32,570 nucleotides of DNA from Verrucomicrobiia bacterium (GCA_035629175.1 DASPIL010000043.1:1-32570); one strand, 5' to 3'. Shown: positions 1-32,570, counted from the first letter of the stretch. Made by a program: numbers and translations. The notes: generated by a model from the letters alone, not told the origin.

Positions 1-30
1 GTATTGTTGTTGGGTAATCATCTGGCTGCC

Positions 31-68
31 GAGTTGAGGAGGGCTGGCCTGCGGCCAGCCTCCAACTC
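31..68 (-). terminator. Hairpin downstream of the LysR gene, possible terminator
   Basis: An imperfect inverted repeat (GAGTTG...GGCTGGCC, 3-nt loop, GGCCAGCC...CAACTC) lies about 20 bases past the stop codon of the LysR gene on its downstream side. The stem is long and GC-rich, but no T-run follows it on the minus strand, so it may be a rho-assisted or mRNA-stabilising hairpin rather than a classical intrinsic terminator. Confidence 0.4.
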
Positions 69-87
69 GCTGCCAAATGCTACCGGC

Positions 88-939
88 TCACTGGTGATTT
101 TTAATTGGCATTACTGGTGAAAAATAATCGTCACTGTCCAGAGAGGGCGATGGAACGATGGGAATGAGTTTGATTCGCGACCCCGTCGTTAACTCCAGGC
201 TTTGCGGCATGATCGCAGCACCTGAGCCGGTCTCCAACGCCGTCACCAAGCCAACTCCGTCGTCGTATTCTTCCACAATGGGCGGGTGCGCTTTTGTCCC
301 GCCGAACAATGCCCGGAGGTAGGCATGATATTCGGGATACTCTTTCCGACTATACGCCACCAACGATTGGTTTTTGAGCTGCGCCACTGAAACCGAACGG
401 AGCTTGGCGAGCGGATGATTTCTTCCCACCGCTAACCGCAGGTGATCATGGACAAACTCCTCGAAATGCAAACCGCGCAGCATGGCGCGGGTCGGACGAA
501 CGAGAAAAGCGAGGTGTAATTTGCCTTCGTGGAGTCCGCGTAACATTTCCTCCGGCGAAAGGTCATGCAACTTCACCCGAACTCCCGCGAACTGCTTGCG
601 GAATGCGCGTAAGGCTGGCGGCAGGAAACTTACGGTGGGCATTGGAGCGTAACCCACGTTTAACTCCTCGTGCTGTCCCGAAGCAACGACCCGAGCCGCT
701 TTGACCGCTTCATCCGCCCGCCGCAACACCGCCCGCGACTCGACGAGAAAGGCCCGCCCCGCATCCGTCAGGCGCACGGATTTGGCGCTCCGTTCCAAAA
801 GTAAAAAACCGAGTTCTTCCTCTAGATCGCGAATTTGCCGACTCAATCCGGGTTGCGAAACATGAAGGTTCAGCGCGGCGCGCGTGACGTTTTCGGCCTC
901 GGCCACGGCTACGAAATAACGGAGATGACGAAGTTCCAT
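88..939 (-). CDS. LysR-family transcriptional regulator
   Basis: This 283-aa protein is a cytoplasmic DNA-binding regulator. Residues 1-60 form the winged helix-turn-helix typical of LysR proteins (MELRHLRYFVAVAE, then VSQPGLSRQIRDLEEELG). The remainder is a periplasmic-binding-protein-like effector domain starting near residue 90 (LNVGYAPMPT). The length is slightly short for the family (about 290-310). The start ATG at 939 precedes the canonical N-terminal sequence directly. It is transcribed divergently from the reductase gene at 1025, and the 85-bp gap contains a T-N11-A palindrome, the usual LysR binding site. I infer that it regulates the rightward genes and itself. The effector is unknown. 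Family assignment is secure; target and ligand are inference. Confidence 0.95.
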   Translation of the reverse strand: MELRHLRYFVAVAEAENVTRAALNLHVSQPGLSRQIRDLEEELGFLLLERSAKSVRLTDAGRAFLVESRAVLRRADEAVKAARVVASGQHEELNVGYAPMPTVSFLPPALRAFRKQFAGVRVKLHDLSPEEMLRGLHEGKLHLAFLVRPTRAMLRGLHFEEFVHDHLRLAVGRNHPLAKLRSVSVAQLKNQSLVAYSRKEYPEYHAYLRALFGGTKAHPPIVEEYDDGVGLVTALETGSGAAIMPQSLELTTGSRIKLIPIVPSPSLDSDDYFSPVMPIKNHQ

Positions 940-948
940 GCTCGGTTG

Positions 949-969
949 AGCATACCCTTTGGTTATGCT
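949..969. promoter_or_regulatory. Candidate LysR operator (T-N11-A palindrome)
   Basis: AGCATA and TATGCT form a perfect 6-bp inverted repeat separated by 9 bases, containing the T-N11-A pattern centred in the short gap between the divergent LysR and reductase genes. It starts 10 bases upstream of the LysR start codon and ends 55 bases before the reductase start. This position is classical for an autoregulating LysR protein. Functional use is inferred. Confidence 0.55.
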
Positions 970-1024
970 GAGGCAAGAATCATGGTCTTTCTCAGAGTCG
1001 GCACGGGTGTGGAATGCTGCTCAC

Positions 1025-1645
1025 ATGAAAAACATCGCAATCATCGGTTCGGGCAACATCGGCGGCAATCTCGCCCGCCTCTTTACCTCCAAACACAACG
1101 TCACTCTGGGATCGCGCAATCCCGAGCAGAGCCGCCTCAAACTCCCCGGCCTCACGATTACGGACTACACTCAAGCCGCCAAGTCTGCCAACATTGTAAT
1201 TCTCGCGGTGCCGTTTTCTGAGGTCACTGCGATTGCCGCCAAGCTCGGCAGTCTCGCCGGAAAAATTCTCATTGATGTCACCAACCCACTCACGGCGGAC
1301 TTTATGGCGCTGACCATTGGCCACACGACATCAGCAGGCGAAGCCATTCAGGCCGCCTTCCCTCAGGCGCACGTCGTCAAAGCTTTCAACACGGTGCTCG
1401 CTCAGGTGCTCGCGAAGGCAGTTTCCGGCGCGAAGTCGCTTCCGTCGGTTCTGGTCGCCGGCAATCATGCGGCGGCGAACGCCGAGGTCGTTCAACTGGC
1501 CAAGGATGCCGGCTTCAGCGCGTTTGACACTGGCGCAATCACCAATGCGCGTTACCTTGAACCTCTCGCCGCACTGGGAATTCAACTCGCCTACGCGAAG
1601 GGTCATGGCGGCGAAGTCGGTTTCGCGTTCGCAGCAGTCAACTAA
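1025..1645 (+). CDS. NADP(H)-binding reductase, F420-oxidoreductase-like
   Basis: This 206-aa Rossmann-fold protein begins MKNIAIIGSGNIGGNLARLF, with the dinucleotide-binding glycines at residues 8-14. The GSRNPE stretch after the second strand is typical of NADP-dependent members. VILAVPFSEV, IDVTNPLT and VVKAFNTV are the hallmark segments of the NADPH-dependent F420 reductase/NAD-binding family (F420_oxidored). Members act on F420, flavins or small carbonyl substrates; which one applies here cannot be read from the sequence. The start at 1025 was chosen over an upstream in-frame GTG because the glycine-rich loop must lie at the extreme N-terminus and because the upstream stretch overlaps the operator. 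It is the first gene of the rightward series, with 7 bases to the next gene. Confidence 0.88.
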   Translation: MKNIAIIGSGNIGGNLARLFTSKHNVTLGSRNPEQSRLKLPGLTITDYTQAAKSANIVILAVPFSEVTAIAAKLGSLAGKILIDVTNPLTADFMALTIGHTTSAGEAIQAAFPQAHVVKAFNTVLAQVLAKAVSGAKSLPSVLVAGNHAAANAEVVQLAKDAGFSAFDTGAITNARYLEPLAALGIQLAYAKGHGGEVGFAFAAVN

Positions 1646-1652
1646 GCCGCCT

Positions 1653-2327
1653 ATGAAGCCCTGGCTCATATCCATTATTGCGTCGGTCGTAGTTGGAATC
1701 TCGATGGTTCACGCGCAGCCGATTGATCTTACGAAAACCAGGCTGCTGCCCATCAATGTCTCCTCCTCAACGAACGAGATCATGGGCCGGAGCGCGGTGC
1801 GGGTCACAAAGGACCCTGCGATCAAAGCGTTCGACGAGGCGACGTTCGCCAAACTCGTTGGGACTGACTTCAAAAATGGAACCATCGAGGTAGAGGTGCT
1901 GAGTCGATTGCTCAAAGACGCACCTGCCTATGCTCGTGGATTCATCGGCGTCGCCTTTCGCATCAATGAAGACAACTCCCGGTTCGAGAGTATTTATATT
2001 CGCCCGACGAATGGAAGAGCGGATGATCAGCTGCGGCGCAACGGCGCCACGCAGTATTTTTCCTATCCCAACTTCAAGTTTGACCGGCTCAGGAAAGAAT
2101 CGCCGGGCAGGTATGAGTCCTACGCAGACATGGGCCTAAACGAATGGATCACGATCAAGATCGTGGTGCGGGACGAGAAGGCGAAGTTGTATCTGAATGG
2201 CGACGAGCATCCGGTGTTAGTCGTGAACGATCTTAAGCACGGTGCGGATTCATCGGGCGCCATCGGACTGTGGGTTGACGTGGGGACGGAAGGGTATTTC
2301 TCTGATTTGAGGATTCGGAAAGATTGA
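1653..2327 (+). CDS. Secreted DUF1080/LamG-like (concanavalin-A fold) protein
   Basis: This 224-aa protein has an N-terminal signal peptide (MKPWLISIIASVVVGISMVH followed by AQP, cleavage probably after residue 22), so it is probably exported. The mature part resembles the jelly-roll domain of 3-keto-disaccharide hydrolase/DUF1080-type proteins: GTIEVEV near residue 69, GFIGVAFR, a long variable segment, then NEWITIKIVV, KLYLNG and GAIGLWVDVGTEGYFSDL at the C-terminus. Such domains bind or cleave sugars; no catalytic residue can be assigned from sequence alone. It starts 7 bases after the reductase stop, so the two are probably co-transcribed. Fold assignment is moderately sure; activity is unknown. 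Confidence 0.75.
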   Translation: MKPWLISIIASVVVGISMVHAQPIDLTKTRLLPINVSSSTNEIMGRSAVRVTKDPAIKAFDEATFAKLVGTDFKNGTIEVEVLSRLLKDAPAYARGFIGVAFRINEDNSRFESIYIRPTNGRADDQLRRNGATQYFSYPNFKFDRLRKESPGRYESYADMGLNEWITIKIVVRDEKAKLYLNGDEHPVLVVNDLKHGADSSGAIGLWVDVGTEGYFSDLRIRKD

Positions 2328-2401
2328 CCAATAATCAGGCGTCACGCGCGGGTCGATGAAGGACATTTTTTCAATCACACGAAGCCAAAAGGAACGGAAT
2401 C

Positions 2402-3577
2402 ATGAACAGACGAGACGCCATCAAAGCCACCCTCAGTGTGGCAGCCGGAGTCGCCACGCTTCGAGCGGGATCACTTCTCGCCCAGCAGTCCGATGCGAAG
2501 CCTGCCACAACAGCGGCAGACACTATTTATCTGAACCCCGCGACCGGAGCCGATACCAACTCGGGAGCCAAGGACAATCCGCTCAAGACAATCGCTGAGG
2601 CGGCACGCCGCGTAAACCAAGCAGCCGGAGCCGGGCCGATGACTGTGGTTCTCTCTGAAGGAGTATATTCCGTCGGCGAAACCGCGACATTCAAACCGAC
2701 TCAACGCAGCTTCACCAAAACAGACCGCCTTACGATCCGCGCTGAGGTGCTGCCCGACGACCCGGACTGGCACACCGGACGAATGCCGACCCTCATCCAC
2801 ACGTTGCCGCTGACCGGGCCGAATGCCAGGGGGCTTATCTTCGGACTGCTGACGGAGACGAGCCACGTCACGATTCGTGGCCTCAAGCTGCTGGGCGCAC
2901 CGGTCGTTGAGGCGCCCAAGCCCGGCATGCTCGTCCGCGTCTAACCGATCGGCAGGATGGGCAAGCAGTTGGAGGACCTGGAAATCACGCAATGCGTTTT
3001 CGCCGGAGACAAGGTGACCAGTCCGAACCATCTCGGAATTCTCGCGCACGGCTCGGGCATCCAGGTCCACCACTGCGTCTTCTACAACGCGAAACTGACC
3101 GTGGTCTTCTGGACCAGCGGTAGTCGCGGGCACTCAATGCGAAACTGCTTCGTCCACGGCGCCTACGGGTCGGGCGTCTGGACGAGCGAGATCGCCGACG
3201 ATTTCGAATTTCGGAACAACGTGATCGCCAACGGTAACTACGTGTGGACCTACCAGAGTGGTGCGTCGGCGGGACGCGACCCGGACGCCGGAGCACAAAG
3301 GAGCGGCTCGCCGACCGCGACCGAGAAACAGCGAGTGCATTACAAGGTCGTCAACAGCCTGTTCGCCGCGAACAAAAAGATGGCCTGCTCCGGCACGGGT
3401 GCGAACCTCGGGTTTAAGGACATTGATGCTTCTTTTATCGAACTCATCAACACCAAGATCTCGGACCAGCCTGTCACCGTCGAGCTTGACGAGACCAGGA
3501 AGAATTTCCTCCACCCGGTGGCCGGTTCGGAAGCAGCGAAGATCGGTGTGGGGCTGTTCCTGAACTCGGGCACATAA
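2402..3577 (+). pseudogene. Tat-exported right-handed beta-helix protein, interrupted by an in-frame TAA
   Basis: Translation from 2402 gives a twin-arginine signal (MNRRDAIKATLSVAAGVATL), then a beta-helix opening (TIYLNPATGADTNSGAKDNP, LKTIAEAARRV) typical of DUF1565/pectate-lyase-like proteins. At codon 181 (2942-2944) the frame meets TAA and then continues open in the same frame for another 633 bases with clear family content (LEDLEITQCVF, GIQVHHCVFYNA, FEFRNNVIANGNY, KVVNSLFAANKK). No frame change is needed: one base substitution, for example from a tyrosine TAC or TAT codon, explains the break. Joined, the product would be about 391 codons including the stop position. A preceding AAGGAACGG may be the ribosome site. 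It is either a recent pseudogene or translated as two pieces; a restart at 2957 is possible but would lack a signal peptide. A second fragment of the same family lies at 5699-5812. Confidence 0.8.
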
Positions 3578-3695
3578 GGCCCTATGAAAAGGTGATATCC
3601 TGAGCGAGATACCAAGGCGTCAGATCGCCAGTGTCGGCGGTGCAGAGACGCAGGCCATCTTTCGACTTAATAGCGACTTTACGAGAAAACAGAAC

Positions 3696-4049
3696 ATGAA
3701 AAACGAAATCTATTCCATCTATCACCTGGCGATCGCTCCGTCGGACTTTGCCGCGTTTGAAAAACTAATTCAGCCCATCGTGGCGGCGACGCGCGAGGAA
3801 CCCGACACGATGACTTACGAATATGTCGTGAATGCCGACCGCTCCTTCGTGCATATTATCGAGAGGTATCGTACGAACGGCCTGCTGCCTCACGTCGAAC
3901 AAACCTTCGCGCCCTTCGCCGAGAGATTCCTAAAATTGGCCACGATCAAGAAGCTATTCGTTTACGGCGACACAACTCCTGAGATTCGCGCCAAACTCGA
4001 CGGCTTCGGTGCCGAATATTTGACGCCGTTCGCGGGCTTTTCGCGGTAA
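3696..4049 (+). CDS. Antibiotic-biosynthesis-monooxygenase (ABM) domain protein
   Basis: This 117-aa cytoplasmic protein has the length and pattern of the ABM ferredoxin-like fold: an initial strand with IYSIYHLAIAPSDFAAFEKL, a helix, then MTYEYVVNADRSFVHIIERY and a second helix with HVEQTFAPFAERFLKL. The family includes small quinol/heme monooxygenases and many stress-related proteins of unknown substrate. No signal peptide is present. It lies 118 bases after the beta-helix gene and 23 bases before the VOC gene, the two probably forming a transcription unit. The substrate cannot be stated. Confidence 0.75.
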   Translation: MKNEIYSIYHLAIAPSDFAAFEKLIQPIVAATREEPDTMTYEYVVNADRSFVHIIERYRTNGLLPHVEQTFAPFAERFLKLATIKKLFVYGDTTPEIRAKLDGFGAEYLTPFAGFSR

Positions 4050-4072
4050 AGGGCCCACCCACTTTTCTGTCA

Positions 4073-4576
4073 ATGAGCTCCACCGAACCATCCAAGCCAA
4101 TCGACCCGGGCGTCTCGATTGGTCATGTGCATCTCAAGGTGGCCGACCTGGAGCGTGCGCTCGCGTTTTACTGTGGCGTGTTGGGCTTTGAACTGATGCA
4201 GCGATTCGGGTCGCAAGCTGCGTTTGTTTCTGCCGGCGGCTATCATCATCACATCGGGCTGAACACCTGGGAAAGCGGCGGCGGTGCGCCTCCACGGCAG
4301 AGAGCGACCGGGTTGTATCATCTGGCAATTCTATATCCCACGCGAGCGGCGCTCGCCGATGCGCTGCATCGCGTCCTCGCAGCGGGGGTCGAACTTGAGG
4401 GTGCGTCCGACCACGGCGTGAGCGAGGCCATCTACTTGCGCGACCCTGATCGCAACGGAGTAGAGCTATACTGGGACAAGCCGAAAGAACAGTGGCCGCG
4501 CACGCCGGACGGCGGCGTTGCGATGTTTACGCGCCATTTGGATCTCAATGGCCTGACCGCGGAATCCAAACAATGA
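4073..4576 (+). CDS. VOC-superfamily protein, catechol-2,3-dioxygenase-like (glyoxalase fold)
   Basis: This 167-aa protein carries a vicinal-oxygen-chelate domain with two beta-alpha-beta-beta-beta modules. The first begins IGHVHLKVADLERALAFYCG with a candidate metal ligand at His18 or His20. The second has GLYHLAILYP (His83) and ends RDPDRNGVELYWDKP with Glu131. This 2-His-1-Glu set is the usual metal site, and the FYCGVLGF and DPDRNGVELY strings match CatE-type ring-cleavage dioxygenases and related proteins. The protein is about half the length of two-domain extradiol dioxygenases, so the exact substrate is open. Its stop overlaps the next start in an ATGA quartet (4573-4576), indicating translational coupling to the alpha/beta hydrolase. 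Confidence 0.82.
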   Translation: MSSTEPSKPIDPGVSIGHVHLKVADLERALAFYCGVLGFELMQRFGSQAAFVSAGGYHHHIGLNTWESGGGAPPRQRATGLYHLAILYPTRAALADALHRVLAAGVELEGASDHGVSEAIYLRDPDRNGVELYWDKPKEQWPRTPDGGVAMFTRHLDLNGLTAESKQ

Positions 4577-5691
4577 ATACCATGAAACCGAATGATCGTG
4601 CGGCCATTGCAGCGAGGAGGGTGTTGATGCATCAGTCGGTGGCTGTGCTCTCACCCGAAACCCGAGAACCAAGTGACAGGAATTTAATACGAAACGTCGC
4701 CCGCCAGATCTGTTGCACTCTTTTGTTTCTCCTCTTTGCCTTCAGCAACGCCGTGGCCGCACCGGCGTTGGAGGTTCTCGGCAAGGACTACGAGTTTCCC
4801 AACAGGATCGCGGAATTCCCCGCTAAGCTCTCGGATTTCAAAAAGCTGGAGATCAATTCCTTCACCACGAGCGACGGGGTGAAACTCACCTATTGGGAGG
4901 CTGGAGAAGGCAAGCCGCTCATCTTCATTCCCGGCTGGTCCGCCAACGGCGCGGAGTATGTCAACGTGATGTTCCTCCTGAGCAAACATTATCACGTCTA
5001 CGTTCTCGATCCCCGTAATCAGGGGCTTTCTCAGCGGGTCGATTTCGGGACGCGCATTTCCCGCTTTTCCGTGGATCTCAAAGAGTTCGTTGACCACCTT
5101 GGGGTGAAGTCGGCCAATTACTGCGGCTGGTCGATGGGAGCCGCGGTGCTGTGGAGCTACATTGAGCTGTTTGGCACGAAAGGTATCCACAAAGTGGCCT
5201 TCGTCGATGAGCCGGTCTCGATCTACTCCCATGCGGACTGGTCCGAGCAGGAGCGGCTCGACGCCGGTGGCATGACCACTTCGCCGGAAAGGATGGTCGC
5301 TGCGTTCACGGCGGGTGCTCCGGCGAATGACATGATTGTTGATATGAGTGCGACCAAGCGGGCCATGGCCACGGACTCGCCGCATTTCGTGAACTCCCAA
5401 AGCTTCGCGCGTGAATTCGTCCACAACGATCCGAAGTTTACCGCGCTTGTGCTCTTTGACCATGCCATGAACGACTGGCGCGATGTGATCCGGCACAAGA
5501 TCAATGTGCCCACAGCGATCTTCTCCGGCGAATACAGCAACAACCTGCCGAGCCAGCGATGGATGAAGTCGGTGATCCCAAACGCAACGCTCTACGTCTA
5601 CACCAAAGCGGAGCAAGGCGACCACTTTCTGATGTTCAAGAACCCAATTAAATTTGCCGCCGACCTCCAATCGTACTTGGAGCGGTATTGA
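4573..5691 (+). CDS. Exported alpha/beta hydrolase
   Basis: The product is 372 aa if it starts at the ATG in the ATGA overlap at 4573. A later in-frame ATG at 4627 would put the hydrophobic export segment (ICCTLLFLLFAFSNAVAAPA) closer to the N-terminus and is also plausible. The mature part has the alpha/beta-hydrolase order: oxyanion strand PLIFIPGWSANG, nucleophile elbow NYCGWSMGAAV with Ser187, an acid presumably in the PTAIFSGEYS region, and catalytic His351 in GDHFLMFKNP. The family covers esterases, lipases, epoxide hydrolases and C-C bond hydrolases. Coupling to a VOC dioxygenase-like gene suggests processing of a ring-cleavage or lactone product, but export to the periplasm fits that poorly. 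Immediately downstream is a tail fragment of an unrelated beta-helix gene. Confidence 0.85.
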   Translation: MNTMKPNDRAAIAARRVLMHQSVAVLSPETREPSDRNLIRNVARQICCTLLFLLFAFSNAVAAPALEVLGKDYEFPNRIAEFPAKLSDFKKLEINSFTTSDGVKLTYWEAGEGKPLIFIPGWSANGAEYVNVMFLLSKHYHVYVLDPRNQGLSQRVDFGTRISRFSVDLKEFVDHLGVKSANYCGWSMGAAVLWSYIELFGTKGIHKVAFVDEPVSIYSHADWSEQERLDAGGMTTSPERMVAAFTAGAPANDMIVDMSATKRAMATDSPHFVNSQSFAREFVHNDPKFTALVLFDHAMNDWRDVIRHKINVPTAIFSGEYSNNLPSQRWMKSVIPNATLYVYTKAEQGDHFLMFKNPIKFAADLQSYLERY

Positions 5692-5698
5692 TGCCCGC

Positions 5699-5812
5699 GC
5701 GGAAGTTCAGATAGTTAAACTCGTCGAGCTTGATGAGACCAAGAAGAATTACAACCATCCCATGCCGGGGGCCGGAGATGGCAAAGCCCGGCATCTTTTA
5801 GCGCAAATATGA
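5699..5812 (+). pseudogene. Orphan C-terminal remnant of a beta-helix protein gene
   Basis: Frame 2 here reads REVQIVKLVELDETKKNYNH followed by PMPGAGDG and ends at a TGA (5810-5812). It matches the end of the beta-helix gene upstream, where VTVELDETRKNFLHPVAGSE is read at about 3475-3534. The nucleotide match is also visible (CTTGATGAGACCAAGAAGAA versus CTTGACGAGACCAGGAAGAA). No start or body of such a gene precedes it; the alpha/beta hydrolase ends 8 bases before. I read this as the leftover 3' end of a second, deleted or replaced family member. Confidence 0.65.
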
Positions 5813-5898
5813 ACGTAGAGAAGATAATAACTCTTGGGGCCACCTCTGTGATCGCCGATGGTTTTGACCGCAACAACCTGATCACCATCGGACAATGA
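5809..5898 (+). CDS. Possible 29-aa ORF overlapping both neighbours
   Basis: An ATG at 5809 opens MNVEKIITLGATSVIADGFD and closes with TGA at 5896-5898. Its start overlaps the stop of the beta-helix remnant as ATGA, and its stop overlaps the methyltransferase start as ATGA. I do not recognise the peptide, and it may be a gene fragment rather than a functional product. Double four-base overlaps are the main reason to list it; translation through it could couple the methyltransferase to upstream genes. Confidence 0.25.
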   Translation: MNVEKIITLGATSVIADGFDRNNLITIGQ

Positions 5899-6665
5899 AT
5901 CCCACATCATCAGAACGCTTCGACAATCTAGCGGGGAGTTACGCGGCCAGCGAGGTTCACGCTGACAGTCCCACCCTTAACCGCCTGCACATGTTGCTCC
6001 CGCCCGTGGACTCGGTGTGCGACGTGGCCAGCGGTGCAGGTCATACCGGGTTGGGGTTCGCGGGAATTGCCTCTCGTATCGTCGCAGTTGATCCTGCTCC
6101 GAATATGCTCGCGCAATGCCGACGTTTGGCGGCGAACTGCGGTGTTGCCATGGACACAGTCGAGGCGTTCGTGGAAGCCATCCCCCTGGCAACAGCGTCG
6201 TTTGATTTGGTCACTTGCCGCCTGGCCGCGCACCATTTCTCTGACCTTTCCAAAGCCCTGACCGAAATGACCCGGCTCGTAAAACCGGGCGGGCAAATGG
6301 CTGTCATCGATCTGGAGGGGGATGAAAATGATTCATTCGATGAGCTCAACCACGAAATCGAAATGCTCCACGACCCCACCCATGTGCGTTCTTACACTGC
6401 TAGAAATTGGAGGGAGCTTTTCGCGGCGCACGGGTTGGAGGTAGTGGCTTGTGAGAATCGCTACAGAGAATTCCCCGCGGGTCTTACGGTAAGGAGGTGG
6501 TGCGACTTGGGCAATTCGGGCCCCGAAGCCGTGCAAGCAATCGGTGATAGATTGGCAGCCGCCCCGCCGGAATGTTTGGCGGCACTCGAAATCGTGAGGA
6601 ACTGCGTCGGAGAATTTTGCATCCCTGTCCGCACGTTGCTCATCATTGGCCGCAAACCCCTATGA
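5895..6665 (+). CDS. Class I SAM-dependent methyltransferase
   Basis: This 256-aa cytoplasmic protein starts MNPTSSERFDNLAGSYAASE. Motif I, the SAM-binding glycine loop, is VCDVASGAGHTGLGFA near residues 36-51. It is followed by RIVAVDPAPNMLAQCR (acidic residue after strand 2), the FDLVTCRLAAHHFSDL segment, and the post-motif LVKPGGQMAVIDL. The pattern is that of the UbiE/Methyltransf_11 group, which methylates quinones, sterol-like molecules and many small substrates. The acceptor cannot be deduced. The start is coupled to the preceding small ORF by an ATGA overlap. The downstream 159 bases to panB show no clear terminator. Confidence 0.9.
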   Translation: MNPTSSERFDNLAGSYAASEVHADSPTLNRLHMLLPPVDSVCDVASGAGHTGLGFAGIASRIVAVDPAPNMLAQCRRLAANCGVAMDTVEAFVEAIPLATASFDLVTCRLAAHHFSDLSKALTEMTRLVKPGGQMAVIDLEGDENDSFDELNHEIEMLHDPTHVRSYTARNWRELFAAHGLEVVACENRYREFPAGLTVRRWCDLGNSGPEAVQAIGDRLAAAPPECLAALEIVRNCVGEFCIPVRTLLIIGRKPL

Positions 6666-6824
6666 CGGCGCAGCCCCAAAGGCGGGTGACTTGTTCCTGG
6701 GTTGGCGCTACCTTGCGCATGCGGATGGAGTCACGTCGCGAGCTCGGCGTTGGGTTTTTTCCAATAATGCTAAGCCCGTGATATTGTTGTGACGATCGGC
6801 GTCTTTTTGCGCAACCATAAGCGG

Positions 6825-7605
6825 ATGACTGAAGAGAAGATAACGTCCGAGGCCAGTCGCGCCACGAAGGCTCAGGGCCTGAAGATTGCCGCTTTGACTG
6901 CCTACGACTTTCCAATGACTCAGGTGCTGGATCGAGCAGGAGTGCCCTTGATCGTCGTTGGAGATTCTGTCGGCATGGTTGTGCTAGGTTACCAGACACC
7001 ACCTATAACCACGGCCGAAATGGAGCACCAGTTGCGAGCTGTGGCAGCGCAAAACCGCGCGGATTGATTGTTGCGGACCTGCAGTACCGTAGCTATGACG
7101 CGGTCGCCAGCGCTGTCGCCAACGCACAGCGCCTGATCACCGCCGGGGCGGAGGGTATCAAAGCCGAACGTGGTCGGGACATTCTTCCCCAAGTCCGTGC
7201 CATCATTGAGAGCAATATTCCCTTCGTTGGCCACTTGGGAATGCTGCCCCAGCATGTCCCTGAAGAGGGTGGGTACCATGTCAAAGGGGAAACGCCCGAA
7301 CAGCACGAGGCGATCCTGGCCGATGCCGAAGCTTTGGCCAATGCAGGCGCCTTCGCGGTGGTGCTGGAACTCGTCGTGGCGTCGGTGGCACGGACTCTAT
7401 CCCAGCGCCTGCGGATTCCGACGATTGGCATCGGCGCCGGTGGGGGGTGCGATGGCCAGGTTCTAGTTACTCAGGATCTTCTAGGAATGTTGCCCGGGCA
7501 CCATTTGAAACACGTCACCCCAAGCTCAGTGCTGCCGAACAGATGATTACTGCTGTTCAGGAATGGAGACAGGCCGCTGTCCGGAAGATAGAGAATCATC
7601 AATAG
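6825..7605 (+). pseudogene. panB: Ketopantoate hydroxymethyltransferase gene with two frameshifts
   Basis: PanB makes ketopantoate in pantothenate/CoA synthesis. Frame 0 from ATG 6825 gives KIAALTAYDFPMTQVLDRAG, VVGDSVGMVVLGY and AEMEHQLRAVAAQNRA. The frame breaks at about 7060-7067 and resumes one frame over with LIVADLQYRSY, GHLGMLPQHV, GGYHVKGETPEQ, AFAVVLELV and IPTIGIGAGGGCDGQVLV. It breaks again at a CCCC run near 7520-7523 and resumes with KLSAAEQMITAVQEWRQAA to TAG 7603-7605. Two restored bases would give 783 nt, a normal full-length PanB of 260 aa. The Mg-binding Asp residues (GDS, VAD) and catalytic Glu (VLEL) remain, although the Cys usual after that Glu is Leu. It is either a very recent pseudogene or an assembly artefact at short homopolymers. 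Confidence 0.9.
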
Positions 7606-7642
7606 AATCAAGGTGTTGATGAATTTCCGCCGTTGGTAGAAT

Positions 7643-7719
7643 TGGAGCGAGCGAAGGGATTCGAACCCTCGACATTCACCTTGGCAAGGTGACGCTCTAC
7701 CAGACTGAGCTACGCTCGC
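7643..7719 (-). tRNA. tRNA-Gly (GCC anticodon)
   Basis: Read on the minus strand, a full cloverleaf is visible. The 7-bp acceptor stem is GCGAGCG/CGCTCGC, the D-arm GCTC/GAGC, the anticodon stem TCACC/GGTGA with loop TTGCCAA (anticodon GCC, glycine), and the T-arm carries loop TTCGAAT. A discriminator T and an encoded CCA end the gene. Length is 77 nt including CCA. It appears intact despite the IS whose nearest end repeat lies 77 bases upstream of its 5' end. Confidence 0.95.
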
Positions 7720-7738
7720 TTCCAAAAAAGGCTCGGCA

Positions 7739-7766
7739 AAACTACGGGAAATCCAGGTGATTGCAA
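7739..7766 (-). promoter_or_regulatory. Possible promoter of tRNA-Gly
   Basis: On the minus strand, TTGCAA (7761-7766) and TAGTTT (7739-7744) are separated by 16 bases, and the tRNA begins about 20 bases downstream. Both boxes are only partial matches to the sigma-70 consensus, so this is tentative. Confidence 0.3.
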
Positions 7767-7796
7767 GCCCTCTTTTTCCACGTGTTCCGCCGCCGA

Positions 7797-7821
7797 GTTG
7801 ACTCAAATTAAAAGACACCGG
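7797..7821 (+). repeat. Outer, diverged copy of the IS terminal repeat
   Basis: It shares GTTGACTCA and AAAAGACACCGG with the copy at 7854 but has AATT in place of TGGAA between the blocks and is one base shorter. Same orientation as the inner copy, 57 bases apart start to start. Confidence 0.7.
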
Positions 7822-7853
7822 AGGGGAAGAACTGGGGGGAGGCTGAAAGGGTC

Positions 7854-7880
7854 GTTGACTCATGGAAAAAAGACACCGGG
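7854..7880 (+). repeat. Left terminal inverted repeat of the IS (inner copy)
   Basis: GTTGACTCATGGAA followed by AAAAGACACCGGG. It matches the reverse complement of 9211-9236 with one mismatch and lies 11 bases before the transposase ATG. Confidence 0.85.
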
Positions 7881-7891
7881 AATCGGTGTGA

Positions 7892-9043
7892 ATGAACATG
7901 AGCAAGGAAATGAAAAAAGATTGGCTGCCCAAACTGCAGGGTCGCTACGCACGACGCAGTCGGGAGGGCAAAAGCAGGATGCTCGATGAGCTCTGTGAAG
8001 ACCATAAGTATGAGCGCAAGTACGCCATCAAACTGCTCCGAGGTGAGTTGCCGCTTCCAACGGGTCGGGTGCATCCTGGACCGGAGCGACGGTATGATGT
8101 GGTGGAGCCGATTGTGCGCAAGATCTGGCTGACGGCTGAACAACCCTGCGGCAAGCGTCTGGTGCCCGTCCTGCGGCAATGGTTGCCCTACTACGAAAGA
8201 CGCTACGGAGAGTTGAGCGCTCGGCAACGGACTTTAATCCGGCACGTCAGCCCCGCCACAGTCGATCGGCTGTTGGGTCCAGCGCGTGCCCAGCATTCGG
8301 GCCGGGGTCGGTCGGGGACCAAACCGGGGAGTTTGTTGCGATCGGAGATTCCGATTCGCACCGGCACCTGGGATCTGAACCGGCCGGGATATCTGGAGGC
8401 CGACAGCGTGGCCCATTGCGGTGGGAGCCTGGCCGGGTGTTTCATTTGGAGTCTGACCTACACCGATATTTTAAGCGGCTGGACCGAAGGCGGGGCAGTG
8501 TGGAACAAGGGCTCTACAGGCGTGCTGGCAGCCACTCGGCAGGTGGAGGAGCGCCTGCCTTTCGCTTTGCTGGGATTTGATTCGGACAACGGAGGCGAGT
8601 TCCTCAACCATCATTTATGGGCTTACATGAGGGAGCGGAAAGTGGCGGTGGAATTTACCCGTTCGCGCCCCTACCACTCCGACGACAACGCTCATGTGGA
8701 ACAGAAGAACTGGACCTGGGCGCGACAGCTCCTGGGCTATGGGCGACTGGAAGATCCGGAACTGGTGGCACCCATCAGCGCACTTTACCGGGATGTATGG
8801 GCGCCGTGGCAGAACTTCTTTCTGCCCTGCCTGAAACTGGAGAGCAAGTGGCGGGAAGGCAGTCATTGGCGCAAGCGTTACGAACTGCCCAGGACCGCCT
8901 ACGCCCGGCTCTGCGCACCCGGAATCCTGCGTCCCAAAGAGCGCCGGCAATTGCGCGAGCGTTATGAAAATCTGGATCCATTCGAGTTGAAGGATCAACT
9001 GGAACAAAGGCTGAAAGGAATTCTAAAACTAAAGCCAAATTGA
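7892..9043 (+). CDS. DDE/integrase-core transposase
   Basis: This 383-aa protein has a basic N-terminal DNA-binding region (KMLDELCEDHKYERKYAIKL-like helix-turn-helix, residues about 10-50) and an rve/RNase-H-fold catalytic core. Candidate catalytic residues are Asp171 in GYLEADSVAHCGG, Asp232 in FDSDNGGEFLNHH and Glu270 in NAHVEQKNW, a D-D-37-E arrangement. The C-terminal part (FFLPCLKLESKWREG, then basic ELPRTAYARLCAPG) resembles that of integrase-like transposases. It fills most of the insertion sequence, and the frame is intact, so the element may still be active. A second ATG at 7898 is an alternative start. No clear ribosome site precedes either, and the start lies just inside the inner terminal repeat. 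Confidence 0.9.
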   Translation: MNMSKEMKKDWLPKLQGRYARRSREGKSRMLDELCEDHKYERKYAIKLLRGELPLPTGRVHPGPERRYDVVEPIVRKIWLTAEQPCGKRLVPVLRQWLPYYERRYGELSARQRTLIRHVSPATVDRLLGPARAQHSGRGRSGTKPGSLLRSEIPIRTGTWDLNRPGYLEADSVAHCGGSLAGCFIWSLTYTDILSGWTEGGAVWNKGSTGVLAATRQVEERLPFALLGFDSDNGGEFLNHHLWAYMRERKVAVEFTRSRPYHSDDNAHVEQKNWTWARQLLGYGRLEDPELVAPISALYRDVWAPWQNFFLPCLKLESKWREGSHWRKRYELPRTAYARLCAPGILRPKERRQLRERYENLDPFELKDQLEQRLKGILKLKPN

Positions 9044-9087
9044 TCGGCGCGCCGCCCCCCCCAAAGCAGCGCTGGGTTTGCCACCGC

Positions 9088-9124
9088 AAGGGGGCGCGAG
9101 CTAAGGCTCGACGCTCGCCCCCTT
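9088..9124. repeat. Strong hairpin downstream of the transposase
   Basis: AAGGGGGCG pairs with CGCCCCCTT at the ends, and an inner GAGC/GCTC stem closes a TAAG loop. It sits between the transposase stop and the right end of the IS. It could stop transcription leaving the element or be structural; no T-run follows directly. Confidence 0.55.
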
Positions 9125-9210
9125 GCTCGTTTTATCTCGCAATCAAACGCCGCACGACATATTACCCAAACAAACATGAGTCTCAACCGACCGGGCTTAC
9201 TCAGAACCCC

Positions 9211-9236
9211 CCGGTGTCTTTATTCCATGAGTCAAC
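9211..9236 (-). repeat. Right terminal inverted repeat of the IS
   Basis: CCGGTGTCTTTATTCC followed by ATGAGTCAAC, the reverse complement of the left repeats. A degenerate CATGAGTCTCAAC about 35 bases further inside could be a second weak copy. Confidence 0.85.
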
Positions 9237-9303
9237 GGGCCGCCTTGAGCGTCGGAAAATCTGATTGTGACGACCTGCACGTTGTGGAATGCTCCGGACG
9301 CCG

Positions 9304-10128
9304 ATGAGCGAGTTCAAATTTGCGTGCCCGGTCTGCGGACAGCACATCACGGCTGATTCCCGCACCGCCGGTTCGCAACTCGACTGCCCAACCTGTTTCC
9401 GCAGCCTTGTCATCCCGCAACCCCCGAGTGCAAGCGACTCCAAACTTGTCATCACTGCCTCCGAAGTCTCTCGCCAACGTGCTGGTTTCGAAGGCACGGT
9501 GCACTCGCCTGCGGCTGCCCCTCGCCGGCGTTTTTGGTTGTTTCGCGGGCCGGGCATTGCCGCGATTGCAATTCTCTCGATCACCGCAACGGCCGCCCTC
9601 CTGATGATCGGAGGGCATTTGCCGCTCGGAACTCGGACGGCAGACAAGGTTGACCATGATCCTGCCGTGGCTGACCTGTCGTGGCAGCTTGACTTATCCC
9701 AGGAGGAAATTCCGCCAGGACCGGCGCGCGGCAGAATCAAAGGCGGCGCTTTCGTATGTGAACGCGCGGTGTTCCAAGGCGGAACACTTAACTTGCGAAT
9801 GGGAAAGGAATGGCCCCCGGATCTCGGTATCAGCATCCACCTGTATGCACGCAATCCGGAAGAACTCGCAGGCCGCTCCGCAGTTGTGAACAGCAATAAC
9901 ATCCGGTCTCCGCGGGTCGTCCTGAGATGGAAGGAGGAAGGCAAAACGCGTACGGAAACTTTTACGAACGGGTTTGCGATGCGATTGGAGTTTGGGCAGC
10001 AGGAGGAGAATCAGCTGCCGGGGAAAATCTATATCTGCACGCCTGACTCAGAGCGCAGTCTCGTTGCCGGAATCTTCCATGCTGAGATCCGCAGACCTGC
10101 ACCGCGTTACTCGGATGCGCCGCGCTGA
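9304..10128 (+). CDS. Zinc-ribbon single-pass membrane protein
   Basis: This 274-aa protein of unknown function has an N-terminal zinc-ribbon-like knuckle pair, Cys8-x2-Cys11 and Cys28-x2-Cys31 (FACPVCGQ and LDCPTCFRSLVIP). A basic segment (PRRRFWLF) leads into one transmembrane helix, GPGIAAIAILSITATAALLM, at residues about 77-102. The C-terminal 160 residues are probably extracytoplasmic and unrecognised (LNLRMGKEWPPDLGISIHLY and a few strands). Such short CxxC ribbon plus membrane-anchor proteins are frequent in Verrucomicrobiota and Planctomycetota, mostly unstudied. The start ATG at 9304 places the knuckle at the N-terminus. It lies 67 bases beyond the IS right end and 25 bases before cinA, with which it is probably co-transcribed. 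Confidence 0.75.
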   Translation: MSEFKFACPVCGQHITADSRTAGSQLDCPTCFRSLVIPQPPSASDSKLVITASEVSRQRAGFEGTVHSPAAAPRRRFWLFRGPGIAAIAILSITATAALLMIGGHLPLGTRTADKVDHDPAVADLSWQLDLSQEEIPPGPARGRIKGGAFVCERAVFQGGTLNLRMGKEWPPDLGISIHLYARNPEELAGRSAVVNSNNIRSPRVVLRWKEEGKTRTETFTNGFAMRLEFGQQEENQLPGKIYICTPDSERSLVAGIFHAEIRRPAPRYSDAPR

Positions 10129-10153
10129 GGTGCCTGCCGGTCCCAGAAAGCCG

Positions 10154-11416
10154 ATGATCGTCGAACTCATCAATACAGGCAGCGAGTTGATGGTGGGTCG
10201 CGTGCTAAACACTCATCAACAGTGGCTTTGCCGGCAACTTGCAGACGCGGGTTATTGCGTCAGCCGGCAAGTGGCGGTGCCGGATGCCGCCGAATGCATA
10301 CAAGTGGCTTTGAAAGAGGCGTTATGCCGCGCCGATCTCGTAATTGTCACGGGCGGATTAGGGCCAACTTCCGACGATGTGACACGCGATAGCGTTGCCA
10401 GGTTGTTGGGACTGCCATTGCGCGAGGATCCCGAGTTGTTGCGACAGATCGAGTTGTTTTTCACAGAACGCGGGCGTCCAATACCTGCCGCCGCTCGCGG
10501 GGAGGCCATGGTCCCTTTGAACGCGGTGGTTTTGAAGAATCGCAATGGAACAGCTGCCGGTTTGGCTTTGGAAGTTCCCGCGGGGCGGTTTCGGCACACG
10601 GAGAAGTCGTCGTGGCTCATACTTTTACCCGGTCCGCCAAGGGAACTTCGACCTATGTTTACCGAGTTTGCCCTGCCGTGGATTCGGGAAAAGTTGCCGT
10701 CTTCAGCGTTTGTATGTCGAACGTTTCGCACCTGTGGTTTGGGCGAATCGCAGGTTCAGGCGCGGGTTGGGCATCGATTGGCTGACCTCGTCGTGAAAGG
10801 GCTGTCTGTTGGCTATTGTGCGCGGCCTGGTGAAGTGGATGTGCGCCTCGCCTTCACTGGTGCGGACGCGGAAAAAAACGTTGCCGAGGGTGAGGCGTTG
10901 GTGCGCCACGCTCTTGGCGAGCACGTTTACGCCGCTGATGACGTTGCGCTCGAGGGATTGATCGTCGGCCGTTTGACTGACCTGCAGAAAACTGTCGCAA
11001 TCGCTGAGTCGTGCACAGGCGGCTGCATTTCTGATCGCATCACAAACGTTCCCGGAGCTTCCGCAGTCTTCCGCGGCGCCTTCATCACGTATAGCAACCT
11101 GCTGAAGGAAAAATGCCTCGGAGTCAAAGCCGAGACACTTCGCGTGCATGGCGCGGTCAGCGAACCGGTTGTTCGCGAAATGGCCGCTGGCGCGTTGGGA
11201 AGAGGCGAAAGTGATTTTGCGATCGCTGTCACCGGGATTGCAGGCCCAGGAGGTGGCACGGATGAAAAACCCGCAGGCACAGTTTTCATTGCACTAGCAA
11301 CAAGGTCACAGGTTCTGGCCTGGCGCATGATAAATCCTTGGGATCGCCGAACCTTCAAGGAAGTGACCACCCAACAGGCACTTAACATTCTGCGGCTCGC
11401 CATTTCGGCTGCGTAA
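10154..11416 (+). CDS. cinA: CinA, competence/damage-inducible and NMN-deamidase protein
   Basis: This 420-aa protein has two domains. Residues 1-170 are a molybdopterin-binding-like (COG1058) domain: VELINTGSELMVGRVLNTHQ, VIVTGGLGPTSDDVTRDSVA and ILLPGPPRELRPMF. Residues 265-415 are the CinA C-terminal amidohydrolase: VAIAESCTGGCISDRITNVP, FRGAFITYSNLLKEKCLGV, VSEPVVREMA and FAIAVTGIAGPGGGTDEKPA. In characterised bacteria this protein deamidates nicotinamide mononucleotide to recycle pyridine nucleotides and may hydrolyse ADP-ribose; the competence link is not universal. The start at 10154 matches the conserved N-terminus; upstream in-frame starts would add a non-conserved stretch overlapping the previous gene. 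Nothing is missing from either active site as far as can be seen. Confidence 0.95.
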   Translation: MIVELINTGSELMVGRVLNTHQQWLCRQLADAGYCVSRQVAVPDAAECIQVALKEALCRADLVIVTGGLGPTSDDVTRDSVARLLGLPLREDPELLRQIELFFTERGRPIPAAARGEAMVPLNAVVLKNRNGTAAGLALEVPAGRFRHTEKSSWLILLPGPPRELRPMFTEFALPWIREKLPSSAFVCRTFRTCGLGESQVQARVGHRLADLVVKGLSVGYCARPGEVDVRLAFTGADAEKNVAEGEALVRHALGEHVYAADDVALEGLIVGRLTDLQKTVAIAESCTGGCISDRITNVPGASAVFRGAFITYSNLLKEKCLGVKAETLRVHGAVSEPVVREMAAGALGRGESDFAIAVTGIAGPGGGTDEKPAGTVFIALATRSQVLAWRMINPWDRRTFKEVTTQQALNILRLAISAA

Positions 11417-11614
11417 GATCGTTTCTTTCAAGCGTCTGCTGTGGCGGAACAGGACACGGCTTCCGGGAGAAAATCTCTCAACTCCCCTACGCATCTGACG
11501 ATTCCGTGTGAGCATTGGCTTCGAAAAGAGGCACGATGACTGCTCGGCGTAAGGGCAGGCGGAGTTTCAAAGGTTAGCGCGCCGAAGCATGGCTCCGAGC
11601 GTAACCGCCGAAGT

Positions 11615-14600
11615 ATGATGGCAAACAAATCAATCCGTGTTGTGGTCCTGGCCTGGCTTGCCCTGGCCTGCGCGACGGCCATGGGTCAGCTCTCAAACGA
11701 CGTGAGCGTGGTTCGGAGTATTGATGACATTCGCCGCCTTTCGCCGGCTGACATTGAGAACGGCGCCCGCGCAGAGATCGAAGCTGTAGTCACGCTTTCG
11801 CTGACGCGCCGCTCCTACGTTTGGATTGAGGATGAACAAGCTGGCATTCGCTTGTACTTTCGCAACCGATCGCCGTCGGTACAGCAGGGCGACAGAATTT
11901 TGGTTTCTGGCACTGTGATTCCAGGCGAGAGCGGTCCCATGCTTTTGCCGGAGGAAATCCAAGTTCGCACGAACCAGCCACTCCCGGAGCCGCCATTAAA
12001 GACATTCGCACAGTTGATTTCGTTTGCGGACTTGAACAGCCGGGTGCAGGCGGATGGGCGCCTGATTCGAATCCTTGAGAAACCTTCGCGATGGCAAGTG
12101 GAACTTGAATCGGGGACCAATCGTTTCTGGGCTGAGTTCTCCCGGCAGACGAATGATAATTTCAGCGCGTGGCTCAACGCCAAAGTGCGAGTCAAGGGCA
12201 TTTGCGTCCGCCAGGTTTTTGATTGGGGCGAAACTGTCGTTCCGGTTTTGCTCGTGCAAAGCCCGTCGGACGTAACGATCCTTGCGCCGGGCGTTGCGCG
12301 GCCAGCCATCGATCCCAATGATCTTCCCATCGTGCCGATTGCGTCCCTGACGCGGGAGACCGTCAACGCGAACCCTGGAATTGTCCGGGTGCGTGGGAAC
12401 ATGCTCGATCAGCGGCTTGGGGAACACCTGGTGGTGCGTGACAGCACCGGAAGCCTGCGGGCGGATTCACGGGCGATGCTGATCCTGCCGCCGCGAGAGC
12501 AGGTGGACGTTTGGGGAACGCCGGCATGGGAACCCGGCGGAGTGGTCCTGCAAGATGCGACCTTTCGTTCCGCCACGACCAACGTGGCTGCGGGCCAGCC
12601 GCCGACGCGCCGATCAAAACCCGAAACGCTGCCCGTTTTGACTAAAGCGGCAGATGTGTTGGCGCTCTCAACGGAGGAAGCCGGCTGGCGCTTTCCGGTC
12701 AAGCTGCGAGGCGTCGTGTTGATTTATTATCCTGAGCGCCGGCAGTTTTTTGTTCATGACGATTCGGCAGGATTTTACGTTTCGGGCGCTTGGAATCGGC
12801 CGGACATCAAAGTGGGTGACCTCGTTGAAGTCTCCGGGATGACCGACCCCGGCGGATTTGCGCCGATGATTGTTCCGCGCGACGTGAAACTGCTCGGCAC
12901 GGCCCCGATGCCGCCGGCTCGCAGAGTCACGCTCTTTCAAATGGCGAGTGGTCAATACGACAGCCAGTGGGTGGAAGCTCACGGCGTTGTTCGTTCCTTC
13001 ACCTTTGAGCAAAACCTTGTTCGGCTGAAGCTTACGGATCCGGACGGCACGCTGTTTGTGTATGTACCGGCGGAGAGCGTTCCGGCAGGACTGGCCGATT
13101 CAGTTGTGCGGATTCGCGGAATTTGCACGACCCATCCGAACGCTCATAGGCAAATCACAAGCCTGGTGCTCTGGTGTCCATCTTTCGACTACGTCAAAAT
13201 TGAGGAGCGGGGAGGCGCAAATGGCGGCGTTATAGAAACTCAGTCGATCGCAAGTCTTGGCCAGTTTCATCCTCACAACGTTCTGCAGCGCAAAGTGAAA
13301 ATCGAAGGAGTAGTGACGCTGCGTCAGGACGAGCGAACGTTCTTTGTCCAGGACAGCGAAACGGGTATCGAGGTTCAGGCCGCCCGTGCGAATAGCAAGG
13401 TTCAGCCCGGCGACCATGTCACCGTAACTGGCTATCCCAGCTACGGAAACTTCGGGGTTGTTCTTAGGGATGGCGTTTTTGACGTCCGCGATCATCCCGG
13501 ATTGCCATCGGCTAATGTCATCTTTGGGCAAAGCCCGCTGCAACCGCCTTTCCACAACACGCGTGTAACGATCGAAGGCCGCTTGCGTTACCGAACCCGC
13601 ATCAACCAGCGCGAGGTTCTGACGATGCAATTACCCGGGCGAATCTTTGAAGTGGATTCCTCTTCCCGGCTCGCTGAAGCGGAGCATCTCCCGGTGGGAA
13701 GCCTGTTGCGCATCACAGGGGTCTACCGAGTTCTCGTGGATGAAGTCAGAACTCCGACCGGATTTCAGTTGCTGGTGGATTCGAATGACGACGTGGAGAT
13801 TTTAGAGAAGCCTTCCTGGTGGACTGTGCGCCACACGCTCGGTGTTGTCGGACTGCTGGTCCTGCTGGTCGCCGCCACCACGCTATGGGTGCTGATGCTT
13901 CGCCGCCGCGTCCAGGAACAAACAAGGAGCCTGCAAAACAGCGAGATGAAATTCCGCTCACTCGTGGAGCAATCGCTTGTGGGTGTTTACATCATTCAGG
14001 ATGGCCGCTTTGCGTATGTGAATCCCCGGCTCGGGGAAATTGTCGGCTACACGACGGACGAACTGCTGGCGATGTCCTCGCTGGGCGAGGTCGTTGTGCC
14101 GGAGGATAGGGAACTGGTCCGCGACCAGATTGAGCGCCGCGTGGGCGGCGAGGTCGTGACCGCGCATTATAGTTTTCGCGGTTTGCGCAAGGATGGCGGC
14201 ATCGTGCACGTGGAGGTTTTGGGGAGCCGAACAGAGTTCAACGGGCGTCCGGCCGTCCTCGGAACGGCGCTGGACATCACGGCGCGAAAGCAGGCAGAGG
14301 AGGAATTGTTCAACTCGCGGCAGATGCTGCGCACCGTGCTGGACACGATTCCGCAGCGCGTTTTCTGGAAGGACGGCAATTCGGTTTTCACCGGCTGCAA
14401 TCAGGCATTCGCCAGCGATTGCGGATACCACGATCCCGTTGAGATCCTCGGGAAGACGGATTTCGACATTCATCAGCGTGAAGCTGCCGAGACGTATCGG
14501 GCGGAGGACAGTGAGCTCATGCGCAGCGGCACGGGACGTTTCAATTACGAGGTCCTCCACACGCGTGCCGACAGCACGCAGACCTGGCTGCGCTTGAGCA

Positions 14601-16867
14601 AGACGCCATTGTTCGACAAGCACGGACGCGTCACTGGAGTCCTCGGGACGTATGAGGACGTAACCGATCACAAGAAGGCGCAGGCGGCGCTGGCGGAAGC
14701 AAGCACACTCATGGAGACGCTGCTGGCGAACAGTCCGGATTACATTTATTTCAAGGACCGCGAGTCCCGTTTCGTGAGGGCCAGCCAATCGCTCTCGACG
14801 ATGTTCAAACTGCAGTCATGGCAGGACCTTGTTGGCAAAACCGATTTCGATTTCTTCAAGGAAGAACACGCGAAGCAGGCGTTTACCGACGAACAAAACA
14901 TCATTCGCACGGGCAAGCCGCTGGTCGCGAAACCCGAAAAGGAGACTCATCCAGACGGTCGCATCACCTGGGCATTGACCACAAAAATGGCCTGGCGCGA
15001 CAACGCTGGAAACATCATTGGCACGTTTGGCATTTCGAAGGACGTGACCGAACTTAAACGAGCCGAAGCGCGGCTGGCGCACGAACAGGGGTTGTTCCAG
15101 GCGCTGGTGGAGAACCTTCCCGACGCCATTTATTTCAAGGACAGGGAGTCCCGCTTTGTGCGAATGAGCCGTTCGAAGGGAGAGCGTGCGCGGCAGTCGC
15201 TTGCCAAAAAGTTTTCGGAATCGCATCCCGACGAGCCGCTGCCGGAATACCTTGCGAATGCGGAGGCGGCTGCGCGCTTCCTCGTGGGGAAGACGGATTT
15301 CGACATTTATCCTGAGAATCGCGCGCGTCCGGCTTACGAGGAGGAACAACGCATTCTCACAACGGAACAGCCTTTGATCGGCCATATTGAAAAAATTATT
15401 GATGCCGACTCAGGAAAACCGGTGTGGTTCCACACCACGAAGATGCCGTGGCGGGACGAGACCGGAACGGTGATCGGAACCTTTGGAGTGACACGCGACA
15501 TCACGGCGCTGAAGGAAGCTGAAGCTGTACTTGACTACGAACGCGAACTCTTCCGCACGTTGCTCGATCATTTTCCGGATTCGATCTACTTCAAGGACCT
15601 CGAATCGCGGTTTGTGCGTGTGAGCCGGTCCAAGGCGCAGGAGGCCATGGGAATATTGCAGTCGAATTTCCGGGTGACGCATCCTGGCAAAGCCTTTCCC
15701 GACTACCTTCAGGACGTCGAGGCGTTCGAGCAGTATCTGCTGGGCAAGAGCGATTTCGAGACATTCGCCGAGGAAAGAGCCCGGGCGGCCTTCGACGATG
15801 AACAGACCATCATTCGCACAGGCGTGCCGCTGCTCGGCAAGGTGGAGCGCACACGGAGGATTGATGGTGAGGTGACCTATTGTCTCTCCACGAAGATGGC
15901 GTGGCGAAACAAGGAGGGGCAGATAATCGGGACATTCGGTGTTTCGAAGGACATCACCGCTCTCAAGGCGGCGGAAGCGCAGCTCGAAACCGCGCATCAG
16001 CGCCTCGTCGAAACTTCGCGCCTTGCAGGGATGGCCGAGGTGGCGACAGATGTGCTGCACAACGTGGGCAACGTGCTGAACAGCGTTAATATTTCGTGCT
16101 CGCTCGCGATTGACCGCATCAGGACCTCCAAGACGGGGGGGCTTTCGAAGGTCTCTGCCCTGCTTGGCGAGCACAAGGACCGGCTCGGGGACTTCTTCAC
16201 GCGCGATCCTCGCGGACAACAAATTCCCGAGTATCTCAATGCTCTGGCGGACCATCTTCAGGATGACCAGACCGTGCTGCTGAAGGAACTCGAGCAATTG
16301 CTGAAGCACATTGACCACATCAAACAGATTGTGGCGATGCAGCAGAGTTACGCGAAGGTTGCGGGGGTTCGCGAGACCATTACGGCAGTTCAGTTAGTGG
16401 AGGATGCGTTGCATATCAACGCTGCTGCACTGGTCCGCCACGATGTTCATGTGAAGCGTGAGTTCAGCGATGCGCCGCCGATCAACACGGAAAAGCACAA
16501 GGTTCTTCAGATCCTTGTGAATCTCATCCGCAACGCGAAGTACGCAATGGATGATGCAAAGCGCCAGCACAAGCTGATGACCATCCGCATTGGAATGGAA
16601 GGTGGGAACGTCAGGATCGATGTGATTGATAACGGCGTAGGAATTCCTCCCGAGAATCTGACGCGGATTTTCGGTCATGGATTTACCACGCGGCGCAACG
16701 GGCACGGATTTGGCCTTCATAGCAGCGCGATTGCCGTCAAGGAGCTGGGTGGTTCACTTGAAGCCCATAGCGAAGGTCCTGGCGCGGGTGCCACGTTCAG
16801 CCTCCTTCTTCCGCAAAATTGTGTAACCAGCAGTGAAAGCCCAAAGTATGAATCCGCCGCGATCTGA
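11615..16867 (+). CDS. Multi-PAS membrane sensor histidine kinase with OB-like periplasmic repeats
   Basis: This protein has 1750 aa. A signal peptide (about 1-24, VVVLAWLALACATAMG) is followed by about 700 extracytoplasmic residues made of repeated OB-like units, each with a pattern like VEGVVTLR...FFVQDSETGI... VQPGDHVTVTG. A transmembrane helix lies near 740-762 (LGVVGLLVLLVAATTLWVLM). Five PAS/PAC units follow (about 775-1455); the last three share KDRESRFVR, GKTDFD and GTFG. The kinase core has a phosphoacceptor His1482 in VLHNVGNVLNSV. The HATPase has N-box NLIRNAKYAMDDA and G-boxes DNGVGIPPENL and GHGFGLHSSA. It probably senses something periplasmic plus cytosolic small-molecule or redox cues. 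An in-frame ATG 3 bases later is an alternative start. Its 3' end overlaps the hybrid kinase gene by 20 bases, implying a linked pathway. Confidence 0.92.
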   Translation: MMANKSIRVVVLAWLALACATAMGQLSNDVSVVRSIDDIRRLSPADIENGARAEIEAVVTLSLTRRSYVWIEDEQAGIRLYFRNRSPSVQQGDRILVSGTVIPGESGPMLLPEEIQVRTNQPLPEPPLKTFAQLISFADLNSRVQADGRLIRILEKPSRWQVELESGTNRFWAEFSRQTNDNFSAWLNAKVRVKGICVRQVFDWGETVVPVLLVQSPSDVTILAPGVARPAIDPNDLPIVPIASLTRETVNANPGIVRVRGNMLDQRLGEHLVVRDSTGSLRADSRAMLILPPREQVDVWGTPAWEPGGVVLQDATFRSATTNVAAGQPPTRRSKPETLPVLTKAADVLALSTEEAGWRFPVKLRGVVLIYYPERRQFFVHDDSAGFYVSGAWNRPDIKVGDLVEVSGMTDPGGFAPMIVPRDVKLLGTAPMPPARRVTLFQMASGQYDSQWVEAHGVVRSFTFEQNLVRLKLTDPDGTLFVYVPAESVPAGLADSVVRIRGICTTHPNAHRQITSLVLWCPSFDYVKIEERGGANGGVIETQSIASLGQFHPHNVLQRKVKIEGVVTLRQDERTFFVQDSETGIEVQAARANSKVQPGDHVTVTGYPSYGNFGVVLRDGVFDVRDHPGLPSANVIFGQSPLQPPFHNTRVTIEGRLRYRTRINQREVLTMQLPGRIFEVDSSSRLAEAEHLPVGSLLRITGVYRVLVDEVRTPTGFQLLVDSNDDVEILEKPSWWTVRHTLGVVGLLVLLVAATTLWVLMLRRRVQEQTRSLQNSEMKFRSLVEQSLVGVYIIQDGRFAYVNPRLGEIVGYTTDELLAMSSLGEVVVPEDRELVRDQIERRVGGEVVTAHYSFRGLRKDGGIVHVEVLGSRTEFNGRPAVLGTALDITARKQAEEELFNSRQMLRTVLDTIPQRVFWKDGNSVFTGCNQAFASDCGYHDPVEILGKTDFDIHQREAAETYRAEDSELMRSGTGRFNYEVLHTRADSTQTWLRLSKTPLFDKHGRVTGVLGTYEDVTDHKKAQAALAEASTLMETLLANSPDYIYFKDRESRFVRASQSLSTMFKLQSWQDLVGKTDFDFFKEEHAKQAFTDEQNIIRTGKPLVAKPEKETHPDGRITWALTTKMAWRDNAGNIIGTFGISKDVTELKRAEARLAHEQGLFQALVENLPDAIYFKDRESRFVRMSRSKGERARQSLAKKFSESHPDEPLPEYLANAEAAARFLVGKTDFDIYPENRARPAYEEEQRILTTEQPLIGHIEKIIDADSGKPVWFHTTKMPWRDETGTVIGTFGVTRDITALKEAEAVLDYERELFRTLLDHFPDSIYFKDLESRFVRVSRSKAQEAMGILQSNFRVTHPGKAFPDYLQDVEAFEQYLLGKSDFETFAEERARAAFDDEQTIIRTGVPLLGKVERTRRIDGEVTYCLSTKMAWRNKEGQIIGTFGVSKDITALKAAEAQLETAHQRLVETSRLAGMAEVATDVLHNVGNVLNSVNISCSLAIDRIRTSKTGGLSKVSALLGEHKDRLGDFFTRDPRGQQIPEYLNALADHLQDDQTVLLKELEQLLKHIDHIKQIVAMQQSYAKVAGVRETITAVQLVEDALHINAAALVRHDVHVKREFSDAPPINTEKHKVLQILVNLIRNAKYAMDDAKRQHKLMTIRIGMEGGNVRIDVIDNGVGIPPENLTRIFGHGFTTRRNGHGFGLHSSAIAVKELGGSLEAHSEGPGAGATFSLLLPQNCVTSSESPKYESAAI

Positions 16868-18962
16868 AACCGAGCCGCGTCTCCTGATCATCGACGACAA
16901 TCCGGCGATCCACGACGATTTCCGCAAGATCCTTGGCGCGCGGTCCAGCACGCACTCGCGGCTCGATAACATCGAAGCCGAATTGTTTGGTGAATCGAGT
17001 TCTCCCATGGAGCGGGCTGGCTTTCGCATTGATTCCGCGTACCAGGGACAGGAAGGGCTGGCAATGGTTCAGAAGGCGATGCAGGACGGTGATCCGTATG
17101 TGATGGCGTTTGTGGATGTGCGGATGCCTCCCGGGTGGGATGGCGTGGAAACCCTCGAACGCATCTGGCAATGTTCGCCGGAACTGCAGGCTGTCATCTG
17201 CACGGCGTATTCTGATTATTCCTGGGATGACATGACGAAGCGTCTGGGACAGACGGACAACCTGCTGATCCTAAAGAAGCCTTTTGAAACCGTCGAAGTG
17301 CTGCAGCTCGCGCACGCGCTCACACAAAAGTGGAATCTCGCACGCCAGGCAAAACTGCGGCTCGAGGATCTGGATCGCATGGTGCGCCAGCGGACCGAAG
17401 AGTTGCGGATCAGTGAGGAACGATTTTCAAAGGCGTTCCACAGCAGCCCGAATCCGGGGGCGATCCTGAGCCTCACCGATCGCCATTTCCTCGACTTCAA
17501 CCAGACGTTCATTGATCTCAGCGGTTATCCCGCAGAACGGCTCTCGACCGAAACAGACCAGGAGCTTTGCATCTGGGTCAAGGGTTCGGACGCAAACGCA
17601 GGATCGTTTCTGCCTGAAGGCCGATTGCGCAGTCTTCCGTGCCAGCTGCGGCGGACCGACGGCACTCTCCGCCAGATTGTCCTTTCGTCGGAACCGATTT
17701 CCGTTGGTCCAACACCCTGCCTCCTGCTTGTGGTTGAAGACATCACCGATCACCTGAAGCTGGAATCCCAACTGCGGCAGGCGCAGAAGATGGAAGTAAT
17801 TGGGCGCATGGCGGCGGGGATTGCCCACGAGTTCAACAATGTCCTGACGGTGATCCAGGGGAACACCGGGCTTCTGCAAACCGTTCATTCAGACAAGCTG
17901 GACCGGAATGCATTATTGAACCAGATCATGCAAGCGAGCCAGCGCGCGGCGACATTCACGAAGCAATTGCTCGCCTTCAGCAGAAAGCAGGTCCTGCAAA
18001 CACGGCTGCTTGATCTTTCAAATGTCGTGCAGAACACGCGCAAGATGCTCACCCAGTTGCTCGGTGAGAAGTACACGGTGCAGGTGCATTCGAGTGCGCC
18101 GCTGCCTCCGGTCATGGCTGACGACGGCAGTCTGCAACAGGTGCTCATCAACCTCGCGTTGAACGCGCGGGACGCGATGCCCAAGGGGGGAAGCATCGAG
18201 ATTCACACAGAGGTCTGTGTCATCGACGAATCCACGGTTCAAGCAAATCCAGAAGCGCGCGCCGGCCGGTTCGTCCGGCTCACTGTCGCGGATCACGGAT
18301 GCGGGATGGAACCGCAGGTGCTTGCCCGGATCTTCGATCCATTTTTCACGACCAAGGAAGTAGGGAAGGGAACGGGCCTCGGCCTTTCAACCATTCACGG
18401 GATCATCAAGCAACACGAAGGCTGGGTGGATGTCACCAGTGAGATGGGGCACGGCTCGCAGTTTCAGATTCATTTGCCCGCGTGCGAAGGGACTGCGACG
18501 CAGCGTGCGCTTCAGGTTGAGCAAAGGCTGCCCGATCCGGGCAAGGGGGAAACCGTGCTTGTGGTGGAAGACGAGGTGGCGGTGCGGGAACTCGCGTGTT
18601 CAGCGCTTCAGAAACGCGGTTACCAGGTGCTCAAGGCGAGCAACGGCCCGGAAGCGGTCACGGTCTGGGAGCGCAGCAAGAATCCCGTTCACCTGCTGCT
18701 CACCGACATGATCATGCCGTGCGGAATGACTGGCGGAGAACTGGCGAAGGCGCTGCAGGGCCGAAATGACAGCCTAAAAGTGTTGTTCACCAGCGGTTAC
18801 AGCCCCGAAATACTTCGCAAGGACGCCATGTTCGTCCAGGGAATCAATTTCCTGCCGAAGCCCTACGATTTTCCCACGCTGTTGAAAGCCGTGCGGATTT
18901 GCCTCGATGGCGGGAAGTTCTGCCTTCCCCCCACCACGCCGGAATCAGTGGCGGTAAAATAA
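16848..18962 (+). CDS. Cytosolic hybrid histidine kinase (REC-PAS-HisKA-HATPase-REC)
   Basis: This 704-aa protein has no signal or membrane segment. An N-terminal receiver has LLIIDDNPAIHDDF, phosphoacceptor Asp90 in AFVDVRMPPGWDG and LILKKPFE. A coiled helix (residues about 165-190, RLEDLDRMVRQRTEELRISE) joins it to a PAS domain (195-300). HisKA carries His327 in GIAHEFNNVLTVIQGN, and HATPase has NLALNARDAMPKGG, DHGCGMEPQVL and GKGTGLGLSTIHG. A second receiver follows, with VLVVEDEVAVREL and Asp620 in LLTDMIMPCG. No DNA-binding domain is present, so the final output must be another protein. Its start lies inside the end of the preceding kinase gene (20-base overlap), so the two are translationally linked. 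A GTG at 16833 would add five residues. It probably receives phosphate from the multi-PAS kinase through its N-terminal receiver. Confidence 0.94.
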   Translation: MNPPRSETEPRLLIIDDNPAIHDDFRKILGARSSTHSRLDNIEAELFGESSSPMERAGFRIDSAYQGQEGLAMVQKAMQDGDPYVMAFVDVRMPPGWDGVETLERIWQCSPELQAVICTAYSDYSWDDMTKRLGQTDNLLILKKPFETVEVLQLAHALTQKWNLARQAKLRLEDLDRMVRQRTEELRISEERFSKAFHSSPNPGAILSLTDRHFLDFNQTFIDLSGYPAERLSTETDQELCIWVKGSDANAGSFLPEGRLRSLPCQLRRTDGTLRQIVLSSEPISVGPTPCLLLVVEDITDHLKLESQLRQAQKMEVIGRMAAGIAHEFNNVLTVIQGNTGLLQTVHSDKLDRNALLNQIMQASQRAATFTKQLLAFSRKQVLQTRLLDLSNVVQNTRKMLTQLLGEKYTVQVHSSAPLPPVMADDGSLQQVLINLALNARDAMPKGGSIEIHTEVCVIDESTVQANPEARAGRFVRLTVADHGCGMEPQVLARIFDPFFTTKEVGKGTGLGLSTIHGIIKQHEGWVDVTSEMGHGSQFQIHLPACEGTATQRALQVEQRLPDPGKGETVLVVEDEVAVRELACSALQKRGYQVLKASNGPEAVTVWERSKNPVHLLLTDMIMPCGMTGGELAKALQGRNDSLKVLFTSGYSPEILRKDAMFVQGINFLPKPYDFPTLLKAVRICLDGGKFCLPPTTPESVAVK

Positions 18963-18974
18963 TGAAAAGCAAAA

Positions 18975-19001
18975 AGCCGCAGGCGTTCAACACCTGCGGC
19001 T
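18975..19001 (-). terminator. Intrinsic terminator of the ferredoxin gene
   Basis: AGCCGCAGG and CCTGCGGCT form a perfect 9-bp stem with a 9-base loop. On the minus strand it is followed by TTTTTGCTTTT, starting about 16 bases past the ferredoxin stop. On the plus strand it lies 12 bases after the hybrid kinase stop but lacks a T-run, so it may help that gene only partly. Confidence 0.8.
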
Positions 19002-19017
19002 CATCAGCAAAACCTTC

Positions 19018-19248
19018 TTAGCCGTTGTCGCCGATCGCCTCGACCGGGCAGCCTTCCTTGGCTTCTTTGCAACGTGCTTCTTCCTCGTCGTTTTCAGGCT
19101 GCTTGTACACGAAAGAATAGCCGCCGTCATCGTTGCGCTTGAAATTATCCGGCGCCGTTTCGCGACACAAATCGCAGTCGATGCACTGGTTGTCGACGTA
19201 ATACTTGCCTGCCGTGTTCTCCGGGTACTTGTTTGCTACATCAGCCAT
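19018..19248 (-). CDS. Single-cluster 4Fe-4S ferredoxin
   Basis: This 76-aa soluble electron carrier has the cysteine pattern of a monocluster [4Fe-4S] ferredoxin: Cys22-x2-Cys25-x2-Cys28 (NQCIDCDLCRETAP) and Cys67 followed by Pro (GCPVEAIG). An additional Cys60 lies between, possibly for a disulfide as in some 4Fe ferredoxins. The sequence is acidic, as expected for a ferredoxin. It is a single-gene unit, with a candidate promoter at 19278-19306 and a strong terminator after it. An AGAAAGG-like ribosome site precedes the ATG. It is divergent from the pyruvate kinase gene; the redox partner is not evident from the window. Confidence 0.93.
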   Translation of the reverse strand: MADVANKYPENTAGKYYVDNQCIDCDLCRETAPDNFKRNDDGGYSFVYKQPENDEEEARCKEAKEGCPVEAIGDNG

Positions 19249-19277
19249 AAAATTTTGCCTTTCTCGTGGGCACGGAA

Positions 19278-19306
19278 ACTATGCGGTTCACCAACGGTCA
19301 TGGCAA
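19278..19306 (-). promoter_or_regulatory. Candidate sigma-70-type promoter of the ferredoxin gene
   Basis: On the minus strand, TTGCCA (19301-19306) and CATAGT (19278-19283) are 17 bases apart, matching 5/6 and 4/6 consensus bases. The predicted start site would give a leader of about 20-25 bases to the ATG at 19248. Confidence 0.45.
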
Positions 19307-19355
19307 GTCAGGATTCCTTGCCGTGCTGTTCGGTTCACATTTATGCTCCCCCCTC

Positions 19356-20774
19356 ATGCAAGCCAGTACGCAGCGCAAAACAAAGATCGTGGCGACTCTC
19401 GGTCCCGCCACGGATTCCGCAGAGATGATCGGAAAACTGATCGATGCCGGAGTCAATGTGTGCCGACTCAACATGTCGCACGCCCCCCATGATTGGGTTC
19501 GCCGCGTCGTTCGCGATATCCGCGCGGCAGCACTCTCTCGCAATCGGCATGTTGGAATTCTGATGGATACGCAGGGACCGGCGATTCGCACCGGTGAACT
19601 CAGCGTCCCGCTGAATCTCCAGCCTGGCCAGAAATTTACCCTGACAGTCCGCGGCGAACGCAGCGAGGAGGTTCACTCCGTGGATGTCAATTACGAGAAC
19701 TTCGTCAACGACATCTCTGTGGGCGACGTGGTGCTGCTCGACAACGGAGCGATCGAAATGAAAGTGCTGGCGAAATCCGGCAACAAGGTCGAATGCGAAG
19801 TTCTAACGCAGGGCACCCTGGGGAGCCGCCGGCATATCAATCTTCCCGGCGTGAAGGTCAGCCTCCCGGCGTTGACGGCGAAGGATATACGCGACGTGTT
19901 GTTGGGCGTGGAACTGCAGGTGGACCTGATTGCCCTCTCGTTTGTTCGCGAAGCCCGCGATCTTCTGCAGCTGAAGGAGTTGTTTGAATCCGGCAAGCCG
20001 CGGCCGCTGGTGATCGCGAAAATCGAGGACCAGCAGGCGGTCACGAACTTTGAGGAAATCGTTCGTGAAGCCGATGGCATCATGGTGGCGCGCGGCGATC
20101 TCGGAATTGAAATTCCCTACGAGGAACTGCCGATCGTCCAGCGGCGCATCGTGAAAACATGCCTTCGATACGGGAAGCCCGTGATCGTCGCAACACACAT
20201 GCTGGAAAGCATGATTGAGTCGCCGATGCCAACTCGCGCGGAAGTCACAGATGTTGCGAACGCAGTCTATGAGCAGGCGGATGCGATCATGCTGAGCGGC
20301 GAAACCACCGTGGGCCAGCATCCGCTGAGATGCATCGAGGTTTTTGATCGGATTGCAACGCGCATTGAACGCAGCGGCGGAGCGAATTTTTACGAACAAT
20401 CGGAATTAGTCAGCCCGCGGCAGAAGCTGGTGAAGAGCGCGGTCGTGCTGGCAAACGAACTGAAGGCGGAGGCTGTTCTCGTGATCACACGCAGCGGCAA
20501 CATGGCTCGTTATTCGGCGTGGCTTCGCCCCCGCCATTCCCGTATTTACGCCCTGTGCCCAAATGAAAAGGTTGCAGCGGGGCTGACCCTGAGCTGGGGC
20601 GTGACCCCGTTCGTCGTGCCATTCGATCTGATCAATCCCGAGAACACAATCGAAGCGGCCTTGCCTCTCCTCGTCGAGCAGGGCGGCTTGCATCGCGGCA
20701 CCACCGTGGTGGTCATCGGATCCATCGTCGTGGGAGAGCAGATCGTGGACGCAGTCCAAATGCGGGTGGTGTGA
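19356..20774 (+). CDS. pyk: Pyruvate kinase
   Basis: This is a 472-aa cytoplasmic glycolytic enzyme converting phosphoenolpyruvate and ADP to pyruvate and ATP. It opens RKTKIVATLGPATDSAEMIG and has CRLNMSHAPHDW. The barrel carries LMDTQGPAIRTGEL, VDLIALSFVREARD, VIAKIEDQQAV (with the catalytic Lys), GIMVARGDLGIEIPYEELP and the signature region VIVATHMLESMIESPMPTRA, then ADAIMLSGETTVGQHP. The C-terminal domain (VKSAVVLANELKAEAVLVIT onward) has the family's alpha/beta layout. The start at 19356 is the usual one relative to RKTKIV; a longer in-frame start at 19266 adds 30 residues but would overlap the ferredoxin promoter region. It converges on the response-regulator gene with only 13 bases between stops. 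Confidence 0.96.
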   Translation: MQASTQRKTKIVATLGPATDSAEMIGKLIDAGVNVCRLNMSHAPHDWVRRVVRDIRAAALSRNRHVGILMDTQGPAIRTGELSVPLNLQPGQKFTLTVRGERSEEVHSVDVNYENFVNDISVGDVVLLDNGAIEMKVLAKSGNKVECEVLTQGTLGSRRHINLPGVKVSLPALTAKDIRDVLLGVELQVDLIALSFVREARDLLQLKELFESGKPRPLVIAKIEDQQAVTNFEEIVREADGIMVARGDLGIEIPYEELPIVQRRIVKTCLRYGKPVIVATHMLESMIESPMPTRAEVTDVANAVYEQADAIMLSGETTVGQHPLRCIEVFDRIATRIERSGGANFYEQSELVSPRQKLVKSAVVLANELKAEAVLVITRSGNMARYSAWLRPRHSRIYALCPNEKVAAGLTLSWGVTPFVVPFDLINPENTIEAALPLLVEQGGLHRGTTVVVIGSIVVGEQIVDAVQMRVV

Positions 20775-20787
20775 GGGCGTGCCGACG

Positions 20788-21492
20788 TCACGGGCGGGCC
20801 GCCGTGCTTTTGTTGCTCTCGGCCTCAAACCGGTAGCCGATCTGGCGGATGGTATGGATGAAGCACGGGTTGGCGGGATCAGATTCAATCTTGTTCCGCA
20901 GCGTGGTGACAAAGCGGTCGATGCTGCGGGTCGTCACGAGACAATCGTAACCCCACACCGCGTTCAGAATTTCATCGCGCGTGAGGGCCCGCCCGGGTTT
21001 CCGCGTGAAGAATTCCAGCAGCTTGAATTCCTTGGGCGATAACTCAACTTCGCGTCCGCCGCACGTCAGGCGCCGCGCTGCAGAGTCCAATTTGAAACCG
21101 CCAAATTCAAACACGTCCGGCGTTTCCTTTCGAACCCGCCGCAGCAGGGCCGCGGCGCGGGCCAGCAATTCGCGCACGCTGAATGGCTTCGTGAGGTAAT
21201 CATCCGCGCCGAGGTTAAGCCCCAGGATGATGTCCGATTCCTCCCCTTTCGCTGTCAGCATGATGATCGGCACCTGAATCTTCTGTTCGCGGACCAATCG
21301 GCAGAGTTCGTACCCGTTGATTCGCGGGAGCATGACATCCAGAACGATCAGGTCGGGTTGTGCATTGAGGGCGAGCTTCAACCCCGCGTCTCCATCCATG
21401 GCCGTGAAAACCCGATAGCCCTTGAACTCGAAGTTGTCCTTGAGAGCGATCGACATCGTCGGATCGTCTTCAATGATTAAAACGGTTTCCAT
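20788..21492 (-). CDS. OmpR/PhoB-type response regulator
   Basis: This 234-aa transcription factor has an N-terminal receiver with the acidic pair in VLIIEDDPTMSIAL, phosphoacceptor Asp52 in DLIVLDVMLPRING, and the conserved Thr and Lys in IIMLTAKG and DDYLTKPF. The C-terminal winged-helix domain (about 135-225) includes LSPKEFKLLEFFTRKPGRAL, TRDEILNAVWGYD, TTRSIDRFVTTLRNKI and FIHTIRQIGYRF, all typical of OmpR/PhoB. The start METVLI at 21492 was preferred over an upstream ATG at 21531, which would overlap the kinase gene. It lies 13 bases after the sensor kinase stop and is almost certainly its cognate partner. Its target genes are unknown; the co-transcribed secreted protein gene upstream is one candidate. 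Confidence 0.96.
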   Translation of the reverse strand: METVLIIEDDPTMSIALKDNFEFKGYRVFTAMDGDAGLKLALNAQPDLIVLDVMLPRINGYELCRLVREQKIQVPIIMLTAKGEESDIILGLNLGADDYLTKPFSVRELLARAAALLRRVRKETPDVFEFGGFKLDSAARRLTCGGREVELSPKEFKLLEFFTRKPGRALTRDEILNAVWGYDCLVTTRSIDRFVTTLRNKIESDPANPCFIHTIRQIGYRFEAESNKSTAARP

Positions 21493-21505
21493 TGTTCTGA
21501 TTGGA

Positions 21506-23527
21506 TCAACCTCGATGGCACAGTGCCGCATTCGCGCGGGCCGGGGACGGCAACGCCGCCGGAATCTGCACAGTAAAAGTGCTTCCTTCGCCGGGTTGGC
21601 TTTTCACCGTCACGCGGCCTTTATGCCCGTCCACGATGAATTTGACAATGCTGAGTCCCAGGCCGCATCCCTCCACCTGCCGGGCGAGCGAGTTGTCGAC
21701 CTGGTAAAAGCGATCGAAGATCCGGCGCAGATGGCGTCGATGCAATCCTATGCCATTATCCGAGACGGCGAACGAGACGCTTCCCGCTTCGGCAGAAACC
21801 GTGAGCCCGATTCGCTTGTGGCTTCCGCTGTACTTGCAGGCGTTCTCCAGCAGGTTAACCAGGACAGTAACCATCGCATCTCGGTCTGCGATGACCTGCG
21901 GCAAACCGGGCGAGACACTGAGCTCCACCGGGCAGCGCGCGTCCGCGAACTTGGTCTGCAGGGATTCCATGGCATCGTTGACGATATCGGCAGCATCCAC
22001 TGCGACACAGTTGAATGCAGCTTTGTTGCGCTCCATGCGCGAGAAGGTCAGGAAACGATCGATCAACCGGCTGAGGCGCTCATTTTCCCGCGCGGTCATC
22101 CGCAGGTACTGGCGCGCCTGGGAGTCGTCCCGCACGTTGCCTTCCAGCAGAGTATCCACAAGGACGCGCATCGACGCCAGGGGCGTTTTTAGTTCATGTG
22201 AAACCGTGGCAATGAAGTTGTTCTTCATCTGGTTTAAACGAATTTGACGGCCGATTGCCTGTGTCGCAAGGGCGGCTGCGACCAGGATCAGCAGGATGAC
22301 CAATGCGCCCGTCCAGAGATACGTTGTAATCTGCCGCTGCGCCGCCCGCTCAAAGACATCGCCGTCCTGAAAGTGCAGCGCAATTTTCCATCCGCCGAAC
22401 GGATCGGGCAAAGTGGCCGTGGTAAACGCGGGGCTGCTCACACCCCCGCTTCGCACGATCACGGCTCCACCACTGTCGAAAATCTCAAATGCGGATCCCT
22501 GCTCGCTCAGCACATCGCGATACGACGCGAACAGCTGTGCGAGCCCGTTCGTGTTCAGCAAGAGCAGCGCCGAGCCGCTTCGGGTCGTGGTTTCAAGCGC
22601 GTGCAACTTCTCGCCTTCGACAAGCACGGGAAAACTTTGGGCCTTTCGATGAAGCATTGAATCCAGGTTGGCCGCGGCTGTGAGGGAACGTTCCTCAGCC
22701 CTGATCCACTCCTGCAGTTCGCGCGTCGCGTCCGGGTCTGCCCCCAGTTCCTTCAAAATGTGCAGCACGCGGTGCGCGAGGAACACGTTTTGAGCGGGCG
22801 AGAGGATCGGATGGGAATCTTCAATGTTGAAAATCTCTCCCAACAGCGATTCGAGCAGCCGGCGTTGGAGGGTGCGATGCGACTCGCCCTCGGAATATCG
22901 GCTCAGGACGTTGACGAGAAACAAACGTGCGCGTTGTACCGACATGCGACTTGCCGTATCGAGTGCTTGCACGTTCGGGAAGGCAGCCGTTTCCGCAACC
23001 TCAATGGATTCCTCCAGCCGTTCAAGGCGAACGAGGCAACGAGCGCGCCCGAGCCGGGCTGCGATAGCAATCGAAGGGTCGGCGTGGCCCTGCAATCTTT
23101 CATACGCCTCGGCCGCCTGCGCGAACTGCTGCTTTCCGAGTTCCAATTCCCACGGCACGGCGAGTGCATGTTCCGAAGAAACGTCGTCCCCTGCCAAACC
23201 GCTCACGCGCGGGTAAAGAATCCCGCCAGCCGAATCGTGCAACACAAGCCCCTGCACTGCATTGGACGACACGAGCGAACGCAGGGCCACATAGGGATTG
23301 CTGCTGTTGGAATCGAGGATCGCGGTGATCTCCTCCAGCGATTCCTTGACGCGCGCGCCCGCGGCAGCGATTCGATCCTGGTATAATCCCGCAACCTTCT
23401 GCTGGATCACGAGCCGCTCGTTGGCAACGACGCGGCTCATGAACCAGAGCAGGCTCACGGTGGGCAGCAGCACAGCCACCGTGAGCAGCGCGAGCCAGCG
23501 GATCTGGATGTTGCGATTCGGGATCAT
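21506..23527 (-). CDS. Membrane sensor histidine kinase
   Basis: This 673-aa inner-membrane kinase has a first membrane helix at about 10-32 (WLALLTVAVLLPTVSLLWFM) and a second near 400-420 (TGALVILLILVAAALATQA). The 370-residue extracytoplasmic part between them contains helical, TPR-like segments (QFAQAAEAYERLQGHADPSI, then AARLGRARCLVRLERLEES) and a later mixed region. HisKA carries His444 in FIATVSHELKTPLASMRV. HATPase has NLLENACKYSG (N-box), VSDNGIGLHRRHLRRIFDRF and GCGLGLSIVKFIVDGHKG. It resembles PhoR/BaeS-type kinases in its core. It starts 21 bases after the TPR/CBM9/LamG gene and ends 13 bases before the regulator, so the three are probably one operon. Confidence 0.94.
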   Translation of the reverse strand: MIPNRNIQIRWLALLTVAVLLPTVSLLWFMSRVVANERLVIQQKVAGLYQDRIAAAGARVKESLEEITAILDSNSSNPYVALRSLVSSNAVQGLVLHDSAGGILYPRVSGLAGDDVSSEHALAVPWELELGKQQFAQAAEAYERLQGHADPSIAIAARLGRARCLVRLERLEESIEVAETAAFPNVQALDTASRMSVQRARLFLVNVLSRYSEGESHRTLQRRLLESLLGEIFNIEDSHPILSPAQNVFLAHRVLHILKELGADPDATRELQEWIRAEERSLTAAANLDSMLHRKAQSFPVLVEGEKLHALETTTRSGSALLLLNTNGLAQLFASYRDVLSEQGSAFEIFDSGGAVIVRSGGVSSPAFTTATLPDPFGGWKIALHFQDGDVFERAAQRQITTYLWTGALVILLILVAAALATQAIGRQIRLNQMKNNFIATVSHELKTPLASMRVLVDTLLEGNVRDDSQARQYLRMTARENERLSRLIDRFLTFSRMERNKAAFNCVAVDAADIVNDAMESLQTKFADARCPVELSVSPGLPQVIADRDAMVTVLVNLLENACKYSGSHKRIGLTVSAEAGSVSFAVSDNGIGLHRRHLRRIFDRFYQVDNSLARQVEGCGLGLSIVKFIVDGHKGRVTVKSQPGEGSTFTVQIPAALPSPARANAALCHRG

Positions 23528-23548
23528 GGAGAAACCCGGATGCGCAGT

Positions 23549-26500
23549 TCAGGGAATCTTCGCAAGGGAAACAATTTCCGTTTCAGGCAAGGCATAATTA
23601 TAAACCCGCACGTCATCCAGGAGCCCGTTAAACCCGCGGCCCTTCTGTTCGGCGTTGTCACCGATCAGAACGTCAAATGCGTTCTGTCCCATGGGACCCG
23701 TCCGCGGCTGAACCGCGGCGCGTTTGCCATCGATGTACAGGCTCATCTCCTCGCCGCTGTAAACTGCAGCGACGTGGTGCCATTCGTTAGGTGCAATCAG
23801 GCTGGCGCTGTCCAGCCGCGAATTGCCTTCCCAATGCCCATGAACGCTGAAATGCAGGCGCGGTTCGAGATCGACCGTGGACAATCGCCATGAGGTGTCG
23901 CCCTTGCTCACGACGGCCATCCAGCCGGTTGAAACAGAGCGCAGGTTCATCCAGCACGCGACCGTCACCTGGCTTGCAAGATTGAAAGCTTCCTTTGCCG
24001 GGACCTGCACGAATCCTTTGCCATTCAAGTCAATCGCGCGTCCCAGCCTGCCGGGCTTCCGTTGAACTTCGCCCACCGGCGTTCCATTGTGATTGCCCCC
24101 GCTGCTGTCCATCGCGGTTCCCTGTTCCTCATCGAATTTCCACCAGCCGATCATCCCACCCAGGACCGCGTTGCCAAACAACTCCGGACGCATGTAAGCC
24201 AGATCGGTCCCGTCGCGCCAGACGACCTTTGAATCGCGCTTGCCTGAATCGTTGTCATTGATGTGAACGTCGAGCCCGAATTGAGCGCCGGACGACGGTT
24301 TGGCGCCGAGGGTAGCCCAGGGAAACCGGACCTCGAGGCGGTATCCTGAGGCCGTCTTGACCATCGCCGATTGAACCCCTTGCGTGCGCTGGTGCCTGGC
24401 TTCCCGCATGTCGAGGGAGCCGGAATTCCAGCGGAAACTGTAATGGTAATCGGTTGATCCATAGTCCGTCCGCTTTGCGTTGGTTGCGTCGATGTAGATT
24501 TCCACGCCGTCGTCCTGGAACCAGTTCGCTTCGTCGTGATCGCGGCGCAGAATGTCGTCCGTCACCTCCACAAGGAAGTAGAGGTTGTTCTCGTCCCACA
24601 GCGTCCTGTATTGCGCGGCGAGGTCGCTGCCATTCGCAGGCTTTTCGAAGACGGCTTTGCTCAACACATGCGCGCCGCCCTGCGCCCAAACGGCATCCAC
24701 TTCGCCATCGATCGCAGGCGCGGACGCAACAGGCGCAACGACGGCCGGCATCTGCTGGCGCAGCATTGTGGACCGCGCCTCTGCGGCAGCTTCCTCGCTG
24801 ATTCGAGAGATCGTATTGATCGGGCCCATGATTTCGTGCAGGGGCGGGAGGCCTTCCACGCTGATGGACAAGGCCAGTTCATTTGGCTGTTCGTCCGAGC
24901 GCAATTGAACCGTGGTGCTGGCAACGGCCTGGGCCAGTGCCTTCACCTGAACTTCAAGCTCCTGCTGTTTTGCGGCGCTCATGTTGCCCGGATCCGAATT
25001 CTGCGCCAGCAGGTCCACGAGGCCGCCCGCATTCGCCATCAGCACCTTCGCCGCGGTGGGTTGAATCGAGGCGATAGACTTTGCCAGCGGACCGCTTGTT
25101 CTCGCCGATTTACCGGCGCGCAACGAGGCCGACGCGCTGTCGAGAACCTGTTTGCTTGCGGTGACCAACGTTGTGCCGTTCACCTGTTCGAGATAGGCAA
25201 AGACTTCGTTGGCCTGGCCAGCGGGAGTCATTTGAAACTTTCCCGCCGCGGCGTTTGCTTCGCCTGTATGAATCAAATTTGGAATGCTGAACATGCGCGC
25301 CAGCAGGTCGCGGGTCTGGCCTGGATTACGGCTTGTGAGCGCAATTCCCAGAGATTCTATCAACGCGAGCTTGGGATCCGTTTGTTTGCTTCCCGGCGGC
25401 ATGAGGAACAACGTCACTTGTTGCAGGTTGGCGAATACCTCGCGACCAAGGTCAAGACCCGTGACTTGCTGGATGCGGTTCTGGGCTGCCGCAACCTGCG
25501 CCGAATCCGGTCCGTTCAGCGCAAAGCTCGCAAATGCAATAGCGCCCGCAGGAACCACATCTAGCGCACGCGGATTCAGGTTTGGGGTGTGGATCAGGCC
25601 GAATGCCAGGGATTGGTGGCTGGCTTTATAGAGCGTTCGCACGTTGCAGCCAATGCCGTCGTCTCGAAGCGAGAACGACAGCGTCATGCAATCCATGTTC
25701 TTGAAATCGGCGAACGCATTGGCGGTCAGCATTTCTTTGGGAACATCGTCGGGCGGAATGAGTTCCAGTGCTTTTGCATACGCTTCGTCGGTCTTCATCC
25801 ACAGCGTAAGGACATCCTCCTGCCTCTGTTTGCGCGTGAGCTTTGAGAATACGTCGTTTCGCGACGCCAGAGTGGGTTGCTTGAGCGTGCCTTTGTATTG
25901 CTTGACGCTCCAGCCGAGTTCCTTCGCCGGCTGCGTTGCAATGATCACCTTGTCATCATAGGCCACTCCCACCATGTCCTGGATCAGCACCACGTTCATT
26001 CCCTCGATGGAACTTGCGGGCTTGCCCGCCATTCCAAGTGCTGCGAGCAGGATTCCCCTGAGCGCATCACTCTTGCCCGGATAGAGCACCGCGACGCACG
26101 AAGGAGGACCGTGCTGGCTGAAGCTCGTGATGCCGATTGCGGAGCTTCGTATTTTTTTGAACTCCGCCAGCATGCTGGGATTAAGCAGTGCGGCGATCAG
26201 GTTCGCCGGTGAAGGCTGGCTTTCGTTTGCAGGTCTGCCTCCCATGGCAGCCAGCGGATTTTCGTAAGGCGTTCCCTTGAGCATTGTCACAAGGGTTTCA
26301 ATCTGGCGACCCGGGCTGCCCAACTCCAGGTAGAGGAGCGTATTGACCGGCATGAGGGTGGCGGGATCGAAATTGGTAAGGTCCTCCAGGACGAGGCGTG
26401 CTTTGTCGACAAGCTCGGTCTGGTCGGAATAATCGGCGGCCAATTTTTGGAGAGAAGTCCGTGCGCCGGCTTCATCCTTCACCTTCAGGTAACACATGCC

Positions 26501-26719
26501 CTGCCGGTAAAGGGCTTGCGCGATCTGGGGGCGCGTGGCATTCGCCGCACCTGCGACTTCAGCGTAGTTCGTGATGGCAGCCTTGAGATCGCCCTCGACT
26601 TCCTCGGCATAAAGGCCGCGCTGGAGCAGTTCGCTTGGGGTGGCACCGCGAAGCGCTGGAGCGAGGCACGCGAAGGCGGCGAGGAGCAGCGTCAGTTTGA
26701 TCACGTTCAATGTTTTCAT
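23549..26719 (-). CDS. Large secreted protein with TPR-like, CBM9-like and LamG domains
   Basis: This 1056-aa protein has a signal peptide (about 1-26, VIKLTLLLAAFACLAPALRG). Residues 30-115 are tetratricopeptide-like (LLQRGLYAEEVEGDLKAAIT, QALYRQGMCYLKVKDEAGAR). Residues 115-640 are an unrecognised region beginning TLLYLELGSPGRQIETLVTM. From about 660 a CBM9/DOMON-like domain (APAIDGEVDAVW, WFQDDGVEIYIDATN, GYRLEVRFPWATLGA) precedes a C-terminal LamG/concanavalin-A lectin domain (about 850-1050, GWWKFDEEQG, VTVACWMNL, NEWHHVAAVYSGEEMSLYID, LLDDVRVYNYAL). It is probably exported and binds carbohydrate or another surface ligand; no hydrolase motif is visible. The first gene of the unit with the sensor kinase and regulator, it may present a ligand to the kinase. 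That link is inference from gene order. Confidence 0.85.
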   Translation of the reverse strand: MKTLNVIKLTLLLAAFACLAPALRGATPSELLQRGLYAEEVEGDLKAAITNYAEVAGAANATRPQIAQALYRQGMCYLKVKDEAGARTSLQKLAADYSDQTELVDKARLVLEDLTNFDPATLMPVNTLLYLELGSPGRQIETLVTMLKGTPYENPLAAMGGRPANESQPSPANLIAALLNPSMLAEFKKIRSSAIGITSFSQHGPPSCVAVLYPGKSDALRGILLAALGMAGKPASSIEGMNVVLIQDMVGVAYDDKVIIATQPAKELGWSVKQYKGTLKQPTLASRNDVFSKLTRKQRQEDVLTLWMKTDEAYAKALELIPPDDVPKEMLTANAFADFKNMDCMTLSFSLRDDGIGCNVRTLYKASHQSLAFGLIHTPNLNPRALDVVPAGAIAFASFALNGPDSAQVAAAQNRIQQVTGLDLGREVFANLQQVTLFLMPPGSKQTDPKLALIESLGIALTSRNPGQTRDLLARMFSIPNLIHTGEANAAAGKFQMTPAGQANEVFAYLEQVNGTTLVTASKQVLDSASASLRAGKSARTSGPLAKSIASIQPTAAKVLMANAGGLVDLLAQNSDPGNMSAAKQQELEVQVKALAQAVASTTVQLRSDEQPNELALSISVEGLPPLHEIMGPINTISRISEEAAAEARSTMLRQQMPAVVAPVASAPAIDGEVDAVWAQGGAHVLSKAVFEKPANGSDLAAQYRTLWDENNLYFLVEVTDDILRRDHDEANWFQDDGVEIYIDATNAKRTDYGSTDYHYSFRWNSGSLDMREARHQRTQGVQSAMVKTASGYRLEVRFPWATLGAKPSSGAQFGLDVHINDNDSGKRDSKVVWRDGTDLAYMRPELFGNAVLGGMIGWWKFDEEQGTAMDSSGGNHNGTPVGEVQRKPGRLGRAIDLNGKGFVQVPAKEAFNLASQVTVACWMNLRSVSTGWMAVVSKGDTSWRLSTVDLEPRLHFSVHGHWEGNSRLDSASLIAPNEWHHVAAVYSGEEMSLYIDGKRAAVQPRTGPMGQNAFDVLIGDNAEQKGRGFNGLLDDVRVYNYALPETEIVSLAKIP

Positions 26720-26814
26720 AGTTTGAAGGGCAATGGAGCCCGGGTTTGCTCCGCTACTCTAGAGACTGATTGTTACCGTTGTGCTACCGCGCCGTCCTTT
26801 TATAAACAAAAAAC

Positions 26815-26857
26815 TCCCGTGGTTGAGCTCTTCCGAAAAAAGCCAACGGGATTTTTT
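26815..26857. terminator. Terminator-like hairpin in the 26.7-27.2 kb gap
   Basis: TCCCGT...ACGGGA (extended by GG/CC with a bulged A) closes a long loop and is flanked by AAAAAAC before and TTTTTT after, giving a U-run on both strands. There is no gene on either side that it would obviously terminate. It is the leader side of the LamG-gene unit on the minus strand, about 95 bases before that start codon. Confidence 0.45.
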
Positions 26858-26872
26858 CACCGCCGGGGAACG

Positions 26873-27008
26873 ACTGATACACACGGATCGAGGGAAAGAA
26901 TTGAACCACCACAAAAACACGAAATACACGAACAAGAAGGAGAACCTGGTCCGCTCGAACGTGAGCAAGCGGAGACAATGCTTGACGACGGATGGACACG
27001 GATCAGGG
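26873..27008. repeat. Probable dispersed-repeat fragment (ACACGGAT/ACACGAA-rich)
   Basis: The stretch contains CTGATACACACGGAT, then AACCACCACAAAAACACG and AAATACACGAACAAG, and ends GATGGACACGGATCAGG. This vocabulary resembles non-coding repeats I recall as frequent in intergenic DNA of Planctomycetota and Verrucomicrobiota, but a genome-wide copy count was not possible. No credible gene is seen between 26720 and 27191; apart from this segment and the hairpins, the gap holds nothing I can identify. Confidence 0.35.
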
Positions 27009-27084
27009 AAAACCTTGAACTATCATAGAGCACATAAAATGAAACTTCATCATGGGTCTGTTTCGTTGCAACAGGCGCCCACCA

Positions 27085-27113
27085 AAATGTCGCGTGACTG
27101 CCTCGCGACATTT
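27085..27113. repeat. Perfect 10-bp-stem hairpin
   Basis: AAATGTCGCG and CGCGACATTT surround a 9-base loop (TGACTGCCT). It stands about 80 bases before the reading frame of the next gene. Perfect stems of this length are unusual by chance; it could be a REP-like element, a mobile-element end or an RNA structure. Confidence 0.6.
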
Positions 27114-27115
27114 AG

Positions 27116-27138
27116 CCCTGACGGATTCTGAATCAGGG
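27116..27138. repeat. Second hairpin, adjacent to the first
   Basis: CCCTGA and TCAGGG enclose 11 bases that contain their own small palindrome (GATTCTGAATC). It follows the previous hairpin after two bases. Confidence 0.45.
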
Positions 27139-27191
27139 TGCGGCGACGTTCCAAGTGCTTGTCGAGTTCGACATAAAGTTGATTCACTTTC

Positions 27192-28544
27192 TTGTCGAGC
27201 TCTGAAATTAAAGAGGATTTCATCTGGCTCAACCACAACCTCGGAGCCAATTTCTTCCTCACGAACTCATTGTTGGTTGCGATGACGAACACGGGGACGC
27301 ACACGGGGCTTGCCAACACGTTCACAACCGATCTCTCGGCGCAATTGAAGAAGAAGACAACATATCCACCCCTGATCTATTCCAATCTAACGCTTGCGGT
27401 GGAAACAACATTCAGCCCGCAGGCGCAACGAGATTTCGATGTTCCGGATCGTGGCTTTCACTACGACGCGCTGGACTATGCGTTCGGCGGGCTGAATGCC
27501 GGGACCAATGTGGTTTTCACCGCCGGAACGGCGATTGGATGGTTTGAGCTTCCGGGTTCGAGCGGCCCGGGATACGGGTTGTCGTTGCCCAACGATGTCA
27601 CGGCGATGTTCACAGGAACTGCGACATTACCCTGTGTTTTTGCTCGATACTCAACCGTTCAGGAGGGAGTAAACGGACATTGGAAAGACAAGGGCTGGCT
27701 GGCTGGGATTCGCAGCACGGGCACAATGATCACCAATCGGCCGTCGCGAGTTGTTGCCCAGTTTCTTCACAGCTATCTGCCCGCTGGCGGGCCCTGTCAT
27801 TTCCGGGACTACAACAATATGCTCCGCGTGACCGCAAACCACTCCGAGTTTTACGTTGGGAACCTGGGTGGTTACAATACGCAGAGTTCTTACACGAACT
27901 GCCTGTTTGATCGGATCTACCTTGTGAATAACACGAGCGTGTCCACAGCGTGGTTTATTCTTCGCAACACTACCCATTACGGCGGATGGATCGATTTTGG
28001 GCACTCAGAGTCAGGGCCGCCCTATTGGTTCTCCAGCATTGTCGATTGTGCCTTCGATGGGACGGCGATCACAATGGGCAATCCGTCTGGAGGGAATCCG
28101 CTTTATGTGTTTAATGATTTTAACGCGTATTTAGTTGGATCTAATAACACAATTCCAGCGGGTCCGAATGACATTAATGTCGGTAGTTTTGGGTGGATGA
28201 GTGGTTGGTCCCGGCCCGGGAGGTTCTTCTTGCCGTGGACCACCTCTCCGCTGGTCGATGGAGGAAGCACGACCGCAGATCAACGCGGGCTATTTCATTT
28301 CACAACTTCCCCTTCTGATGGGATGAAGGAGGAAGATTCGCAGGTGGATATTGGCTACCACTATGTCGCGGTGGACTGGCCCGATATACCGATGGATGAA
28401 GACCAGGACGGCACTCCTGATTACATCGAGGACGCTAATGGTAATGGCATTCTGGATAGCGGCGAAGCGCGATGGGATGATGCGAGCGATTCGGGACTGA
28501 GAGTCTGGATCACGCGGCCGACCTCCGGTTCGATCGTCCCCTGA
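27192..28544 (+). CDS. Beta-helix-like surface protein, N-terminus apparently missing
   Basis: The open frame (450 aa from a TTG; open since 27183) has no ATG start with a signal peptide and no ribosome site, although its content is that of an exported protein. Repeated strand-turn units with many Asn, Gly and Thr (TNCLFDRIYLVNNTSVSTAW, WFSSIVDCAFDGTAI) suggest a beta-helix. The C-terminus has VDIGYHYVAVDWPD and a calcium-binding thrombospondin-3/dockerin-like motif, DEDQDGTPDYIEDANGNGIL. I recall this tail as commonly preceding RHS genes in Verrucomicrobiota. Because coding content begins abruptly after repeat-rich DNA, I infer a 5' deletion; an internal start at ATG 27282 is possible but also lacks a signal. 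It ends 24 bases before the RHS gene. Confidence 0.6.
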   Translation: MSSSEIKEDFIWLNHNLGANFFLTNSLLVAMTNTGTHTGLANTFTTDLSAQLKKKTTYPPLIYSNLTLAVETTFSPQAQRDFDVPDRGFHYDALDYAFGGLNAGTNVVFTAGTAIGWFELPGSSGPGYGLSLPNDVTAMFTGTATLPCVFARYSTVQEGVNGHWKDKGWLAGIRSTGTMITNRPSRVVAQFLHSYLPAGGPCHFRDYNNMLRVTANHSEFYVGNLGGYNTQSSYTNCLFDRIYLVNNTSVSTAWFILRNTTHYGGWIDFGHSESGPPYWFSSIVDCAFDGTAITMGNPSGGNPLYVFNDFNAYLVGSNNTIPAGPNDINVGSFGWMSGWSRPGRFFLPWTTSPLVDGGSTTADQRGLFHFTTSPSDGMKEEDSQVDIGYHYVAVDWPDIPMDEDQDGTPDYIEDANGNGILDSGEARWDDASDSGLRVWITRPTSGSIVP

Positions 28545-28568
28545 TGCCCGAATACAATACAAACCACC

Positions 28569-31500
28569 ATGAAATTTCAGGCAAACATTCTTCAGGCCAT
28601 CGTGGCAATGCTTCTTGTGTGCGATGGCAATATTTCTTTCTGTGCGGAGGTGCCCAATTCATTGGATGAAGTGGAAACCACGTTGCGTCAAGCACCGCTC
28701 TTCAAGGAACCCCTGATTTGGGTCGGCTCGGAGCGTCCACCAGAATCTCAGACGCGTGCTCTGTATGAGATTGCTGCTGTTGAAGCCTGGAATGATAACG
28801 CTTCGGCCGACGAAAAAGTCTCCCGGTTCGAGAGCTTTATTGCGCAATATCCCGATTCTGCGTGGAATCCCGCGTTGCTGGCAAATCTTGGGGTGTATTA
28901 CCGTTCAGAAGGGAGGTACACCAAAGCATTGGAGCGCTGGTCCGAAGCGTGGCGTCGCACAGCGAACTTGACTGATTACAGGAGCCGGCATGTGGCTGCG
29001 TTCACCGCGGCCTATTGGTCACAGCTATTATCGAGTTTAGGCCGCATCGACGACATGGAAGCGTTGCTTGCTGTCGTTAAAACCGATGTCACTGCAAAAT
29101 CATTGTTTGCAAAGGAAATCGAAGCTGCCAATCGATCTTTGGCGATCATGAAGAATCAACCTGCCGCCGCCTTCCGATGTGGAACATTTGCGCTATTCCA
29201 CGCCGCGCAGGCGTTCGGCGAAGCTTCGAAATGTCAGTCACTGCTGTCGCTCAATTCGCCTCGATCAGGTTTCTCTCTCCAAAATTTGGTGGAGTTTTCG
29301 GCGAATTACCAACTCGGATTCGCCGCCGTTCATCGCGGTTCAGGAGGCGAACTGATCGTCCCCTCGGTCGTTCATTGGAAGGAGAATCACTATGCCGCCA
29401 TAGTGGAGAAGCGGCGAGGGGCGTACAAGGTCATTGACCCGACGTTTGGCGGATCAAAATGGTTGAGCGCTGCGGTCATTAATGAGAATGCGAGTGGCTA
29501 TTTCTTGATCCAATCTGGCGACCATCCGGCCTCGTGGCGAAGCGTCGATCCGGATGAGGCATCGACGGTTTTCGGCAAGGGAATCGAGAATAACGGTGAG
29601 CCAAATCCATCCGGATGCCCTTGTGGGACATGTCCTCCTCCATGCGCGCCAGGCTCTCCGGGATCCGGAAACGGAGGCAACGGGCCGGGCAGCTGCGGTT
29701 CCGCATGCGGCGTGAGGGTTGGGGCCGCAAAGGCAGGAATGCCCGATTGGGAAGTTCAAGAGCCATATATTTCACTTTGGCTGCACGATCGGCCGATGTT
29801 CTACGATCTCAGCCTCGGCGGGCAGTTTGCTCTCGATATGACCTACCACCAACGAGAAACGCGAGCTGCCCCGGGTTCCTGGAACACAAACGTTTTCAAC
29901 TTCGGGCCGAGTTGGAACTGCAACCTCCTCACTTATATTCTTGTGAAGGGGACAGTCACGCACGATCAGGAAACAGTCGACTGTGACCCGGAATCAGAAA
30001 GTGAATGCTGCACTCAAGCAGTGGTTACAGGCAATATAGAGCTCTCCGAATTCGCCCCGAAAGGCGGTCTTCGACGACACGTTTGGGATGGAGAACTCGC
30101 TCCCTGGTTGCGCGACACCAGGACACACGCACAGTTAAAACCGGTCGGGTATGACACCGTAACAACCCTCCCTTCTGCCTGTGGATACTCGTACGACCAA
30201 CGCGTGGTTCACTTCAAGACAGCTACTTTGGATTATCCTGATGGAAGCACGGCGGCATTCGGTTTGGTCGTTACAACGAGCACTCTTCCCGAAGAGAAGC
30301 TTGCATTTATCACCTCACTCACCAACCCGCAGGGGCAGGTAATGCGTTACCACTATTATACAAACGTCAGTGTTCCGAATAAACCGATAGTTCGGCTGGC
30401 GCACGTGGTGGATTTCGATGGAAATACAAACAGCTTCCTCTATGAAGATGCAAATTTCTCCAGCGCCGTAACAGCTATCACCAACGCCAACTATAAGCTG
30501 GGGGTGGCATTTCGTTATGATACGAACGGATTTTTGACGAACATCGTGGACACAATCGGACTGGCGAGTTCTTTCCAATATACATTTACCAATGATCTGT
30601 TCTTCCAAGGCTACAATACCAACGGTCAGCCCGGGAACCCGGATCAGTACGGCGGGTTTACGGAGCCGCCCCATACCAATCAGGTTTGGCTTTTGACTCG
30701 GATGAGTACTCCCTACGGAGACACGTCATTCGAATACATTCATCCGACCTGGCGAATGTTTACGCCTTCGAGCGCCCCTTCAGTGGAGGCTGAGATCAAC
30801 CGGGCGATTCGGGTCACACAGCCCGATGGTGGAACACACCTCTTCATGTACCTGGACAGGCATAATCCAATGGTCACTGGCCCATATCTGTACCCGACGC
30901 TTTGCGGGTCGGAAGGTAGCGATTATTTGGAGAACTACCTCGTTTTCAAGCAAAGAACGTCGAAGCATGCGGACATTCACCTGGTGGATTTCAATTCCTA
31001 CTATTGGGGTCCTCGGCAGTATGCCCGATTAAGCACAACGGTGATAACCAATTTCAATTACACCGACTATCGGGGCGCTCGTGTCCGCAACTGGCTTCAC
31101 TCGAATCCAGATGTAAATGATTTCAGCACTTCGCAAACGTTGAATGCGGAGCAAGCGCCAAGTCCAGACCCGGAGAACTCAGTGTCGAGCCAATCAATTT
31201 GGTACGGATACGAAGGCAAACCCGCGGACGCGGATATTGTCGAGAGCCAGAGCGATAACATTCCGGTCACCGTTGGATACCAAACAGACGATTTTGCCAT
31301 TCGAATTCAAAATTCGTGGCGCAACACGCAAGGACTTGTCACCAAGACCGTCGATTTTGGTTCTGATGTTTCTTGTGAACACTTCATTAAGACGAACCTC
31401 TATGTGTACGCGGCAAATGGGATTGATCTGGTGAAACATATTGGGCCGGGGAATTTGATGTTGGGTGGCTATGCCTACAATGCCTTTCACCAAATTACGT

Positions 31501-32570
31501 TCGCAACCAATGCACTCGGAGAAGTGACGTCGTACACCTATGTTTCGAACCGGCTCACCAGCACCAAACTCCCAAGCGGATTGATCACCACGAACATCTA
31601 TGGCGCGAACGGGTTTATAGCAGTCACCTACGATTACGCTGTGGTCGCCGGAACACCTGTTTACTATCGGACCAACGCGTACACCTACACCAATGGCCTT
31701 GTTTTCACGCATACCGACGAACGCGGACTGACGGTTACAAATACGTGGGACAAACTGCAGCGCCTCCTGAGCGTCAAGTATTCCGATGGACGATCCATTT
31801 CCTACACGTATGACAAGCTCGACCTCGTGCGGATTGTCGATCGGATGGGATTCACCAACTCCTTTGTTTACGACAACATGCAGCGCAAAATCTTCGAGAC
31901 GAATGCGCTCGGGCGCGTGACAGCCTATAGCTATTGCACATGCGGGTCTCTGAATTCGGTCCAGGACGCGGCAGGACAGAATACGTTCTTCTACTATGAC
32001 AACCTGGGGCGTCTGACCAACACCCTGTTTGCCGACGGATTCAGCATCCGGCGCGAATACGACCTCGCATCACAGATCCGCCGAACGATTGACAGCTCCG
32101 GTCACACGGTGATTAAGACTTATGACGGAGAGGGAAATTTGCAGGCGGTGGACAAGGACCACCCGATCGGGCCTCAAAGAACGGCGCAGTTCAGCTATGA
32201 CATCTATGATCGGGTCACGACGAACATCAATGCGGAAGGGGTGAAGGTGACGATGACCTACGATCCCCTGGGACGGTTGCGAACGCGGACGTATCCGGAC
32301 AACGGAGTTGAGAGCTTTGGCTATACACTGAACGTTTCAGGAGCGACCAGCTACACCAACCAGCTCAACCAGGTGACCCGTTACGTTTACGATCCGCTGG
32401 AGCGAAAGACGGCTGAAACGAACGCCAACCTGGAAGTGACGCGGTTTGTCTATAACGGCGCCGGGGACCTGCTGACATTGACCGATGGCAAGAATCAAAC
32501 GACGGCATGGAAGTACGATTCCTTTGGACGCGTGACGAACAAGCTCGATCATTTGGGGACGAACCTCTTC
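28569..32570 (+). CDS. Secreted C39-peptidase/RHS (YD-repeat) protein, incomplete at the window edge
   Basis: The frame is open from ATG 28569 to the right edge: 1334 codons without a stop. A signal peptide (about 1-26, ILQAIVAMLLVCDGNISFCA) is followed by TPR-like helices (SAWNPALLANLGVYYRSEGR, YTKALERWSEAWRRT). A C39-like cysteine-peptidase domain is next, with candidate triad Cys204 (FRCGTFALFHA), His274 (ENHYAAIVE) and Asp290 (YKVIDPTFGG). A Cys/Gly/Pro-rich linker (about 350-382) leads into the RHS part, which begins like other family members (MTYHQRET, NFGPSWNCNLLTYI) and contains YD repeats such as YDNLGRLTNT, YDPLGRLRTR and YNGAGDLLTLTDG. RHS proteins form large shells around toxic or adhesive C-termini; the C-terminus here lies outside the window, so no toxin can be claimed. 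Confidence 0.9.
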   Translation, partial: MKFQANILQAIVAMLLVCDGNISFCAEVPNSLDEVETTLRQAPLFKEPLIWVGSERPPESQTRALYEIAAVEAWNDNASADEKVSRFESFIAQYPDSAWNPALLANLGVYYRSEGRYTKALERWSEAWRRTANLTDYRSRHVAAFTAAYWSQLLSSLGRIDDMEALLAVVKTDVTAKSLFAKEIEAANRSLAIMKNQPAAAFRCGTFALFHAAQAFGEASKCQSLLSLNSPRSGFSLQNLVEFSANYQLGFAAVHRGSGGELIVPSVVHWKENHYAAIVEKRRGAYKVIDPTFGGSKWLSAAVINENASGYFLIQSGDHPASWRSVDPDEASTVFGKGIENNGEPNPSGCPCGTCPPPCAPGSPGSGNGGNGPGSCGSACGVRVGAAKAGMPDWEVQEPYISLWLHDRPMFYDLSLGGQFALDMTYHQRETRAAPGSWNTNVFNFGPSWNCNLLTYILVKGTVTHDQETVDCDPESESECCTQAVVTGNIELSEFAPKGGLRRHVWDGELAPWLRDTRTHAQLKPVGYDTVTTLPSACGYSYDQRVVHFKTATLDYPDGSTAAFGLVVTTSTLPEEKLAFITSLTNPQGQVMRYHYYTNVSVPNKPIVRLAHVVDFDGNTNSFLYEDANFSSAVTAITNANYKLGVAFRYDTNGFLTNIVDTIGLASSFQYTFTNDLFFQGYNTNGQPGNPDQYGGFTEPPHTNQVWLLTRMSTPYGDTSFEYIHPTWRMFTPSSAPSVEAEINRAIRVTQPDGGTHLFMYLDRHNPMVTGPYLYPTLCGSEGSDYLENYLVFKQRTSKHADIHLVDFNSYYWGPRQYARLSTTVITNFNYTDYRGARVRNWLHSNPDVNDFSTSQTLNAEQAPSPDPENSVSSQSIWYGYEGKPADADIVESQSDNIPVTVGYQTDDFAIRIQNSWRNTQGLVTKTVDFGSDVSCEHFIKTNLYVYAANGIDLVKHIGPGNLMLGGYAYNAFHQITFATNALGEVTSYTYVSNRLTSTKLPSGLITTNIYGANGFIAVTYDYAVVAGTPVYYRTNAYTYTNGLVFTHTDERGLTVTNTWDKLQRLLSVKYSDGRSISYTYDKLDLVRIVDRMGFTNSFVYDNMQRKIFETNALGRVTAYSYCTCGSLNSVQDAAGQNTFFYYDNLGRLTNTLFADGFSIRREYDLASQIRRTIDSSGHTVIKTYDGEGNLQAVDKDHPIGPQRTAQFSYDIYDRVTTNINAEGVKVTMTYDPLGRLRTRTYPDNGVESFGYTLNVSGATSYTNQLNQVTRYVYDPLERKTAETNANLEVTRFVYNGAGDLLTLTDGKNQTTAWKYDSFGRVTNKLDHLGTNLF

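What the first reader, a model, noticed from the sequence alone, without database searches (positions are those of the whole stretch)
28569..32570. C39-type cysteine peptidase built into the N-terminus of an RHS protein
Candidate Cys204, His274 and Asp290 lie in C39-like order ahead of a Cys/Gly/Pro linker and a long YD-repeat region. C39 peptidases normally cut leader peptides at double-glycine sites during export, so in an RHS protein this domain could act in self-processing or in release of the C-terminal cargo. The adjacent beta-helix gene with a calcium-binding tail may be its surface partner.
Basis: partly seen in the sequence, partly recalled or inferred. Interest (0 to 1): 0.6.

Follow-up and report, generated by a model that had tools for sequence, protein, structure and literature searches.

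The report
Cysteine peptidase fused to RHS protein
A secreted bacterial RHS 'cocoon' protein really does carry a C39-type cysteine peptidase near its start; it belongs to a widespread but unstudied family in which this enzyme may make the front-end cut that other RHS proteins make by themselves.

Summary
The ORF at 28569-32570 (open at the contig end) has a signal-peptide-like start, a TPR-like helical domain, a C39 domain (PF03412, 30 bits, cut-off 22) with Cys204/His274/Asp290 placed as in C39 structures, a 51-residue Cys/Gly/Pro linker, and an RHS shell. AlphaFold2 (pLDDT 93.7) plus VIA-align match C39 peptidases (Z 12.8). Three paralogues in the genome and about 60 relatives in five phyla share the plan; the triad is essentially invariant. 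At least one public record already names an 'Rhs ... peptidase C39-like' protein, but I found no study.

C-terminal cargo release is probably not the C39's job: relatives keep the RHS core Asp motif, and one ends in a HINT domain. The N-terminal cut is the better candidate. None of 24 members has DUF6531, the region of the D|PV...GE self-cleavage site of T6SS Rhs proteins; they carry D-x-P instead, just after the linker that follows C39. This is inference: no cleavage was observed, and the usual oxyanion Gln is replaced by Pro (50/56).

The upstream partner idea is supported as linkage (46% to the same neighbour in L019), but the window copy looks 5'-truncated. The window's tip is not in the assembly.

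The parts
28569..32570 (+). C39-RHS gene, 1334 codons, incomplete at its 3' end (contig end)
   Evidence: open frame; Pfam C39 + RHS_repeat
28569..28646 (+). Sec signal-peptide-like N-terminus, aa 1-26 (cut after FCA is a guess from sequence)
   Evidence: hydrophobic core MKFQANILQAIVAMLLVC; 12-residue hydrophobicity 2.77; no dedicated signal-peptide predictor was available
28743..29156 (+). TPR-like helical domain, aa 59-196
   Evidence: AF2 helices 29-166 of the model; VIA-align matches to TPR structures; weak TPR_2 hit
29160..29582 (+). C39-type peptidase domain with its conserved C-terminal extension ending GKG, aa 198-338
   Evidence: PF03412 aa 204-314; VIA-align Z 12.8 to 6mpz over model 170-288
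29178..29180 (+). codon of Cys204, predicted nucleophile
   Evidence: conserved 48/48; start of helix
29388..29390 (+). codon of His274
   Evidence: conserved 49/49
29436..29438 (+). codon of Asp290
   Evidence: conserved 49/49; Glu in L144
29583..29735 (+). hypervariable Cys/Gly/Pro linker, aa 339-389; candidate region of an N-terminal cut (inferred)
   Evidence: 34-78 aa and at least one Cys in 52/52 relatives
29736..32570 (+). RHS N-terminal plug and YD-repeat shell, aa 390-1334 (incomplete)
   Evidence: RHS_repeat; AF2 model, Foldseek E 1.9e-37 to T6SS Rhs core 8qja
29787..29795 (+). D407-R408-P409, the D-x-P motif at the place of the canonical D|PV...GE N-terminal site
   Evidence: D-x-P in 56 of 62 C39-RHS proteins; DUF6531 in 0 of 24
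27192..28544 (+). upstream neighbour, probably a 5'-truncated copy of a large RHS-operon partner protein
   Evidence: 46% to the ORF upstream of C39-RHS in L019; inner part of the 1375-aa paralogue on C72

Best explanation
The gene encodes an exported RHS cocoon protein whose N-terminal delivery/processing module is a TPR-like domain plus a C39-type cysteine peptidase. Shown here: domain order, fold, triad conservation, the RHS shell, and absence of the canonical DUF6531 / D|PV...GE site. Inferred: after Sec export the C39 domain cuts, in cis or between neighbouring copies, in the Cys/Gly/Pro linker between itself and the RHS N-terminal plug, freeing the shell from its N-terminal module. It would replace the N-terminal self-cleavage of T6SS Rhs proteins, while the C-terminal Asp protease of the RHS core (or HINT) handles the tip.
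For: Pfam and fold identify C39. C/H/D invariant across five phyla. No stand-alone form found: YD repeats follow C39 in every complete, unbroken member; those without are cut by a contig end or look frameshifted or truncated, which favours action in cis. DUF6531 in 0/24 C39-RHS but over the cut-off in 5 of 7 RHS proteins without C39 in the same genome. D-x-P in 56/62 directly after a hypervariable linker. The N-terminal cut of Rhs proteins is known, and D288N abolishes it in Rhs1 (PMC8636562); its mechanism in TseI is described as unclear (PMC7170923). The C-terminal RHS motif is retained in at least 39 of 43. A Sec-exported C39 peptidase that works in the periplasm, with unknown target, is known: FapD (PMC5557850).
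Against: No cleavage has been seen. The oxyanion Gln (-6) is Pro in 50 of 56 and never Gln, so peptidase activity may be weak or absent, although CvaB Q26A and Q26N keep most secretion activity (PMC3335142). No conserved cut site was found in the linker. Two of the seven RHS proteins without C39 also lack a significant DUF6531 (L155, L162). D-x-P may be only a divergent plug. The C39 domain could act on the operon partner or on another target.
Confidence: 0.4

Rival explanations
1. The C39 domain acts in trans on the secreted operon partner (the large Ig/beta-helix-type protein, the small YD-stub protein, or the upstream gene), maturing or attaching it.
For: Partners are tightly linked: a YD-stub + Ig protein directly downstream in most of the large Verrucomicrobia clade, a 95-115 aa YD-stub protein upstream in alphaproteobacteria, and a conserved upstream gene in the window's clade.
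Against: The same kinds of partner occur beside RHS genes that lack C39: L152 has a neighbour with two YD motifs, and C72 and C62 have the upstream partner. Partner type varies while the C39 domain is constant.
Confidence: 0.2
2. The domain is a catalytically weak or inactive C39-like domain used as a docking/chaperone module, as in some type 1 secretion transporters.
For: Pro replaces the oxyanion Gln in 50/56; the inactive C39-like domain 3zua is among the fold matches (Z 10.5).
Against: C, H and D are all invariant, whereas a pure docking domain would be expected to lose them.
Confidence: 0.2
3. The C39 domain releases the C-terminal cargo.
For: It is in the same polypeptide as the cargo.
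Against: RHS core Asp motif retained in at least 39 of 43; a PT-HINT domain in L141; the C39 domain lies at the opposite end of a closed shell; several tips are short and K/P-rich rather than toxin-like.
Confidence: 0.07
4. The thiol enzyme acts on an outside target (peptidoglycan stem peptides or a neighbour's surface protein), or joins proteins like a transglutaminase.
For: Papain-like folds do this elsewhere; the pseudomurein endoisopeptidase PeiR (8z4h) is a fold match (Z 10.3).
Against: Always at the N-terminus of RHS proteins, with no lectin or wall-binding domain detected next to it.
Confidence: 0.1

Closest known systems
C39 peptidase domains of PCAT/ComA/CvaB transporters (PF03412; 6mpz, 5xe8)
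   Same: fold (Z 12.4-12.8), Cys-His-Asp order, His-to-Asp spacing of 16 as in CvaB (His105, Asp121)
   Different: no ABC transporter; exported rather than cytosolic (inferred from the signal peptide); oxyanion Gln replaced by Pro; no conserved double-glycine site
FapD, periplasmic C39 peptidase of the Fap amyloid system (PMC5557850)
   Same: C39 peptidase with a Sec signal peptide, not fused to a transporter
   Different: FapD is a separate protein, not joined to an RHS shell; its target is also unknown
T6SS Rhs effectors Rhs1, TseI, RhsA, Tse15
   Same: RHS beta-shell (Foldseek E down to 1.9e-37), C-terminal DPxGL-type motif, variable tip
   Different: TPR-C39 with a signal peptide instead of a PAAR/VgrG-binding N-terminus; no DUF6531 / D|PV...GE N-terminal site
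Tox-PL-C39 domains of polymorphic toxins (PMC3482391)
   Same: C39-related papain-like domain in RHS-type proteins
   Different: described there as toxin domains; here the domain is N-terminal and constant while the tip varies
Annotated 'Rhs repeat-associated core/peptidase C39-like domain-containing protein', Rhizobium etli AJC83316.1
   Same: same architecture; a direct relative (28% over the query)
   Different: only an automatic name; no study found

Membership tests
C39 peptidase family (PF03412) | profile match above the curated cut-off | tested here: met
   30 bits, cut-off 22
C39 peptidase family (PF03412) | papain-like C39 fold | tested here: met
   pLDDT 93.7; VIA-align Z 12.8 to 6mpz, rmsd 2.9 over 117 residues; 12.6 to 5xe8
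C39 peptidase family (PF03412) | Cys-His-Asp triad | tested here: met
   48/48, 49/49, 49/49
C39 peptidase family (PF03412) | oxyanion Gln six residues before Cys | tested here: not met
   Pro in 50/56, Gln in 0/56
C39 peptidase family (PF03412) | fusion to an ABC transporter (typical, not universal: FapD) | tested here: not met
   fused to RHS instead
C39 peptidase family (PF03412) | cleavage at a double-glycine site | not testable with these tools
   no biochemistry; GG present in only 28/52 linkers
RHS/YD-repeat proteins | RHS repeats and beta-shell fold | tested here: met
   Foldseek E 1.9e-37
RHS/YD-repeat proteins | C-terminal core with DPxGL-type Asp motif | tested here: inconclusive
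   beyond the contig end in the window; present in paralogues C29 and C98 and in most relatives
RHS proteins with DUF6531-type N-terminal self-cleavage | DUF6531 / D|PV...GE | tested here: not met
   0 of 24 members incl. the window; D-x-P instead
RHS polymorphic toxin with immunity gene | toxin tip followed by an immunity gene | tested here: inconclusive
   not visible in the window; relatives show PT-HINT (L141), Peptidase_M91 (one of 31 tips; L040 by its HELGH motif), a sub-cut-off DUF7674 neighbour (L019)
Tox-PL-C39 toxin domains | C39 domain as the C-terminal, variable toxin tip | tested here: not met
   the domain is N-terminal and constant

The most novel reading that the evidence does not exclude
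A widespread, Sec-exported kind of RHS system in which a dedicated cysteine peptidase has taken over the N-terminal release step of the RHS shell, with operon partners that start with a lone YD-repeat stub able to dock onto the shell.
Probability: 0.25. Interest if true: 0.7.

Novelty: new variant of a known kind. Interest (0 to 1): 0.5.

Why it matters
How the N-terminal cut of RHS proteins is made is stated to be unclear (PMC7170923). Here is a family in which a recognisable peptidase sits exactly before that place and the canonical site is missing, so the question becomes testable with one Cys mutant. It would also be another C39 peptidase working outside the cytoplasm, with a possibly different specificity, and would explain how RHS proteins without T6SS parts are processed after Sec export.

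Tried and rejected
Extending the gene beyond the contig: the RHS-core search of the genome gave no match on C43. Double-glycine site as a conserved cleavage motif: absent from 24 of 52 linkers. YD-stub partner as the specific C39 substrate: weakened, because an RHS without C39 (L152) has a similar neighbour. L018's upstream gene as homologue of the window's upstream gene: BLASTP found nothing significant. Papers: no text combining the C39 and RHS-core terms I used was found; the library holds open-licence papers only. PADLOC and PHROGs were not searched.

Full report
What is there. The window is the whole of contig C43 of a 5.4-Mb draft genome. The ORF at 28569-32570 has 1334 codons and is still open at the contig end. 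Its start looks like a Sec signal peptide (judged by eye and hydrophobicity). Pfam finds Peptidase_C39 at aa 204-314 (30 bits, cut-off 22), RHS repeats (90 bits) and a sub-cut-off TPR hit.

Fold. AlphaFold2 on aa 31-345 with 40 relatives gave pLDDT 93.7 and pTM 0.90. Model positions 174, 244 and 260 (Cys204, His274, Asp290) lie at a helix start, a strand start and a strand end, the papain-like layout. Foldseek's only matches below 0.001 are three chains of the PCAT C39 peptidase 6mpz. VIA-align gives Z 12.8 (rmsd 2.9, 117 residues) for 6mpz and 12.6 for ComA; a papain-like toxin (12.4) and a CdiA-CT toxin (11.7) follow within about one unit, so the general papain-like class is certain and C39 is the best supported member. 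The helical part matches TPR structures. A profile of the domain searched against PDB sequences returned only C39 peptidases, weakly (best E 0.014). The rest (aa 390-1334) folds as an RHS shell, Foldseek E 1.9e-37 to a T6SS Rhs core.

A family. Three paralogues lie on C76, C98 and C29 of the same genome, 38-42% identical over the C39 region. A pattern scan of species genomes gave 45 loci in Verrucomicrobiota, Pseudomonadota, Myxococcota, Acidobacteriota and Candidatus Melainabacteria. A profile search of 288 genomes of the window's phylum gave 20 with a match at 1e-5, seven of them strong. Plasmid relatives are annotated as RHS core proteins, one as 'Rhs repeat-associated core/peptidase C39-like', so the fusion has been named automatically. 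In the tree the window protein groups with C76, L018, L019 and L022 (100/100), apart from the large Verrucomicrobia clade that holds C29 and C98.

Conservation. Cys, His and Asp are present in 48/48, 49/49 and 49/49 sequences of the first set, and in 11/11, 11/11 and 10/11 of the profile-found neighbours (Glu once). Cys was part of one of the two search patterns; His274 and Asp290 were not. One C39 feature is missing: six residues before Cys stands Pro in 50 of 56 and Gln in none. The VIA-align ranges agree (the match to ComA starts at model 169 and chain residue 12, just after the Gln position), which places Pro198 at the Gln position; the ComA numbering of Gln and Cys there is from memory. 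In CvaB, Q26A and Q26N had only minimal effect (PMC3335142), so this weakens but does not remove the case for activity.

What it may do. T6SS Rhs proteins cut themselves twice. The C-terminal cut uses an Asp protease in the core. The N-terminal cut lies at the start of the N-terminal plug, before PV...GE, and needs Asp288 in Rhs1 (PMC8636562) or two Glu in TseI, where the mechanism is called unclear (PMC7170923). In the C39-RHS family the C-terminal motif is kept (at least 39 of 43), but DUF6531, which in the paralogues begins with that PV...GE signature, is found in 0 of 24 members. In its place 56 of 62 have D-x-P, right after a linker of 34-78 residues that always holds a Cys and directly follows C39. 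In the same genome, five of seven RHS proteins without C39 have DUF6531 over the cut-off; the other two are L155 (below) and L162 (none). I therefore propose that C39 makes the N-terminal cut. That step is inference.

Cargo and partners. Tips vary. Pfam found PT-HINT in L141 and one Peptidase_M91 among 31 tips, which the HELGH motif assigns to Dyella L040. L018 has a sub-cut-off ADP-ribosyl cyclase match. Many Verrucomicrobia tips are short and K/P-rich. Whether the window protein is a toxin is unknown. Neighbours: in the large Verrucomicrobia clade a secreted 870-1830 aa protein follows within about 80 bases, beginning after its signal peptide with a single YD-like motif and an Ig domain. In this genome, matches covering that whole start occur only beside C29 and C98. 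In several alphaproteobacteria a small two-YD protein precedes the gene. A similar neighbour stands beside an RHS without C39 (L152), so the stub goes with RHS, not with C39. The window's own upstream ORF matches the ORF upstream of C39-RHS in L019 (46%); its intact paralogues on C72 and C62 precede RHS genes. The window copy corresponds to an inner part of the C72 protein and has no obvious signal peptide, so it is probably truncated.

Verdict. A real, conserved, largely unstudied domain fusion: a new variant of RHS proteins.

Noticed in passing
L009:11103-14216, L010:11266-15249 and about 15 more loci, downstream of C39-RHS: Large secreted partner proteins whose mature start is a lone YD-repeat motif (e.g. 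SQFAFDANGNL) followed by an Ig domain; the stub might dock onto the RHS shell.
   Followed up: partly
L093:7448-7789, L094:7546-7830, L092, L058, L060, L061 upstream of C39-RHS: Small (about 95-115 aa) secreted proteins made of two YD motifs and, in several, a Trp-rich end (WGxGxWGCFxW) in alphaproteobacteria.
   Followed up: partly
window 27192-28544; L161:8202-12326; L162:1828-4809: Family of large proteins directly upstream of RHS genes; the window copy looks 5'-truncated. L018's upstream protein shows a similar PHHR... start by eye, but BLASTP with the window ORF found nothing.
   Followed up: partly
window linker 29583-29735 (aa 339-389) and relatives: Every one of 52 linkers contains at least one Cys, often just before the plug; a disulphide with the catalytic Cys as a safety lock is conceivable.
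   Followed up: no
window RHS shell (YSYCTCGSLNSV) and relatives: Conserved CxCG motif inside the RHS repeats of this family (consensus WCxCGxLxSLTDP).
   Followed up: no
L147, L148, L149, L150, L151: A divergent second group of TPR-C39-RHS proteins (C39 score up to 55.6 bits) with a 1220-1282 aa upstream partner where the contig shows it.
   Followed up: partly
L045, L047, L052, L028: Members that look frameshifted or truncated after C39; RHS sequence follows in another frame in L045, L047 and L052.
   Followed up: partly
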